DNA from: Methylobacillus methanolivorans | Lineage (GTDB): Bacteria; Pseudomonadota; Gammaproteobacteria; Burkholderiales; Methylophilaceae | Direction: 5' to 3' | Assembly (NCBI RefSeq): GCF_020531845.1 | Contig: NZ_JAJAVF010000004.1 | Span: forward strand, 352,045-416,044 | DNA: 64,000 bases | In this document: in pieces, positions 1-64,000 of the stretch | Layout: each line of letters opens with the position of its first letter | How positions within the stretch are numbered: the stretch's first letter is position 1 | Notes under the pieces: generated by a model | What the model saw: only the letters and a program-made list of their open reading frames with translations | Databases searched by the model: none | Told to the model about the DNA's origin: nothing | Translations under genes and position numbers: made by a program

Positions 1-1941
1 TTCGGCATCATCATCGACGGTGCGGTGGTGATCGTGGAGAACTGCATCCGCCGCCTGGCGCATGCCCAGCAGCAGAAAGGCCGCTTGCTCAGTCGTGAAG
101 AGCGCTTTGCCGAGGTGTTTGCGGCAGCGCAGGAAGCGCGGCGACCACTGATTTTCGGCCAGCTCATCATCATGATGGTGTACCTGCCGATCTTTGCACT
201 CACTGGCGTGGAGGGCAAGATGTTCCACCCCATGGCCTACACCGTGGTGATGGCGCTCATTGGGGCAATGATACTTTCGCTGACCTTTGTCCCGGCTGCG
301 GTGGCTATGTTTGTTAGCGGTCGCGTGGCTGAAAAGGAGAATGCGCTGATGGCATCCGCCAAGCGGCACTACGCCGGATTACTACACTGGGTCATGGGCA
401 ACCAGGCGGTGGTGATGACCTTCATCCTTGCCATATTATCGCTGACCATGTTGATGGCAAGCCGCATGGGAAGCGAATTCGTCCCCAGCCTGAATGAGGG
501 TGATGTTGCGATCCAGGCCTTGCGCATCCCCAGCACCAGCTTGAGCCAGTCGGTTGCCATGCAGCAGGAAATCGAGCGTACGCTCAAAGCCCAATTCCCC
601 GAGATCGAACGCATATTCGCGCGCACTGGCACGGCAGAGATCGCCTCTGATCCCATGCCACCTAATATCTCTGATGGCTACATCATGCTCAAGCCCACTG
701 CGCAATGGCCCATGCCGCGAAAGAGCCGTGAGCAGTTGCTTGCTGACATCCAAGATGCAACAGCAAAGCTTGCAGGCAATAACTATGAGTTCTCGCAGCC
801 TATCCAGTTACGCTTCAATGAATTGATTTCCGGGGTGCGCAGTGATGTGGCGGTCAAGGTCTTTGGTGACGACATGGAGGTGTTGAACGCCACTGGCAAC
901 CAGATTGCTGCCGTTCTGCAATCTATCCCGGGCGCTGCTGAGGTTAAGGTTGAGCAGACGACTGGTTTGCCTATCCTCAACGTCAATATCAATCGCGACA
1001 AGACAGCGCGCTATGGCCTCAATGTGGCTGATGTGCAAGATGCCGTGGGCGTAGCGATAGGCGGGCGCAATGCAGGCATTTTGTTTCAGGGCGACAGGCG
1101 TTTTGACATCGTCGTGCGCCTTGCAGAGAGCGTGCGCAGCGATCTTGCCGTATTGAGGCAATTGCCTATCCCCCTGCCTAAAAGTGTTGGGCAGGTGCAA
1201 GCCAGTTATATTCCGCTGGGCGAAGTGGCCACGGTGGAGCTCGTGCAAGGGCCTAATCAGATCAGTCGCGAAAATGGCAAGCGCCGTGTGGTCGTGAGCG
1301 CCAATGTGCGAGGGCGCGACCTTGGTTCATTTATTGATGCTGCTGAAGAAGCCATTAATCGCCAGATCAAGGTGCCGAGCGGGTATTGGACAACATGGGG
1401 TGGCCAGTTCGAGAACTTGCAATCTGCGCGCAAGCGTTTACAAGTCGTTGTGCCGCTGGCGTTGTTTCTGGTGCTCACCCTGTTGTTTATGATGTTCAAC
1501 AATCTCAAGGATGGCTTACTGGTGTTCACTGGTATTCCATTCGCTCTCACCGGCGGCATCGTGGCACTATGGTTGAGGGATATTCCCTTATCGATCTCTG
1601 CAGGGGTGGGTTTTATTGCGCTTTCGGGCGTGGCGGTGCTCAATGGCCTGGTGATGATCTCGTTCATCCGTCAATTGCGTGAGCAAGGCATACCTTTGGC
1701 TGATGCCGTGCAGGAGGGCGCATTGACTCGCTTGCGCCCCGTGCTGATGACTGCGCTGGTGGCTTCGCTCGGGTTTATCCCCATGGCAATTGCGACTGGA
1801 ACAGGGGCCGAGGTACAGCGACCACTGGCGACGGTGGTGATTGGGGGCATCCTGTCCTCAACGGCCCTCACTTTGCTGGTGTTGCCAATGTTTTACCAGT
1901 GGGCATATCGCAGAAGCCACATGCGTGGAGCAAAAACATGA
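1..1941 (+). CDS. Heavy-metal efflux RND pump, CzcA/CusA type (3' part)
   Basis: This is the inner-membrane proton antiporter of a tripartite metal efflux system that exports divalent or monovalent metal cations from the periplasm/cytoplasm through a CzcB/CzcC-type partner pair. The reading frame is open from the first base of the window, so the 5' part (about 400 codons in this family) lies upstream. The first residues FGIIIDGAVVIVEN are the fourth transmembrane helix motif of CzcA/CusA; the Asp at bases 16-18 and Glu at 37-39 belong to the family's proton-relay residues. The rest contains the second periplasmic porter loop and a C-terminal membrane bundle ending in VLPMFYQWAYRR. The stop overlaps an ATG (ATGA), and a metal P-type ATPase follows closely, so both probably belong to one metal-resistance operon. 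The metal cannot be read from the sequence. Confidence 0.93.
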   Translation, partial: FGIIIDGAVVIVENCIRRLAHAQQQKGRLLSREERFAEVFAAAQEARRPLIFGQLIIMMVYLPIFALTGVEGKMFHPMAYTVVMALIGAMILSLTFVPAAVAMFVSGRVAEKENALMASAKRHYAGLLHWVMGNQAVVMTFILAILSLTMLMASRMGSEFVPSLNEGDVAIQALRIPSTSLSQSVAMQQEIERTLKAQFPEIERIFARTGTAEIASDPMPPNISDGYIMLKPTAQWPMPRKSREQLLADIQDATAKLAGNNYEFSQPIQLRFNELISGVRSDVAVKVFGDDMEVLNATGNQIAAVLQSIPGAAEVKVEQTTGLPILNVNINRDKTARYGLNVADVQDAVGVAIGGRNAGILFQGDRRFDIVVRLAESVRSDLAVLRQLPIPLPKSVGQVQASYIPLGEVATVELVQGPNQISRENGKRRVVVSANVRGRDLGSFIDAAEEAINRQIKVPSGYWTTWGGQFENLQSARKRLQVVVPLALFLVLTLLFMMFNNLKDGLLVFTGIPFALTGGIVALWLRDIPLSISAGVGFIALSGVAVLNGLVMISFIRQLREQGIPLADAVQEGALTRLRPVLMTALVASLGFIPMAIATGTGAEVQRPLATVVIGGILSSTALTLLVLPMFYQWAYRRSHMRGAKT

Positions 1942-1965
1942 TTGAAGAACCAGCCAGGAGTATTC

Positions 1966-4158
1966 ATGAAAAATAATGCAGCCGAGCCTGGATGCGCTTG
2001 CGGGCATGATCAAGACAAAACATGTGGGCAGGGGCAGGAAGCTAGCGGCAAATCCCTATTGCTGTCTCCTGGGCATATCACTAGCAAGTTCTATATTGAG
2101 CAGATGGATTGCCCGACTGAGGAAGGGTTAATCCGCAAGGCATTCGCTAGCAAGAGTGAGGTTTCTGCGCTGGATTTCAACTTGATTCAACGCATCCTCA
2201 CCGTGGCACATGAGGCCGAATCCTTGCCATTGATCATACAGATCATTGAGGAGCTGGGGATGAAAGCGCAGCTATTGGTGGATCAAGCGGAACCGCCAAC
2301 CTCACAGGTGGCTGCACCGCAGAAGTCATTACGCTTGCTGGTGCTGGCGGGGATTGCTGCCATTGGAGCCGAGATTGCGGAATGGATGAGTGGCCCGGAA
2401 TACATCGCTGCAGGGCTGGCCTTACTGGCAGTGATGATTTGTGGCTTGGGTACCTATCGCAAAGGCTGGATCGCAGTGCGCCAAGGAAGCCTCAATATCA
2501 ACGCACTGATGAGTATTGCAGTCACTGGCGCATTGATATTAAGGCAATGGCCGGAAGCTGCCATGGTCATGGTGTTGTTCACACTGGCAGAATGGCTGGA
2601 AGCAAAATCACTGGATCGCGCACGTAATGCTATTCGTAGCCTGGTACAACTGGTGCCTGAGCTGGCAACAGTCAGGCAGCAAGATGGTCTTTGGCTGGAA
2701 ATCCCGGCCAGGCAGGTGCAGATAGGCCAAGTGGTGCGGGTTAAGCCAGGCGAGCGTATCGCGCTGGATGGCGAGGTTGTGGCAGGGCAATCCACAGTCG
2801 ACCAGGGGCCTATTACCGGAGAAAGTCTCCCCGTGGATAAGTCAGTCGGTGATCAGGTGTATGCGGGCACGATCAATCAATCTGGATCATTCGAGTTCAA
2901 GGTGAGTGCAGCAGCGGCTCAATCCACATTGGCTCGTATCATTAGTGTAGTAGAAAATGCGCAGGGTGCACGCTCACCAACCCAGCGTTTTGTAGATCGT
3001 TTTGCCAAGATATACACCCCGGCTGTATTGATGCTTTCCATCGCTGTGGCAGTGATTCCGCCACTGCTGTTGGGGGGTGGCTGGTATGAGTGGGTATACC
3101 GTGCCTTGGTATTGTTGGTGATTGCTTGTCCTTGTGCCTTGGTGATTTCGACGCCTGTCACCATTGTCAGTGGCCTGACTGCAGCTGCCCGGCACGGCAT
3201 CTTGATCAAGGGTGGCGTCTATCTGGAAGAGGGTCACAAGCTTAGCTGGCTGGCTTTGGACAAGACCGGTACCATTACTCATGGCAAGCCAGCCTTGACT
3301 GATAGCGTCTCGTTGCTTGCTTTGGATGGAATAGATGCCAACCTGATTGCCGTTAGTTTGGCTGCCAGATCAGATCATCCAGTTTCCCAGGCTATCGCCC
3401 GTACGGCGACCAGTAATCTCCCCGTTGACGAGTTTGCTGCGATTCTGGGACGAGGAGTGAGTGGTACAGTCAATGGGGTCACTTATCAGTTGGGTAACCA
3501 TAGATTGATGCATGAGAGCGGCGTATGTTCTCCAGACCTGGAGGCGCAGATCAATGCACTCGAAAAGCAAGGTAAAACCGTGATCATGCTGACTAATGCT
3601 GCTCAGGTGCTGATGCTTTATGCGGTGGCTGACACCGTGAAAGATAGCAGCCGTGCGGCGATTGAGGCTTTGCATCAATTGAAGGTGAAGACCGTGATGC
3701 TGACGGGTGATAACACACACACTGCAGATGCGATTGCGACACAGGTCAACATTAATGAAGCGCGTGGCAACCAATTACCGGAGGACAAGCTCCGTGCCAT
3801 TGAGCACTACGCCCAGCAAGGCAAGGTTGGCATGGTTGGTGATGGCATCAATGATGCACCTGCATTGGCGAGGGCGGATATTGGGTTTGCGATGGGGGCA
3901 ATGGGGACTGACACGGCCATTGAGACTGCCGATGTCGCCCTCATGGACGATGACCTGCGCAAGATCCCTTTGTTTATTGGATTGTCACGTGCGACACACA
4001 AGCTGCTGGTACAAAACATCTCGCTGGCGCTGGGCATCAAGGCCTTATTCCTGGGATTGACCATCCTGGGGTATGGCTCAATGTGGATGGCTGTGCTGGC
4101 TGATGTAGGTGCCAGCCTGCTGGTGGTGGCCAATGGCCTACGCTTACTCAGGTATTGA
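1966..4158 (+). CDS. Heavy-metal translocating P1B-type ATPase (Cd/Zn/Pb exporter-like)
   Basis: ATP-driven exporter of soft divalent metals from the cytoplasm. I place the start at the ATG at 1966, which has AGGAG five bases upstream, rather than an upstream TTG; this gives 730 residues, usual for the family. The N-terminus is Cys/His rich (CACGHDQDKTCGQ) followed by an HMA-like domain in which the usual CxxC is reduced to MDCPTEE. Visible catalytic motifs are the membrane CPC at residues 388-390, the phosphorylated Asp432 in DKTGTIT, the SDHP histidine motif and the hinge GDGINDAP. CPC plus the short N-terminus is typical of ZntA/CadA-like pumps. It follows the RND pump gene by 24 bases and is probably co-transcribed. 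Substrate is inferred, not proven. Confidence 0.93.
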   Translation: MKNNAAEPGCACGHDQDKTCGQGQEASGKSLLLSPGHITSKFYIEQMDCPTEEGLIRKAFASKSEVSALDFNLIQRILTVAHEAESLPLIIQIIEELGMKAQLLVDQAEPPTSQVAAPQKSLRLLVLAGIAAIGAEIAEWMSGPEYIAAGLALLAVMICGLGTYRKGWIAVRQGSLNINALMSIAVTGALILRQWPEAAMVMVLFTLAEWLEAKSLDRARNAIRSLVQLVPELATVRQQDGLWLEIPARQVQIGQVVRVKPGERIALDGEVVAGQSTVDQGPITGESLPVDKSVGDQVYAGTINQSGSFEFKVSAAAAQSTLARIISVVENAQGARSPTQRFVDRFAKIYTPAVLMLSIAVAVIPPLLLGGGWYEWVYRALVLLVIACPCALVISTPVTIVSGLTAAARHGILIKGGVYLEEGHKLSWLALDKTGTITHGKPALTDSVSLLALDGIDANLIAVSLAARSDHPVSQAIARTATSNLPVDEFAAILGRGVSGTVNGVTYQLGNHRLMHESGVCSPDLEAQINALEKQGKTVIMLTNAAQVLMLYAVADTVKDSSRAAIEALHQLKVKTVMLTGDNTHTADAIATQVNINEARGNQLPEDKLRAIEHYAQQGKVGMVGDGINDAPALARADIGFAMGAMGTDTAIETADVALMDDDLRKIPLFIGLSRATHKLLVQNISLALGIKALFLGLTILGYGSMWMAVLADVGASLLVVANGLRLLRY

Positions 4159-4175
4159 ATAAGCGGGAGGTAGAT

Positions 4176-4517
4176 TTAATGAGCGACTTGGCTGGTTTTG
4201 TTCATCAGGATCTTGCCATTGGTGTATGACTGGTAAAGTGCAAGACCCGCTTCACGTAATTCGCCAGCATCGGCAGTGAGTGCCGGGTGCGCAAATGATT
4301 CTTCACGTACCTTGTAGATCGGGCTGATTTCGAGGTTGTTCAGTGACGAGAGTGATTCAAAATACAGGTAGCCGACAATCTGCTCATCCATATAGAAATT
4401 CACCCGGAATATCTGCTCAACCGTCATGCTCACGACATTCCCGCTATCCAGCGTGATGAGCTGGTCACGTTTGTTGACGGCGCGGATATTCAGGATGGGC
4501 ATGGCGTATTCTTTCAT
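4176..4517 (-). CDS. Conserved-looking hypothetical protein, 113 aa
   Basis: I do not recognise a family. The product is a small soluble protein without signal peptide or membrane helix, with a beta-rich start (NIRAVNKRDQLITLDSGNVV) and an alpha-helical C-terminal part. An upstream TTG at 4562 extends the frame, but the first ATG (4517) or the next one at 4502, which has GAAAGAA upstream, are more plausible starts. It is convergent with the P-type ATPase gene (17 bases apart) and codirectional with the HxlR regulator gene, from which it is separated by about 100 bases. No functional statement can be made beyond this. Confidence 0.55.
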   Translation of the reverse strand: MKEYAMPILNIRAVNKRDQLITLDSGNVVSMTVEQIFRVNFYMDEQIVGYLYFESLSSLNNLEISPIYKVREESFAHPALTADAGELREAGLALYQSYTNGKILMNKTSQVAH

Positions 4518-4624
4518 TGCACTTGAGTCGTGATCAGTATTATCCAGTAAATGATCAGGCAATCACAGTTGCAGAATGCTGGCTGAATTGCAGATCAGAT
4601 TCAGCTGGGCTACTCATCTATAGG

Positions 4625-5059
4625 CTATTTTTGCTTGTTACCGATGGCCTCTGAAGTACTGGTTTTGGACTTTGCGCTTTGAATTGCAGGCATGTTCTGT
4701 TCAATCCACTGCACCAGTGATGCAATTTGTTGACCCACGATTTGCCCCAGTGGGGTGAGACGATATTCAACATGCGGTGGCACACGCTGGTAGTCAATAC
4801 GCTCAACGAAACCATCCTGCTCAAGGACTTGCAATGTCTGGGCGAGCATCTTCTCGCTAACACCATTGATTTTGCGCCTTAATTCGCTAAACCGGAAAGT
4901 GCCATCAAGCAGTGCAACCAATAACAGGGTGCCCCAGCGGCTGGTTACATGGTTGAGAATGTCGCGAGAAGGGCACTTATCAGAAAATACATTGCCCCAG
5001 AAATGCTGACCGAGCGTGTCTCCGCCAGAAGCTTGAATAGCCGGGTTATTGGTTTTCAT
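4625..5059 (-). CDS. HxlR-family winged-helix transcriptional regulator
   Basis: A 144-residue DNA-binding regulator. The sequence shows the HxlR hallmark: a Cys near residue 29 (DKCPSRDIL) followed by a winged helix with SRWGTLLLVALLDGTFRFSEL, then KMLAQTLQVLEQDGFVER and the wing YRLTPLGQ. Cys at this position is the redox or electrophile sensor in the YodB/QorR branch of the family. The gene is divergent from a QorB-like quinone reductase gene, with an 88-base gap containing a 21-base imperfect palindrome. The same divergent pairing exists in E. coli (ytfH/ytfG). I infer that it represses the reductase gene and perhaps itself in response to quinones or electrophiles. Confidence 0.9.
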   Translation of the reverse strand: MKTNNPAIQASGGDTLGQHFWGNVFSDKCPSRDILNHVTSRWGTLLLVALLDGTFRFSELRRKINGVSEKMLAQTLQVLEQDGFVERIDYQRVPPHVEYRLTPLGQIVGQQIASLVQWIEQNMPAIQSAKSKTSTSEAIGNKQK

Positions 5060-5081
5060 TTTTACACTTACCTTTTAGTGC

Positions 5082-5102
5082 GTACTTACATTTAGTTAGT
5101 AT
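5082..5102. promoter_or_regulatory. Putative HxlR operator (imperfect palindrome)
   Basis: Half-sites GTACTTAC and GTTAGTAT (6 of 8 positions complementary) are separated by ATTTA in the gap between the HxlR gene and the divergent reductase gene. A further CACTTA/TAGTG pair lies next to it. GTACTTAC-like arms resemble sites reported for HxlR-family regulators. Position and symmetry support an operator acting on both divergent promoters. Confidence 0.5.
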
Positions 5103-5147
5103 AAGTTTTATTCTGTTGCTTCGTAAATAAACTTCTGGAGCTTAGAG

Positions 5148-5996
5148 ATGATCGTCGTGACAGGTGCAACAGGCCAATTGGGCCAGCTGGTGATTCAACA
5201 ATTACTGAAAACCTCACCTGCAAGGGAGATTGTGGCTGCGGTCAGGAACCCTGCGAAAGCAGCAAGCCTGGCAGCACAAGGTATTCAGGTACGTCATGCA
5301 GATTATGATCAGCCAGAAACACTGCTGAAAGCATTTGCCGGTGCCGATAAATTATTGCTCATTTCGGCCAGTGAAGTGGGGCGGCGCTTACCTCAGCATC
5401 GTGCCGTGATTGAAGCTGCAAAGGCTGTTGGCGTTGGTTTGCTAGCCTACACCAGCTTGCTGCATGCAGATCGCTCGCCATTGCCGTTAGCAAAAGAGCA
5501 TTTGGAAACCGAACAATTGATTGCCGAGTCAGGTATTCCTGCTGTGCTGTTGCGTAACGGCTGGTATTCGGAGAATTATCTGGCGAGTGTGCCTACTGCT
5601 CTGCAATACGGCGTGCTGCTTGGGAGTGCCGGTGATGGACGTATTGCATCGGCTGCAAGAGCAGATTATGCCGAAGCCGCTGCGGCTGTACTGATCCTGG
5701 AAAACCAGGCAAGCAAGCTCTATGAGCTGGCTGGCGACACCGCATACTCGTTAGCCGAGTTGGCGGCGGCCATTGCCAGAGTGTCCGGCAAGAGTGTGAG
5801 TTATCAAAATTTGCCAGAATCTGAATATCGCCAAGTATTGGTGGATGCAGGCTTGCCTGAAGGCTTGGCAACATTGCTCGCTGAATCTGATACAGGCGCT
5901 GCCAAGGGCGGCTTGTTTGACGACAGTCATCAACTGAGTCAATTGATTGGCCGAACTACGACTAACATAGAAAAGCAGCTTGAAGCAGCAGTCTAA
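5148..5996 (+). CDS. NAD(P)-dependent quinone reductase / NmrA-type SDR, QorB-like
   Basis: Atypical short-chain reductase of the NmrA/QorB group that uses NAD(P)H, probably to reduce quinones in the cytoplasm. The N-terminus MIVVTGATGQLG is the Rossmann GxxGxxG motif; the protein has 282 residues, close to E. coli QorB (286). VLLRNGWYSENY in the middle and a C-terminal substrate-binding part fit the family. The start has GGAG about eight bases upstream. It is divergent from the HxlR regulator gene, as in E. coli ytfG/ytfH, which supports the assignment and suggests induction by electrophilic quinones. Exact substrate unknown. Confidence 0.86.
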   Translation: MIVVTGATGQLGQLVIQQLLKTSPAREIVAAVRNPAKAASLAAQGIQVRHADYDQPETLLKAFAGADKLLLISASEVGRRLPQHRAVIEAAKAVGVGLLAYTSLLHADRSPLPLAKEHLETEQLIAESGIPAVLLRNGWYSENYLASVPTALQYGVLLGSAGDGRIASAARADYAEAAAAVLILENQASKLYELAGDTAYSLAELAAAIARVSGKSVSYQNLPESEYRQVLVDAGLPEGLATLLAESDTGAAKGGLFDDSHQLSQLIGRTTTNIEKQLEAAV

Positions 5997-6068
5997 ATTA
6001 GATAGCAGAAATCTCCCGGGATGGCATTGAGCATGCTGTCTGGGAGTGATCAAGGTCACATACGAATA

Positions 6069-6659
6069 TCAGACTTCATCGATAGTGTTGGCGATAGCCG
6101 CATAAAGATCACGAGTGGCAGCTAGCGCCGCTGCATGTACCTGTGAAGCAGGAATAATCTTGCCATCAGCACCGGGCAATGCACGGGTTGCAGTCGCACT
6201 GGCCACTACCGTAGGTGCATATCCCAGGTTGAATCCGCCATGCGCAGTGGAGTTCACGCACATATGCGTCATGAACCCTGCCAGGACAATATTCTTGATG
6301 CCGTGAGCTTTTAAGACATCATCCAGGTTTGTTCCAACAAATGAATTAGGGTAATGCTTGGTAATCACGTCTTCGCCAGCGATTGGCGCTACCACATCGG
6401 CAATCTGCCCGATATAGGAGCGAATGTCATAAGGCGTACCTTCCCCGGAATCATGCTGGATATGGATCACCGGTACCTTGAGCGTGCGCGCTTTCTCAAG
6501 CAGCAGCTTCGCCTGTTGCAATGCCGGTTCAACTCCCTCTAGTGCCATGATGCCTTCACGGTAGGTATTTTGGCAATCAATCAGGATCAAGGCTGCATCT
6601 GCCAGTTTTCCTGGTGCTTGGCCTAACCCGACTAAGTCACGTAATGTTGTGGTAGTCAT
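6069..6659 (-). CDS. Isochorismatase-like cysteine hydrolase
   Basis: A 196-residue cytoplasmic hydrolase of the isochorismatase fold. The catalytic triad can be placed: Asp28 in LILIDCQNTY, the Lys in VITKHYPNSF and the Cys in GFMTHMCVNST, including the cis-peptide-forming residues before it. Members hydrolyse amides such as nicotinamide or oxamate-like compounds, or vinyl ethers; nothing in the sequence fixes the substrate. It is convergent with the QorB-like gene. A second, only distantly similar member of the superfamily lies at 16868-17425. Confidence 0.85.
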   Translation of the reverse strand: MTTTTLRDLVGLGQAPGKLADAALILIDCQNTYREGIMALEGVEPALQQAKLLLEKARTLKVPVIHIQHDSGEGTPYDIRSYIGQIADVVAPIAGEDVITKHYPNSFVGTNLDDVLKAHGIKNIVLAGFMTHMCVNSTAHGGFNLGYAPTVVASATATRALPGADGKIIPASQVHAAALAATRDLYAAIANTIDEV

Positions 6660-6699
6660 TTTTATCTCTTTTAGGTTTATGGGCTAAGTTATTGATAAT

Positions 6700-7413
6700 T
6701 TACCCACATTTGCTCTCGCCACAATTCAAGCACGTGAGGCATCCATCCATGATGATGGCAGCCTTGGTTTGGCATTTGTTGCAAAGTTGCGCGCCGGGTG
6801 GGAAGCCTTCGGCATTGGTTTCAGCGCCTGGTTTTGCGTGTTTTTCCATGTATTCGGCGCGCTTTTCGTTGATGAGTTTCTGCTGGTGTTCGTCGGGGCC
6901 AGATTTCTTCAGCATGCCGATTTGGTAGAGATGTTGTTCCAGCACCTCACCAATCTCGGCGACCAGGCTAGGGATATATTTGCCGCCTTTCTTGAAGTAG
7001 CCGCCGCTGGGCTCGAATACACTTTTGAGCTCTTCCACCAGGAAAGTGATGTCGCCACCCTTGCGGAAGGTGGCTGACATGACGCGCGTGAGCGCGACAA
7101 TCCACTGGAAGTGCTCCATGTTCTTGGAGTTGATAAATATCTCGAACGGGCGGCGGTGCTCCTGGGGCGTGCCTTCGTTCATGATCACATCGTTGATGGT
7201 GATGTAGAGTGCATGTTCGGTCACGGGGGTCTTGATTTTGTAGGTGTTGCCGACCAGCATGTCTGGGCGGCTCAATGGCTCGCCCAGTTGGACGATTTCG
7301 GCGAGTTTCTGTTCGTGCGCTTTTTGCTCGGCGGCAGCTTGCTCTGCCTTGAGTTTGTCTTCTTCGGTAATGACGTTGTAACCGGTGATTTTCTTGTCGA
7401 TCTTGATTGCCAT
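6700..7413 (-). CDS. nrdJb: NrdJb: C-terminal subunit of split class II ribonucleotide reductase
   Basis: Small partner (237 aa) of the adenosylcobalamin-dependent ribonucleotide reductase. The middle part carries a TSCPD-type domain (ITINDVIMNEGTPQEHRRPF, then a GEVLEQHLYQIG helix). The C-terminus has two Cys pairs, LCNKCQTK and CLTCLNCGESKCG, which probably bind zinc and provide the swinging-arm dithiol that re-reduces the active site. Start is the ATG at 7413 with AGGAG six bases upstream; a longer frame to 7476 lacks a ribosome-binding site. It lies 69 bases downstream of the large subunit gene in the same operon. In Pseudomonas aeruginosa NrdJ is split the same way. Confidence 0.85.
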   Translation of the reverse strand: MAIKIDKKITGYNVITEEDKLKAEQAAAEQKAHEQKLAEIVQLGEPLSRPDMLVGNTYKIKTPVTEHALYITINDVIMNEGTPQEHRRPFEIFINSKNMEHFQWIVALTRVMSATFRKGGDITFLVEELKSVFEPSGGYFKKGGKYIPSLVAEIGEVLEQHLYQIGMLKKSGPDEHQQKLINEKRAEYMEKHAKPGAETNAEGFPPGAQLCNKCQTKAAIIMDGCLTCLNCGESKCG

Positions 7414-7482
7414 GTTCGTCTCCTGTGCGCGTGCGTCACTGGGGCCGGGCAAAGGAGCTAATCCGTTGCCCGGCAATGGGTT

Positions 7483-9642
7483 TTAGAACTTGCCGTAATA
7501 GCCTTCCTTGAGGGCGTCGTAGAGGTTGGCGGCAGTGTGGATTTCGCCGTCGTACTCGATTTCCTCGTTGCCCTTGGCCTCGATCACGCTGCCGTCGTCC
7601 AGCGTGAACTTGTAGGTGGTGTTTTCAAGGTCTTTCTCTGTCACCAGTACGCCCTGGAAGGCTTCGGGGTTGAAGCGGAAAGTGGTGCAGCCCTTGAGGC
7701 CTTTTTCGTAAGCGTAGAGGTAGATATCCTTGAAATCGCCGAAATCGTAATCGGTTGGCACGTTGATGGTCTTGGAAATGGAGCTGTCTATCCATTTCTG
7801 CGCGGCGGCCTGGATATCCACATGGGCCTTCGCTACGATGGTGGAGGAATCGAGGAAGTATGCTGGCAATTGCTCTTCCGCCTTGTCGGAGAAAGGCATC
7901 GCGTCCGGGTTGACCAGTTCGCGGTAGGCGAGCAGTTCGTAGGAGAACACGTCGACCTTTTCCTTGGATTTCTTGCCTTCTCGGATGACGTTGCGGCTGT
8001 AGTGGTGTGCGAACGATGGTTCAATGCCGTTGCTGGCGTTGTTGGCCAGGCTGAGCGAGATGGTGCCAGTCGGCGCAATCGAGCTGTGATGGCTGAAGCG
8101 TGAGCCGGTCGTGGCGATCTGCTGGCGCAGCTTTTCCGGGAATTGCTGCATGTAGCGACTGTAAAGGCCCATGAGCACCTTACCTTTGACCTTGTCACCG
8201 AGATTGATGCCGTCTTTCGCCATTTCCGGGCGCTTGGACAACAGGTCGGCGGTGATCTCGAATTCTTCCTCCATGATCGGCGCGGCGCCTTTTTCCTCGG
8301 CGAGTTCCACGCCGACTTCCCAGCCGACCTCGGCCATGACCTTGGTGACTTCCTCGGTGAACTGCAGCGAATCGGCCTCGCCATATTTCATCCTGAGCAT
8401 GGTAAGCGTGGAGCCCAACCCTAGGTAGCCCATGCCATGACGGCGCTTGCGCACAATTTCATCACGTTGCTGCTGCAATGGCAGGCCGTTGATCTCGACG
8501 ACGTTGTCCAGCATGCGGGTAAAAATGGCGACTACTTCACGATATTCATCCCAATCAAAATGGGTGTGCTCGGTGAAGGGATCGCGTACGAACTTGGTGA
8601 GGTTGATCGAGCCTAGCAGGCAGGCACCATAAGGTGGTAGCGGCTGCTCGCCACAAGGGTTAGTGGCACGGATGTTCTCGCAGAACCAGTTGTTGTTCAT
8701 CTCGTTGACGCGGTCGATGAGGATAAAACCCGGCTCGGCAAAATCATAGGTGGATGACATGATCACGTCCCACAAACGCTGTGCCTTGATGGTTTTGTAA
8801 ATGCGGCAGGCGACCTTGCCATCAGATTCGCGGGTGAGATATTTGCCCTTGACGGGCCATTCACGCCAGACGACCTGTTCGGCATCTGCAATATCCAGAT
8901 CATCGGCGATTGCTTCTTTCTCGGTGACCGGGAAGGCGAGCTTCCATTCTGCATCTGCCTTTACCGCTTCCATGAATTCCTTGGTGATCAAGGTGGAAAG
9001 GTTGAACTGTCGCAGGCGTCCTGCCTCACGCTTGGCCTTGATGAAATCGGTCACGTCGGGGTGCGAGATGTCGAAGGTTGCCATCTGCGCGCCGCGTCGG
9101 CCGCCTGCGGACGAGACGGTGAAACACATCTTGTCGTAGATATCCATAAACGAGAGCGGGCCGCTGGTGTAAGCGCCAGCGCCCGCGACGAACGCACCCT
9201 TGGGGCGCAGGGTGGAGAATTCATAGCCGATGCCGCAACCTGCCTTCAAGGTTAGGCCGGCTTCGTGCACTTTCTCCAGAATGCCGTCCATGCTGTCCTC
9301 GACGATGCCGGAGACGGTGCAGTTGATGGTGCTGGTGGCGGGCTTGTGCTCCTGTGCTCCTGCGTTGGAGGTGATGCGACCGGCAGGAATCGCGCCGCGG
9401 CGCAAGGCCCAGAGGAATTTCTCGAACCACAGACCGCGTTTTTCTTCAGTCTCTTCCACATCAGCCAATGCGCGTGCCACGCGCTGATAAGTGTCGTCCA
9501 TGTCCTGGTCGATGAAGCTGCCTTGCTTGGTTTTCAGGCGATATTTTTTGTCCCAGATATCTAACGATACAGATTGTATGGGCACAACGGGAACATCGGA
9601 TTCCTGAACCACAGGTTGGGCAGATTTCACGGCCTTGAGCAT
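7483..9642 (-). CDS. nrdJa: NrdJa: adenosylcobalamin-dependent ribonucleotide reductase, catalytic subunit
   Basis: Class II ribonucleotide reductase large subunit (719 aa), which makes deoxyribonucleotides with or without oxygen using adenosylcobalamin to generate the thiyl radical. Visible are TSTINCTVSGIVEDSMDG near residue 108 (first catalytic Cys), GCGIGYEFSTLRPKGA, RATNPCGEQPLPPYGACLLG (NPCGE with the radical-site Cys) and SSIAPTGTISL. The C-terminal redox arm is absent here and is supplied by nrdJb. GAGG lies just upstream of the ATG. The promoter region carries two NrdR boxes, so expression should follow deoxynucleotide demand. With metH in the same window it indicates a cobalamin-using metabolism. 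Confidence 0.93.
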   Translation of the reverse strand: MLKAVKSAQPVVQESDVPVVPIQSVSLDIWDKKYRLKTKQGSFIDQDMDDTYQRVARALADVEETEEKRGLWFEKFLWALRRGAIPAGRITSNAGAQEHKPATSTINCTVSGIVEDSMDGILEKVHEAGLTLKAGCGIGYEFSTLRPKGAFVAGAGAYTSGPLSFMDIYDKMCFTVSSAGGRRGAQMATFDISHPDVTDFIKAKREAGRLRQFNLSTLITKEFMEAVKADAEWKLAFPVTEKEAIADDLDIADAEQVVWREWPVKGKYLTRESDGKVACRIYKTIKAQRLWDVIMSSTYDFAEPGFILIDRVNEMNNNWFCENIRATNPCGEQPLPPYGACLLGSINLTKFVRDPFTEHTHFDWDEYREVVAIFTRMLDNVVEINGLPLQQQRDEIVRKRRHGMGYLGLGSTLTMLRMKYGEADSLQFTEEVTKVMAEVGWEVGVELAEEKGAAPIMEEEFEITADLLSKRPEMAKDGINLGDKVKGKVLMGLYSRYMQQFPEKLRQQIATTGSRFSHHSSIAPTGTISLSLANNASNGIEPSFAHHYSRNVIREGKKSKEKVDVFSYELLAYRELVNPDAMPFSDKAEEQLPAYFLDSSTIVAKAHVDIQAAAQKWIDSSISKTINVPTDYDFGDFKDIYLYAYEKGLKGCTTFRFNPEAFQGVLVTEKDLENTTYKFTLDDGSVIEAKGNEEIEYDGEIHTAANLYDALKEGYYGKF

Positions 9643-9718
9643 GGGTTTTCCTCTCTGTTATTAGTGGCTGGACGCCATTTCCGAATACGCAGGCTTGATG
9701 TTGCTGTTTTGTTTTAAA

Positions 9719-9765
9719 CCACAATATCTAGTGATGAAATGAAAAATTATTCCATTTTATAGTGA
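9719..9765 (-). promoter_or_regulatory. Two tandem NrdR boxes upstream of nrdJa
   Basis: Box 1 at 9719-9734 reads CCACAATATCTAGTGA and matches the NrdR consensus acaCwAtATaTwGtgt at 13 of 16 positions. Box 2 at 9750-9765 reads TTCCATTTTATAGTGA and is weaker (10 or 11 of 16). The boxes are exactly 31 bases apart, three helical turns, which is the spacing typical of NrdR operators. Box 2 fills the spacer of the predicted promoter and box 1 covers its start site, so binding would block transcription. Confidence 0.78.
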
Positions 9766-9772
9766 TGGTCAA
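9744..9772 (-). promoter_or_regulatory. Predicted sigma-70-type promoter of nrdJab
   Basis: On the minus strand TTGACC (9772-9767) is followed after 17 bases by TAATTT (9749-9744). The -35 element matches five of six consensus positions; the -10 is weak. The spacer coincides exactly with NrdR box 2. A start near 9737 would give a leader of about 95 bases. Confidence 0.5.
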
Positions 9773-9921
9773 GGCCATTTTTTGGTGCATTTGAGAGGTG
9801 GTCATGTATGAAAAAGTGCATGCCCTTGCTACTGTTGGCTTGAGGCGGATAAGTTTATTCTGTGATTAAAATGAAAATCATCATCACAGATGCGCAACCA
9901 TGTTTTCAGTATGAATTGTCT

Positions 9922-10788
9922 TTAGTCGGTAGACGTAATGGGGGCTTGCCTTAGCAAATTTGGCCATGCTTCAACCCAGCAGCAGTGGTGATCAAACCCA
10001 GGAATACTGATAATTTCTGGCTGGTGATGCAGTGGGAAGCGATCACGATAAGCGGTGGCAACCAGTGGCGGCACGGTTTTATCTTGCATGCCTACATAAT
10101 GGCGTTGTGGGATGGTCAGCAGTGTTTTCCATGCATCGGCGGGGTTGAGTGAACCAGTGAGAGGAGAGAGATGTTGCTGTGTGGTCCAAGTGGCAGTATC
10201 CAGATTACCAGCAATGGTAATGAGTTGGCTGACATCGTTTCGACTGGCTGCACTTAAGGTGGCAATAGCACCGCCACCGGAATAGCCGATTAATGTGATG
10301 TGCTGCGCATGGTAGTGCTGTTTTAACTGGTCAATAGCCTGGTTGGCTGCCTTGATGACTTCTGGCGCAAAGCGTGCGTTAGTCCAATAACGAGTGCTGC
10401 AATTGCGGCGCTTGTCTCCCGTGACGTATTGGCATGCCCTGCCAAGATATGCTACAGCGTGCGCTTGATCCCTGATTGCTAACTGCAGCGCTAAAGGCTT
10501 GGTGGGCGTGGGGTCGAAGGAGGGCGTACGTGAGTCGACCCAGGCAAGGCCATCGCCTTCGATATAAATGGTTAGCTTGCCCTGATCATCTGCCTGTTGC
10601 GTGGATGGGACAAATGCCACCAGCACAAATTGCCCGACATCCAGTTCAAAGCGCTGCCAGCCTGCATCAATTGCGATTTTCTGCGAAGTGATATGCCGTT
10701 GTTCGATGGCGGTGCTGGCACAAGCGGTGATGAACAGGCTTGTGATGAGCATGATGAGAAATGATGGCATAGGGTAATGATGCTGCAT
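9922..10788 (-). CDS. Lipoprotein alpha/beta-hydrolase
   Basis: A 288-residue exported lipoprotein. The N-terminus is a lipoprotein signal ending in SLFITAC with the lipidated Cys at residue 23. The mature part has an alpha/beta-hydrolase fold: nucleophile elbow GYSGGG, a probable acid in GMQDKTVPP and a histidine in PGFDHHCCW near the C-terminus. It is therefore probably a serine esterase, peptidase or lipase anchored in the envelope; the substrate is unknown. AGGA lies six bases before the ATG. A strong terminator (10809-10837) separates it from the upstream autotransporter gene, so it needs its own promoter or read-through. Confidence 0.75.
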   Translation of the reverse strand: MQHHYPMPSFLIMLITSLFITACASTAIEQRHITSQKIAIDAGWQRFELDVGQFVLVAFVPSTQQADDQGKLTIYIEGDGLAWVDSRTPSFDPTPTKPLALQLAIRDQAHAVAYLGRACQYVTGDKRRNCSTRYWTNARFAPEVIKAANQAIDQLKQHYHAQHITLIGYSGGGAIATLSAASRNDVSQLITIAGNLDTATWTTQQHLSPLTGSLNPADAWKTLLTIPQRHYVGMQDKTVPPLVATAYRDRFPLHHQPEIISIPGFDHHCCWVEAWPNLLRQAPITSTD

Positions 10789-10808
10789 GATGTCCTGATG
10801 ATGCTATC

Positions 10809-10837
10809 AAAACAAAGGCCCGCAGTGCGGGCCTTTG
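10809..10837 (-). terminator. Rho-independent terminator after autotransporter gene
   Basis: A perfect hairpin with 11-base arms (10813-10823 and 10827-10837) and an AGT loop; the minus-strand transcript ends in TTTT (10812-10809). It lies 44 bases downstream of the autotransporter stop codon. Confidence 0.88.
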
Positions 10838-10880
10838 TGGTTTTACAAGAGCCAGTGTGCTCTTACATGTTGCGATGTGT

Positions 10881-12893
10881 TTAGAAGGCCCAACGTACCT
10901 TTAATGAAGCAGTTTGACCGACAAAATCACTGCGGCCTTCTGCATCATAGCGTGCAGTGATTTCAGTCCGCTCTGTGGCATTCACAGTCAGGCCCAGTCC
11001 AGCACGACCAATCCATGGGCTGAGCTCCAGGCCTTGAGTGCGGAATGATGCGCCACCACCAACATAGCTGGCGGTGATGCTGTTTTGCTCGTCAAACAAG
11101 TCGTAACCTACGCCAACATTGGCTGTCAGCGCTGCGCGGTCAGTCAGCTTGTGTTGCACGCGGCCTTCAACCATGGCGATCAGTTGTTCACTGGTAGCAC
11201 TACCTACTTTCAGGTTAAGTGCATCAGCACCCTTTTCAGTGTAAGACTCGTTGCGAATCCAGAAGTAGTCTGCACGTACCGATGGAATAAAGCTGGTTCT
11301 TTCGTTGAGTTTGATACTACGGCTGATGCCTGCGCCCACGTGAGCAGTGGTGCTGTCAAAATCAGATTTCGCTACACGGTTCAAGCCACCAAAATTGATG
11401 GTACGGCGACCATCGTTCTTGTTGATACCGAAGTCTGCTTGCCAGCTGATCTCGACATCTGGATCGGACGCCAGGTTATGGCTGCCATAACCAATGATCT
11501 GGTAGGCATCAATATCAGCACGGTTGTAGCGAGCGGTGGATTTACCATCGACATTGCTATTCATATAAGAGAACGCGACACCCACGCGGCTGGCTTCGTT
11601 AACCTCAGCATCAGCACCAATCAGGAAGCCGTAGGTGTCAGCGTTATAACCCGCGACACCATTACGGTTATCTTGGTTGGCCTTGGCGGCAATAGGTTTG
11701 AACCAGAAATGCTTGTCACCGAGGAAGCCTTCCCCAGAGGAACGGCCTACATTGCCTTCCTGGCGAGCCTGGATCACGCGGTTGGTGCCACGCATGCTGT
11801 TGGTGGCGACTTGGTCCAGATTTGCGCTCATCAGGGGTAGCGTTTGCGCAACGGCGTTGGAGACTTCACGCTCGGAGCCGAGCCTGCCGAAAGCATCTAC
11901 CACGGTGCTCATGTCTCCAGAAATACTGCCCGCAATAATAGTATCTAAGGTACGCGCTGCACCTACACCCTGACCGAACCCTACATGATTGACACTGCTG
12001 AGAACGCCTGCACTGGATGCAATGGTTTTCAGGTCGATGTTGTTGCCATTCACGATAGCTTCAAAATTGAATAGCTGGCTATTGTCGGTGACGGTAAAAG
12101 TGCTGGCAGTCAATCCGCTAGTGTAAACAACCCTGGACAACACGTTGTTATTTGCCAGGGTATTGACCTGGGAGACATTTACATAAATCCCGGTGCCTGC
12201 TTCGAAGGTGGCGGTGCCAATCACATGGAGTCGGCCATATTCACCAGACGATGCGCCACTTGCACCAATTTCCAGGATGGCATTAGCAGTTTGATAGTAG
12301 TCGCCATCGATGTGAGCATGTGGATTGTCGGCAGTGAGAATCACTCTGCCGTTATTCTCAACGTTGCCAGTAATCCCTTGGCTATTATTATAGTTACCAG
12401 GAGTAAATGTGCCGGTATTTGCAATGGTAATGCTGTCGACGCTGATAGAGCTTTCTTGTACGAAGCTACCATTAATATTGATGGCAGACCCTGACGTACC
12501 TGTGATCGCACCGGTAATCCGGCCGCTGGCTCCTTCAAGGTTAAGAATCGCGCTGTCTAGGATGACGCTGCCGTCAATCAGGCCGCTATTGTTGATGGTG
12601 ATGCCTGTAATGCCAGTTGCATCAATTGCAGCTCCGCTGCTTACTGTGATGCTGCCGGTATCGGTGACAGTCACTGTTTCATTGTTGCCCGGGAAGCATT
12701 GGCTTGTCTCTGCGCTATTGATGGTGGAAGTGCTCCCGCTGCCGCAAATACCAGCAGCCCAGCTAGTACTGCTTGCCATCATCGTCATGGTAGCAAGCGC
12801 CGAGGCAACAAGTAATGTGCCGCGTGAAGGCTTCACCATCAGGTGATCGGTGTGCTGGGAATTTTGTGTGATTGTCTGATGTATTTGTTTCAT
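10881..12893 (-). CDS. Autotransporter with short beta-rich passenger (type Va secretion)
   Basis: A 670-residue autotransporter. The start is the ATG at 12893 (GGGGGAG just upstream). An extended signal peptide of about 47 residues ends in TSWAA. The passenger (about residues 50-370) is rich in Gly, Thr, Ser, Asn and Ile with repeated short turns such as ITINNSGLIDGSV, typical of a beta-helix; two Cys near its N-terminus may form a disulfide. The C-terminal 280 residues are the autotransporter barrel and end in SLKVRWAF with the terminal aromatic residue recognised by the BAM complex. No protease or adhesin motif is evident, so the function of the passenger is unknown. A two-component system lies directly upstream on the same strand. 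Confidence 0.86.
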   Translation of the reverse strand: MKQIHQTITQNSQHTDHLMVKPSRGTLLVASALATMTMMASSTSWAAGICGSGSTSTINSAETSQCFPGNNETVTVTDTGSITVSSGAAIDATGITGITINNSGLIDGSVILDSAILNLEGASGRITGAITGTSGSAININGSFVQESSISVDSITIANTGTFTPGNYNNSQGITGNVENNGRVILTADNPHAHIDGDYYQTANAILEIGASGASSGEYGRLHVIGTATFEAGTGIYVNVSQVNTLANNNVLSRVVYTSGLTASTFTVTDNSQLFNFEAIVNGNNIDLKTIASSAGVLSSVNHVGFGQGVGAARTLDTIIAGSISGDMSTVVDAFGRLGSEREVSNAVAQTLPLMSANLDQVATNSMRGTNRVIQARQEGNVGRSSGEGFLGDKHFWFKPIAAKANQDNRNGVAGYNADTYGFLIGADAEVNEASRVGVAFSYMNSNVDGKSTARYNRADIDAYQIIGYGSHNLASDPDVEISWQADFGINKNDGRRTINFGGLNRVAKSDFDSTTAHVGAGISRSIKLNERTSFIPSVRADYFWIRNESYTEKGADALNLKVGSATSEQLIAMVEGRVQHKLTDRAALTANVGVGYDLFDEQNSITASYVGGGASFRTQGLELSPWIGRAGLGLTVNATERTEITARYDAEGRSDFVGQTASLKVRWAF

Positions 12894-13012
12894 AAGCTCC
12901 CCCTTGGAATAACAGTCTGTGCAAGGCATTCATGGTGTGCATGAGTGCACTGGAGAGGCATGCTAGCAGAGGGGAGGGAGAGAAAACCTACTGAAACCTA
13001 CAGCTTGTAGGG

Positions 13013-13714
13013 TTAATCGGCGATGGTGATGTTGGTGCAGAGTTGATAGCCATAGTTGCGGATGGCCTGGATGGGGTTCAGGTCGGCTTGCATGCTTACT
13101 TGCATGAGCTTTTTTCTGAGTCGCACAATGAGGACTTCGAGGGATGCTTTACTGTAATCTGGATGTTCGCGACCGGCGATTTCCAGCAGTTGCCAGGTTT
13201 CCAGACGCTGGCCAGGTGCACGTAGCAGCGCTAGTACCACAGCGGCTTCTTGTGGGGTGAGCGAGATGCTGGTTTGGTGCAGGACAAGCTGTCGTGTCCT
13301 GGGATGTAACGTCAGGCATGAGAGGCTTTGCGCTTGTCGCGGCTTGATTCTTCTGGACAGCGCATTGATGGCACTATTGAGTTCTTCCAGTGCAGCTGGT
13401 TTGGTCAGGTAGATGTCGGCACCTTGGTCATATCCCTGCATTTTGTGCTCAGCAAGGTTGTTGGCGCTGACAATAATGATACCGACATTGGAGTGAACCT
13501 GCCTGATGCGCTGGGTGAGCGCTAATCCATTTTCGCCAGGCAAATTGATATCAATGATCATCAGGTCTATGCATGAAATATCCGGCTGCTCGTAGAGCGC
13601 CTCTGCTGATTCTAGCCCGGTAACATGGTGCCCTTTGCTGGCAAGGGCTGCGACAGTAACTTCTCTCAAGGCGTCGTGATCTTCCACGACGACGATATTC
13701 AATTGGGTAGCCAT
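13013..13714 (-). CDS. OmpR/PhoB-family response regulator
   Basis: A 233-residue regulator: receiver domain with acidic pocket ED at 11-12, phosphoacceptor Asp55 (LMIIDINLPGENG) and the Lys of YLTKPAALEEL, followed by a C-terminal winged helix (LTPQEAAVVLALL, then SLEVLIVRLRKKL). It overlaps the 3' end of the upstream kinase gene by 16 bases, which indicates translational coupling and a cognate pair. The autotransporter gene begins 119 bases downstream on the same strand and may be a target or operon member; that link is inference from position only. Confidence 0.9.
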   Translation of the reverse strand: MATQLNIVVVEDHDALREVTVAALASKGHHVTGLESAEALYEQPDISCIDLMIIDINLPGENGLALTQRIRQVHSNVGIIIVSANNLAEHKMQGYDQGADIYLTKPAALEELNSAINALSRRIKPRQAQSLSCLTLHPRTRQLVLHQTSISLTPQEAAVVLALLRAPGQRLETWQLLEIAGREHPDYSKASLEVLIVRLRKKLMQVSMQADLNPIQAIRNYGYQLCTNITIAD

Positions 13715-15561
13715 AAAGTGAATCTGATGCGGTGGTGGTATAGGCTGGCGTTGAGCGAACCGTTTAATGATAGCGCGACGGCCCGGGAGAGATAAAGGCC
13801 AAGGCCGAAGCCGGTGTGTTTGCTGGAGTGGGCCTCACGATAGTATTTATCAAAAATGCGGATAAGGTCAGGAGGTTGATCCACGCTGTTTTCAAATGAA
13901 ATAGCAATGCCGCTCCTGCCATCATTTTCTGTCTGGGCATTGATGCGGATCGAGATGACACTGTTGGCTGGTGAGTATTTTAGGGCATTCTCAAGCAGAT
14001 TACGCAAGATGAGCCTGAGCATCAGGGAATCGCAGCACAGGGGTGTGGCAATATGGGTTGAGAGTTCGATGCGCTCAAGGCAGGCATATTCGGAAAGCAG
14101 GGATTGCAGGATTTCAGCTGGTTCGCAGGCTTCGTACTTGATCTCGATGTTTTTTTCTTCGATTTTGCTGATTTGAGCACAGCGGTCAATCATGCTGCTG
14201 ATATCGTGAATGCTCTGTTCGATATGCCGTTTGGGTTGCCCTGTAATGGAGAGGGCGTCCAGAGAGAGCCTGATGACGGAAAGTGGTGTTTTCAGTTCAT
14301 GCGTGATCATGGCCATGAAATAGCCCATTTCATCGCGTTTCTGGCGTTCTAGTGCCAATTGCTGATTAGCCAGCCGTAAGGAAAGCTTGGCATTATTGCT
14401 TTCCCGCAAGCTTGCTGAGGAGCGTTGCTGGAGGATGATGTACATCAGGAAGGCGGAAATGACACTGTGCCCCAGGATGGCATTCAAGTTCCATTCTGCC
14501 GCAGGCGACCAGCCCATTACGGGAAGGATGGAAACGATCAGGGATAGAGTATGCAGTCCATAAATGATACGCAATGTTCTCCGGCTTGGAGCGATATCTT
14601 TTTCTTCAGCGCTAGCGCTGAGTGCCAGGGGGAATAAGAGTGCCGTGGAGAGGATGACGATATAGGCATTGTATTTCAGTGCCTCCTGAGTAAAACCAAT
14701 CACTAAGCCGGATAACAACACGGGAAAAAGGGCTGCTAAGCATAGCAGTATCCTCATTCCCCATCGATTGGGTTTGTATTGTGAAAGCAGTACGTAATGA
14801 AACAGAATGCTGATGAATACAATCGTGAGAATGGCAATGCTGGTCAGGGTGTCGTTGAGCGCCGGTTGATCTGTAGGGGTCCAGGGAGCCAAGTAACCTA
14901 GAATCGCCAGTGCATAGAAAATGTGGGCTAACTGATAAAAAGTGAATAGGCCGGTCAGTAGCTGCGGCTTGCTGATGAAATCATTGGCGGACCAGAATCC
15001 CAGCCATAGCATGATGGCTAAATAAATAACGACAAGAATATGCTGACGCATTTCCTTGAGGCTGGCTTCATCGTCTGGCAGCGCTTCTACATGCATCAAA
15101 GAGGTGCTTGTAGTATGCAGTTTCAGGTAATACACCGTTGGTACTTTGTGACCATCAATCACGAAGCCATGGGTAATCGCATTATGACGGTCCCGTTTTT
15201 GGTAGGCATGTCGATCTCCCGTGACCTTTTTTAGCCACTTGCCCGGTTGCTGAGGGTCTGGGGAGTAAAGCGTGATTTCATCAAGATAGGTGGGGCGTAT
15301 TCTCAGCTCGATATGGGCCGTAGATGTTGGGCGGATAGTAATCCGCATCCATTGCGTTGCTGGGGTGTAACCGGCGATCAGCAAGTTATCGATGGGTTGG
15401 AAGTGCTGGTGTTGGACTGTGTTGATATCCAGTTGCCCTTGCTCATCGCTGAATATCTCGCGCTTGATGATCAAGTCCGTGGCATACGCATTGCCCAGGC
15501 AGGCCCAGCATAGCAACAGGACAAAAATTCTTGAAATCACGAATTCAGCAACTACAGACAC
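13699..15561 (-). CDS. Sensor histidine kinase with 7TMR-DISM sensor module
   Basis: A 620-residue inner-membrane kinase. After a signal peptide ending near CLGNAYA comes a periplasmic 7TMR-DISMED2-type domain (about residues 28-160, TQWMRITIRPTS and RPTYLDEITLYSP), seven membrane helices (about 180-385), a short coiled linker, HisKA with the phosphorylated His421 in ITHELKTPLS, and an ATPase domain with LILRNLLENALKYS and GFGLGLYLSRAV. DISM sensors are thought to bind carbohydrate-like or other extracellular ligands. It is followed with a 16-base overlap by its OmpR-type regulator and is divergent from waaA, with start codons only 43 bases apart. Confidence 0.88.
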   Translation of the reverse strand: MSVVAEFVISRIFVLLLCWACLGNAYATDLIIKREIFSDEQGQLDINTVQHQHFQPIDNLLIAGYTPATQWMRITIRPTSTAHIELRIRPTYLDEITLYSPDPQQPGKWLKKVTGDRHAYQKRDRHNAITHGFVIDGHKVPTVYYLKLHTTSTSLMHVEALPDDEASLKEMRQHILVVIYLAIMLWLGFWSANDFISKPQLLTGLFTFYQLAHIFYALAILGYLAPWTPTDQPALNDTLTSIAILTIVFISILFHYVLLSQYKPNRWGMRILLCLAALFPVLLSGLVIGFTQEALKYNAYIVILSTALLFPLALSASAEEKDIAPSRRTLRIIYGLHTLSLIVSILPVMGWSPAAEWNLNAILGHSVISAFLMYIILQQRSSASLRESNNAKLSLRLANQQLALERQKRDEMGYFMAMITHELKTPLSVIRLSLDALSITGQPKRHIEQSIHDISSMIDRCAQISKIEEKNIEIKYEACEPAEILQSLLSEYACLERIELSTHIATPLCCDSLMLRLILRNLLENALKYSPANSVISIRINAQTENDGRSGIAISFENSVDQPPDLIRIFDKYYREAHSSKHTGFGLGLYLSRAVALSLNGSLNASLYHHRIRFTLWLPN

Positions 15562-15604
15562 AAGGATGCGTGATTATGCCCTGTATTCATGCGAAAATCG
15601 CCTA

Positions 15605-16885
15605 ATGTCGCGCTTAATTTATACCCTGCTGATTTACCTCCTGATCCTCTTCGTACCGTTCAAGTTGCTATGGCGCGGCATACGCCAGCCGGAGTATCGG
15701 CAGCACTGGGCGGAGCGTTTTGGGTTTTTCAGTCTTCCAGTCACGAAGCCAATTATCTGGATGCATTGCGTTTCCGTGGGAGAAACCCGTGGTGCGGCAC
15801 CATTGATCAAGCTTTTACAGCAACGTTATCCGCAATACCAGATACTCATCACTCATGCGACGCCAACCGGGCGAGAGGCTGGGGAGCAATTGTTTGGCGA
15901 TAGCGTATTACGCTGCTATTTACCATATGATACACCGGGGGCGGTGGCACGCTTTCTCAACCATTTTCAGCCGCAATTGGGCATGCTGATGGAGACCGAG
16001 CTGTGGTTCAACCTGATTGCTGGCTGCAAGGTGCGTGGCATTCCGATTTTATTAGTGAATGCGCGACTTTCTGCCAAGTCCGCCCAGGGTTATCTCCGTC
16101 TTGGTAGCGTGGTGCGCCATGGCGTGCAGCAATTGACCGCGATTGCCGCGCAAACCAGCCAGGATGCAGTGCGCTTGCAATCCCTAGTGCAGCCTGATGG
16201 CGTTGAGTTGCCGGTAGAGGTGATGGGTAATCTCAAGTTTGACGTGACGCCACCAGTGGCGGCGGTGGAGCAGGGGGCGGTGTTGCGCGGACATTTCGGT
16301 CGTAACCGTCCAGTGTTTCTGGCGGCTAGTACGCGTGATGGCGAGGAGGCCATGATCCTGGATGCGATCACTACTGGGCAACTGCCACAATTGCTGACGG
16401 TGATTGTGCCACGTCATCCGCAACGCTTTGATGAGGTCGCCAATTTGCTCACGCGTCGAGGCATCCACTTTGTCCGACGTTCGGGGCTCTCCGAGCCTGT
16501 CGCAGCCAATGTGCAGGTCGTGCTGGGAGATAGCATGGGGGAGATGTTTGCCTATTATGCGGCGTGTGATGTGGCATTTATCGGCGGTAGCTTGCAGCCT
16601 TTGGGCGGGCAGAACCTGATTGAAGCGGCGGCGATGAGCAAGCCGGTGTTGATCGGCCCGCATACCTTTAATTTTGCTGTAGCCACCGAGATGGCAATTT
16701 CAGCCAAGGCGGCGTGGCGCGTGCAGGATGTGGCAGATCTTGCCAGGGCTTTACAACGCTTGTTCGGTGACCCGGAGTTGAGGCAGGCCATGAGCTGGAA
16801 GGCGCTGGAATTCAGCGCCAGCGCTGGCGGTGCGACACAGCGGATTGCTGATATGGTGGCCCGTTACCTACCGCACCAGGCGTGA
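15605..16885 (+). CDS. waaA: 3-deoxy-D-manno-octulosonic acid (Kdo) transferase
   Basis: Transfers Kdo from CMP-Kdo to lipid IVA at the inner membrane, a required step of LPS core synthesis. The protein has 426 residues: an N-terminal membrane anchor (IYTLLIYLLILFVPFKLLWRG) aligned with the E. coli N-terminus, then the GT30 fold with WMHCVSVGETRGAAPLI containing the catalytic Glu, METELWFN and GGSLQPLGGQNLIEAAAMSKPV in the donor site. I chose the ATG at 15605 because it matches the family N-terminus; a much longer upstream frame is antisense to the kinase gene. The 3' end overlaps the convergent hydrolase gene by 18 bases. Confidence 0.94.
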   Translation: MSRLIYTLLIYLLILFVPFKLLWRGIRQPEYRQHWAERFGFFSLPVTKPIIWMHCVSVGETRGAAPLIKLLQQRYPQYQILITHATPTGREAGEQLFGDSVLRCYLPYDTPGAVARFLNHFQPQLGMLMETELWFNLIAGCKVRGIPILLVNARLSAKSAQGYLRLGSVVRHGVQQLTAIAAQTSQDAVRLQSLVQPDGVELPVEVMGNLKFDVTPPVAAVEQGAVLRGHFGRNRPVFLAASTRDGEEAMILDAITTGQLPQLLTVIVPRHPQRFDEVANLLTRRGIHFVRRSGLSEPVAANVQVVLGDSMGEMFAYYAACDVAFIGGSLQPLGGQNLIEAAAMSKPVLIGPHTFNFAVATEMAISAKAAWRVQDVADLARALQRLFGDPELRQAMSWKALEFSASAGGATQRIADMVARYLPHQA

Positions 16886-17425
16886 GATCGTCTTGAATGC
16901 TTCACCCTCGGCAATGCCTACCCATTCAAATACAATTGATTCCGTATTGCTGATGATGACTCCGGCGTGACGCAGCCTTGCCAGTGCATTGGCCTTATTG
17001 GCAGGGTTGCGGGACAACACAGCATCCTCTGCAATCATCACCTGATAACCCGCTTGTTGTAGGTGTAAGGCGGTTTGTAATACACAGATATGGGCTTCCA
17101 TGCCAAGCAATACCATCTGTGGTTTGTCAGTCTTCAATGTTGCTCGAAACTCAGGCACGGTAAAGCAGGAAAAAGCTGTTTTCTCGACGCGAGTCGCCCT
17201 GGATAGCTTCTCACGCAAACCCGTCAATGTATGGCCCAGGCCCTTGGGATATTGTTCGGTGTAAATCACCGGTACATCGAGCAATTGCGCTGCTTGCAGC
17301 AGAATGTCGCTATTGCGTACCAATGTCGCCAGTTGATCCTCAGCCATGGCGGCGGCAAGTTTCTCCTGCACATCAATCATGACAAGCTGGCTCAAGGGGC
17401 GGCTGGCTAAATCAGTGGCTGGCAT
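16868..17425 (-). CDS. Isochorismatase-superfamily hydrolase, YcaC-like
   Basis: A 185-residue cytoplasmic hydrolase. Triad residues are Asp18 in LVMIDVQEKL, the Lys in RVEKTAFSCF and the Cys in LGMEAHICVLQTALHL. The GMEAHICVLQT pattern is characteristic of the YcaC group, whose physiological substrates are mostly unknown. It starts 10 bases after the TolC-like gene and is probably the last cistron of the TetR/efflux operon, although no functional link is obvious. Confidence 0.83.
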   Translation of the reverse strand: MPATDLASRPLSQLVMIDVQEKLAAAMAEDQLATLVRNSDILLQAAQLLDVPVIYTEQYPKGLGHTLTGLREKLSRATRVEKTAFSCFTVPEFRATLKTDKPQMVLLGMEAHICVLQTALHLQQAGYQVMIAEDAVLSRNPANKANALARLRHAGVIISNTESIVFEWVGIAEGEAFKTISRLVR

Positions 17426-17435
17426 GATGGCACCT

Positions 17436-18812
17436 TTAGTGCGTACTTTGGCTGGTCAACACCAGACGCTCATTGACTTCAGAGAGGTCGGCTTCGTTTA
17501 GCAAGCCCACCGCATACCTGAGTCTCAACACATTCATGAGGTAGTTATAGCGCGATTGTAGCAAGTCGCGTTTGGCGCTGAATAATTGCTGCTGGGCATT
17601 CAATACATCGACGCTATTGCGCACCCCGACTTCATAGCCGAGGTTGGTAGAATCAAGCTGGCTCTGGCTGGAGTTGAGCGCTTGCTCGTAAGCATGCACC
17701 TGGGCCACGCTGCCCGTGAGGTTGAGGTAGGCCTGGCGCGTATCCAGTTCTGATTTCCTGCGTGCGGCTTCTACTTCGTCTTGCGCTTTTTGCTGATTGG
17801 CAATCGCTTCGCGCACGCGTGAGCTGATGGCGCCACCCTGATAAAGTGGGATATTCAACCTGAGGCCGATGGTTGCGTTTTGCAAATCGCTACCGAAGCC
17901 ATTGGGGCTGCCGCTGGCGCGGGTGTCGGTGTAGCTACCGACCATATCAAGCGTAGGCCAATGCCCGGCACTCATGCGCTCGACCTCTTGTGTGGCAAGG
18001 CGGAGCGCTTCCTGCTGAATACTAATCGCCAGGTTGTTTTCCTTGGCCAGGCCCACCCATTGCTCCATCTCCAGTGGCGCTGGAGGCCGTGTTTGCAAGT
18101 CCTGGCGCACAGTGGCAAACCGCGCAGGCAGGCGGCCAATGATCGCCTGTACGGCACGTTTGCGGACTTCGTAATCATTCAGCACCGTGATCTCCTGCGC
18201 CCTGAGCAAGTCAAACCTGGCCTGGGCTTCATTGACATCGGTAATGGTCGCTGTACCCACCTCGAAATTGGCTTTGGCCTGCTCAAGCTGCTTGGAAATT
18301 GCCGCCTTCTGGCTATTGATCAGGTCGATCTGGTCTTGGGCAAGCAAGACATCGAAATAAGCCTGCGCACTCCGCAGCATCAAGTCTTGTTGTGATTGCA
18401 TTAACTGCTTGTCTGCTTGGGAAACCTGGGTTTCAGCCTGTTTCATCTGTACCCAGTTTTCTTTGCGCAGGATAGGCTGCGTGAAATTGACACCCATGCC
18501 AAACGTGTCAAAAGACTCTCGCCCAGCATTGCGGAAAATAGCGTTGTTGCCGAGATAGCGAATGTCGGTTTCAGAGCGGCTGGCATCGGTCGTGAAGTTG
18601 ACACTGGGTCGATAGAGCGCCTTGCCTTGCTCGATTTTCTCCTGCATTGCCAGATTGCCGCTACGGGCCGCAGCCAGTGTTGGGTCATTGGTCAAGGCAA
18701 TGTTATAGATATCAAGCAGATTTTGCCCATCGGCAGCCTGTGCTTGATATGACATCAAGCCGATCAGTGTAACGATGATGAAATGAATGTGCGCAACTCT
18801 CATGGTGGTCAT
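17436..18812 (-). CDS. TolC-family outer-membrane efflux channel
   Basis: Outer-membrane duct of a tripartite pump (458 aa). The signal peptide ends in SYQAQA at residue 26 (from the first of two adjacent ATGs; the second is at 18803). The mature part shows the duplicated TolC architecture: NALTNDPTLAAAR-like first repeat, long alternating helices with Gln/Ala-rich heptads, and a second repeat with IGLRLNIPLYQGGAISSRVREA and NLGYEVGVRNSVDVLNAQQQLFSAKR. It follows the RND gene by 14 bases and is the third component of the same efflux system. Confidence 0.91.
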   Translation of the reverse strand: MTTMRVAHIHFIIVTLIGLMSYQAQAADGQNLLDIYNIALTNDPTLAAARSGNLAMQEKIEQGKALYRPSVNFTTDASRSETDIRYLGNNAIFRNAGRESFDTFGMGVNFTQPILRKENWVQMKQAETQVSQADKQLMQSQQDLMLRSAQAYFDVLLAQDQIDLINSQKAAISKQLEQAKANFEVGTATITDVNEAQARFDLLRAQEITVLNDYEVRKRAVQAIIGRLPARFATVRQDLQTRPPAPLEMEQWVGLAKENNLAISIQQEALRLATQEVERMSAGHWPTLDMVGSYTDTRASGSPNGFGSDLQNATIGLRLNIPLYQGGAISSRVREAIANQQKAQDEVEAARRKSELDTRQAYLNLTGSVAQVHAYEQALNSSQSQLDSTNLGYEVGVRNSVDVLNAQQQLFSAKRDLLQSRYNYLMNVLRLRYAVGLLNEADLSEVNERLVLTSQSTH

Positions 18813-18826
18813 CTCTGGAAATTCTG

Positions 18827-21800
18827 TTAAAGCCCGGCCCTGGGGTGATTGTCCGGCATTCTAACCCGATACCAGGCGGCATATAGTGCGGGCAGTGACA
18901 ATATCGTCAGCACCGTTGCCACGGCCAATCCACCCATGATCGCGACTGCCATGGGGCCAAAGAAGGTATTGCGGGTGAGCGGTATCATGGCCAGGATGGC
19001 TGCTGCTGCAGTCAACATGATGGGGCGGAAACGGCGTACTGCCGATTCGACGATCGCTTCCCATTCCGGCTTGCCGTCACGCTTGTCCTGCTCGATCTGG
19101 TCGACCAGGATCACCGAGTTACGCATGATCATGCCCGAGAGGGCAATGGTGCCCAACATGGCGACAAAGCCGAAAGGCTTGTTGAACAGCAACAAGGCAA
19201 TCGTGACGCCGATCAGGCCTAGCGGGGCAGTGAGGACGACGAGCAAGGTGCGTGAGAAACTTTGCAATTGCAGCATGAGGATGGTCAGCACGGCAAAAAT
19301 GAACAGCGGTAGGCCGGCAGCAACGGATTGCCCACCTTTGGCAGATTCTTCCACGGCACCACCGGTTTCCAGGTGATAACCCAATGGAAGGTGCTGCCGG
19401 ATGGTAGTGAGCTGTTTTTCAACCTGCGCTGATACCACGGGAGCCTGCAAGTCACCAATCAGGTTGGCGCGTACAGTGATGGTCGGCGTGCGGTTGCGGC
19501 GCCAGATGACCGCATCTTCAAATCCGGGGGTGATGCTGGCCAATTGCGAGAGCGGTACGCTGCTACCACTGGAGGTGGGCACCATGAGTTCTGGCAAGTG
19601 CGATAGATGTGTGCGTTCCATGCTGTCGCCACGCAATACGAGGTCAATACGCTCTATGCCATCACGGAACTCGGTGACATAGAGCCCGCGCATCGCGGCA
19701 TTGACCACGTTGGCAATATCGGCCGAGCTTACGCCGAGCAACCTGGCCTTGGATTGATCTACTTCAATCTTCATGACTTTGCCCGGCTCCTCCCAATCCA
19801 GCTGCACATTGGTGAGATAAGCGTTGCGGCGCATGATGTCGGCCACTTGATGGCTGATATCGCGAATGTTGTCTATATCGGGGCCTGAGACGCGGAACTG
19901 CACAGGGAAGCCAACCGGGGGCCCGTTCTCCAGGCGCAGTACCGAGGCTCTGAGCGCAGGGAAATCGGTCTCGAACAGGTGGGTGAGTTTGTTGCGCAGG
20001 GCATCGCGTGCGCCATTGCCTTCGGTCAGGATAACGAATTGGGCAAAGCTGCGTTGCGCTAGTTGTTGATCCAGTGGCAGGTAAAAGCGTGGGCTGCCGT
20101 TGCCGATGTAGGCGACATAATTCTCAATGCCGGATTGTTGTTGTAGCCATTGCTCCAGTTTCTTTACTTCGCCATCCGTGGCGATATAGGAGGAGCCTTC
20201 GGCAAGGCGCAGGTCGACAATGAGTTCTGGGCGAGTGGAATCCGGGAAGAATTGTTGCTGTACCGAGCCAAAGCCAATCAGTGAGGCAATGAATAACGTA
20301 GCGGTAATTGCAATGACGATCCATCGGTGGCGTACGCATTGGGTGATAAGTGTACGCAAGCGCTGGTAAAAGCGGGAATCATAAATGTTGGCATGTTCAC
20401 CAGCAGCCATATGCTGTAAGTGTTGTGCCCTGCGTGCTTGCATGCGCTGGCTTAACTTGGGCGCAACACGTTGCAGCCAGCGTGCAAGGCGGGATGGCGG
20501 CTGATTCGCTTGTTGTCGGTAGTCAGGCAACAGGTAGTAGCCCAGATAGGGTACAAAGATCACGGCGGCCACCCAGGAGGCGAGCAATGCAATGGCCGAT
20601 ACCTGGAAGATGGAACGGGTGTACTCGCCAGTGGCGGAAGCTGCGGTGGCGATTGGCAAGAAGCCTGCAACGGTGACCAACGTGCCCGATAGCATGGGAA
20701 TGGCGGTTGAAGTGAAGGCAAATGAGGCTGCTTTCATGCGTTCCCAGCCTTGTTCCATTTTGGATGCCATCATTTCCACGGCAATAATGGCATCGTCGAC
20801 CAGTAGTCCCAGCGCAAGGATCAATGCGCCGAGCGAAATCTTGTGTAGGCCGACGCCAAATATCTCCATGAACAGGAAAGTGACGGCGAGCACGACCGGA
20901 ATCACGATGGTGACGACGATACCGGTGCGTAGCCCAAGAGACAACAGGCTGACACCCAGCACGATGATGAGTGCCTCGGCGAGCGAGTGTACAAAATCAT
21001 TCACCGAGTGGATGACTGCCCTAGGCTGTGAGGAAACAGTATCAAGGCTGAGCCCAACCGGTAGTTGGCTACGAATCAGGCCAGTAGTGTCGTCCAGCGA
21101 CCTTCCCAGTTGAATGATGTCGCCGCCATGGCGCATGGCAACGCCGATCAGCAAGGTTTCCTTACCCATATAGCGGATGCGTGAAGACGGTGGGTCCTCG
21201 AATCCGCGATAGATCTTGGCGATATCCCCCAGGTGGAATTCGTTACCATTGGCGCGTAGTTTCAGGGTACGCAGATTGTCGAGGCGGTCAAAGCGACCGC
21301 TTACTGCAAAGCGAATATGTTCCGGTCCGCTGTCGTAGGCACCGGCACTATTCACCTGGTTCTGCTGTTGTAGTGTTTCCAGCAGGGTGCTAGGGCTGAT
21401 GCCCAGTGTCGCCAGCTTGGCGTTGGAGAGTTCAATATAGATACGTTGTGATTGTTCGCCAAAAAACTCAACCTTGGCAACATCCTTGATCTTGAGCAGT
21501 TCGGCACGGATTGCCTCTGCTTGCTTTTTCAGTTCAGCATAGTCATAACCATCGCCGTGCAAGGCATACAAGTTGCCATACACATCGCCAAATTCGTCAT
21601 TGAAGGTAGGGTCCTGGATGCCTTCAGGCAGCGTATGGCGAATGTCACTGACTTTCTTGCGTGCCTGGTACCAAAGGTCAGGTACGCTGGCTGGTGGCGT
21701 CGAGTCTTCAGCATGGATGAAAATCAGCGATTCGCCTGGGCGGGAGTAGCTACGCAGGATATCAAGGTAAGGGAGTTCCTGTAGTTTCTTTTCCAGCTTG

Positions 21801-22015
21801 TCGGTAACCTGTAGCTCCACTTCATGGGCACTGGCACCTGGCCAGATGGTGTGTATGACCATCACCTTGAAGGTAAAAGGCGGGTCCTCAGATTGCCCAA
21901 GCTTGGTGTAGGACAACATGCCAGCGATGGTGAGTACCAGCATGAAGTAGAGCACCAGGCTGCGGTGGTGCAGCGCCCAGTTGGAGAGGTTGAATCGCTG
22001 GCGCTGTTCGCTCAT
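18827..22015 (-). CDS. RND multidrug efflux pump, inner-membrane subunit
   Basis: Proton-driven exporter (1062 aa) in the inner membrane. Twelve membrane helices in the usual 1+5+1+5 pattern and two large periplasmic loops are evident. The proton-relay pair occurs as LLVDDAIIAVEMM in helix 4; KISLGALILALGLLVDD precedes it and GTIALSGMIMRNSVILVDQIEQD marks helices 10-11. The sequence resembles the branch of RND pumps encoded with their own TolC and a TetR regulator (VexF/MexK-like) rather than metal pumps. Its ATG overlaps the stop of the membrane-fusion gene (ATGA), giving the order regulator, MFP, RND, TolC. Substrates unknown. Confidence 0.92.
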   Translation of the reverse strand: MSEQRQRFNLSNWALHHRSLVLYFMLVLTIAGMLSYTKLGQSEDPPFTFKVMVIHTIWPGASAHEVELQVTDKLEKKLQELPYLDILRSYSRPGESLIFIHAEDSTPPASVPDLWYQARKKVSDIRHTLPEGIQDPTFNDEFGDVYGNLYALHGDGYDYAELKKQAEAIRAELLKIKDVAKVEFFGEQSQRIYIELSNAKLATLGISPSTLLETLQQQNQVNSAGAYDSGPEHIRFAVSGRFDRLDNLRTLKLRANGNEFHLGDIAKIYRGFEDPPSSRIRYMGKETLLIGVAMRHGGDIIQLGRSLDDTTGLIRSQLPVGLSLDTVSSQPRAVIHSVNDFVHSLAEALIIVLGVSLLSLGLRTGIVVTIVIPVVLAVTFLFMEIFGVGLHKISLGALILALGLLVDDAIIAVEMMASKMEQGWERMKAASFAFTSTAIPMLSGTLVTVAGFLPIATAASATGEYTRSIFQVSAIALLASWVAAVIFVPYLGYYLLPDYRQQANQPPSRLARWLQRVAPKLSQRMQARRAQHLQHMAAGEHANIYDSRFYQRLRTLITQCVRHRWIVIAITATLFIASLIGFGSVQQQFFPDSTRPELIVDLRLAEGSSYIATDGEVKKLEQWLQQQSGIENYVAYIGNGSPRFYLPLDQQLAQRSFAQFVILTEGNGARDALRNKLTHLFETDFPALRASVLRLENGPPVGFPVQFRVSGPDIDNIRDISHQVADIMRRNAYLTNVQLDWEEPGKVMKIEVDQSKARLLGVSSADIANVVNAAMRGLYVTEFRDGIERIDLVLRGDSMERTHLSHLPELMVPTSSGSSVPLSQLASITPGFEDAVIWRRNRTPTITVRANLIGDLQAPVVSAQVEKQLTTIRQHLPLGYHLETGGAVEESAKGGQSVAAGLPLFIFAVLTILMLQLQSFSRTLLVVLTAPLGLIGVTIALLLFNKPFGFVAMLGTIALSGMIMRNSVILVDQIEQDKRDGKPEWEAIVESAVRRFRPIMLTAAAAILAMIPLTRNTFFGPMAVAIMGGLAVATVLTILSLPALYAAWYRVRMPDNHPRAGL

Positions 22016-23106
22016 TGATTCACCTCGGTATTGACCGGAGTGACGACTTGCCCTTTGGTCAAAGTATGTACACCCGTGACCACGATGGTTTCATCACCCT
22101 TGAGCCCAGAGGTGATGCTGACGCCCTGCTCGCTATAGCTGCCTATGCTGACTGGAGCAGGGTGGACTTGATGGTTGGCATCCACGATCCAGACTTGCGG
22201 CTGGGCATGTTGCTGTGAAACCGCTGTGCTGGGCACCATGAATCCTGGCTGCTGATCATCCAGCCTCACGCCAGCTGTCATGCCGATCTGCACTTTGTCA
22301 TCGGGTTGCAGCAGGGTGACCTGGGTGCGGAAGGTGCGGGTGGCAGGGTCTGCTGCCGGGGCAATTTCCCTGATGCGTCCCTGATAGGACTGATCGCGGT
22401 TTGCCCAAAGGCGGATGCTGGCAGGGTCGCCGGTATGTAGGCTATGCATGCGCGATTCTGGAATAGGGATTTGTACCTCCAAATCCCCTGGTACCGCGAC
22501 CCTGGCGATAACTTGCCCTGCATTGACCACCTGGCCTGGCTCCGCGTCAATCATGGTGACAACGCCATTACGTTCTGCGAGCAAGGATGTGTATTGCGCC
22601 TGATTGCTGGCAACCTTGACCTGGGCTTGCGCCTGCTGCACCTGGGCGCTTGTGGATTGCAGGCGAGTCTCCACCGAATCCAGGGCGGCGGCCGAGATAA
22701 AGCGCTGCTCGAACAGCTGGCGCTGACGTTTGCTATCCGCCTGTGCCAGTGCGAGTTGTGCTTCTGCTGCACGCAGGGCTGCTTGTGCCGAGGCGAGTGA
22801 AAGCTGGTTGTCTTCGGGATCCAGCCGGGCCAGTAGCTGGCCTTTGCGGACATGGTCTCCGACTTCCGCATGGCGCTGGATGATCTTCCCTGCAATACGG
22901 AAGCCTTGTGCTGATTCGTAGCGCGGACGTATTTCGCCTGTCAGCCATTGCCCATCGTCTATGCCATGCGCATTGCCAAGCTGCATGACTAGCGCTGGGC
23001 GCGGAGGTGGTGTCTCAGGCGCGGGTTTCTGGCAGGCTGTCAGGGCAAGCAATGCCAGGGTAACGAGCCAGGGGCTGCAAGGTCTGTAAGAGGGTCTTGG
23101 CAACAT
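22012..23106 (-). CDS. RND periplasmic adaptor (membrane fusion) lipoprotein
   Basis: Periplasmic adaptor of the tripartite pump, 364 residues from the ATG at 23106; a longer frame to 23205 overlaps the regulator gene. A lipoprotein signal ends in LLALTAC. The mature part has the lipoyl half-motifs (VGDHVRKGQLLARLDPED and VVTMIDAEPGQVVNAGQVI) flanking an alpha-helical hairpin (ALRAAEAQLALAQADSKRQ) and a beta-barrel domain with AAVDPATRTF-like sequence. It begins 11 bases after the TetR stop codon with only a weak ribosome-binding site, so translation may be coupled to the regulator gene. Confidence 0.9.
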   Translation of the reverse strand: MLPRPSYRPCSPWLVTLALLALTACQKPAPETPPPRPALVMQLGNAHGIDDGQWLTGEIRPRYESAQGFRIAGKIIQRHAEVGDHVRKGQLLARLDPEDNQLSLASAQAALRAAEAQLALAQADSKRQRQLFEQRFISAAALDSVETRLQSTSAQVQQAQAQVKVASNQAQYTSLLAERNGVVTMIDAEPGQVVNAGQVIARVAVPGDLEVQIPIPESRMHSLHTGDPASIRLWANRDQSYQGRIREIAPAADPATRTFRTQVTLLQPDDKVQIGMTAGVRLDDQQPGFMVPSTAVSQQHAQPQVWIVDANHQVHPAPVSIGSYSEQGVSITSGLKGDETIVVTGVHTLTKGQVVTPVNTEVNQ

Positions 23107-23117
23107 AGGTTTATCTA

Positions 23118-23759
23118 TTACGTAGGTTGAGATTTGATCAGGCCCCTGATCATGTTGTCTTGCATCAGTGCAATGCGGTGTTCTATTGGTTGCCATGCTA
23201 TCCATTCGTCACATGCCATGGTGATTTCCAGTGCGCATACGCCATGAATCCCAGCCCAGAGAGTCTGGGCGATCAGATCAATATTATCGAGTTCCGGGCG
23301 GAATGCCGCTTGTTCAAAGGCTTGTTGGACTGTAGAGCGTAGCAGTGCATATGCATCCTGCTCAATATTGCCGTGATGTAGCCTGGAGTTTTCCTTGGTT
23401 TGATGGGGCTTGGGCATCATGAACATGAAGCGGTAATGGTTGGGGTAGGTCAGTGCATAGCGTGAATACGCCAGACATAGCGTCCGCAATTGCTGGATAC
23501 CATCTGGGTTGGGATTGGTCGTGATGAGGTGCAAGTCATGGGCCAATACCAAGGAGTCGTGGTCGCACAAGGTTTGCAGCAAGTCGTTTTTGTCGACAAA
23601 GTGGAGGTAGATGGTCGTGGGGGAATAGTTCACCCGCTTGGCAATCTCGCGCATCGATACGGCTTCGATGCCCCGTTCCACGAATAATTGACGCGCAGCA
23701 TCAAGGATCAGCTTCTTGAGCTGGTCGCGTTCTTGCGGGGTCTTGACTCTTGGGGGCAT
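23118..23759 (-). CDS. TetR/AcrR-family repressor
   Basis: First gene of the efflux operon (213 aa). The N-terminal helix-turn-helix is ILDAARQLFVERGIEAVSM...YSPTTIYLHFVDKNDLL. The ligand-binding part contains FRPELDNIDLIAQTLWAGIHGV, similar to the C-terminal domain of the WHG-type TetR group. A near-perfect 21-base palindrome lies 38 bases upstream of the start codon, so autoregulation of the whole operon is likely. The ligand is unknown. Confidence 0.9.
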   Translation of the reverse strand: MPPRVKTPQERDQLKKLILDAARQLFVERGIEAVSMREIAKRVNYSPTTIYLHFVDKNDLLQTLCDHDSLVLAHDLHLITTNPNPDGIQQLRTLCLAYSRYALTYPNHYRFMFMMPKPHQTKENSRLHHGNIEQDAYALLRSTVQQAFEQAAFRPELDNIDLIAQTLWAGIHGVCALEITMACDEWIAWQPIEHRIALMQDNMIRGLIKSQPT

Positions 23760-23796
23760 GTGCTCACAGCAGAAGTAATCAATGGGGAATGATTAA

Positions 23797-23817
23797 ACAC
23801 TGTTAACTTAACGGTGT
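23797..23817. promoter_or_regulatory. Putative TetR operator (21-base palindrome)
   Basis: Arms ACACTGTTAA and TTAACGGTGT around a central C are complementary at 9 of 10 positions. The site is 38-58 bases upstream of the TetR start codon, where a self-repressing regulator would block the operon promoter. Symmetry and position are direct; the binding protein is inferred. Confidence 0.65.
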
Positions 23818-23914
23818 CAATCTTTGAGATTTGAATAGAAGCGTTAACGCAAAGTGATTACGTCAGACCTGATCATGCTAACGATAGCCTTGTGGGGGAA
23901 GCAGGATGAATCTC

Positions 23915-23942
23915 AAGAAAACGGGAGTGATGGCTCCCGTTT
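23915..23942 (-). terminator. Terminator-like hairpin after pcm
   Basis: Arms AAACGGGAG (23919-23927) and CTCCCGTTT (23934-23942) form a nine-base stem with a six-base loop; the minus strand continues with TTTTCTT. A second hairpin, CCTGCC/GGCAGG at 23960-23976, stands before it. Together they end the pcm transcript ahead of the efflux operon promoter. Confidence 0.65.
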
Positions 23943-23987
23943 GATCGTGAATACGTTTGCCTGCCCTTAAGGCAGGAATAGTGGTAT

Positions 23988-24656
23988 TTAGAAGCTGAAC
24001 TTCTCAGGCTGAGGGGCGTTTTCCAGTTGTGCGAGCGAAGTCTCGAAAATCACATCCTGACGTAGGCTATCAGCGCTGATGCGGCGCGAAATAATCGCTT
24101 CCATCACGGGAGCTTCACCTACGACGGCAAATAACCGCCCACCAATATTGAGTTGTTCTGTTACTTGTGGCGGTAGTGCGAGCGAGCCGGTAAACACAAT
24201 CACATCATATGGGCCTTGTGCAGGCCAGCCTTGTGCACCATCGCCAACATGCAAAGTGACATTGTGGATATTTTGTTCTGTCAGTCGTGCTTGGGCTTGA
24301 TGGCTAAGTTCTGCGTTGATTTCCACGCTGTGTACTTCGCCTGCCAGCGAAGCAAGCAAGGCGGTGAAATAGCCGCTGCCCGTGCCGATTTCCAATACCT
24401 TGTCACCTGGCTGAATTTCCAAGGCTTGTAGAATACGGCCCTCAAGCTTGGGTGAGAGCATGGTCTGGTCAAAACCCAGGGGAATTTCGATATCGGCAAA
24501 TGCAAGCCCGCGATATTGGGCAGGCACGAAGGCCTCGCGAGGTACTCGGCCCAATAGGTCAAGTACTGTGCCATCCAGTACCTCCCAGGGGCGGATTTGC
24601 TGCTCTATCATGTTGAAGCGTGCTTGTTCTACATCATGGTGCATCACATTATCCAT
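23988..24656 (-). CDS. pcm: Protein-L-isoaspartate O-methyltransferase-like protein
   Basis: SAM-dependent methyltransferase of the PCMT family (222 aa from the ATG at 24656), which repairs isoaspartyl residues or, in this shorter bacterial branch, is of less certain activity. Seen are MIEQQIRPWEVLDGTVL, VPREAFVPAQYRGLAFAD, LSPKLEGRILQALEIQPGD and the SAM-binding motif VLEIGTGSGYFTALLA, followed by GDGAQGWPAQGPYDVIVFTG. The usual TISQP in the substrate loop is here GFDQTMLSP, a variant common in the branch encoded beside TolC in other proteobacteria. A TolC gene occurs here too, but 5 kb away. Confidence 0.82.
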   Translation of the reverse strand: MDNVMHHDVEQARFNMIEQQIRPWEVLDGTVLDLLGRVPREAFVPAQYRGLAFADIEIPLGFDQTMLSPKLEGRILQALEIQPGDKVLEIGTGSGYFTALLASLAGEVHSVEINAELSHQAQARLTEQNIHNVTLHVGDGAQGWPAQGPYDVIVFTGSLALPPQVTEQLNIGGRLFAVVGEAPVMEAIISRRISADSLRQDVIFETSLAQLENAPQPEKFSF

Positions 24657-24724
24657 CGCGTGGCTATCAGTCTGCCGATTATAGCCTGCCACGGCAGAGT
24701 TTCAAGTTCTAGGGAGTTTGCCGC

Positions 24725-26122
24725 TTAGTCTGGCAGCGGGCCTTCTTGGTCGGTGTTGTCTTCTAGCTTGTAGCGGCTGAGCTTATACCATAGTGAGCGT
24801 TCGCTAATATCAAGTAGTCGTGCTGCCTTGCTTTTGTTACCCTTAGTTTGTTGCAGGGCGACGCGGATCATATCTTTTTCCAAGGTTTCCGTGGCAATAG
24901 GTAATGACATATTCGCTTTAGTGGCTAATGTCATTGTCTCTGGAACAACGGTGGTAGTGGTCGCTAGCGTGGTGTGTTGTGTGATGTCTGTGGGCAGGTG
25001 CTCAATGCTGATGGTATTTCCGCCGCAGATGATAGCGGCCCGCTCCAGGATATTCTGTAGTTCACGGATATTTCCTGGCCATGTATAGGTTTGCAGTGTT
25101 TGTGCTGCCGAGTCATCCAGGCTGAGTCCACGAGGCTTGAGAAAATGGGTGGCCAGTGCGGGGATGTCGCTCTTGCGTTCGCGCAATGGCGGCAAGTCAA
25201 GGCGGAATACATTGAGGCGGTAATACAGGTCTTCGCGCAATTTTCCATCGGCAATGGCCTGCAATGGATCGCGGTTGGTTGCAGCTACCACGCGCATATC
25301 CACCGGGATGCTGCGATTGCTGCCCAGGCGCTCAATTACCCCTTGCTGTAAGGCGCGCAGTAGCTTGGCTTGTAGCCCGATAGGCATTTCCGTGACTTCA
25401 TCAAGGAATAATGTGCCGCCATCAGCCATCTCGAATTTGCCGATACGGTTTTTCACTGCGCCGGTAAAAGCGCCGCGTTCGTGGCCAAATAGCTCAGATT
25501 CCAACATATCACCGGGAATGGCCGCACAGTTGACGGCAACAAACAGGGCATCCTTGCGTGGTGAAAGCTGGTGGATCGCTTGAGCGACTAGCTCCTTGCC
25601 TGTGCCGGTCTCGCCTGCGATCAGCGTGGTGGCTTTTTCTGGTGCGACTTGCCTGATGGACTGCTGTAGCTTCTGCATCGCCGGGCTTTGACCGATCAGT
25701 TGGGTATCTTGGCTGGCTTCAGCCCGCAAATAACGATTTTCCAGTTTTAGTCGGCTCAATGAGAGCGCGCGCTCAATGGCGATTTCCAGCGTGCTGAGGT
25801 CGAAAGGGCGCAGGATGTAATCAGATGCGCCTAGTTTCATGGCTTCTACTGCGGTAGAAATTTCCCCTTGTGCGGTGACGATAATGGAGGGGACATCAAT
25901 GCCTTCCTGTTGCATGGTGGCTAGTAGTTTCAGGCCGTCCATCACAGGCATGTGCAGGTCGCTGATCACTAAATCTATGCCGCCTTGACGCAAGATATCA
26001 AGCGCTTCGCGCCCATTTTCTGCCAGCACCGGCTGATAGCCTGCTTGTTTGAGGCTGATTTCCAGCAGGCGGCGCATACTGGGTTCATCGTCCAGTGCGA
26101 GGATGTTCTTGAGTTTGCTCAT
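24725..26122 (-). CDS. NtrC-family sigma-54-dependent response regulator
   Basis: A 465-residue enhancer-binding protein. Domains: receiver (1-120, DD at 11-12 and phosphoacceptor Asp55 in LVISDLHMPVMDG), AAA+ domain (about 140-375) with GETGTGKE Walker A, the sigma-54-contacting GAFTGA loop, GGTLFLDEV Walker B and RLNVFRLDLPPLRERKSDIP, then a Fis-type helix-turn-helix (NKSKAARLLDISERSLWYKL). It begins six bases after the upstream kinase gene, its partner. Target promoters are probably the divergent porin/phosphate-binding-like pair or distant genes; I found no convincing sigma-54 element in the 114-base gap upstream of the porin. Confidence 0.93.
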   Translation of the reverse strand: MSKLKNILALDDEPSMRRLLEISLKQAGYQPVLAENGREALDILRQGGIDLVISDLHMPVMDGLKLLATMQQEGIDVPSIIVTAQGEISTAVEAMKLGASDYILRPFDLSTLEIAIERALSLSRLKLENRYLRAEASQDTQLIGQSPAMQKLQQSIRQVAPEKATTLIAGETGTGKELVAQAIHQLSPRKDALFVAVNCAAIPGDMLESELFGHERGAFTGAVKNRIGKFEMADGGTLFLDEVTEMPIGLQAKLLRALQQGVIERLGSNRSIPVDMRVVAATNRDPLQAIADGKLREDLYYRLNVFRLDLPPLRERKSDIPALATHFLKPRGLSLDDSAAQTLQTYTWPGNIRELQNILERAAIICGGNTISIEHLPTDITQHTTLATTTTVVPETMTLATKANMSLPIATETLEKDMIRVALQQTKGNKSKAARLLDISERSLWYKLSRYKLEDNTDQEGPLPD

Positions 26123-26128
26123 GCGGGT

Positions 26129-27802
26129 TTACACTCCATTGCGCGGAAGCTGGATAACGAAAGTCGCGCCTTGATGATCATTGGGTTCAACATGAATGCT
26201 GCCATGATGGGCCAGGATGATTTGGCGCACAATCGCCAGCCCCAGGCCGATGCCGCCATTTCGTTGCGAGAAGAAGGGATCGAAAATCTGTTCCCGGTGT
26301 TCAGCTGTGACGCCAGGGCCATTATCAGAGACTGCAATGACAACCTGTGTTTGCGATTCCTCAAGATGAATCGTGATCTTGCCGTTTGGGGGCAGGATTT
26401 GTATGGCGTTGAGCAGCAGGTTGAGCATGACTTGGGTCATTTGCTCGTCATCGCACTCACAGATAATGCTCGTACTGGTCTGCAGGACAATTTCAATATT
26501 TTTCTTTGCAGCCTGGCTACGCATCATTCCAGCGCACATTGTCACCAGTTCAGTGATGTTCGATGGTACCAGCTCAGGGTGGCGCGGCTTGGCGGAGTCG
26601 ACCAAGGTGTTGACTAATTTATTGAGCCGCTCGGTTTCCTTGATGATAAAACCACAAATTTCCTGGCTTTCAGGGGCAAGGCTGGTATCGCGCTGTAATA
26701 GCTGGGCGGATGAGCGCAATATGCCTAGCGGTGTGCGCACCTCATGGCTCATGGCTGCTGCCATTTCTCCGGCAACTGCAAGTTTTGCTGCCCTGGTCAG
26801 GCTTTGCTTGGAGTGGTCAAGATCCTCCATCATTTTGGCAAAGGCACGAGACATCTCGGCAATTTCCTCCGGGCCGCCTGCGGGAGGCAGTGAGGCATCG
26901 GGATTGCGCAGAAAACGGGTGGCAAACTCGGTCAGGCGTGTGACAGGACGGGTAATGGCACGTGCTACCGGTATGGCAATCACAGTGGCCAATAGCACTG
27001 TGACAAGCAGCAGGCCAGCAAAGATATAAGCCATCTGGCGCACTGGAGTAAGCGCTTGTGAACGGTTCTGTGCAATGCTGACCTGCCAGTTAAAACCACG
27101 ATAACCTTCGTAGCCACTAGCGGTGGCATTTGCGATCAAGCGCCTGTTGTTCTGCGTTTTAGCCCAGCGATCTGTCGCTGCAATCAGCTTGTCCTGTGCA
27201 AATAAGGCTGCCGCGCTACGGCCTGAAATGCCGCTTTGCAGGATTTGTTCAATTTGCTGCCAGTTGAATACTACAACGATGGTGCCTAAGAGTTTGTCAT
27301 CATTGAAGTCGTCGTTAATGTCGGTATAGATAGGTAAACGGTGGCCTTCAAGCTGGCCGAGCTTGATGATCTTGTGCTGGATGAGAGTGTGCAACCAAGG
27401 CTTGAGCCTGGGCGCAAATGTCCCCAGGCGCGCCGGGTTGCTGGCCGCAATGACCATGTCTTGACGATTCACCACGTAAAGCTCGGTGTAAATATCCGAG
27501 TAGCTATCCTTGAGCTCGGTCAGGAAGGACGACAGGCGTTTGTCGATATCGCCGATACGCGCATCCTGCATGACATCGAGCTCGCTCCAGGAGCTGACGT
27601 TTTGCAAGCGCTCGAACATCATGCGGTCGATTTCCAGGGCCGTTGCGGTGGTCTGCGTCTGCATGCCGTTCTGAATGGCGCTCTTGAGCGCGCTCCTGGC
27701 TTCGTAGAACGCCAGGCCGGTGATCAATATGGCAGGTAGCAGCACCGCCAACAGGAAGGCGAATAGCAATAAATGCCGGATAGATAGCGCTTTTCGCCAC
27801 AT
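26129..27802 (-). CDS. Membrane sensor histidine kinase with Cache-type sensor
   Basis: A 557-residue kinase: N-terminal membrane helix (HLLLFAFLLAVLLPAILITGLAFY), periplasmic Cache-like sensor (about 40-260, with TELYVVNRQDMVIAASNP), second helix (about 263-285), HAMP (about 285-335), HisKA with His353 in MSHEVRTPLG and an ATPase domain with LLLNAIQILPPNG, DNGPGV and GGIGLGLAIVRQI. It precedes its NtrC-type partner by six bases. Cache sensors bind small metabolites such as dicarboxylates or amino acids; the ligand is unknown. The divergent porin gene starts 115 bases away. Confidence 0.91.
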   Translation of the reverse strand: MWRKALSIRHLLLFAFLLAVLLPAILITGLAFYEARSALKSAIQNGMQTQTTATALEIDRMMFERLQNVSSWSELDVMQDARIGDIDKRLSSFLTELKDSYSDIYTELYVVNRQDMVIAASNPARLGTFAPRLKPWLHTLIQHKIIKLGQLEGHRLPIYTDINDDFNDDKLLGTIVVVFNWQQIEQILQSGISGRSAAALFAQDKLIAATDRWAKTQNNRRLIANATASGYEGYRGFNWQVSIAQNRSQALTPVRQMAYIFAGLLLVTVLLATVIAIPVARAITRPVTRLTEFATRFLRNPDASLPPAGGPEEIAEMSRAFAKMMEDLDHSKQSLTRAAKLAVAGEMAAAMSHEVRTPLGILRSSAQLLQRDTSLAPESQEICGFIIKETERLNKLVNTLVDSAKPRHPELVPSNITELVTMCAGMMRSQAAKKNIEIVLQTSTSIICECDDEQMTQVMLNLLLNAIQILPPNGKITIHLEESQTQVVIAVSDNGPGVTAEHREQIFDPFFSQRNGGIGLGLAIVRQIILAHHGSIHVEPNDHQGATFVIQLPRNGV

Positions 27803-27916
27803 ATCATTCAGTGCGAGAATGCGCGCTATTGGGGGAAATCCAGAAGCTCATGCTCTGGCGATCTGTTAAGGGTGTAGGCCTGATTGGAATCACAGGTGGT
27901 TTGTCCGGAGAAAAAC

Positions 27917-28927
27917 ATGCGCATTATGCACTTGCTTCTTGTAGCCAGTGTAGCCTTGAGCCTGAGTATCTGCAAGATTGCAGCTGCGGCAGATGAGGCC
28001 GATACCCAGCCTGGATTTCTCGATGGATTCAAACTGGGCGGCTATTCCAGTGCCGGTATCAATCTACATCCTGGTGGCAAGGCCGATGCCCGCTTGAATG
28101 AAGTGAGTTTGTTTGTCACCTGGGATAATGGTGGTCGCCTGCGCTTTTTCTCCGAACTTGAGGTGGAAAAACCACTGACTTGGTATAGCGGCGAAGGCAC
28201 GACCGGGCGAGATTCCTATTTTGATGTCGAGCGTTTTTATCTCGATTACAACCTCTCTGAAAAGCTCAATTTACGTAGTGGCCGTTTCCTGACGCCGACC
28301 GGGCGCTGGAACGTGGTGCATGCAGCACCGTTGGTCTGGACATCATCACGCCCGTTGGTGACCAGTCGCTTGTTTCCTGAAGCGGTCAATGGTTTCATGG
28401 TGTATGGCGCTGCGCCTTTTTCTGATAAGGCTTTTGAATACAAATTCTTCATGGAAGCTGTGCAGGAAAGGCATCGTGACCGTGATGACAGCATTCCCTA
28501 CAAGGATAGCAAGGGCATGCGTTTCGAGATCACGGGCAAATTCAATTGGGGTTTGTCATTACTGGAGACGGCGGAGGACCTGCGTTACAGTGCCACGCGG
28601 TATCGCATGGTGGGGCTGGATTTCATGGTGCAGCACAAGGGCTGGGAATTCAGTGGAGAAACGCTGCAACGGTTCTATACCAATGGGCACGAAGGCGGCA
28701 GTGGTGCCTATCTGCAAGTGGTTGCTCCGTTGCAGAAGCACTGGTTTGCGATTGGCCGTGTCGAAAATTTCAATCGGCCCGCGGAGGGCTCTAGCGAGCG
28801 CTGGGTCGTGGGGGCTGCCTGGCGGCCTTTGCCATCAAGAATACTCAAGCTTGAATATGTCGGGGGGGATCAAGAGCGTCTTGAATCTCCCAAGGGTTTC
28901 ATGGCTTCGTTTGCGATCCTGTTCTGA
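27917..28927 (+). CDS. Porin-like outer-membrane protein
   Basis: A 336-residue exported protein; I use the ATG at 27917, which has GGAG eight bases upstream. The signal peptide ends in CKIAAAADEA. The mature part has alternating beta-strands and the pattern FLDGFKLGGYSSAGIN, RLRFFSELEVEKPLTWY and YNLSEKLNLRSGRFLTPTGRWN, ending in FMASFAILF with a terminal Phe, as in trimeric porin-like barrels. Its stop overlaps the start of a periplasmic phosphate-binding-like gene (TGATG), so the two are translated together. Divergence from a kinase/NtrC-type regulator suggests regulated uptake or sensing of a solute. Confidence 0.75.
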   Translation: MRIMHLLLVASVALSLSICKIAAAADEADTQPGFLDGFKLGGYSSAGINLHPGGKADARLNEVSLFVTWDNGGRLRFFSELEVEKPLTWYSGEGTTGRDSYFDVERFYLDYNLSEKLNLRSGRFLTPTGRWNVVHAAPLVWTSSRPLVTSRLFPEAVNGFMVYGAAPFSDKAFEYKFFMEAVQERHRDRDDSIPYKDSKGMRFEITGKFNWGLSLLETAEDLRYSATRYRMVGLDFMVQHKGWEFSGETLQRFYTNGHEGGSGAYLQVVAPLQKHWFAIGRVENFNRPAEGSSERWVVGAAWRPLPSRILKLEYVGGDQERLESPKGFMASFAILF

Positions 28928-29406
28928 TGCGCTGGCTATTTCTTTGCCTGGGTTTGCACTTGTTGTTGCCTGTTGCAATGGCGGCAGAAGTGGCAACGAT
29001 TGCCGTGATCGTGCCCAAGGAGCAGAATCTGCATGCCTTCAGCAAGGCAGAGCTGGCGCTGGTGTTCTGGCGAAAGAAGCTCTATTGGGGCAATGGCAAG
29101 CGCATAGAGCCTGTTAACCTGGGTCCGGAAAGCGCCTTGCGCCAGCGCTTCTCGCAGCTCATTCTCGATAGTGTTCCGGAAGATCAGGTGGAGTACTGGA
29201 ACGCGCTGTATTTTCACGGTACCTCGCCTCCACATGTCGTACGCACACAGGAGGCTATGCTGCGTTACGTCGCAGAAACACCAGGCTCAATAGGCTATAT
29301 TGACGCATGCAGGGTGGATAACCGTATCAAGCCTGTGGCCTGGTTGTTGCCTGATGGCAGCTTGAGCCATCTTCCTCCCGTATTGAGTTGCTCATCATCG
29401 TCTTGA
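28927..29406 (+). CDS. Periplasmic PstS-like substrate-binding protein, short
   Basis: A 159-residue protein with a signal peptide ending in LPVAMA. The sequence fits the small PBP-like (phosphate ABC transporter substrate-binding-like) proteins: LHAFSKAELALVFWRKKLYWGNGKRIEPVNL, RQRFSQLILD, WNALYFHGTSPPHVV and ETPGSIGYID near the end. It is about half the length of PstS and has no ABC transporter genes nearby. It is translationally coupled to the porin-like gene. In other proteobacteria such short proteins sit beside sensor kinases and may act as ligand sensors rather than transport components; that is inference. Confidence 0.72.
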   Translation: MRWLFLCLGLHLLLPVAMAAEVATIAVIVPKEQNLHAFSKAELALVFWRKKLYWGNGKRIEPVNLGPESALRQRFSQLILDSVPEDQVEYWNALYFHGTSPPHVVRTQEAMLRYVAETPGSIGYIDACRVDNRIKPVAWLLPDGSLSHLPPVLSCSSSS

Positions 29407-29439
29407 TCAAATCAGGGTTTTAACGTACATTGCGCCAAT

Positions 29440-31499
<2,060 letters not shown>

Positions 31500-31523
31500 T
31501 GCTGAATTGCTAGCAAAGCGTTA

Positions 31524-31555
31524 AAAAATGGCCAGTGCTTGCTGGCCGTTTTTTA
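31524..31555 (+). terminator. Bidirectional rho-independent terminator between thiC and yqhA
   Basis: GGCCAG (31530-31535) and CTGGCC (31542-31547) form a stem followed on the plus strand by GTTTTTT and, on the minus strand, by ATTTTTT. It can end both thiC and the convergent yqhA transcript. Confidence 0.88.
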
Positions 31556-32083
31556 TTGGTGATGTTTATCCTTTTCCGCAATGTGATCCATGATCGCGAA
31601 GAGTAGCCCGGTCACAATGAAGGTGACGTGAATGCCTACCATCCAGGCCATTTGCGTATTACTAAGATGTTCTGAACTACTGCTGCTTTGATGCACAAAG
31701 GCTTTGAGCAGGTCTATGGCAGAGATTGCCACGATGGAGCCAATCAGCTTGAGCTTGAGTCCCGAGTAGTCAACTTTCCCCATCCATTCTGGTCGGTCTT
31801 CGTTCTCTGCGACATCAATCTTGGAAACAAAATTTTCATAGCCGCTAAAAATCACCATGATGAGCAGGTTGGCCACCAGGGTAATGTCGACCAAGGCAAG
31901 TAATGAAAGCACGACTTCCTGCTCTTGTGCTTCCAATACATGGCTGGCGATATGCATGAACTCCTGGGCGAATTTGACCAGCAGGATGACCAGGCCACCC
32001 ACCAAGCCCAGATACATCGGAGCTAGTAGCCAGCGACTGCGGAAGATGGTGAATTCAAGACAATGTTCGATGATTTTGAACAT
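31553..32083 (-). CDS. yqhA: UPF0114 (YqhA) family inner-membrane protein
   Basis: A 176-residue membrane protein with about four helices. It matches the YqhA family closely: ASRWLLAP-like SRWLLAPMYLGLVGGL, LLALVDITLVANLLIMVIFSGYENFVSKID and the helix SIVAISAIDLLKAFV. The biochemical role of the family is not established. It is convergent with thiC and overlaps its bidirectional terminator. Confidence 0.9.
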   Translation of the reverse strand: MFKIIEHCLEFTIFRSRWLLAPMYLGLVGGLVILLVKFAQEFMHIASHVLEAQEQEVVLSLLALVDITLVANLLIMVIFSGYENFVSKIDVAENEDRPEWMGKVDYSGLKLKLIGSIVAISAIDLLKAFVHQSSSSSEHLSNTQMAWMVGIHVTFIVTGLLFAIMDHIAEKDKHHQ

Positions 32084-32199
32084 GGATGCTGGCCGACTAA
32101 ACGATTAAGGGAAAGCCATTATAAGGTGGCTCTTGCTGGTATCAAGTGACATGTTGAAGCTGTCCAGACCGGCTAAGCCTGCTATGTTAAAATCCCGCC

Positions 32200-33378
32200 A
32201 TGACCACGCTTAAATTGAAACCCGGCTCTATCTCCAGCAAAGATGCCAGTAAGCCTCCAGTGCGCCGCCCAGATCCAGCCAAGCGTTCTCGGACGACTGC
32301 TCCAGCGCCTAGAGTGAGGCCTCCTGAAAACTCGGTAGCGGATACCGCTGCAGCAAAACCAGCGAGGGCTAATAAGCCTGAGCGAGAGCGGTCGGGCAGG
32401 CCAGAGGCTGCTAGGCGTACTGCGGAAAGAGCACCTGGTGATGGTGCGGGTAGAAAACCCGCAGCTAACAAACCTCCTCATGCCAATAAGCCCAGGTCTA
32501 TCGCACGAGAGGGGCAGGTGCGCCAATTTGCTGACCGTGATACGCCGCGTCGTGGTGGCAAGGCCAGGGATGGTTTTGAGCAAGGAACATTCAATCAGGA
32601 TAGAAATACCAATCCCAAGTTTTCTCCCAAGCCTGTTGCTAGCCAACCAGAGTTGCCCAGGCTTTCCAAGCGCATGGCTGAGCTTGGTCTGTGCTCACGT
32701 CGCGAGGCGGATGACTTCATCGCCAATGGCTGGGTGACGGTCAATGGTGAAGTGGTCGATGTGTTGGGTACACGCGTATCACCCGATGCCGAGATCAAGG
32801 TCAGCAAAGAGGCGCAGAAACACCAGTCCGAGATTGTTACTATCTTGCTGCACAAGCCAGTGGGCTATGTTTCCGGTCAGGCGGAAGATGGATATGAACC
32901 AGCGGTTGTGCTGGTAAGCCCTGATAACCATTGGGATGAAGACCCGACCCAGATTGTATTCAAACGCGGACACTTGCGCGGCTTGGCTCCGGCAGGCCGT
33001 CTGGATATTGATTCGACTGGTTTGTTAGTGCTGACCCAGGATGGCCGCGTGGCACGCCAATTGATCGGAGAAGATTCGACAACTGAGAAGGAATACTTGG
33101 TGCGTGTGACGGGTACACTCAGTGAAGATGGGCTGAAAAAACTTAATTTCGGCCTTAGCCTTGATGGTGTCAAGCTCAAGCCTGCCAAGGTGTCTTGGCA
33201 AAATGAGGACCAGTTACGTTTTGTCCTGCGCGAAGGGCGCAAGCGCCAGATTCGCCGGATGTGTGAACTGGTGGGTCTCACCGTGGTCGGACTCAAGCGT
33301 GTGCGTATTGGCAGTGTCGTGCTTGGTAAATTGCCTGTAGGAACCTGGCGTTATTTGCGCCCCGGCGAGCGCTTCTAG
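32200..33378 (+). CDS. RsuA/RluB/RluF-family rRNA pseudouridine synthase with long basic N-terminal extension
   Basis: Converts a uridine in rRNA to pseudouridine. Residues 1 to about 148 form a low-complexity, Pro/Arg/Lys/Ala-rich, probably disordered tail. Then comes an S4 RNA-binding domain ([21 protein letters not shown]) and the catalytic domain with HKPVGYVSG and [17 protein letters not shown], where the Asp of GRLD is catalytic; the C-terminal [14 protein letters not shown] follows. The family is sure, but assignment to RluB, RluE or RluF target sites is not. Basic tails of this kind occur in betaproteobacterial members. Confidence 0.9.
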
Positions 33379-33406
33379 CTAGCTATCATGATTGAAGGAA
33401 GTGTGA

Positions 33407-33799
33407 ATGGGATTATTTGACAGTATTGCCGGATCGGTGATGAACAAGGTAGCTGGCAACAGTGGCAACCCGATGATACAAGCCGGACTTGAGCTGATGA
33501 ATAAATCGGGTGGGCCGCAGGGCGTGCTCGATAAGTTGCGTGCCAATGGGCTGGGTGCCGAGGTCGAGTCGTGGCTGGGTTCTGGAAGCAACTTGCCGTT
33601 AAGCTTGCAACAGGTAGTGCAGGTGTTTGGAGCGGAGTTGATCAAGTCGATGGCGGCACAGCTTTCCCTGCCTACCGATGATTTTGGTCGCAAGCTGGCG
33701 GAGTATCTGCCGCAGGCGATTGATAAATTAAGCCCTGATGGCAAGTTGCCAGGTAGCCAGGCTGAATTAATGGCGCGGGCATTCTCCTTGATTAAGTAA
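33407..33799 (+). CDS. YidB-like DUF937 protein
   Basis: A 130-residue cytoplasmic protein of the YidB/DUF937 family: MGLFDSIAGSVMNKVAG at the start, a GLELMNKSGG segment and LIKSMAAQLSLPTDDFGRKLAEYLPQAIDKLSPDGKLP. The function of the family is unknown. It follows the pseudouridine synthase gene by 28 bases and may be co-transcribed. Confidence 0.82.
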   Translation: MGLFDSIAGSVMNKVAGNSGNPMIQAGLELMNKSGGPQGVLDKLRANGLGAEVESWLGSGSNLPLSLQQVVQVFGAELIKSMAAQLSLPTDDFGRKLAEYLPQAIDKLSPDGKLPGSQAELMARAFSLIK

Positions 33800-33897
33800 C
33801 ATGGATCATTCCTGCTGAATCGTCGGGGGGCGGTTCATCGCAGGTTCACAGGCATGCTGCATGATGCCGCTCATATCAACAATAAAGATGGCATGAC

Positions 33898-34707
33898 ATG
33901 GATTTAATACTATTACTCAAGGCGTTTATCCTCGGCATCGTGGAAGGTGCCACCGAATTCCTCCCCATTAGCAGCACTGGCCACTTGATCATTATTGGTG
34001 ACTTGCTCGATTTCAACGACGACAAGGGCAAGGTGTTCGAGATCGTGATCCAGTTGGGTGCGATTATGGCCGTGTGTTGGGAGTATCGCAGCCGCTTGAC
34101 CTCGGTGGCCACTACCTTGCATACCAATACTTCGCAGCGTTTTATCCTGAACCTATTTGTTGCATTCTTGCCTGCAGCTATTCTCGGCTTGTTGCTGCAC
34201 GGCTTCATCAAGGAGCACTTGTTCTCCTCGATTACCGTGGCATGCGCATTGATCGTGGGAGGTTTCGTCATCCTGCTGGTAGAGAATCTCTATGCGCATG
34301 ACAAGGCGCCTGCCGCCAAGGCATCAAATCTCAACGAGATTACCGCTTGGCAGGCGCTAAAAGTGGGGTGTGCGCAATCACTGGCGATCATGCCCGGTGT
34401 ATCTCGCTCTGGCGCTACTATCCTGGGGGGCATGATCTTTGGCCTCAACCGCAAGACGGCAACCGAGTTTTCGTTTTTCCTTGCTATCCCGGTGATGCTG
34501 GCGGCAACTTTTTACGATGTGTACAAGAACTTCAGCCTGTTTGTGGTTGAGGACCTGGCGATGTTTGCCGTTGGCTTTATCACTGCATTCCTGGCTGCAC
34601 TGGTGGCGATCAAGACCTTGATCCGTTACGTCGCTAACCACGATTTCAAGGGCTTTGCCTACTATCGTATTATTCTTGGCATCATCGTACTGGCTTACTA
34701 CTGGTAA
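33898..34707 (+). CDS. uppP: Undecaprenyl-diphosphatase (BacA/UppP)
   Basis: Integral inner-membrane phosphatase that recycles undecaprenyl diphosphate to the monophosphate carrier for peptidoglycan and O-antigen synthesis; overproduction gives bacitracin resistance in other bacteria. The protein has 269 residues and about eight helices. Both active-site motifs are present: [18 protein letters not shown] near the start and [15 protein letters not shown] in the middle. A strong inverted repeat follows the gene. Confidence 0.95.
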
Positions 34708-34720
34708 TCACTCGCATCGT

Positions 34721-34763
34721 GTATCACTGCCGGTCTGGCACTGGCAGTGATACACTCGTTTTC
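34721..34763 (+). terminator. Terminator-like inverted repeat after uppP
   Basis: Perfect 11-base arms, GTATCACTGCC (34721-34731) and GGCAGTGATAC (34743-34753), around an 11-base loop, followed by ACTCGTTTTCTTC. The T-run begins a few bases after the stem, so termination may be partial. Confidence 0.6.
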
Positions 34764-34792
34764 TTCTCGCTCAATCAAAACAGGATAGGTTA

Positions 34793-37465
34793 ATGAATAA
34801 AATCCTTAAGTATTCCTTGTTTGGCCTCGGCGGAATCGTTCTGGTGTTGGTCATCATCGTGGCGATTTTTGCTGCCACCTTTAACCCGAACGACTACAAA
34901 CCCATGATCGTGCAACTGGTCAAGGACAAGAAACAGCGCACGCTGAATATCGAAGGTGACATCAAGCTTGCTTTCTGGCCCAAGCTGGGAGCTGACCTAG
35001 GCAAGATTTCCCTTTCCGAGCATAACAGTGACAAGGAATTTGCCGCTGTAGATGGCCTCAAGGTGTCTGTGGCCTTGATTCCCTTGTTGAAGAAGGAGCT
35101 TGTGGTAGATGCTGTCTACGTGGATGGTGCGCGAGCCAATATTGTGCGTTACCAAGATGGCAGCACCAATTTTGACGACCTGCTGAGTGAGGACAAGGAC
35201 GAGCCATCGCAGGAAATCAATTTTGATATTTCCAGTATCAACGTCAGCAATTCTGCCGTGAGTTTTCATGACGAAGCCGCGGGTAGCAGCTATGCGGTCA
35301 AGCAGTTCAACCTCAAGACCGGGCGCGTGGCGCTGGCTACGCCATTCGACCTTGCCAGCGATTTTGAAGTGAGCGCCAGCGCGCCAAAGGTGGACGCCAA
35401 GGTCAAGCTGCAAGGCAACTTCATGGCCGATGTCGAGAACAAGCATTTCGCCGCGCAAAAGCTGGATGCCGTGGTCAAGGGCAATATCGCGGATGTGCAG
35501 GATGCCGATATCCGGCTGACAGGCGACGTGGATGCGCGCCCTGAAAACATGGAGTTCCTCGTCAACGGTCTCAAGCTCGCGTTTTCCGGCCAGCTTGCCG
35601 ATGCCAAGCTGGTGGCGGATTTCGCTGCGCCCAAGCTGGTGGTGCGGCAGGATGAGGTATCCGGCGACAAGGCCGAACTGGCCTTCAGCCAGGAGAAGAC
35701 AGGCGACAGCATCAAGGCCCAATTGGTATTGGCAGATATCAAGGGTTCGCCAAGAGAGCTGCAAAGCAGCGGCATCAATGGCGAATTCAGCCTCAAGCAA
35801 ACCGACCGCAGCGTGGAAAGCAAGTTTTCATCGCCCTTCAAGGGCAACCTGCAAGACCTTGTATTCGAGCTGCCCAAGCTGGCAGGCAAGATAGACATCA
35901 AGGATAAGGCTTTGCCGAAAGGTGCTGCTCAGGGCGAGTTTGCCTTCAAGCTGCTGGCTGACATCAAGCAGGAAAAGGTCGATAGCGATTTCAGCCTGAA
36001 TGTCGAGGATACCAAACTCAAGGGCGATGTGGCTGTGGCTGGCTTTGCCAAGCCCGATGTCCGCTTCAACCTCAGCGGTGACAAGCTGGACTTGAACAAG
36101 CTGCTGGGCAATGGCTCTGCCAAACCAGCGCAGAAAACCGCCAGTAAGCCCCAAGCGAATGAAGCGGCACCTGATCTTTCTGCATTGAAGGATTTGCTGC
36201 TGCAAGGCAATGTGAATATCGGCAGCATTGTGTATGAGAAATTCCACTTGGCTGGTCTCAAGCTTGGGATCAAGGCCGACGGCAAGGCGCTCACTGTCAG
36301 TCCGTTCAACGTGAAGCTCGACGAAACCACGATCAATGGCAAGTTTGGTATTAGTCGCTTCGAGCGGCCAATCTACCATTTCGATGTTGATATCGACAAA
36401 CTGGATGCGGATCGCTATATCACGGATTCCGAAGCTAAGCCTACGAAACCTGCTCCAGCCAGTAAGCCGCAGGAAGATGCCACGATAGACCTCAGTGCAT
36501 TGCGGCAATTGAATGCGGATGGCGAGTTGCGTATCGGCGCGCTCAAGGTGGCGAATGTTAAAAGCACGAATGTGCGCATCAAGCTAAAGGCGGACTCGGG
36601 GGTGGCCGAACTCGCCCCTTTTTCCGCTAGTCTCTACGAGGGCTCCATGAATGGCGCCCTGACGGTGGACGCCCGTAGCACGCCGAATATCGCCATCAAG
36701 CAGGAGATGAAAAACATCGCGATAGGCCCTTTGCTGACCGATGCCATCAACAATGACATGCTGCATGGCAAGGGCAACCTGAACCTCGATCTCACGACCA
36801 GTGGCGACACTGTCAATGCGCTCAAGAAAGGCCTGAACGGCAAGGCTGCACTCAATCTCAAGGATGGCGCGGTCAAGGGGATTGATATTGCCGGGACGCT
36901 GCGTGGTGCAAAGGATAAACTCAATGCACTGAAAGGCACGACCAGTGTGGCTGGAGATAAGAGTAAGCAGACCGATTTCAGCGAAATGTCTGCCAGTTTT
37001 AATATCAAGAACGGTGTTGCGCATAACGACGACCTGGACATGAAGGCACCGTTATTCCGCATTGCAGGCAATGGCAGTGTCGATATTGCCAATGAAACAC
37101 TGGATTACCTTGCCAAGCCTACTGTGGTGGCTTCGCTCAAGGGGCAAGGTGGGGCGGATTTGCAGCAGCTTAATGGTCTTACTGTGCCAATCAAGCTCAC
37201 AGGCACGTTCAACAAGCCTGCTTATGCCATCGATTTCGCCGGGTTGGCGACAGCGATTGCCAAGAACAAGCTGCTGGAAGGAGCGGGTGGTGCCAAGGGC
37301 GAGGCGGTCAAGAACTTGCTGGATGGTAATCGGGAAGACGCGGTGAAGTCATTGCTGAACAAGCAAAGTGACAAGAGTAAGGATGATGCTGCCAACAGCG
37401 AAACACCCACATCCAAACCCGAAGACAAGGTGAAGCAGAAACTGCAAAACCTGTTTGGCCGCTGA
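34793..37465 (+). CDS. AsmA-family envelope protein
   Basis: An 890-residue inner-membrane-anchored periplasmic protein. The N-terminal helix is LFGLGGIVLVLVIIVAIFAATF followed directly by NPNDYKPMIVQLVKDKKQRTLNIEGDI, the AsmA start signature. The long remainder is beta-rich with repeated GxF/GxL strands, and the C-terminal AsmA domain contains GKGNLNLDLTTSGDTVNALKKGLNG and ALNLKDGAVKGIDIAG. AsmA proteins are bridge-like lipid-transfer or outer-membrane homeostasis factors. It ends in a charged low-complexity tail. The mutY start lies one base beyond the stop, so the two genes are translationally coupled. Confidence 0.9.
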   Translation: MNKILKYSLFGLGGIVLVLVIIVAIFAATFNPNDYKPMIVQLVKDKKQRTLNIEGDIKLAFWPKLGADLGKISLSEHNSDKEFAAVDGLKVSVALIPLLKKELVVDAVYVDGARANIVRYQDGSTNFDDLLSEDKDEPSQEINFDISSINVSNSAVSFHDEAAGSSYAVKQFNLKTGRVALATPFDLASDFEVSASAPKVDAKVKLQGNFMADVENKHFAAQKLDAVVKGNIADVQDADIRLTGDVDARPENMEFLVNGLKLAFSGQLADAKLVADFAAPKLVVRQDEVSGDKAELAFSQEKTGDSIKAQLVLADIKGSPRELQSSGINGEFSLKQTDRSVESKFSSPFKGNLQDLVFELPKLAGKIDIKDKALPKGAAQGEFAFKLLADIKQEKVDSDFSLNVEDTKLKGDVAVAGFAKPDVRFNLSGDKLDLNKLLGNGSAKPAQKTASKPQANEAAPDLSALKDLLLQGNVNIGSIVYEKFHLAGLKLGIKADGKALTVSPFNVKLDETTINGKFGISRFERPIYHFDVDIDKLDADRYITDSEAKPTKPAPASKPQEDATIDLSALRQLNADGELRIGALKVANVKSTNVRIKLKADSGVAELAPFSASLYEGSMNGALTVDARSTPNIAIKQEMKNIAIGPLLTDAINNDMLHGKGNLNLDLTTSGDTVNALKKGLNGKAALNLKDGAVKGIDIAGTLRGAKDKLNALKGTTSVAGDKSKQTDFSEMSASFNIKNGVAHNDDLDMKAPLFRIAGNGSVDIANETLDYLAKPTVVASLKGQGGADLQQLNGLTVPIKLTGTFNKPAYAIDFAGLATAIAKNKLLEGAGGAKGEAVKNLLDGNREDAVKSLLNKQSDKSKDDAANSETPTSKPEDKVKQKLQNLFGR

Positions 37466-37466
37466 A

Positions 37467-38567
37467 ATGACCCTGTCGCAATACTTTCCCATTGCTGACA
37501 GGCTGATTGCCTGGCAGAAGCAGCATGGGCGCCATGACCTGCCGTGGCAGAATACCCACGATCCATATGCCATCTGGGTTTCCGAGATCATGTTGCAACA
37601 GACGCAGGTGGCAGCCGTGATCGGCTATTACCAGAAATTCATGCAGCGTTTTCCTAGCATTGCCAGCTTGGCTGCTGCAAGCCAGGATGATGTGATGCAA
37701 TACTGGAGCGGCCTGGGTTACTACTCACGCGCACGCAATTTACACAAGGCGGCACAGCAAGTGATGAGCTTGCATGCAGGTGAATTCCCGCGTGATTTCG
37801 AGGCGATCCAGGCATTGCCGGGCATAGGCCGTTCCACGGCGGCTGCGATTTCCTCGTTTGCTTTTGGTTTGCCACAGCCCATCATGGATGGCAACGTCAA
37901 ACGCGTGTTTGCGCGTTATTTCCTGATTGAGGGCTGGCCTGGCTTGCCCAAGGTGGAAAAGCAGCTATGGCAGATTGCTGAAACCATGCAGCCTCAGGCG
38001 GAAATGGGTACTTATGCTCAAGCCTTGATGGATCTTGGTGCTACGGTCTGCGTGCGTAGCCGCCCACGCTGTGCCACTTGCCCATTGCAGGAAGATTGTG
38101 CTGCCTTGTTGGCTGATCGTGTCAATGAATTGCCTGCTTCCAAGCCGAAAAAAGCCATTCCGGAGAAATCCGTACAGATGTTGGTGATGGTGCATAATCA
38201 CCGCGTCTTGCTGCAAAAGCGCCCTGATAGCGGCATCTGGGGCGGCTTATGGAGCCTGCCCGAGCTGGATGTAGCTGAGGATGCTCAAGCCTGGGGCTTG
38301 AAAGCGCTGGGCTTTCAGGGGAGTGCACCCAAAGCGCTGACCCAGCTAACCCATGTCTTTACCCACTTCAAGTTGCATATCCTTGCCAGAACGATGGAGG
38401 TGCCAGCATTGCCGTTGCAAGCGCAGGAGCCAGGGTGGCAGTGGATGCTGCTCAACGACGCCATCAATACCGGGCTACCCGTCCCTGTGCGCAAGATATT
38501 GCAAACCTTGGCCGAGCGTCAGGAGGGTGCTCTGGCTACCGCTCAGCATCAACTCGCACTGGTTTGA
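37467..38567 (+). CDS. mutY: Adenine DNA glycosylase
   Basis: Removes adenine mispaired with 8-oxoguanine, preventing G:C to T:A changes. From the ATG at 37467 it has 366 residues. The catalytic Glu is in VSEIMLQQTQV, the helix-hairpin-helix is LPGIGRSTAAAI with the catalytic Asp in PIMDGNVKRV, and the 4Fe-4S loop has the spacing Cx6Cx2Cx5C (CVRSRPRCATCPLQEDC). The C-terminal NUDIX-like domain that reads 8-oxoG begins near residue 235. A TTG twelve bases upstream is in frame but lies inside asmA. The 3' end overlaps the convergent PepSY gene by 19 bases. Confidence 0.96.
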   Translation: MTLSQYFPIADRLIAWQKQHGRHDLPWQNTHDPYAIWVSEIMLQQTQVAAVIGYYQKFMQRFPSIASLAAASQDDVMQYWSGLGYYSRARNLHKAAQQVMSLHAGEFPRDFEAIQALPGIGRSTAAAISSFAFGLPQPIMDGNVKRVFARYFLIEGWPGLPKVEKQLWQIAETMQPQAEMGTYAQALMDLGATVCVRSRPRCATCPLQEDCAALLADRVNELPASKPKKAIPEKSVQMLVMVHNHRVLLQKRPDSGIWGGLWSLPELDVAEDAQAWGLKALGFQGSAPKALTQLTHVFTHFKLHILARTMEVPALPLQAQEPGWQWMLLNDAINTGLPVPVRKILQTLAERQEGALATAQHQLALV

Positions 38568-39775
38568 AGCGGATTGGCCCTGGTGCTATTCCTAACCTTT
38601 TGATCCACGCGACGCGATTGGCGTTTGCGTAGCCAGATCACAATGCCGGTGATGCTCAGTATCGCAACTACGGCGCCCATCAGCGACACCAGGATGCGCC
38701 CCGGCAAGCCGAGGATGCGTCCCGAATGTAGCGGGAACTGCGCCTGCATGAAAATATCGCCTGCACTGCCAGTGCCGGGAATATTCTCTCCGGCGGGGCT
38801 ACCATCCTTGCCATCGAAATATAGCCAGGGGTTGCCCAGGCCGCCATCTCCATGATCGTTGCCAGCCTCGAAAAAGCCAACGCCATAAAGCCCGAATGCA
38901 GGGGAGTAGAATACGGCACCTGCCGGGGCGCTCCAGCCTCTCTGTTTGGCTTCTGCTCGAGCAATGTCGAGGATGTTCTCGCGTGAGATGCTGGGGACCA
39001 GGGGTTCATCCTCGGGGCGTGGTGCACGTGATGCAAACGGACTGGGACTGAGCGTAGAAAAAATTTCCACGATAGGCCGCATGACCTGGAAGTTAAGGTT
39101 CATGGAGACCGATGTGATTGCCAACATAAGCAGCAATAGCCAGACCCAGACACCACTCGAGCGATGTAGGTCGAAATTTAACTTGTGACCGCCCTGTTGC
39201 CAGCGGAAGGCAAATGATTTGCGCCAGGACTTGTAATTAGGGAAGGAAATCCACAGTGCGATGAAGTTGTCGAGCACCCAGATGATAGCGATGATCCCCA
39301 TGAACAGTATGCCTAGTTCCAATCCCCATGCGTCTGGGATATGCATGCTGTAATGCAGCTTGTAGAGGAAGGGCAACAGGTTCTCGCGCGATAGAGATAC
39401 TGCGCCCCATTCGCGCTGCCCTTGAATTTCCCCTGTGACAGGATTGAGGGCTATCTGGTTGAAATCAAGCTTGCTGGCTTTCCCAGTGGCAGGGTCCGGC
39501 CTGGCACTTACGCTCATGCCTAGCGTGTGGCCAGGTTCTATGGTGAGCGGTACATAATTCACCATCCAGCCTGGTTGATCTTGTTCCAGCTTATTGGCAA
39601 GTGTGAGCGGTGCTTGCACGACTCCTTTGTTAAGCGCATGGAACAAGGCCGGATTGAGCCATTCATCCAGCTCGTGATCCCAGGAGATCACTGCACCAGT
39701 CAGCCCGGAAATGAAAAGAAACACGGCCATGGTCAAGCCAAACCAGCGATGCAGGGTAACAAGATATTTACGCAT
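38549..39775 (-). CDS. PepSY-domain membrane protein (iron-regulated PiuB-like)
   Basis: A 408-residue inner-membrane protein with four or more helices, starting with MRKYLVTLHRWFGLTMAVFLFISGLTGAVI, the typical PepSY-associated helix 1. HRSSGVWVWLLLLMLAITSVSMNL is helix 3 and GLPGRILVSLMGAVVAILSITGIVIWLRKR the last helix before a basic tail. Such proteins are thought to act as periplasmic or membrane reductases in siderophore iron release. The start at 39775 matches the family; there is no clear ribosome-binding site. A strong Fur-box-like sequence stands 40 bases upstream, supporting control by iron. Confidence 0.87.
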   Translation of the reverse strand: MRKYLVTLHRWFGLTMAVFLFISGLTGAVISWDHELDEWLNPALFHALNKGVVQAPLTLANKLEQDQPGWMVNYVPLTIEPGHTLGMSVSARPDPATGKASKLDFNQIALNPVTGEIQGQREWGAVSLSRENLLPFLYKLHYSMHIPDAWGLELGILFMGIIAIIWVLDNFIALWISFPNYKSWRKSFAFRWQQGGHKLNFDLHRSSGVWVWLLLLMLAITSVSMNLNFQVMRPIVEIFSTLSPSPFASRAPRPEDEPLVPSISRENILDIARAEAKQRGWSAPAGAVFYSPAFGLYGVGFFEAGNDHGDGGLGNPWLYFDGKDGSPAGENIPGTGSAGDIFMQAQFPLHSGRILGLPGRILVSLMGAVVAILSITGIVIWLRKRQSRRVDQKVRNSTRANPLQTSAS

Positions 39776-39814
39776 TGGATGAAATGATGGCGGGTGCCAT
39801 GGCGATCTATAATA

Positions 39815-39833
39815 AATAATGATTTTTATTATA
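39815..39833 (-). promoter_or_regulatory. Fur-box-like sequence upstream of the PepSY gene
   Basis: AATAATGATTTTTATTATA matches the 19-base Fur consensus GATAATGATAATCATTATC at 14 positions. It is centred about 49 bases upstream of the PepSY gene start, where a promoter is expected, and there is no divergent gene in between. Confidence 0.7.
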
Positions 39834-39965
39834 AAACAATACTGGTTATCAGTTGATGCGGTGATCAATACCAGATAGGTCGTCAGTCAAGATTTGGCTT
39901 GAGCTTGCGACCAGTTAATGATGAGTGGTGGTGTCTTGTCTAGGTTGATATAGCGCAACATTGCA

Positions 39966-39992
39966 ATAAAAAAGCCCGCCAAGGCGGGCTTT
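39966..39992 (-). terminator. Rho-independent terminator after the fae-like gene
   Basis: AAAGCCCGCC (39971-39980) and GGCGGGCTTT (39983-39992) form a ten-base stem; the minus strand continues as a T-run. It lies 18 bases after the stop codon of the fae-like gene. Confidence 0.9.
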
Positions 39993-40010
39993 GGATGACA
40001 GCAATGAAGC

Positions 40011-40562
40011 TTAGATTTCGCCCCAGCTTTCTTCCCACATGCAGTGCTTGATCTTGTGGCGGTTGGCGATGAGCTCATCAATGCTTGGCTCATCGTTCAG
40101 TGCGCGCTTGATCGCCAGCTTGGTCGCTTCGTAGTTGTTCTTGTACATGTCGGCCTTGTCCAGTTTGCCTTCCTTGGCCAGTGGGCCACAGCCTGGATCA
40201 ATCCATACCAAGCTGACGATGCACAGATCGTTGACTTGATCCTTTGGGATGATGCCTTCAATGACACAGTCCAGAATCGCGTCAGCAGTCGCTGCTTGCA
40301 CCACACCACCGAACAGTTCGATGTTGATGGAATCCTTCAGGGTAACCTTAGGGACCATCATGGTCGCAGGACGTACCAGTTGGTTGATGTCGCGCACGGC
40401 GAACATGGCGGAGTGACCCTTGCTTTGCGCCATCATGTTGGCAAAAGCCTGGCCAACCGGGCCGTCAACGGCACCGATGAGGATTTCTGGCATCGCGGCG
40501 GTAACGTCTTTGCCTTCGCTGAAAATAGTGGCTTCACCAGCCTTGAACACGATTTTTGACAT
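40011..40562 (-). CDS. Formaldehyde-activating enzyme homologue (divergent Fae)
   Basis: A 183-residue protein of the Fae family, which in methylotrophs condenses formaldehyde with tetrahydromethanopterin. Family features are PEILIGAVDGPVGQAFANMM near the N-terminus, TMMVPKVTLKDSINIELFGGVVQAATADAILDCVIEGIIP and the C-terminal KNNYEATKLAIKRALNDEPS. By my recollection of canonical Fae, a catalytic His precedes the DLIIG segment; here that position seems to be Met (AAMPEILIG), and the chain has a Cys/Trp-rich insert around WIDPGCGP. It may therefore be a paralogue with a different or regulatory role. The gene is monocistronic, with its own terminator. It is the main sign that the organism is a methylotroph. 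Confidence 0.85.
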   Translation of the reverse strand: MSKIVFKAGEATIFSEGKDVTAAMPEILIGAVDGPVGQAFANMMAQSKGHSAMFAVRDINQLVRPATMMVPKVTLKDSINIELFGGVVQAATADAILDCVIEGIIPKDQVNDLCIVSLVWIDPGCGPLAKEGKLDKADMYKNNYEATKLAIKRALNDEPSIDELIANRHKIKHCMWEESWGEI

Positions 40563-40791
40563 CTGGATATCCTTAAGGGAAGAGGTAAATAAACGAAACG
40601 CTGTATTTTACCCAAGCGGCAAGAGTGGGGCAAACTTCGGCAGTATTTGCCGTGAATTGATATAGCCGCTAAATTTCACTCGCACTTTGATCGTTATACC
40701 GCTTATCGGTGCACCACTTCCGTTCGTCGGAAGAATTGGCGATATACCAATTGGGCACGGCATGATGCATTCTGGGAAAAGGGGAAGTCCG

Positions 40792-41217
40792 ATGAAATCT
40801 GGGCAACAAGGATTTACGTTAATTGAGCTGATGATCGTTGTCGCGATCATCGCTATTCTGGCATCTATCGCAGTGCCAGCTTATTCACGATATGTTGCGC
40901 GCGCCAAGGTGGCGGAGGCTATTTCACAACTGTCTGATATCCGCAATCGCATGGAGCGTAATTATCAGGACAAGCGCCGCTATAGTTGTGAGGAAGTCGT
41001 TATGCCAAGCAGCCCTGCGGTGCAGTATTTCACTTATGCGTGCAGCACGCCTAATGGCGACCAAACCTTTCTCATTACCGCGACGGGCGTTGCCGGGCAA
41101 GGAATGAGCGGTTATGAGTTTACGGTTAATCAGGACAATGCCCGCCGCACTACGGCTTTCCCTGATACCAGCGTGCCTGCGAATTGCTGGGTCACCAAAC
41201 ACGGAGGGGGTTGTTAA
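40792..41217 (+). CDS. pilE: Type IV pilin, PilE-like
   Basis: A 141-residue prepilin, first gene of the pilus operon. The prepilin peptidase site is [10 protein letters not shown] with Glu at +5, followed by the hydrophobic assembly helix ([21 protein letters not shown]). The globular part carries four Cys, including YSCEE and a C-terminal [10 protein letters not shown], where a D-region disulfide is expected. GGGGAAG lies upstream of the ATG. Its position ahead of the minor pilin genes suggests a minor rather than the major pilin. Confidence 0.87.
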
Positions 41218-41760
41218 GTGAACAGGCAGCAAGGCTTCACGCTGGTGGAATTGGTGGTGACGTTGTCTGTGCTGGCAATCTTGCTGGCTGTTGCCGTGCC
41301 AAGTTTCCGCGAGATGCTGCTTAATTTTCAGGTACGTGCAGCAGCAGAAGGCTTGAATACTGGCTTGCAGCTGGCGCGTGCCGAGGCTATTCGACGCAAT
41401 GCCAATGTTGTTTTTACCTTGAGCGGCAATGCCACTTGGAGCATCGGTTGCCAGGTCGTGGTTGCCGATGCTGACAGTGATGGCGTAGATGATTGCCCAG
41501 AAGTGATCCAGAGCAAGGCTGCTACCGAGGGCGCTGTCAGTGTGGCGGTGGATGTTGTGCCCGCAGGCGCAACTACTGTCACATTCAATGGGCTGGGCCG
41601 TGTCACCTTCAACAATGATGGCAGTAATGTCATGCGCCAGATCGACATTGCGGCCACTGAAGGCAATGCCAACGGGTTGAGGATATTGATCAGGGGAGGG
41701 AGTGTGCACTTTTGTGACCCCAATATATCAACAGTGGGAGATCCACGCGTATGCGCTTAA
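41218..41760 (+). CDS. GspH/FimT-family pseudopilin
   Basis: A 180-residue minor pilin of the priming complex of type IV pili. It begins with GTG immediately after the pilE stop codon. The peptidase site is QQGFTLVELVVTLSVLAILLAVAVPSF, and FREMLLNFQVRAAAEGLNTGLQLARAEAIRRN is the GspH/FimT signature. The 3' end overlaps pilV by 10 bases, indicating coupled translation. Confidence 0.88.
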   Translation: MNRQQGFTLVELVVTLSVLAILLAVAVPSFREMLLNFQVRAAAEGLNTGLQLARAEAIRRNANVVFTLSGNATWSIGCQVVVADADSDGVDDCPEVIQSKAATEGAVSVAVDVVPAGATTVTFNGLGRVTFNNDGSNVMRQIDIAATEGNANGLRILIRGGSVHFCDPNISTVGDPRVCA

Positions 41761-42203
41761 GCCATCTTAACCAGCCACGACGCGCTAGTCAGGAGGGAGC
41801 CATCCTGCTGGAGGGCCTGATCGCCATCCTGATTTTCTCCATGGGCATATTGGCGATCATCGGCTTGCAGGCTGCATCCATGAAAACCGTCTCTGATGCG
41901 CAATATCGGCTGGAAGCGAGTTATCTGGCCAACCGCCTGGTGGCGAGTATCTGGACGGCAGGGCCAACAAAAATCTCGACTTATGGCTTGCCCGGCGGCA
42001 GCTCGCCTGAGTTGGCAGACTGGCTCGCGGATGTAAAAAACCGTTTGCCCGGGGCTGAAAACAAGGCACCTACCGTGGTGATTGCAGGCGATGCGACTGC
42101 CGGTTTCACCGCTACGGTAACCGTCTTCTGGCAACCACCTGCCGAAACCGAGCCGCATAGCCACACTACTGTGGCTTATATCAATACGAATCAAACGCCA
42201 TGA
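41751..42203 (+). CDS. pilV: Type IV pilus minor pilin PilV
   Basis: A 150-residue minor pilin. The peptidase site is EGAILLEGLIAILIFSMGIL, a variant with Ala at +1 and Glu at +5, which is the usual PilV form. QAASMKTVSDAQYRLEASYLANRLVASIW is typical of PilV. It overlaps the preceding pseudopilin gene by 10 bases and the next gene by four (ATGA). Confidence 0.9.
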   Translation: MRLSHLNQPRRASQEGAILLEGLIAILIFSMGILAIIGLQAASMKTVSDAQYRLEASYLANRLVASIWTAGPTKISTYGLPGGSSPELADWLADVKNRLPGAENKAPTVVIAGDATAGFTATVTVFWQPPAETEPHSHTTVAYINTNQTP

Positions 42204-43231
42204 AGATGAACGCCTTATTGAAACCACATGCCGGGTTTAGCTTGGTGGAGGTCATGGTTGGCATGACTATCGGCCTGATCGGCATGCTGGTGATTGCCCA
42301 GGTGTTATCCGTTTCACAGGATAACAACCGCACCACTAACAGTGGCGGTACTGCGCAGCAGAATGGCGCACTGGCATTACTGGCGATTGAGCGCGATATC
42401 CGTCAATCGGGCTACGGCATGAACGTATCGCAAAACCTGGGGTGCCGTGTTCTGGGTACGGATGGCAGCACGGGATATGCCATTGATTTCCTGTTGACGC
42501 CTGCGGTGATTACTCAGGGCCTAGATACTGCGCCTGATGCGATCCAGCTTACCTATAGCAATGCCAGCATGGTCACCAGCCCTACTGCATTGATGCAGAC
42601 GATGGCTGCGGCAACTGCCGATTACGTGGTCTCTAACCGTTTTGGCTTCAATGTCAACGATGTGCTGGTAGTGGCCGCTCCTGGGCAGGATTGCGACTTG
42701 GTGCAGATTACCGCAACCCCTGGCAATCCTTATCAAAACAATATTACTCATGCCGCCTCAGGACGCTATCAGGGCAATCAGATATTCAATAGTGGTGCCC
42801 AACTGTACAACATGGGCAGGAGTCCCGTGAGCAATCGCTATTCCATTGTCGATGGTGGCTTGCAGGTACTCTCGGCACTGAGTGGGGAGGCTGAGTTGAT
42901 CGCTGATGGCGTGATTGATCTACAAGCAGATTACGGCCTGAATCTCGATGGTGATACCGAAAATACCGTGGATGAATATCGCACATCCCCTGACCTAGAT
43001 GGCAATGGCGTGGTTAGCTGGGATGAATGGGAAAAAGTGATTGCCATACGGGTTGGGTTAGTGAGCCGCAGCAGCAAGCGTGAGTCAAGCAATGTCACCA
43101 CTGACTTGCCTCGCTGGGTGGGCGGCACCTTCGGCAATGTTTCTACGCAGGAAAACTGGCAACAATACCGTTACCGTGTGTTCGAGACGACCGTGGTCAT
43201 TCGTAATATCTTGTGGAAGCCTCCAACATGA
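42200..43231 (+). CDS. pilW: Type IV pilus minor pilin PilW
   Basis: A 343-residue minor pilin, the large one of the set. The peptidase site is HAGFSLVEVMVGMTIGLIGMLVI. LLAIERDIRQSGYGM follows in the helix-to-globule region, as in PilW proteins. It overlaps pilV and pilX by four bases each. Confidence 0.9.
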   Translation: MKMNALLKPHAGFSLVEVMVGMTIGLIGMLVIAQVLSVSQDNNRTTNSGGTAQQNGALALLAIERDIRQSGYGMNVSQNLGCRVLGTDGSTGYAIDFLLTPAVITQGLDTAPDAIQLTYSNASMVTSPTALMQTMAAATADYVVSNRFGFNVNDVLVVAAPGQDCDLVQITATPGNPYQNNITHAASGRYQGNQIFNSGAQLYNMGRSPVSNRYSIVDGGLQVLSALSGEAELIADGVIDLQADYGLNLDGDTENTVDEYRTSPDLDGNGVVSWDEWEKVIAIRVGLVSRSSKRESSNVTTDLPRWVGGTFGNVSTQENWQQYRYRVFETTVVIRNILWKPPT

Positions 43232-43842
43232 AGCAAAAGCTGATGATGCCTGCTATTGCACCGGCATCACGCCAACATGGCGTGGTACTCATGGTGGCGC
43301 TGATCGTGCTAATCGCCATGACATTGGCTGGCCTGGCGTTATGGCGTGCCGTCGATTCCGGCAACGTCATCGCCGGTAACCTTGCCTTCAAGCAATCCGC
43401 CACCATGTCCGCAGACCGTGGTTTGCAGGCTGCCCTGGTATGGCTGGATAACAATCGCAATGCGTTGGCCGACAGCAATCCATCTCATGGCTATATCGCC
43501 AATACCTTGAGTACCGAGCCTGACTGGTATGGCAACAGCATTTGGAGTAATGCAGTGGATTTAGGTGCTGATGCTGCCGGTAATCGGGTGCAGTACCTCA
43601 TTCACAGGCTGTGCCGGACCACAGGGGCCTATAACGGTGAAGACGGCACAGGTCAGGCCAACTCTTGTTCTACCTCTTTATCCAAAGCCCCGGTGACTAA
43701 CGCTACATTGGGCAGCAGCTTGCAAATCGGGGCGGCTGTCTATCAATCCAATCCATCCATCTACTACCGCATCACCGCCCGCGTGCTCGGCCCTCGCAAC
43801 ACCGTCAGCATCGTTCAGGCCACAGTCATGGTGCCGGTATAA
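43228..43842 (+). CDS. pilX: Type IV pilus minor pilin PilX
   Basis: A 204-residue minor pilin from the ATG at 43228, which overlaps the pilW stop (ATGA) and has GGAAG upstream; a TTG 15 bases earlier is less likely. The N-terminal part is RQHGVVLMVALIVLIAMTLAGLALWR: it has the glycine before the cleavage point but no Glu at +5, as is common for PilX of betaproteobacteria. AFKQSATMSADRGLQAAL is characteristic of the family. Confidence 0.88.
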   Translation: MKQKLMMPAIAPASRQHGVVLMVALIVLIAMTLAGLALWRAVDSGNVIAGNLAFKQSATMSADRGLQAALVWLDNNRNALADSNPSHGYIANTLSTEPDWYGNSIWSNAVDLGADAAGNRVQYLIHRLCRTTGAYNGEDGTGQANSCSTSLSKAPVTNATLGSSLQIGAAVYQSNPSIYYRITARVLGPRNTVSIVQATVMVPV

Positions 43843-43871
43843 ACACCCCCAGTCTTACAGGGAGAACAATC

Positions 43872-46800
43872 ATGCAACAACATCACACAAGATTCTGGTG
43901 GAAAAACCTGCTGCTGATCAGCTCGTTGGTTGGGTATCTACTGAGTGCGCAAGCTGCAGTGACCGATATTTCCAGCAATCCGCTTTCCACTGCGTCAGGC
44001 ACTGTGGTGCGGCCTAATGTGATGTTCGTGCTGGATGATTCGGGCAGCATGAATTTTAATTTTATGCCGGACTTCCTAGGGTATACCCAAACTGCGGGGA
44101 AGTGTCGTGCGAGCAATGGCGCTATGACTGCGACATGTGGAGGCACTTCGCAAACTGGGCAAAATAAACCAACTAATGGAGGAGATCCTCCGATTTACAG
44201 TCCTCTGGTTAATGGGGTTTACTATAATCCTGCGATTAGTTATACGCCGCCAATTAGCCCTTGTGATGCATCACAAACTTTACCAACCATGAATGGAACT
44301 AATACCAATGGATGGCAAGCAGTGAGACTAATTGGGCACCAACTTGATGACGATTGTGCCCAGAGTTCTGGGGTTGCAAATATTATTACGCAATATCCTG
44401 AGCGAGAATATTGCCAAAGAAATTCAAGTTGGCAATGGGAGTGCAAACGGAATGGAGTTGATAAAAATGGTAGTTCTACAAAGGGTTATGACTGGCCCGC
44501 TGATGATGGGAGTTACTCTACTGCAAGGAATAGAGATAGTAACCCACATTATTTCTTAATCACGCCTAAAGAGTATTGTCAGGATATTAACCTCACTATT
44601 TGCCAGTCGACGCTATCTGTTACTCATACACGACCTGCTTACGTGAGGTATTGCAAAACTGCGGCAGATGCTGGTAGTGCATCTGTAGTAAGTGGATCAG
44701 ATGCACGTTGCCAAGCAAAACATGATGGAGATCATCGTAATGCGCGATATGGCGATTTTGTGCGAGTGGATATTACATCTGGCAAAACCTTCACAAAATA
44801 TCCCGATCGCGTAGATTGTGCTGGGGCTTCGTGCAGTTACGCGGAAGAAATGACCAATTTTGCTAATTGGTATGCCTATTATCGTACTCGCTCTTTTGCC
44901 ATGAAAAGTGCGGCAGGGCATGCCTTTGCAACAATTGATAATAATTACCGAGTAGGATTTATCACTATCAACACTGGTTCACCAGTAAGCGCGAATAAAT
45001 ACCTCAAGGTTGATACATTTAATCCTGCTCACAAGACTAACTGGTATAAAAAATTCTATTCTTCCAGTGCTTCAGGTGGTACTCCTTTAAGGGAGGCGTT
45101 ATCGAGGGTAGGCAGGCATTTTTCTGGAGTAACTAGTGGAATAAATGCTGGGATGGCGGATGACCCAGTTCAATTTGCATGCCAACAAAATTTCACTATC
45201 TTGACGACCGATGGATATTGGAATGGCAATAAAGGAATGACCAGGGACGGTGGTGAAATTGGCACTCAGGATAGTAAAGATGAAAAATATTCTAGGCGTG
45301 CTGATGGAGCATATGACGGTAATCCAACAAAGGTTGTGAATAATGAAACAGTGCCATTAGCTGCGGAAACACTAGCAGATGTGGCTATGTATTATTACAA
45401 AACGGACTTGCGACCTGACATGGAAGACAAGGTTCCTACCACAAGCAAAGACAGAAACCCGGCACAGCATATGAACACGTTTACGCTGGGGTTGGGGCTT
45501 GATGGGGAGATGAATTACCGCTCTGATTATGAAATTGCCAATGATGGTGATTTTGCAATGATCAAGCAAGGAGCTGTGGATTGCCATTGGGCTCCAGGTG
45601 AAACATGTAATTGGCCAATTCCTGCTGCTGATTCCCCCAGTGCTTTAGATGACCTCTGGCATGCCGCAGTCAATGGTCGTGGCTTGTATTTCAGTGCCAA
45701 ACAACCTAAAGAGCTGGTATCGGGTTTGCGGAGTGCCCTAGCTGGTGTATCAGATAGAACAGGTGCTGCTGCGGCCTCGGCGACCAGCAGCCCGAATATC
45801 ACACAAACCGATAACTATATTTTCAGCTCGACTTATCGCAGTGTGCATTGGGATGGCGACGTGCAGGCGCAGACCATCAACCCTACCGATGGCACGGTGA
45901 GCGAAGCGCATGTGTGGAGTGCGCAGGCGCAATTGAATGGTAGTGGTCGCAGTATTTTCAAGATTGATCCCAGCTCGCAGATGATAGAGCCATTTGCCTG
46001 GGATAACTTGAGTGCTGAGGAAAAGGCTTACTTCAATAACAAGTGTGAGTTGCTGTCGCAGTGCAATGGGTTCAATGCCGATACCAAGGCAATCGCCAAT
46101 TCGGGCGAGAACCTGCTGAATTATCTGCGTGGTCAATCCATCAATAGCGGTGAGCTTGCCCAAACCGAAAAGGCCTACCGCCTGCGTACACATTTGCTTG
46201 GCGATATCGTCAACTCTGCGCCTGCCTACGTGAAGCAACCGCGATTCAACTTTATTGATAGCGTCACCCCTAATTACCAAGCGTTCAAGACTGCCCAGGC
46301 GGATCGGCATGGCATGCTGTATGTCGGCGGTAACGATGGCATGTTGCACGCATTCAACACGACCAATGGAGCAGAAAGCTGGGCCTATGTGCCGCACTCT
46401 GTCATGCCTAATATGTATAAACTGGCGGACAAGAACTACGGTGCGAATCACCAGTTCCTCGTGGATGGTTCGCCGCAGGTGATGGATGTGTATGATGCTT
46501 CGACATCTGCTTGGCGCACCATTCTGGTCGGAGGCTTGAATGCGGGCGGGCGTGGATATTACGCATTGGATGTAACTAGCGAGGATAATCCCAAGGCATT
46601 GTGGGAGTTCTGCCATAGTGAAGCTTATTGCAGCCATGCGGATGCAGACCTGGGGTTTACTTACGGTAACCCTATCATTACCAAGCTACCGGAAGGTAGC
46701 GCCAATGCAGGCCGCTGGGTGGTGATGTTTACTTCGGGTTATAACAATGTCTCACCCGGTAATGGCCAAGGGTACCTGTTCGTGGTGGATGCGATTACTG

Positions 46801-47639
46801 GTGCATTGATTCATAAATTAGGCACAGGCGAAGGTACAGCTGAGACGCCGAGCGGTTTTGCAAAGCTGGCTAGTAGTTCTGGGATTAACGGCAATGCCGA
46901 TATCAATGCTGCTTCGGTGGCATTGTACGGTGGTGATCTCCAAGGCAACTTGTGGAAAGTTAATCTGGAAGCATCAATACCTACGATTAGTCTCATGGCT
47001 AGGCTGACTGATCCGGCAGGTCTCGGCCAGCCGATTACCACAAAACCTGAGATCGGCAAGGTGCCCAAGGTGACAGAACCAGTCATTTTCGTGGCAACTG
47101 GTCGTTACTTGGGGCTAAGCGATGTGACCAACAGCCAGGTACAGTCGGTATATGCCATCCGCGATAATGGCGTGAGTTACACCGGACGTGCGCTGACAGC
47201 CCGAGTCATCACGCATGGCGATACGACTTCCTCAATTGATGGCAGTGCGCTGGATTGGGCAGGTGGTGGCTGGTATGTTGACCTGCCTGAGACGCGCGAG
47301 CGCGTTAATCTTGACCCTCAATTGGCACTGGGCACATTGACGATCAACAGCAACACACCGCAGATTGATAACGTCAATTCGGATGGTTGCTCGCTAGGTG
47401 GCACGACGCGGGTTTACCAGTTTGATTACCGTACGGGACTGATGGTGCCAGGCGCAACGCATTTTGGCCAGAAACTTGCCACAGGGTTGACGGTGGGGAT
47501 GGTGATTGTGCGCCTGCCCAATGGGCAGTTGAAAGCCATTATTACTGATGCACAAGGCCGCAAGACCACGATAGGCATTGATACTGCTGCTTCTGATAGT
47601 GTTTCCCGGCGCACTGGCTGGCGTGAACTGACTAAGTAG
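43872..47639 (+). CDS. pilY1: Type IV pilus tip protein PilY1
   Basis: A 1255-residue adhesin/priming factor at the pilus tip. After a signal peptide (LLSAQAA) a von Willebrand A-like domain begins with the metal-site motif VMFVLDDSGSM near residue 55, continued by SGGTPLREAL and ILTTDGYWNG. The C-terminal half is the PilY1 beta-propeller (VNSAPAYVKQPRF, LYVGGNDGMLHAFN, GGLNAGGRGYYALDVT, DLQGNLWKVNL). Roughly residues 75-330 form a Cys-rich insertion with about 12 Cys. The DNA from about 44100 to 45750 is clearly richer in A+T than the rest of the gene. It is the last gene of the operon, ending at a terminator. Confidence 0.93.
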   Translation: MQQHHTRFWWKNLLLISSLVGYLLSAQAAVTDISSNPLSTASGTVVRPNVMFVLDDSGSMNFNFMPDFLGYTQTAGKCRASNGAMTATCGGTSQTGQNKPTNGGDPPIYSPLVNGVYYNPAISYTPPISPCDASQTLPTMNGTNTNGWQAVRLIGHQLDDDCAQSSGVANIITQYPEREYCQRNSSWQWECKRNGVDKNGSSTKGYDWPADDGSYSTARNRDSNPHYFLITPKEYCQDINLTICQSTLSVTHTRPAYVRYCKTAADAGSASVVSGSDARCQAKHDGDHRNARYGDFVRVDITSGKTFTKYPDRVDCAGASCSYAEEMTNFANWYAYYRTRSFAMKSAAGHAFATIDNNYRVGFITINTGSPVSANKYLKVDTFNPAHKTNWYKKFYSSSASGGTPLREALSRVGRHFSGVTSGINAGMADDPVQFACQQNFTILTTDGYWNGNKGMTRDGGEIGTQDSKDEKYSRRADGAYDGNPTKVVNNETVPLAAETLADVAMYYYKTDLRPDMEDKVPTTSKDRNPAQHMNTFTLGLGLDGEMNYRSDYEIANDGDFAMIKQGAVDCHWAPGETCNWPIPAADSPSALDDLWHAAVNGRGLYFSAKQPKELVSGLRSALAGVSDRTGAAAASATSSPNITQTDNYIFSSTYRSVHWDGDVQAQTINPTDGTVSEAHVWSAQAQLNGSGRSIFKIDPSSQMIEPFAWDNLSAEEKAYFNNKCELLSQCNGFNADTKAIANSGENLLNYLRGQSINSGELAQTEKAYRLRTHLLGDIVNSAPAYVKQPRFNFIDSVTPNYQAFKTAQADRHGMLYVGGNDGMLHAFNTTNGAESWAYVPHSVMPNMYKLADKNYGANHQFLVDGSPQVMDVYDASTSAWRTILVGGLNAGGRGYYALDVTSEDNPKALWEFCHSEAYCSHADADLGFTYGNPIITKLPEGSANAGRWVVMFTSGYNNVSPGNGQGYLFVVDAITGALIHKLGTGEGTAETPSGFAKLASSSGINGNADINAASVALYGGDLQGNLWKVNLEASIPTISLMARLTDPAGLGQPITTKPEIGKVPKVTEPVIFVATGRYLGLSDVTNSQVQSVYAIRDNGVSYTGRALTARVITHGDTTSSIDGSALDWAGGGWYVDLPETRERVNLDPQLALGTLTINSNTPQIDNVNSDGCSLGGTTRVYQFDYRTGLMVPGATHFGQKLATGLTVGMVIVRLPNGQLKAIITDAQGRKTTIGIDTAASDSVSRRTGWRELTK

Positions 47640-47665
47640 GTTTCCCCAGGGGAAATGTTTTAGCA

Positions 47666-47695
47666 AAGCCAGGGTGTGCGCCCTGGCTTTTTTAT
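47666..47695 (+). terminator. Rho-independent terminator after pilY1
   Basis: AAGCCAGGG (47666-47674) and CCCTGGCTT (47681-47689) form a nine-base stem with a TGTGCG loop, followed by TTTTTATT. It ends the pilus operon and overlaps the 3' end of the convergent gshB. Confidence 0.9.
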
Positions 47696-48633
47696 TGTGC
47701 TGTGGTTTCCAGCTTGTCGAGTAGGATGGTGGCTGGATTGCAATCCGTCTGTGCAGCAATCTCGACCATGCCTGTAGGGCTGGTGACGTTGATTTCGGTG
47801 AGATGTTCACCGATCACGTCCAGGCCGACCAGGAACAAGCCTTTTTCCTTCAGCACCTTGCCGACGGTATTGGCGATCTCGTAGTCACGATCGGTCAGTG
47901 CTTGGGCAACTCCCCTCCCGCCAGCGGCAAGGTTGCCACGTGTTTCGCCATTTTGCGGGATGCGGGCCAACGCGTAAGGCAGTGGCTCGCCATCAATGAC
48001 GATAATGCGTTTATCACCCTGCGTGATCGCAGGCAGGTAGCGTTGCGCCATGATGGTCTGCTTGCCATGTTGCGTAATGGTTTCAAGGATGACGCCGAGA
48101 TTGGGGTCGCCCTGCTTGAGGCGGAAGACACCGCTGCCACCCATGCCATCCAGTGGCTTGACGACGATATCTTCATGCTCAGCAAGAAATTCTCGAATCA
48201 ATGCTTGTTCGCTGCTGACAAGGAAAGTAGGCGCAAACTGCGGGAAGTTGAGTACTGCGAGCTTTTCGTTCCAATCGCGAATGGCAGCTGGGTTGTTATA
48301 GATGCGAGCACCTTGTTTTGCCGCCTGCTCCAGCAAGTAAGTGCTGTAGAGGTATTCATTGTCGAACGGCGGATCCTTGCGCATGAGGATGGCATCAAAG
48401 GCTTGTGGTGCCTCTTCTGCAATGTTTCCCAGTGAATACCATGTCGCATCATCTGCAAACTTGAAAGGGCGACACCTCAGGTGGGCTTTGTCGTGACGCA
48501 GCAGGAGATCGTGTTGCATGGCGACATGTAGCGAGTGCCCGCGTGCTGCGGCTTCGCGCATGATAGCCAGGCTAGTGTCCTTGTAGGGCTTAAGGCTGTC
48601 CAATGGGTCGAGAATAAAGGCGATGCGCATCAT
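47692..48633 (-). CDS. gshB: Glutathione synthase
   Basis: ATP-grasp ligase joining glycine to gamma-glutamylcysteine (313 aa). Seen are MRIAFILDPLDSLKPYKDTSLAIMREA at the start, MRKDPPFDNEYLYSTYLLE, DIVVKPLDGMGGSGVFRL of the ATP-grasp loop, RIPQNGETRGNLAAGG and INVTSPTGMVEI. It starts 16 bases after gshA and forms a two-gene glutathione operon with it. Confidence 0.96.
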   Translation of the reverse strand: MMRIAFILDPLDSLKPYKDTSLAIMREAAARGHSLHVAMQHDLLLRHDKAHLRCRPFKFADDATWYSLGNIAEEAPQAFDAILMRKDPPFDNEYLYSTYLLEQAAKQGARIYNNPAAIRDWNEKLAVLNFPQFAPTFLVSSEQALIREFLAEHEDIVVKPLDGMGGSGVFRLKQGDPNLGVILETITQHGKQTIMAQRYLPAITQGDKRIIVIDGEPLPYALARIPQNGETRGNLAAGGRGVAQALTDRDYEIANTVGKVLKEKGLFLVGLDVIGEHLTEINVTSPTGMVEIAAQTDCNPATILLDKLETTAQ

Positions 48634-48649
48634 TGAAGTGTTAATAGCT

Positions 48650-49936
48650 CTAGTCTAGGTTGTCCGGGTCGGTTTCTTCCAGTTCGATGGAGGCTGCAAG
48701 TAGTGCCAGCCTTGCGACCACGCCGTAGGCATAAAAGCGGTTGGGCGGAGCGTCTGGTGCGCCTGCACAATCTGGTGTGGAGCAGGGTGTTGCAAAGGCG
48801 AGGGGCTCAAAGTGCATGCCTGGGGCATTGAGGTTTTCGTCAGCGCCACGTGAAGTATGCACACGGTAGAAACCACCTACCACGAAGTGATCCATCATGT
48901 AGATCACAGGTTCGGCAACGGCCTCGTTGAGGTGCTCGAAGGTATAGACGCCTTCTTGCAGGATGACTTCGCTAACCTTGAGCCCTTCCTTCACCACGGA
49001 CATTTTGTTGCGTTGTTTGCGATTGAGGTCACGCACATCGTCAGGGCTCTTGACGGTCATGATGCCCATGCCATAGGTGCCAGCATCGGCCTTGACGATG
49101 ACAAAGGGTTCCTGCTTGACGCCATATTCTGCATATTTTTCACGGATTTTCGCCAGCAGGGCCTCAACTTTGTCTGCTAGTCGATCTTCGCCAACACGTG
49201 CATGAAAATCCAGGCCGTCACAGGTGTCAAAATAAGGGTTGAGTAGCCAGGGGTCTATCTCGATCAGGGAAGCAAATTCTTCCACGATGTGGTTATAGGC
49301 AGTGAAATGATGCGATTTACGGCGCGTGGCCCATCCTGCGTGCAATGGCGGGATTAACGATTGCTCCAGCCCTTGCAGTATTTCAGGGATACCACCTGAC
49401 AGGTCATTGTTGAGCAGGATGGCGCAACTATCGAAGTTATCCAGTACCAGGCGATTGCCCTTGCGTTGCACTGGCTCTAGCAGGATGCTGTGGCCATCAT
49501 GCGTTTCCAGAAATGTCGGTTCTGTAATCTCGGGTGAAATGCTGCCTATGCGCACTTCCAGCCCTGCCTGGCGCAGGATGTGGGTAAGGGCATATACATT
49601 ACGCAGGTAAAAGGTGTTGCGCGTGTGATTCTCTGGAATCACTAGTAGTCGGCGAGCATCAGGGCAGATTTTTTCTACAGCCACCATTGCCGCTTGAATC
49701 CCGAGCGGCAAGAAGTCTGGGTTGAGGTTGTTGAAGCCTCCTGGAAACAAATTGGTATCCACTGGCGCGAGTTTGAAGCCTGCGTTACGTAAATCTACTG
49801 AAGCATAGAACGGTGCGCCATGTTCTTGCCATTGGCTGCGGAACCAGTGCTCAATGCGCGGCATGTTGTCGAGCAGCCGTTTTTCCAGTTCAAGTAAGGG
49901 GCCGGTAAGGGCCGTTGTAAGGTGTGGAACCATCAT
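48650..49936 (-). CDS. gshA: Glutamate-cysteine ligase, betaproteobacterial type
   Basis: First step of glutathione synthesis, gamma-glutamylcysteine formation. This belongs to the GshA form found in betaproteobacteria and acidithiobacilli (TIGR02049 type), unrelated in length to the E. coli enzyme. Segments include SVDLRNAGFKLAPVDTNLFP, NNDLSGGIPEILQGLEQ, KADAGTYGMGIMTVKSPDDV and GGFYRVHTSRGADENLNAPG. I use the ATG at 49936 with AGGTG eight bases upstream; a TTG at 49960 is in frame. The gshB gene follows by 13 bases. Confidence 0.92.
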   Translation of the reverse strand: MMVPHLTTALTGPLLELEKRLLDNMPRIEHWFRSQWQEHGAPFYASVDLRNAGFKLAPVDTNLFPGGFNNLNPDFLPLGIQAAMVAVEKICPDARRLLVIPENHTRNTFYLRNVYALTHILRQAGLEVRIGSISPEITEPTFLETHDGHSILLEPVQRKGNRLVLDNFDSCAILLNNDLSGGIPEILQGLEQSLIPPLHAGWATRRKSHHFTAYNHIVEEFASLIEIDPWLLNPYFDTCDGLDFHARVGEDRLADKVEALLAKIREKYAEYGVKQEPFVIVKADAGTYGMGIMTVKSPDDVRDLNRKQRNKMSVVKEGLKVSEVILQEGVYTFEHLNEAVAEPVIYMMDHFVVGGFYRVHTSRGADENLNAPGMHFEPLAFATPCSTPDCAGAPDAPPNRFYAYGVVARLALLAASIELEETDPDNLD

Positions 49937-50001
49937 GGTAAGGGGCACCTGATAAGCCAAGAGAATAGGCGGAGATTTTAGCCTAAAGCTGTGCAGAGGC
50001 G

Positions 50002-50026
50002 AAAAAAAAGGGCGCTATAAGCGCCC
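50002..50026 (-). terminator. Terminator of the predicted sRNA
   Basis: Seven-base arms GGGCGCT (50010-50016) and AGCGCCC (50020-50026) with a three-base loop, followed on the minus strand by an uninterrupted run of eight T (50009-50002). It lies between the gshA start codon (49936) and amtB, so the transcript it ends is neither gshA nor amtB. Confidence 0.87.
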
Positions 50027-50105
50027 TGAGGAGGAGGAGATAATGCATAAAACTAGGCAGTAAAATGTTCCAGGTCTTGCGACGTAAAGATCACATTACG
50101 CTTGC
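50002..50105 (-). ncRNA. Predicted sigma-54/NtrC-controlled small RNA with anti-Shine-Dalgarno tract
   Basis: The minus strand of the gshA-amtB gap has a complete small transcription unit without a plausible coding frame. A sigma-54 promoter (50115-50130) places the start at about 50103-50106. The RNA of about 100 bases ends at a GGGCGCT/AGCGCCC hairpin (50010-50026) followed by eight T. Directly before this hairpin lies UCUCCUCCUCCUC (50028-50040), a single-stranded pyrimidine tract complementary to strong ribosome-binding sites. The amtB transcript is already ended by its own terminator at 50266-50295, so this RNA is independent. Two NtrC-like sites lie upstream. Known nitrogen-regulated sRNAs such as NrsZ of Pseudomonas are also sigma-54 dependent, but I see no sequence similarity I can vouch for. 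Function is inferred: translational repression during nitrogen limitation. Confidence 0.68.
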
Positions 50106-50114
50106 TAATACATA

Positions 50115-50130
50115 AGCAAGTGCTGTGCCA
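50115..50130 (-). promoter_or_regulatory. Sigma-54 promoter of the predicted sRNA
   Basis: TGGCACAGCACTTGCT on the minus strand matches the consensus TGGCACG-N4-TTGCW with a single mismatch and the exact GG/GC spacing. The -12 element lies inside an inverted repeat CTTGCT/AGCAAG (50101-50120). The -24 and -12 elements equal those upstream of the porin-glnK-amtB operon. Confidence 0.82.
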
Positions 50131-50179
50131 GTTTTTTAGGGCCAAATCAGGCTGGTTTTGCAAGGATGTCAATGAATGC

Positions 50180-50217
50180 TGTGATCAAGTGGTGCAGGAT
50201 TGCCCCGATTGGGTGCA
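50180..50217 (-). promoter_or_regulatory. Tandem NtrC-like binding sites upstream of the sRNA
   Basis: TGCCCCGATTGGGTGCA (50201-50217) matches TGCACC-N5-GGTGCA at 11 of 12 defined positions; TGTGATCAAGTGGTGCA (50180-50196) matches at 8 of 12. Their centres are 21 bases apart, two helical turns, and about 105 and 84 bases upstream of the predicted start, suitable for enhancer binding by phosphorylated NtrC. Confidence 0.68.
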
Positions 50218-50265
50218 TGAAGGTGTTGAGCAGTTTGAGGCGTAATGGTTGAACCACTCGTATCA

Positions 50266-50295
50266 AAGAAAAACGGGCGCTAAAAGCGCCCGTTT
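50266..50295 (-). terminator. Rho-independent terminator after amtB
   Basis: Perfect 11-base arms AAACGGGCGCT (50271-50281) and AGCGCCCGTTT (50285-50295) with an AAA loop; the minus strand continues as TTTTTCTTT. It lies 21 bases downstream of the amtB stop codon. Confidence 0.92.
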
Positions 50296-50315
50296 GTTTA
50301 TCCCACGATTAGGAT

Positions 50316-51701
50316 TTAGTAGTGATAGGCACGTTCACCGTGCTCAGCAGTATCCAGGCCTTCTCGTTCAGCTTCTTCAGTGGCACGCAGGCCGATGAAG
50401 AGGTCAACGATCTTGAACAAGATGTAGCTACCGAGGCCGCCCCATACAATCGTCACGCCAATCGCAACTGTTTGTGCGTAGAGCTGGCTGCCCATGGTCA
50501 CGCCTTCTTCGTAGCCTACGCCACCGAAATCAGTGCTCATGAGGATGCCAGTGCCGATCGCGCCGATCAAGCCAGCGACACCGTGGATGCCAAATACATC
50601 CAAGGAATCATCGTAGCCCAGTTTAACCTTGAGGCTGGTGACTGCCCAGAAGGCGATCACGCTGGCGATAAAGCCAAGGATGATGGAGCCAACAGGGCCA
50701 AGGAAGCCGCAAGCAGGGGTGATGGCGACCAAGCCTGCTACTGCACCAGAAACGGCTCCTAGCAAGGATGGTTTGCCCTTGAACAACCATTCAGCAAACA
50801 ACCAGCCTAGTACAGCAGCACCAGTGGCGGCTTGAGTGTTGATGAGTGCGAGGCCAGCAGTGCCATCGGCAGCCAGTTCACTACCTACGTTGAAGCCGAA
50901 CCAGCCTACCCACAGCATGGAAGCACCAATCATGGTCAATGTGATGCTGTGCGGAGGCATCGCTTCCTTGCCATAGCCCAGGCGCTTGCCGACTACAATC
51001 GCACCGACCAGTGCGGCAATACCAGCATTCATGTGCACCACTGTGCCACCAGCAAAGTCAGCTGCGCCTAGTTCGCCGAGGAAGCCGCCGCCCCATACCA
51101 TGTGGGCAATCGGGATGTAGACGAATGTGACCCACAACGCGAGGAAGGCGAGTACTGCAGAGAATTTCATGCGCTCTGCAAAACCACCGACAATCAGTGC
51201 AGGGGTAATCGCGGCAAAGGTTAATTGGAAGGTCACGAAGACATATTCAGGGATAGTGCCGCCATCCAGTAGGGTGTCTGGCGTAATGCCCGCGAGCAGG
51301 GTTTTGCTGAAGCCGCCGATATAGGCGTTCAAGCTGCCACCGTCAGTGAAGGCCAGGCTGTAGCCATATACGACCCAAATCACGGACATGAGTGCAGTGG
51401 TGACAAATACCTGTGTCAGGACAGAAACCATATTCTTGGTGCGCACCAAGCCACCGTAGAATAGAGCAACACCCGGAATGATCATCGCCAACACCAATAC
51501 GGTGGCAACGATAGTCCAGGCGGTATCGCCAGCGCTGAGAGTTGGCACGGCCTCAGTGACGGTTTCGACGACAGCAGCGGCGGCAGGAGCGACTTCGGTG
51601 GTAACGGCCTCGTCAACGACGACAGCTGCCTCTTCAGCTAGCGCAAAGCCAGAGAATCCTAGCGCGCTAACCAGTGCAATCATGGAAAGAATTTTTTTCA
51701 T
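50316..51701 (-). CDS. amtB: Ammonium transporter Amt
   Basis: Inner-membrane ammonium channel, a trimer of eleven-helix subunits; 461 residues including a signal sequence (MKKILSMIALVSALGFSGFALA) and a short Ala/Val/Glu-rich periplasmic segment before helix 1. The start is the ATG at 51701 with AAGGGG upstream; the longer frame runs into glnK. Pore histidines are in VVHMNAGIAALVGA and FGIHGVAGLIGAIGTG, and DTAWTIVATVLVLAMIIPGVALFYGGLVR is the Amt N-terminal signature. glnK precedes it by 10 bases; the encoded PII protein closes the channel when nitrogen is ample. Confidence 0.96.
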   Translation of the reverse strand: MKKILSMIALVSALGFSGFALAEEAAVVVDEAVTTEVAPAAAAVVETVTEAVPTLSAGDTAWTIVATVLVLAMIIPGVALFYGGLVRTKNMVSVLTQVFVTTALMSVIWVVYGYSLAFTDGGSLNAYIGGFSKTLLAGITPDTLLDGGTIPEYVFVTFQLTFAAITPALIVGGFAERMKFSAVLAFLALWVTFVYIPIAHMVWGGGFLGELGAADFAGGTVVHMNAGIAALVGAIVVGKRLGYGKEAMPPHSITLTMIGASMLWVGWFGFNVGSELAADGTAGLALINTQAATGAAVLGWLFAEWLFKGKPSLLGAVSGAVAGLVAITPACGFLGPVGSIILGFIASVIAFWAVTSLKVKLGYDDSLDVFGIHGVAGLIGAIGTGILMSTDFGGVGYEEGVTMGSQLYAQTVAIGVTIVWGGLGSYILFKIVDLFIGLRATEEAEREGLDTAEHGERAYHY

Positions 51702-51711
51702 TTTGGACCCC

Positions 51712-52065
<354 letters not shown>

Positions 52066-52069
52066 TTAT

Positions 52070-52104
52070 AAAAAGCAGAAAGGCAAGGCAAACTGCCTTG
52101 CCTT
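52070..52104 (-). terminator. Intra-operon hairpin between porin gene and glnK
   Basis: Arms AAGGCAAGGCA (52080-52090) and TGCCTTGCCTT (52094-52104) pair perfectly around AAC; the minus strand continues TCTGCTTTTTATAAG. It is about 18 bases after the porin stop and 30 before glnK. The T-run is not immediate, so it may attenuate glnK-amtB relative to the porin or stabilise the porin mRNA. Confidence 0.7.
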
Positions 52105-52121
52105 CTCACATGACTGTCTGC

Positions 52122-52913
52122 TTAGAAAGTCTTTTGTACGAACAAAGTCCAGTTTTCCTTACCGGAGAACACAGGGCCATAAGTGAAAGCCTGACGGTCA
52201 GCATCGGTGTCAGTATAGTAACCACCAACTACGATACCGTTATCCCAAGCCTTGCTCAAGCCCAGTTTCCAGTCAGTGTAGTCGTATTCGTTAGGGCCAT
52301 TGCCGAACTCTTGACGACCCACGTGGGCAATCGCGCTATAGCCAGATTCGCCAAATGGTACTTCCAGGGTCAGGTCGATATAGCTAGCACCACGGCCTTC
52401 GAAACCAAAGGCTGACTTGCTTGGTGACCAGGAGTACTTCGCGGAAACCCACTTGTAGGACAGGCCACCGTAGATTTCAGTGGTATCGGCATTGTAGCTG
52501 CCGCTCACAGAATTACGACGACCTGGGTAGATGTATTGCAATACACCTACGTCATAAGTGATGCCGGTTTCGCCGATTTCAGCAGTGTAACCACCATACA
52601 GATCCCATTCCATGCTGGAGCTGTTGTAAGCGCGGTCACCACCTGCACCATCGGCGCCAGTATCAGCCAGCCAGCTAATGCTGGAGGCCCAAGTGCCGAG
52701 GTAGAAGCCACTGGAGTGGGAGTAATCCATACCACCTTGAATGGCTGGGCGGTCACCAGATTGGCTGGTACCACGGAAGATATAGTTGCTTGTGAGGCCA
52801 ACGTTGTATGTAATGGTGTGAGGGGAGGTTGCCTCAGCAGCTTCTTCGGCCATAACGGCGGCAGGTGCTGCAAATGTGCCAACGATGGCGGCAAGTAGAA
52901 GCGAATTACGCAT
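52122..52913 (-). CDS. TorF-type putative porin (TIGR02001 family)
   Basis: A 263-residue outer-membrane barrel. The ATG at 52913 has AAAGGG upstream; an earlier TTG is unlikely. The signal peptide ends in PAAVMA, and the mature N-terminus contains HTITYNVGLTSNYIFRGTSQSGDRPAIQGGMDYSHSSGFYLG, the family hallmark, with GGLSYKWVSAKYSWS and a terminal Phe (LFVQKTF). The family is often annotated only as conserved porin-like. Here it is the first gene of the glnK-amtB operon behind a sigma-54 promoter, suggesting a role in outer-membrane passage of a nitrogen source; that is inference. Confidence 0.84.
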   Translation of the reverse strand: MRNSLLLAAIVGTFAAPAAVMAEEAAEATSPHTITYNVGLTSNYIFRGTSQSGDRPAIQGGMDYSHSSGFYLGTWASSISWLADTGADGAGGDRAYNSSSMEWDLYGGYTAEIGETGITYDVGVLQYIYPGRRNSVSGSYNADTTEIYGGLSYKWVSAKYSWSPSKSAFGFEGRGASYIDLTLEVPFGESGYSAIAHVGRQEFGNGPNEYDYTDWKLGLSKAWDNGIVVGGYYTDTDADRQAFTYGPVFSGKENWTLFVQKTF

Positions 52914-52973
52914 AATGTACCCTTTCAAGGTTTGAAAAATAAAACAACAACGAAAACTCTGCGTTGGGTAATA

Positions 52974-52989
52974 AGCAACACCTGTGCCA
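52974..52989 (-). promoter_or_regulatory. Sigma-54 promoter of the porin-glnK-amtB operon
   Basis: TGGCACAGGTGTTGCT on the minus strand matches TGGCACG-N4-TTGCW with one mismatch and correct GG/GC spacing, 61 bases upstream of the porin start codon. A GGTGC half-site at 53057-53061 may be part of a weak NtrC enhancer. Confidence 0.85.
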
Positions 52990-53163
52990 TAAAAACAACA
53001 TTTATATAAAACAATGGGTTATGTGATATTTTTTGGGATTTTTAACGATCTGGAATGGTGCGAAGCTTGATTTTTATCGGTAAGTGATTGAGTTTGTTAT
53101 GTTTAATCTGGATTTTTGGGAAGTAAAAGCTGCTAAACTGCGGATGTTTTGGGAGATTTATAA

Positions 53164-53409
53164 GTGATGAATGCTCAGTTTTTCGAAGAATTATCAAATA
53201 AAATCAAGGAAATATACTCATCCTTGCCCGCTGAAGGTGTTGAGCACAATGTGCATGCACTATTACAGGGCGCATTCACTAAACTGGAGCTTGTGACGCG
53301 GGAAGAGTTTGATATCCAGGCAGAGATACTCCGTAAGACACGCGCTCAACTTGCTGATTTGGAAAAGCAATTGGCTGATATTGAGGTCAAGCTAGGACAG
53401 CCTTCCTGA
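53164..53409 (+). CDS. ubiK: UbiK-like accessory factor (YqiC/BMFP family)
   Basis: An 81-residue coiled-coil protein that assists ubiquinone biosynthesis in the aerobic pathway. The sequence shows the family pattern: FFEELSNKIKEIYSSLP, an amphipathic middle helix, REEFDIQAEILRKTRAQL and a C-terminal coiled coil LADLEKQLADIEVKL. Start may be the GTG at 53164 (GGGAG at good distance) or the ATG right after it. comM begins two bases after the stop. Confidence 0.87.
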   Translation: MMNAQFFEELSNKIKEIYSSLPAEGVEHNVHALLQGAFTKLELVTREEFDIQAEILRKTRAQLADLEKQLADIEVKLGQPS

Positions 53410-53411
53410 TC

Positions 53412-54902
53412 ATGGCACTCGCGGTGTTATATAGCCGTGCCTTAGCTGGCATGGAGGCACCAGAGGTTGCGGTAGAAGTGCATCTCGCCAATGGCTTGCC
53501 GAGCTTTACCATTGTTGGTTTACCCGAAGCAGAAGTGAAGGAAAGCAAAGACAGGGTGCGTGCTGCTTTGCAAACCGCTCAGTTTGAATTTCCCGCACGT
53601 CGTATCACTGTCAACTTGGCACCTGCCGACCTTCCCAAGGAAAGCGGACGTTATGATTTGCCTATTGCATTAGGCATTCTCGCCGCATCTGGCCAAATTC
53701 CTGCGCAAGGGCTGGATCAGTATGAAGTTGCTGGTGAGCTGGCGTTGACAGGTGAGTTACGCAATATCCGTGGTGCATTGGCCATGGCGTATAAAGCGAA
53801 GGAGAGTGGCCGCACATTTATCCTGCCTCAAGAGAGTGCTATGGAAGCAGCGCTGGTGCAGGGCGCCACCGTTTTGCCTGCCAGCAGCTTGCTGCAAGTA
53901 TGTGCGCACCTGGCAGGGCGAGAGTCATTGCTGCCACAGCCCGTTAATATTGAGCCAGCTGTATTGGCTGCTGCAGATTTTGCCGAGGTGAAAGGTCAGC
54001 TTCAGGCCAAGCGTGCGCTGGAAATTGCTGCCGCCGGCGGACATAGTGTGCTGATGTCTGGCCCTCCCGGTACCGGGAAATCCATGCTGGCTTCACGTTT
54101 CTCTAGCATTCTGCCTGCGATGACGGAGGCTGAGGCCTTGGAGTCTGCTGCCATCCAGTCGTTGAGCAAGGGCTTTCATGCCAGGGACTGGGGCAAGCGG
54201 CCTTATCGTGCCCCGCACCATACTGCGTCAGGCGTCGCCTTGGTCGGGGGCGGGGCCATTCCCAAGCCAGGCGAGATTTCGCTGGCCCATCATGGGGTAT
54301 TGTTCCTGGATGAGTTGGCGGAGTTTGATCGCAAGGTGCTTGAAGTCTTGCGTGAGCCGCTGGAGTCCGGGCATATCACGGTTTCGCGTGCGGCGCGGCA
54401 AGCAGAGTTTCCGGCACGTTTCCAGTTGATTGCCGCAATGAATCCTTGCCCATGCGGTTATTGCGGGCACCCTAACGGTAAATGCCGATGCACGCCGGAT
54501 CAGATCACCCGCTATCGCCAGCGCCTATCCGGACCATTGCTTGATCGTATTGATCTCCATATCCAGGTGCCCGCCTTGAGTGAGGACGAACTGCTGCATG
54601 CAGCACCAGGGGAAGCGAGCGCCATAATCAAAGCGCGTGTAGAAGTGGCAAGACAGCGGCAACTGGATAGGCAAGGGGTGAGCAACTACTTGTTGACCAG
54701 TCTTCAGGTGGATGAGTATTGTCAGCCGGACACCGCTGGGAGCGCACTGCTGAAGCAGGCGATGGCAAGGCTTGACCTCTCTGCACGTGCGTATCATCGT
54801 ATTCTCAAGGTAGCGCGTACCATTGCTGACCTCGCGGCGAGCGATGGCATACAAAGTGCGCATATTGCCGAAGCGGTGCAATATCGCAGGCTGGGATTAT
54901 AG
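53412..54902 (+). CDS. comM: YifB/ComM-family AAA+ helicase
   Basis: A 496-residue Mg-chelatase-like AAA+ protein; in competent bacteria ComM is a branch-migration helicase that aids integration of transforming DNA. N-terminal ChlI/Lon-like domain (GMEAPEVAVEVHLANGLPSFTIVGLPE), then GPPGTGKSMLASR Walker A, LFLDELAEFDRKVLEVLREPLE Walker B region, the zinc-like segment NPCPCGYCGHPNGKCRC and the C-terminal domain ending SAHIAEAVQYRRLGL. It is in an operon-like row with ubiK and the VIT1-family gene. Confidence 0.94.
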   Translation: MALAVLYSRALAGMEAPEVAVEVHLANGLPSFTIVGLPEAEVKESKDRVRAALQTAQFEFPARRITVNLAPADLPKESGRYDLPIALGILAASGQIPAQGLDQYEVAGELALTGELRNIRGALAMAYKAKESGRTFILPQESAMEAALVQGATVLPASSLLQVCAHLAGRESLLPQPVNIEPAVLAAADFAEVKGQLQAKRALEIAAAGGHSVLMSGPPGTGKSMLASRFSSILPAMTEAEALESAAIQSLSKGFHARDWGKRPYRAPHHTASGVALVGGGAIPKPGEISLAHHGVLFLDELAEFDRKVLEVLREPLESGHITVSRAARQAEFPARFQLIAAMNPCPCGYCGHPNGKCRCTPDQITRYRQRLSGPLLDRIDLHIQVPALSEDELLHAAPGEASAIIKARVEVARQRQLDRQGVSNYLLTSLQVDEYCQPDTAGSALLKQAMARLDLSARAYHRILKVARTIADLAASDGIQSAHIAEAVQYRRLGL

Positions 54903-54904
54903 AG

Positions 54905-55951
54905 ATGACAGATTTTTTGCAAGGTTGGCGCGAAGAACAGCGCTCGGCTTATTTATACAGCGCCTTGTCAAAGTGTGAGCCTGATCCAGCATTAGCGCAG
55001 ATGTTTGAGGGGCTGGAAGCCGCTGCCATGCAACAAGCACAAGTGTGGGAGGCGAAGCTGGCAGAGGCTGGGCATGCAATTGCTGCTTATCGGCCCGATA
55101 TGCATACCCGGATGATCGTTTGGTTGGCACATGGTCTCGGGCCTAGGCGGATTCGCCCGGTATTGGCCGCCAGCAAGGTACGTGGTTTGTCGGCTTATGG
55201 TGCAAAACGCATGGATCTGGTGAGTCATGCCATGCCGACCCAGGTGAATGAAGTGGGCGGGCGACACAAGCTGGCGGGTAACAATGGCGGTTTGCGCGCT
55301 GCCGTATTCGGGGTGAATGATGGGTTGGTGTCCATCGCCTGTCTTGTATTAGGGGTGGCAGGTGCATCAAGTAGCGCTTCGGTAATCTTGCTATCCGGGG
55401 TTGCAGGGCTATTGGCTGGTGCGTTTTCCATGGCGGCGGGCGAGTATGTGTCCATGCGTTCGCAGCGCGAACTGTTTGAGCATCAAATTGCCCTGGAACG
55501 TGAGGAGCTGGCGTTGTACCCAGCGCAAGAAGCCGCCGAACTGGCCCTGATTTACCAGGCACGAGGCCTGGAGCGGACGGAAGCACAGCAGTTGGCCAAT
55601 CGCTTGGTGGCTGATCCAGAGTTGGGCTTGGATGTCCTGACGCGCGAAGAGCTGGGCTTGAACCCTGATGAACTCGGGTCGCCATGGGCGGCAGCGATCT
55701 CGTCGTTTGTATCGTTTCTGGTCGGCGGTACGATTCCCTTGCTGCCATGGTTGCTGCATCTCTCCACGCATACGCTGGAGCTGGCGTTGGGCCTGACGGG
55801 AGCGGCGTTGTTTATTGTGGGTGCCACGCTTGCCTTGTTCAGTGGGCGCAATATGCTCTATGGTGGTGCACGTATGTTGCTGATTGGGGCTGCTGCTGGT
55901 GGGTTGACCTATTGGATAGGCAGCCTGTTGGGTACTGGCTTGCTTGCCTAG
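54905..55951 (+). CDS. VIT1/CCC1-family membrane protein with ferritin-like N-terminal domain
   Basis: A 348-residue protein with a rubrerythrin/ferritin-like domain (about residues 1-130) and a VIT1/CCC1 transporter domain with five helices (AAVFGVNDGLVSIACLVLGVAG, SGVAGLLAGAFSMAAGEYVSMRSQREL, three C-terminal helices). Family members export iron or manganese from the cytoplasm, and the ferritin-like part normally oxidises or senses iron. In this copy the second helix, AAAMQQAQVW, has Ala and Gln where other members have the di-iron ExxH, so the metal site may be lost. The start is two bases after comM. Confidence 0.85.
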   Translation: MTDFLQGWREEQRSAYLYSALSKCEPDPALAQMFEGLEAAAMQQAQVWEAKLAEAGHAIAAYRPDMHTRMIVWLAHGLGPRRIRPVLAASKVRGLSAYGAKRMDLVSHAMPTQVNEVGGRHKLAGNNGGLRAAVFGVNDGLVSIACLVLGVAGASSSASVILLSGVAGLLAGAFSMAAGEYVSMRSQRELFEHQIALEREELALYPAQEAAELALIYQARGLERTEAQQLANRLVADPELGLDVLTREELGLNPDELGSPWAAAISSFVSFLVGGTIPLLPWLLHLSTHTLELALGLTGAALFIVGATLALFSGRNMLYGGARMLLIGAAAGGLTYWIGSLLGTGLLA

Positions 55952-55995
55952 CCTACCAACTAGGGCCAGGAATCTGCATTGAAATCATCGCTGTG

Positions 55996-56025
55996 TTATG
56001 CGGGATGCCCCAGCTGTTTTATAAT
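55996..56025 (+). promoter_or_regulatory. Possible metH promoter
   Basis: A perfect TATAAT at 56020-56025 with TTATGC 18 bases upstream (3 of 6 to the -35 consensus), 59 bases before the metH start. The -10 is strong, the -35 weak. Confidence 0.4.
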
Positions 56026-56084
56026 CACGCGCTGAATATTCAATCACCTGGCAGGTGTCAGTCCGCCAGCATTTAAGGTTTTGC

Positions 56085-59000
56085 ATGAAACATTACGAAA
56101 TGTCCCCCACAGAGGTCTTGCTCAGGGAAATCCTCGCCAAGCGCATCATGATTCTGGATGGTGCGATGGGGACCATGATCCAGCAATACAAGCTGACGGA
56201 AGAGGATTATCGCGGCGGGCCTAGTGGTCGCTTTGCCGACTTTGCCGCACCAGCGGGCGAGCGGGAGCTGTTCGTCAAAGGCAATAACGAACTGTTGACC
56301 TTTACCCAGCCGCGCATCATCCAAGAAATCCACGAGCAATACCTAGCAGCTGGTGCAGACATTATTGAGACCAATACCTTCGGTGCGACTAGCGTGGCGC
56401 AGGAAGACTATTTCATGGCCCATTTGGCTTATGAAATGAACGTCGAGGCCGCCAAGCTGGCACGTGCAGCTTGCGATAATTATTCCACGCCTGACAAACC
56501 ACGTTTCGTGGCAGGCGCGCTGGGCCCGACGCCAAAGACGGCATCCATTTCCCCGGACGTGAACGACCCAGCCGCGCGCAACGTCACCTTTGACCAGTTG
56601 GTGGCGGCTTATCATGAACAGACCCGCGGCCTGGTTGATGGCGGTGCGGATATCCTCATGGTCGAGACTATTTTTGATACGCTCAACTGCAAGGCGGCGT
56701 TATTTGCAATCGACCAGTATTTTGAGGAAACCGGTAAGCGCCTGCCTATCATGATTTCTGGCACGGTGACGGATGCATCGGGACGTATCTTGTCAGGCCA
56801 GACCGTGCCTGCATTCTGGAACTCGGTGCGCCATGCGCGCCCACTGACCATAGGACTGAACTGTGCCCTGGGTGCCGCGCTGATGCGGCCGTATGCGGAA
56901 GAGCTCAGCAAGATCGCCGAGACTTTTGTGTGTATTTACCCTAATGCTGGTTTACCAAATCCCATGTCGGATACTGGCTTTGATGAAAAGCCAGCCGATA
57001 CATCGGCCCTGCTCAAGGAGTTTGCCGAGAGCGGCTTTGTAAATATCGCTGGCGGCTGTTGTGGCACCACGCCGCCGCATATTGCGGCGATTGCCGAGAC
57101 GGTCAAGACGATTGCACCGCGTCGTATTCCAGAGATTCCTGTGGCGACCCGGCTGGCCGGGTTGGAGCCATTCACGATTGATGAAGACTCCCTGTATGTG
57201 AACGTGGGTGAGCGTACCAATGTCACAGGCTCCAAGGCCTTTGCACGTATGATCCTCAACGAGCAATACGAAGAGGCGTTGGTGGTGGCACGTCAGCAGG
57301 TCGAGAACGGCGCGCAGGTGATCGACATTAACATGGATGAAGGCATGCTGGATGCCCTGCATGCCATGACGCATTTCCTCAATCTGGTGGCTTCCGAGCC
57401 GGATATTGCACGTGTGCCTATCATGATCGACTCGTCCAAGTGGGCAGTGATCGAGGCAGGTCTCAAGTGCGTGCAGGGTAAATCCATCGTCAACTCGATT
57501 TCCATGAAGGAGGGCGAGGAGGAGTTCCTGCGCCAGGCCAAATTATGCCGCCGCTATGGTGCCGCGGTGATTGTCATGGCGTTTGACGAAGTCGGGCAGG
57601 CCGATACCTTTGAACGCAAGATCGAAATTTGCAAGCGCGCCTATGACTTGCTGGTGGAGAAGCTGGATTTTCCGCCGGAAGACATCATCTTCGACCCGAA
57701 TATTTTTGCCGTGGCGACGGGTATCGAAGAGCACAATAACTACGCCGTGGACTTTATCAATGCCACACGCTGGATCAAGGAAAACCTGCCCTACGCGCGG
57801 ATTTCCGGTGGTGTGTCCAATGTGAGCTTCAGCTTCCGTGGCAACGAGGCAGCGCGGGAGGCTATCCACACCGTTTTCCTCTATCACGCCATCAAAGCTG
57901 GCATGACCATGGGTATCGTCAATGCCGGCATGATAGGCGTTTATGACGATCTCAACCCCGAGCTGCGTGAGCGCGTCGAGGATGTGGTGCTCAATCGCCG
58001 TGAAGATGCTACCGAACGCATGATCGAGTTTGCCGCCACGTTGGCGGCAGGCGGTAAGAAACAGGAAGCCACGCTGGATTGGCGCGGCACGCCGGAAAAT
58101 CCGGTCACTGTGGAAAAGCGCCTGGAATATGCCATGGTGCATGGCCTGACCGAATTCATTGTTGCCGATACAGAAGAAGCCCGGCAAAAAGTCATGAATA
58201 ACGGTGGCCGCCCGATCCACGTGATTGAAGGCCCGCTGATGGATGGCATGAATGTGGTCGGCGACCTGTTTGGTCAGGGCAAGATGTTCCTGCCGCAGGT
58301 GGTGAAATCGGCGCGTGTCATGAAGCAGGCCGTGGCACATCTGGTGCCCTTCATTGAGGAAGAAAAGCGCGCGGAAGAAGAGCGTACCGGCATTGTGGCC
58401 AAGCCTAAGGGCAAGATGGTGATTGCCACGGTCAAGGGCGATGTGCACGACATCGGCAAGAACATTGTCTCGGTGGTGTTGCAATGCAATAACTTCGAAG
58501 TGGTGAATATGGGCGTGATGGTGCCGTGCTCGGAAATCTTGGAGCAGGCCAAGGCCACCGGGGCAGATATCATCGGCCTGTCTGGCCTGATCACGCCTTC
58601 GCTGGAAGAAATGGCGCACGTGGCGCGCGAGATGCAGCGCGACCCGTATTTCCACGGGCTCAAGATGCCCTTGCTGATCGGTGGTGCGACCACATCGCGG
58701 GCGCATACCGCAGTCAAGATCGCACCGCACTATGATGGCCCGGTGATTTATGTGCCGGATGCTTCACGCTCGGTCTCGGTGATGCAATCCCTGCTTACGC
58801 CAGAACAACGCGACACTTATATCGCCGATCTGGAGCAGGATTACGAGCGGGTGCGTATCCAGCATGCCAACAAAAAAGGCACACCTTTGCTGACGATTGC
58901 CGATGCGCGGGCCAACAAGGCCAAGCTCAGCTTTGATGGTGCGAATACTCCGATCAAGCCCAAGTTTATTGGCCGTCGCGTGTTCAAGAACATTGATCTG

Positions 59001-59873
59001 GCGACGATTGCGCAATATATCGATTGGGGACCTTTCTTCCAGACCTGGGACCTGGCAGGGCCATATCCCGCTATCCTCAAGGACGAGGTGGTTGGCGAGG
59101 CTGCGAGCAAGCTTTTTGCCGAAGGGCAAGCCATGCTGAAGAAGATCATTGATGGGCGCTGGCTCACTGCCAGCGGGGTGGTGGCCTTGTTGCCAGCGAA
59201 TACTGTTAATGACGACGATATCGAGATTTACACTGATGATAGCCGTAGCCAGGTAGCGTTCACTTACTACGGCATGCGGCAACAGACGCAGAAGCCAGTG
59301 GTGAATGGTGAGCAACGCCCCAATCAATGCCTGGCTGATTTCATTGCGCCCAAAGATAGTGGTATTGCCGATTACATTGGCATGTTTGCCGTCACGGGTG
59401 GATTAGGCATCGAGAAATACGAACAGCGTTTTGAGGCGGCCCACGATGACTACAGCAGCATTATGTTGAAATCGCTGGCAGACCGCTTGGCAGAGGCTTT
59501 TGCTGAGTATTTGCATGAACGTGTGCGTAAGGATTTGTGGGGCTATGTGCCGGATGAGGCGTTGAGCAACGAGGCCCTGATCAAGGAGCAATACCGTGGC
59601 ATTCGCCCTGCGCCTGGTTATCCGGCCTGCCCTGACCATACCGTCAAACCGGATATGTTCAACGTCATGCAATGTGAAGAGGTAAGTATTCAACTGACGG
59701 ATTCGTTTGCCATGATGCCTGGAGCGGCGGTGTCGGGCTTTTATTTTGCGCACCCTGAATCCAAGTATTTCAGCGTGGACAAGATAGGTGAAGACCAACT
59801 GCTGGATATGGCGAATCGTCGCGGTTTACCAAAGGAATACCTGGAGCGTTGGCTGGCACCGAACCTGTCCTGA
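56085..59873 (+). CDS. metH: Cobalamin-dependent methionine synthase
   Basis: Transfers methyl from methyltetrahydrofolate to homocysteine through methylcobalamin; 1262 residues, the full four-module form. Homocysteine module with zinc ligands in IGLNCALGA and [10 protein letters not shown]; folate module with [18 protein letters not shown]; cobalamin module with [18 protein letters not shown] (the His ligates cobalt); C-terminal reactivation module ending in [17 protein letters not shown]. The ATG at 56085 has AAGG upstream; the next ATG at 56100 is also possible. No B12 riboswitch box was seen upstream. With nrdJ it shows cobalamin dependence of core metabolism. Confidence 0.97.
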
Positions 59874-59931
59874 GCACCTGAAGCAGCGGCTTTGCTACAA
59901 TCAACCCTGATTTGAAAGTTTATTGAGCGTT

Positions 59932-61314
59932 ATGCATATCCATATTCTCGGTATTTGTGGCACCTTCATGGGCGGTATTGCCGTGCTGGCCAAGGCCGCC
60001 GGACATCGCGTCACCGGCTGCGATGCTAATGTCTATCCTCCTATGAGCACGCAGCTTGAGGCGCAGGGCATAGAGCTGATCGAGGGCTTCGGCCCCGAGC
60101 AGGTGTCGCTCAATCCCGATATCTATGTCGTTGGTAATGTGGTTGCACGTGGTAATCCCTTGATGGAGGAAATCCTCAACCGTGGCTTGCCTTATATTTC
60201 TGGTCCGCAGTGGCTGGCAGAGAATATCCTCTACGCTCAGCAAGGTGATCAAGCTAAGTGGGTGCTCGCTGTGGCAGGTACGCATGGCAAAACCACAACG
60301 ACCTCCATGCTGGCGTGGATATTGGAATATGCGGGCTTGGCCCCGGGCTTCCTGATTGGTGGTGTGCCGGAGAATTTCGGCGTATCTGCGCGGCTTCCCG
60401 GCGTGCCACGACAGGATGAGAAGAGTATCTCGCCGTTTTTCGTGATTGAGGCCGATGAGTACGACACTGCCTTTTTCGATAAGCGCTCCAAGTTTGTGCA
60501 TTACCGTCCACGTACGGCTATCCTCAATAACCTGGAATTTGATCATGCAGATATCTTTGCTGATCTGTATGCCATCGAGACACAATTTCACCATTTGGTG
60601 CGTACCGTGCCCAGCAGTGGGCTGGTCGTGGCGAATGGCAAGGAAGATAGTCTTAAGCGCGTGATTAAGCGCGGTTGCTGGACGCCAGTGGAGTATTTCG
60701 GTACCGATTGGCAGGCGCAGGAGGTCGATACCGAGGGTGGCTTTACGGTGCGCTTCCATGGCAAGGCCAGGGGACGTGTCGAGTGGCAGTTGCTAGGCGA
60801 GCACAATCGCATGAACGCTCTGGCTGCTCTGGCAGCGGCACGTCATGCTGGCGTTGCCATTGAAACAGGTATAGCTGCGCTGACTGAGTTCAAGAACGTC
60901 AAGCGCCGTATGGAAGTGCGTGGCGTGGTCAATGGCATGACCGTCTATGATGATTTTGCCCATCACCCTACGGCGATTGCGACCACGGTGTCAGGCTTGC
61001 GCGACAAGGTGGGCAAGGCCCGTATTCTTGCTGTGCTGGAGCCTCGCTCCAACACCATGAAGCTGGGTGTAATGAAGGATGCATTGCCAGCTAGCCTGGT
61101 TGATGCAGACCTGGTGTTTTGCTACGGCGAGCATTTGGGTTGGGATGCAGCAGCTGCCTTACAGCCCATCCAGCATAAGGCTGCAGCATTTGACAGCATG
61201 GCGGTGCTGATTGAGGCGATTGCTGCCGAGGCGCAGCCAGGTGACCATATCCTGGTGATGAGCAACGGCGGCTTTGGTGGCATTCACCAGCGCCTACTGG
61301 AGAGGCTGGCCTAG
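59932..61314 (+). CDS. mpl: UDP-N-acetylmuramate:L-Ala-gamma-D-Glu-meso-DAP ligase
   Basis: Peptidoglycan-recycling Mur ligase that attaches recovered tripeptide to UDP-MurNAc; 460 residues. N-terminal HIHILGICGTFMGGIAVLAKAAGHRVTGCD, ATP-binding AGTHGKTTTTSMLAW, FVIEADEYDTAFFDKRSKF, LEFDHADIFAD, VYDDFAHHPTAI and GGFGGIHQRLL are Mpl signatures. The ATG at 59932 matches the family start; a TTG nine bases upstream is in frame. The following gene starts at its last base. Confidence 0.95.
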   Translation: MHIHILGICGTFMGGIAVLAKAAGHRVTGCDANVYPPMSTQLEAQGIELIEGFGPEQVSLNPDIYVVGNVVARGNPLMEEILNRGLPYISGPQWLAENILYAQQGDQAKWVLAVAGTHGKTTTTSMLAWILEYAGLAPGFLIGGVPENFGVSARLPGVPRQDEKSISPFFVIEADEYDTAFFDKRSKFVHYRPRTAILNNLEFDHADIFADLYAIETQFHHLVRTVPSSGLVVANGKEDSLKRVIKRGCWTPVEYFGTDWQAQEVDTEGGFTVRFHGKARGRVEWQLLGEHNRMNALAALAAARHAGVAIETGIAALTEFKNVKRRMEVRGVVNGMTVYDDFAHHPTAIATTVSGLRDKVGKARILAVLEPRSNTMKLGVMKDALPASLVDADLVFCYGEHLGWDAAAALQPIQHKAAAFDSMAVLIEAIAAEAQPGDHILVMSNGGFGGIHQRLLERLA

Positions 61315-62264
61315 TGCACTTGCATGGCTTGAAAGAGTTGGGAATCCTTGGCTGGGCACTGCTGCTCTCAGCCGTTGTCCACATCATTGTCATTCTTTCA
61401 GTCAATTTTGAGGCACCTGACCTCAAGTTCTTCAAGGACAAGATTCCACCGCTGGAAGTCGTGTTGGTGAATGCCAAGACGGAATCCAAGCCAAAGAAGG
61501 CAGATGCCCTGGCGCAAGCCAATCTGGATAGGGGCGGCAATACTGATCTTGACCGGCAGATGAAAACTGCCTTGCCGCCACCGAAGAAAAAGAAGACTGA
61601 ACTCGCTCCTGCCGAGGCTGTGGAAGCTGCTTCGGCTGCGCGCCCAGGGCAAGAAAAGCAACAACAGACGCAGCAGGACAAAGTGGCGGAGCTGGAGCGC
61701 CAGGCACAGGAATTGATGAGCCAGATCAACCAGCAGAAAAAGCTGGAATCAGCACCTGCACAGAGTGCGGCGACTGCTACGCCCGATCAGGGTCGACAAC
61801 AGGATGCCCCTAAAAATTTCAATGCGCGTGACTTGGTGGCAAGCAGTATGGATATTGCCCGGTTGGAAGCCCAGATAGCCAAGCAGCAGGACGAATATCA
61901 AAAGCGCCCAAAACGTAAGGAACTGGGGGGGCGTACCCAGGAATATCGGTTTGCGACTTATGTCGAAGCCTGGCGGCAAAAGGTGGAGAAAATTGGCAAC
62001 TTGAATTACCCAGAGGCTGCTAAGGAAAATAAGCTATATGGTCAGTTAACGCTATCAGTGGATATACGTGCCGATGGCTCAATTGAGAAAATCCAGGTCA
62101 TGCGTAGCTCAGGCCACAAAGTGCTGGACGATGCCGCCAAGCGTATTGTGGAGTTGGCTGCTCCTTATGCCGCGTTTCCGGAAGATATTCGCAAGGAATA
62201 CGACATCATCGGCATTACCCGTACCTGGACCTTTACCAAGGAAGACAGCCTAGCGACGCAGTAA
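61314..62264 (+). CDS. TonB-family energy transducer-like protein
   Basis: A 316-residue protein beginning with GTG on the last base of the mpl stop codon. It has an N-terminal membrane helix (LGWALLLSAVVHIIVILSV), a Lys/Glu/Ala/Gln-rich periplasmic spacer with few prolines and a coiled-coil segment (KVAELERQAQELMSQIN), and a C-terminal TonB domain (YPEAAKENKLYGQLTLSVDIRADGSIEKIQVMRSSGHKVLDDAAKRIV). ExbB/ExbD and receptor genes are not nearby, so partners are unknown; coupling to mpl suggests an envelope role. Confidence 0.87.
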   Translation: MHLHGLKELGILGWALLLSAVVHIIVILSVNFEAPDLKFFKDKIPPLEVVLVNAKTESKPKKADALAQANLDRGGNTDLDRQMKTALPPPKKKKTELAPAEAVEAASAARPGQEKQQQTQQDKVAELERQAQELMSQINQQKKLESAPAQSAATATPDQGRQQDAPKNFNARDLVASSMDIARLEAQIAKQQDEYQKRPKRKELGGRTQEYRFATYVEAWRQKVEKIGNLNYPEAAKENKLYGQLTLSVDIRADGSIEKIQVMRSSGHKVLDDAAKRIVELAAPYAAFPEDIRKEYDIIGITRTWTFTKEDSLATQ

Positions 62265-62296
62265 CAGTGTGGTAGCCGAGAGTTTGTTATACGTGG

Positions 62297-62758
62297 CTAG
62301 ATACCCATGAATACCCGTTCGCCTTGATCAAGCCTGGCTGCAATCGCTTTTTTCAGGGCTTCTGTACTACTGGCGTCTAGTGCCTGGGGCAGGCTTTCGC
62401 GCTTGCTTTCTCCCCAGATGGGGTTGGGGAAGTGGCGATCACGCTTGAAGCGGGGAATCACATGCCAATGCACATGCGGCGTCATGTTGCCGAGGCTGGC
62501 GAGGTTGATCTTATCTGGGTGCATCACTTCACGCACGGCCTCTTCCACTGCAAACACCACCAGCATGAGGTGCTCGCGGTCAGTACGCTTGAGGTCAGTG
62601 ACCTCCTTGACGTGGCGGTTGAGGATGATGCGGCAAAAGCCAGGATAGTCGTGATCATCAATCTGTACGACTCTGCAAAGCGCATCTTGCCAGAGGATGA
62701 TGCCTCCGGCAGTGGTACATAGTTCGCAGTGTTTATGGAACGACAAGGTTCTGGTCAT
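62297..62758 (-). CDS. HIT-family nucleotide hydrolase
   Basis: A 153-residue histidine-triad protein. The catalytic HxHxHxx motif is HVHWHVIPR, preceded by INLASLGNMTP. Cys14 and neighbours (HCELC) at the N-terminus are not part of the triad and may bind metal. HIT proteins hydrolyse dinucleoside polyphosphates or aminoacyl/AMP derivatives; the substrate is not readable here. It stands alone, convergent with the TonB-like gene. Confidence 0.88.
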   Translation of the reverse strand: MTRTLSFHKHCELCTTAGGIILWQDALCRVVQIDDHDYPGFCRIILNRHVKEVTDLKRTDREHLMLVVFAVEEAVREVMHPDKINLASLGNMTPHVHWHVIPRFKRDRHFPNPIWGESKRESLPQALDASSTEALKKAIAARLDQGERVFMGI

Positions 62759-62918
62759 GATGCGTGTTAGCCTAATGGAATGGCAGATTGATTAAATGCT
62801 TACTGATCGTCATCCATACGTTGCGGAACTTTGTGCTGCGGCACAAAGTCTTGCAGGATTCGATTTCTTTAGCTTGCAGCGTGTTTGCTGTAAGGATTTT
62901 CAAGGATTATAAAGCAGG

Positions 62919-63833
62919 ATGGCCCGATTTCTCCCGAGCAAGCGTTTAGGCTTGCTGTTGATATGTATCATGGCAGCATTGCTGGCGCTCGCTTATGCCT
63001 TTAGGTTGGAGGCGATTGCATGGCATATTTGGCATGCACAGAAAACCAAGCCACATCATGCTTTGCACCTCAAGCATTATGTTGTGGAGCATGAAGCGGT
63101 GAAAATCCCCGGGGTGGGTTCTGACCTATCAGACCTGAGCTATAACCATGAAACCCATACCCTCTTTACTGTTTCCAACCAAAAGCCCCTGATCGTTGAG
63201 TTGTCACTGACAGGCGAGGTTTTGCGCACAATCAAGGTGACAGGGATTGATGATATGGAAGGGATTGCCCATATCAGCGGTCATCGCTTTGCCTTGCTCA
63301 ACGAGGCCAAGCATAGCGTAGTGCTGGCGGAGATTGAAGATGATGTGCATGAAGTGGATGTCAGCCATGCCCCTTCACTGACGCTAGCCATGTATGCCAA
63401 TGACAATAAGGGTTTTGAAGGCATCGCCTGGGATCAGCAGCGCCAGCGCTTGCTGGTGGCAAAAGAGCGTTCTCCCAAGCGCGTGATTGCTATACAGGGG
63501 TTTGTTGATGCAGTGCCGGGCCAGCCCGTTGCGATTCATATCGAGAAACTGAGTGAAACGGCTTCGTGTGGCTTGCGGGATTTATCTGCCGTGACGTATG
63601 AGCCCAATAGTGGGCATGTATTGTTGCTCAGTGATGATTCGCGCATGGTGGCTGAATATGATGCCGAGGGCAGGTTGCTGGATACACTGGCGCTCTGGCG
63701 TGGGTTCCAAGGTTTGCACCGTAGCGTGCCACAAGCAGAAGGTCTGGCGATTGGGCCGGATAAGCGAATTTATGTCATTAGCGAGCCCAACCTGTTTTAT
63801 GTCTTCAAGCCGGGCCCGGGCAAACACATTTAG
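62919..63833 (+). CDS. SdiA-regulated (YjiK-like) beta-propeller protein
   Basis: A 304-residue protein with an N-terminal membrane anchor (LGLLLICIMAALLALAYAFRLEAI) and an exported six-bladed propeller-like domain: SDLSYNHETHTLFTVSNQ, LTGEVLRTIKVTGIDDMEGIAHI, FEGIAWDQQRQRLLVAKER and QAEGLAIGPDKRIYVISEPNLFYVF match the YjiK/SdiA-regulated family. Function in the envelope is not established. The stop overlaps the end of the convergent gene by four bases. Confidence 0.85.
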   Translation: MARFLPSKRLGLLLICIMAALLALAYAFRLEAIAWHIWHAQKTKPHHALHLKHYVVEHEAVKIPGVGSDLSDLSYNHETHTLFTVSNQKPLIVELSLTGEVLRTIKVTGIDDMEGIAHISGHRFALLNEAKHSVVLAEIEDDVHEVDVSHAPSLTLAMYANDNKGFEGIAWDQQRQRLLVAKERSPKRVIAIQGFVDAVPGQPVAIHIEKLSETASCGLRDLSAVTYEPNSGHVLLLSDDSRMVAEYDAEGRLLDTLALWRGFQGLHRSVPQAEGLAIGPDKRIYVISEPNLFYVFKPGPGKHI

Positions 63834-64000
63834 GATTTTGGACGGGAGGCGAACTTTGCAAAGCCTTGCAGGAATTTGGCGAGTTCTTCTTGATTACGTT
63901 GATTAATGAGCTGACCTTGGTCGTTGAATGATTCGTGGGCACGCGAGATCAGCAATCTGCCGCCGGACCAGTAGTCAGCGCCAAGCTGTCGTAATACGCC
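63830..64000 (-). CDS. NADPH-dependent FMN reductase/azoreductase family (3' end)
   Basis: Minus-strand frame open to the window edge; 56 codons before TAA at 63830. The visible C-terminus includes VLRQLGADYWSGGRLLISRA and FNDQGQLINQRNQEELAKFL, which matches the C-terminal helix region of NAD(P)H-dependent FMN reductases such as ChrR/azoreductases. The 5' part lies outside the window. Substrate cannot be given. Confidence 0.7.
   Translation of the reverse strand, partial: GVLRQLGADYWSGGRLLISRAHESFNDQGQLINQRNQEELAKFLQGFAKFASRPKS

Follow-up and report, generated by a model that had tools for sequence, protein, structure and literature searches.

A predicted NtrC/sigma-54-driven small RNA gene with an anti-Shine-Dalgarno segment between amtB and gshA in Methylobacillus methanolivorans and its relatives

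The gap between amtB and gshA of Methylobacillus methanolivorans (contig NZ_JAJAVF010000004.1, positions 352,045 to 416,044; this stretch of 64,000 nucleotides is referred to as the window) appears to carry a free-standing gene, at 50002–50105 of the minus strand, whose product would be a trans-acting small RNA some 104 nt long, driven by NtrC and sigma-54, that would block translation through an anti-Shine-Dalgarno segment. We put the probability of this reading, which is drawn from sequence comparison, at about 0.8. The RNA gene is very probably real, and well supported because the unit recurs in relatives; its predicted control by NtrC and sigma-54 is also very probable. That it is transcribed, responds to nitrogen, uses Hfq and blocks translation is what we infer from these features. 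The RNA is apparently undescribed, yet of an already known kind. A preliminary description of this DNA had proposed an undescribed NtrC/sigma-54-driven small RNA, a view supported by the motifs and their recurrence in relatives, and three observations go beyond it: the RNA has an anti-Shine-Dalgarno segment, it matches the ribosome site of glnK, and shorter sigma-54 RNA genes form a second set of loci.

On the minus strand, the gap shows, in order, an NtrC-like palindrome, a half site, a sigma-54 site, about 104 bases, and a hairpin followed by eight T (Table 1). Re-reading of the sequence found all of the elements proposed earlier in place on this strand. The two NtrC-like sites do start 21 bases apart and the first matches at 11 of 12 positions, but the second proved to be only a half site. 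The promoter has the single mismatch ascribed to it, the hairpin with its eight T ends at 50002, and the terminator-like hairpin said to follow amtB was found as well. It had also been claimed that no credible gene overlies the RNA, and indeed the sole listed frame across it on that strand, 39 aa long, opens with TTG upstream of the promoter. The glnK operon, which has its own sigma-54 promoter, ends beside the small RNA; upstream of that promoter (52974–52989, minus strand) is a possible NtrC half site. Elsewhere in the window, a TPP riboswitch was detected at 29434–29544 (plus strand, 62.7 bits), the sole Rfam match of the window at gathering score.

Table 1. Features of the predicted small RNA gene and its neighbourhood (window coordinates).
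Feature	Position	Strand	Basis or remark
gshA (glutamate-cysteine ligase), downstream neighbour	48650..49936	-	TIGR02049, 650.4 bits
Predicted small RNA, ~104 nt	50002..50105	-	start inferred 11-12 bases past the -12 GC
Intrinsic terminator, hairpin (50027-50009) and T8	50002..50027	-	terminator scan and covariation
Unpaired anti-Shine-Dalgarno segment UAUCUCCUCCUC(CUC)	50028..50042	-	core 50042-50031
Small 5' hairpin GUC-GCAA-GAC	50074..50083	-	covariation
Sigma-54 (-24/-12) promoter TGGCACAGCACTTGCT	50115..50130	-	11/12 to consensus
NtrC-like site 2, half site TGCACCACTTGATCACA	50180..50196	-	sequence; TGCACCA in 7/7 aligned copies
NtrC-like enhancer site 1 TGCACCCAATCGGGGCA	50201..50217	-	11/12 to TGCACY-N5-RGTGCA
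Terminator-like hairpin trailing amtB	50271..50295	-	terminator scan
amtB (ammonium transporter)	50316..51701	-	TIGR00836, 444.6 bits
glnK (PII protein)	51712..52050	-	NF007946, 188.4 bits
glnK ribosome site GAGGAGATAA, candidate target	52053..52062	-	10-base perfect complement of RNA 50043-50034
Sigma-54 promoter before porin-glnK-amtB TGGCACAGGTGTTGCT	52974..52989	-	11/12, same score as the small-RNA promoter

NtrC and sigma-54 sites were scored against established consensus strings. When the 200 bases preceding the promoter were shuffled 500 times with dinucleotides kept, the score of the first NtrC-like site was reached once. Across the 64 kb, NtrC-like scores of at least 11 occur at two places, each read in either orientation, where a shuffled window gives 1.6 counts, and since this frequency is no rarer than chance, the weight of these sites lies in their place and conservation. 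A sigma-54 score of 11 is reached at four places in the window, compared with a mean of 0.3 in ten single-base shuffles of it. All 21 copies in relatives have, like the window, a -24/-12 promoter, of the form TGGCAY-N5-NTGC, with TTGC in 20 and ATGC in one (L125 was read by eye). Predicted NtrC sites lie upstream of the sigma-54 site, as in an NtrC/sigma-54-dependent small RNA gene: in 16 of the 20 scored relatives, a set that leaves L125 aside, an NtrC-like palindrome scores 10/12 or better, in 15 of these at -86 to -93 from the promoter, and in the other four the site is weak (8 or 9 of 12). For L089, L091, L099, L092, L122 and L097, the site was matched by 11 to 30 of 500 shuffles. In L089/L286 a long insertion separates enhancer and promoter, both of which are retained. 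Three family genomes (L081, L100 and L105) also have a sigma-54-like site of closely similar letters ahead of a type IV pilin-like gene.

The predicted fold of the RNA consists of a weak 5' part and the terminator, with the stretch ahead of the terminator left open, and the consensus fold shows no hairpin competing with the terminator. The open stretch holds UAUCUCCUCCUC, which is unchanged in 15 of 15 copies (alignment A1), and CUCCUCC is present in 22 of 22 copies (alignment A2). The segment bearing CUCCUCC is the complement of a strong Shine-Dalgarno site, and this CU-rich complement is unpaired in the predicted folds. A T-run follows the hairpin in all 22 copies, so that the RNA has a U-rich 3' end, and Hfq is present in all 21 relatives that carry it. 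The likely action is blocking of ribosome sites, probably with Hfq, because the open segment is an anti-Shine-Dalgarno sequence and its CUCCUCC is found in every copy. The window RNA scores 123.3 bits against covariance model R1, which had the window sequence among the 15 it was built from, and the terminator scan gave 11 terminator-like sites in 8 kb compared with 7.9 from shuffles.

Conservation follows the proposed elements. Mean identity over the window and six close relatives is 72% for the NtrC sites, 24% for the spacer between enhancer and promoter, 86% for the sigma-54 site, 51% for the bases separating it from the RNA start, 86% and 95% for the two halves of the RNA, and 84% for its terminator. 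The amtB terminator has a mean identity of 62%, and the flanks have 29% (amtB terminator to enhancer) and 47% (small-RNA terminator to gshA). In a 22-copy alignment that was fitted to the structure, and is hence biased in its favour, 98.5% of the cells of nine consensus pairs are paired and eight of the nine pairs show two-sided changes, a number reached by none of 500 shuffles; slid versions attained at most 54.6% paired cells and two such pairs. The 5' hairpin contributes three pairs, all with two-sided changes (95.4% of cells paired), and the terminator hairpin six, of which five have two-sided changes (100% of cells paired). The altered terminator stems of L302–L304 are directly legible.

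These features suggest the following sequence of events. When nitrogen is short, phosphorylated NtrC would bind at 50217–50180 and activate sigma-54 polymerase at 50130–50115, as the motifs and their conservation indicate. Transcription would stop at the RNA's own terminator, judging from the covariation of the hairpin and the eight T. The complementarity of UAUCUCCUCCUC suggests that it may then pair, probably with Hfq, to the Shine-Dalgarno sequences of certain mRNAs and so block their translation.

The distribution of the gene was followed in a sample of 187 whole genomes of the family, reached via an amtB match to Methylotenera sp. A 229-base query matched 18 of these at E 0.001, of which 14 carry the amtB-gshA small-RNA unit. 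The four matches dropped were pilin promoters (G150, G152), an amtB terminator (G085) and a short amtB-linked form (G130), and a second match in G179 (L106) was also dropped after reading. A covariance model from 15 sequences (14 relatives and the window) raised the number of carriers to 21 of 187, with one match per carrier at E 0.1. At this threshold 36 genomes were matched, 21 being kept and 15 dropped. Nine of the dropped matches were read, and comprise three of the short type (G041, G042, G053), the short amtB-linked form of G130, and five with no fitting promoter (G055, G056, G071, G102, G113); the remainder are G037, G040 and G144, which appear as short-type loci under the short-gap pattern, and G162, G172 and G180, which were left unread. 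Conservation of promoter and terminator in related genomes, set beforehand as a test of the preliminary description, thus extends to 21 of the 187 family genomes, but only to that part of the family. The other 166 family genomes, which include the centre genome G001 and many small genomes (0.7 to 1.4 Mb), yielded no convincing copy, and the gene is therefore lineage-restricted. An order-wide model search gave matches in six of 399 genomes (a sample that includes some family members), four of which are carriers; two weak order-level matches (L137, L138) were dropped, having no sigma-54 site in the stretch read. The window itself groups with the carrier genomes by sequence: its GlnK is 96–98% identical to that of six carriers, and its AmtB 89–93% identical to that of five and matched in pieces of 65–93% in the sixth.

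According to tblastn, amtB adjoins the RNA unit in 20 of 21 relatives. The exception, L099, has no amtB in its stretch, nor in the longer L298, and keeps the RNA. NtrC (TIGR01818) is above cut-off in 19 of the 21 carriers; G043 has a fragment, and in G060 NtrC was not found at E 1e-150. Hfq is above cut-off in all 21.

The adjacent gshA raises the question of whether the unit might instead be a nitrogen-controlled leader of gshA-gshB, with the hairpin acting as an attenuator that passes some polymerase. Gene and unit are neighbours in 20 of the 21 relatives; in the window gshA lies on the same strand and starts about 65 bases past the terminator. However, L124 has gshB without gshA and still has promoter, RNA and terminator; the retention of the RNA in L099 and L124 therefore favours a gene of its own over a gshA leader. 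All 22 copies retain the terminator hairpin, with compensating changes, the consensus fold shows no competing hairpin, and the best-conserved part of the RNA is the anti-Shine-Dalgarno segment, which attenuation does not need. Moreover, a TAAAAT block stands between terminator and gshA in six of seven aligned rows and could be gshA's own promoter. A leader is thus improbable. A tiny protein is a far weaker prospect and highly improbable, whether encoded by the RNA itself or by the plus strand past the ribosome-site-like GAGGAGGAGATA, where the window would give MHKTRQ and some relatives METEQ: plus-strand GAGGAGGAGATAATG does read as a ribosome site and start, but the start codon is absent in L099, L101 and L102, frames vary among relatives (by eye), and promoter and T-run terminator are both oriented along the minus strand. 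The chance that a sigma-54-like site and a terminator have come together by accident is close to negligible. While the motifs are individually short, and a lone NtrC-like or terminator-like site often arises by chance, their conservation, spacing and covariation argue otherwise, as does the ordered pattern of a sigma-54 site, 58–88 bases and TCTCCTCC, which has 20 matches in the 187 family genomes (18 of them this RNA unit) against one for the reversed-pattern control.

A different question is how widely the RNA would act. Instead of regulating a few mRNAs, it might be a broad, unspecific brake on translation during nitrogen starvation, a possibility we regard as doubtful. The segment resembles the Shine-Dalgarno complement in general, and GAGGAGATA ahead of ATG has 40 matches in 14 genomes, among which the 30 that were read (five being the RNA gene itself) include no gene common to all 14 genomes; a presumably ccoN-like gene lies behind GAGGAGATA in three of the 14. 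According to the available text of PMC5688073, overexpression of ncS27, an RNA of the RF02278 family, slows growth, which also fits a brake. On the other side, the model finds one match per carrier in 21 carriers at E 0.1, and conservation spans the whole RNA and not the segment alone.

For an RNA that acts on selected mRNAs, glnK is a leading candidate target in the close group, and we tentatively suggest an incoherent feed-forward loop that would limit GlnK-AmtB during starvation. Its GAGGAGATAA, directly ahead of the start codon, is the most stable perfect match to the ATG and GTG starts of the window. This perfect-stack scoring, which omitted TTG starts, replaced a duplex scan with the whole RNA because the long-loop energies of the scan were not trusted; in that unrestricted scan glnK was outside the best 14 of the 51 genes of the window. 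The background for ranking consisted of 185 likely starts, picked under a simple rule within 400 kb of a single relative (G059) and used for every row. Against it, the glnK sites of the window and six close relatives, which come in five different letter versions, are equalled or beaten by 1, 3, 1, 1, 8, 1 and 1 starts. In eight more distant relatives, where the RNA segment of one member of the group served for scoring, glnK has only a six-base AGGAGA, and 25 of the 185 starts do as well or better. The ranking omits L292, L293, L301 and L304 (near-duplicates), L295 and L298 (no glnK in the stretch) and carrier G043. An anti-Shine-Dalgarno RNA suits every strong Shine-Dalgarno site, so that complementarity by itself argues only weakly for a target, and as the glnK site ranks strongly only in the close group and fell outside the best 14 of the duplex scan, glnK is a fair hypothesis for that group and unproven elsewhere.

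Other sigma-54-dependent small RNAs include the Qrr sRNAs of Vibrio and CrcZ of Pseudomonas, which have other activators and inputs. At Rfam gathering scores, nothing was detected over the RNA unit in the window or in the loci of 20 relatives. Membership of RF00519 (suhB/MmgR) was rejected (22.6 bits versus a cut-off of 41, which none of the 187 family genomes reaches), as was that of RF02278 (18.9 bits versus 50; 0/20 relatives' loci at gathering score). A weak match to RF03032 narK (50079–50129, minus strand) was also set aside, most of its alignment being due to the letters of the sigma-54 promoter; the RF03032 model itself opens with what resembles a -24/-12 promoter. NrsZ of Pseudomonas aeruginosa is described in the accessible part of PMC9308961 as produced under nitrogen limitation via NtrB/C and RpoN, at least 226 nt long, processed, adjoining ntrC, and acting on rhlA via a ACAGGCAG motif. 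The window RNA shares the NtrC/RpoN type of control, here predicted from motifs, but is about 104 nt long with a CUCCUCC segment, lies beside amtB and gshA and not ntrC, and lacks the ACAGGCAG motif; it was not assigned to NrsZ. Closest in logic, as far as the available portion of PMC7143759 describes it, is MmgR of Sinorhizobium meliloti, a short, Hfq-dependent, NtrC-induced RNA with RpoN listed at its promoter and an anti-Shine-Dalgarno motif. That RNA is alphaproteobacterial and has the motif in its first loop, whereas the segment of the window RNA is unpaired ahead of the terminator. The toxic double-hairpin RNAs of RF02278 (ncS27 in PMC5688073; also PMC4603805, both as far as available) share a betaproteobacterial origin, a CU-rich ribosome-site complement and a terminator with the window RNA, but have two hairpins in place of an open segment, and no sigma-54 site was found within 70 bases upstream of any of the 30 RF02278 loci looked at. 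Searches of an open-licence library turned up no previous account of an RNA like this from these methylotrophs, and no paper there that contains both Methylotenera and sRNA.

A pattern with a shorter gap (28–58 bases) revealed a second set of loci, with 16 matches in 14 of the 187 family genomes, while the reversed control had no match. All 16 have a hairpin-like repeat and then a T-run. Eight lie behind a glycogen-synthase-like gene, named like the other neighbours here from its protein letters, with an oligoribonuclease-like gene on the other side in four (by eye). Five adjoin a glyA-like gene (L255, L256, L260, L261 and L262, by eye), and in G186–G188 such a glyA-adjoining short RNA is present together with the amtB-gshA RNA. 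The rest, also placed by eye, are L259 behind amtB, L263 before gshA (in G039, which also bears a glycogen-synthase copy) and L264 elsewhere. An NtrC-like site of at least 10 was found in four of the 16 short loci and in none of the eight glycogen-synthase copies; L249–L254, L257, L258 and L263 (G037–G042, G053, G055) combine a sigma-54 site, CUCCUCC and a terminator without an NtrC-like site of 10/12. A short RNA with the same three elements lies behind a more distant amtB in L130 and L259 (G130, G144), and is perhaps a shortened form of the amtB-gshA RNA gene. Across the wider order, this shorter-gap pattern occurs in 10 of 349 genomes (control 0), with a hairpin-like repeat and T-run in seven of the ten (by eye), and the neighbours differ from those in the family. 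The seven loci, in as many genomes, that combine a sigma-54-like site, 28–58 bases, TCTCCTCC and a terminator-like repeat are L307–L311, L313 and L314; L308 and L309 are ahead of similar ABC-transporter-like genes, and L313 and L314 are alike in the letters behind TCTCCTCC. A speculative extension, to which we give somewhat less credence than to the glnK proposal by itself, is that the family holds a set of sigma-54-driven anti-Shine-Dalgarno RNAs at amtB-gshA, glycogen-synthase-like and glyA-like sites, some fed by NtrC and others apparently by other activators, and that the amtB-gshA copy represses glnK in an incoherent feed-forward loop.

Methylotrophs grow on one-carbon compounds, and their carbon and nitrogen supplies are closely tied. 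If the proposed reading is true, the small RNA would add a post-transcriptional arm to nitrogen control in these bacteria. It would also be a test case for target choice by an anti-Shine-Dalgarno RNA, and the 22-copy alignment could seed a new RNA family.
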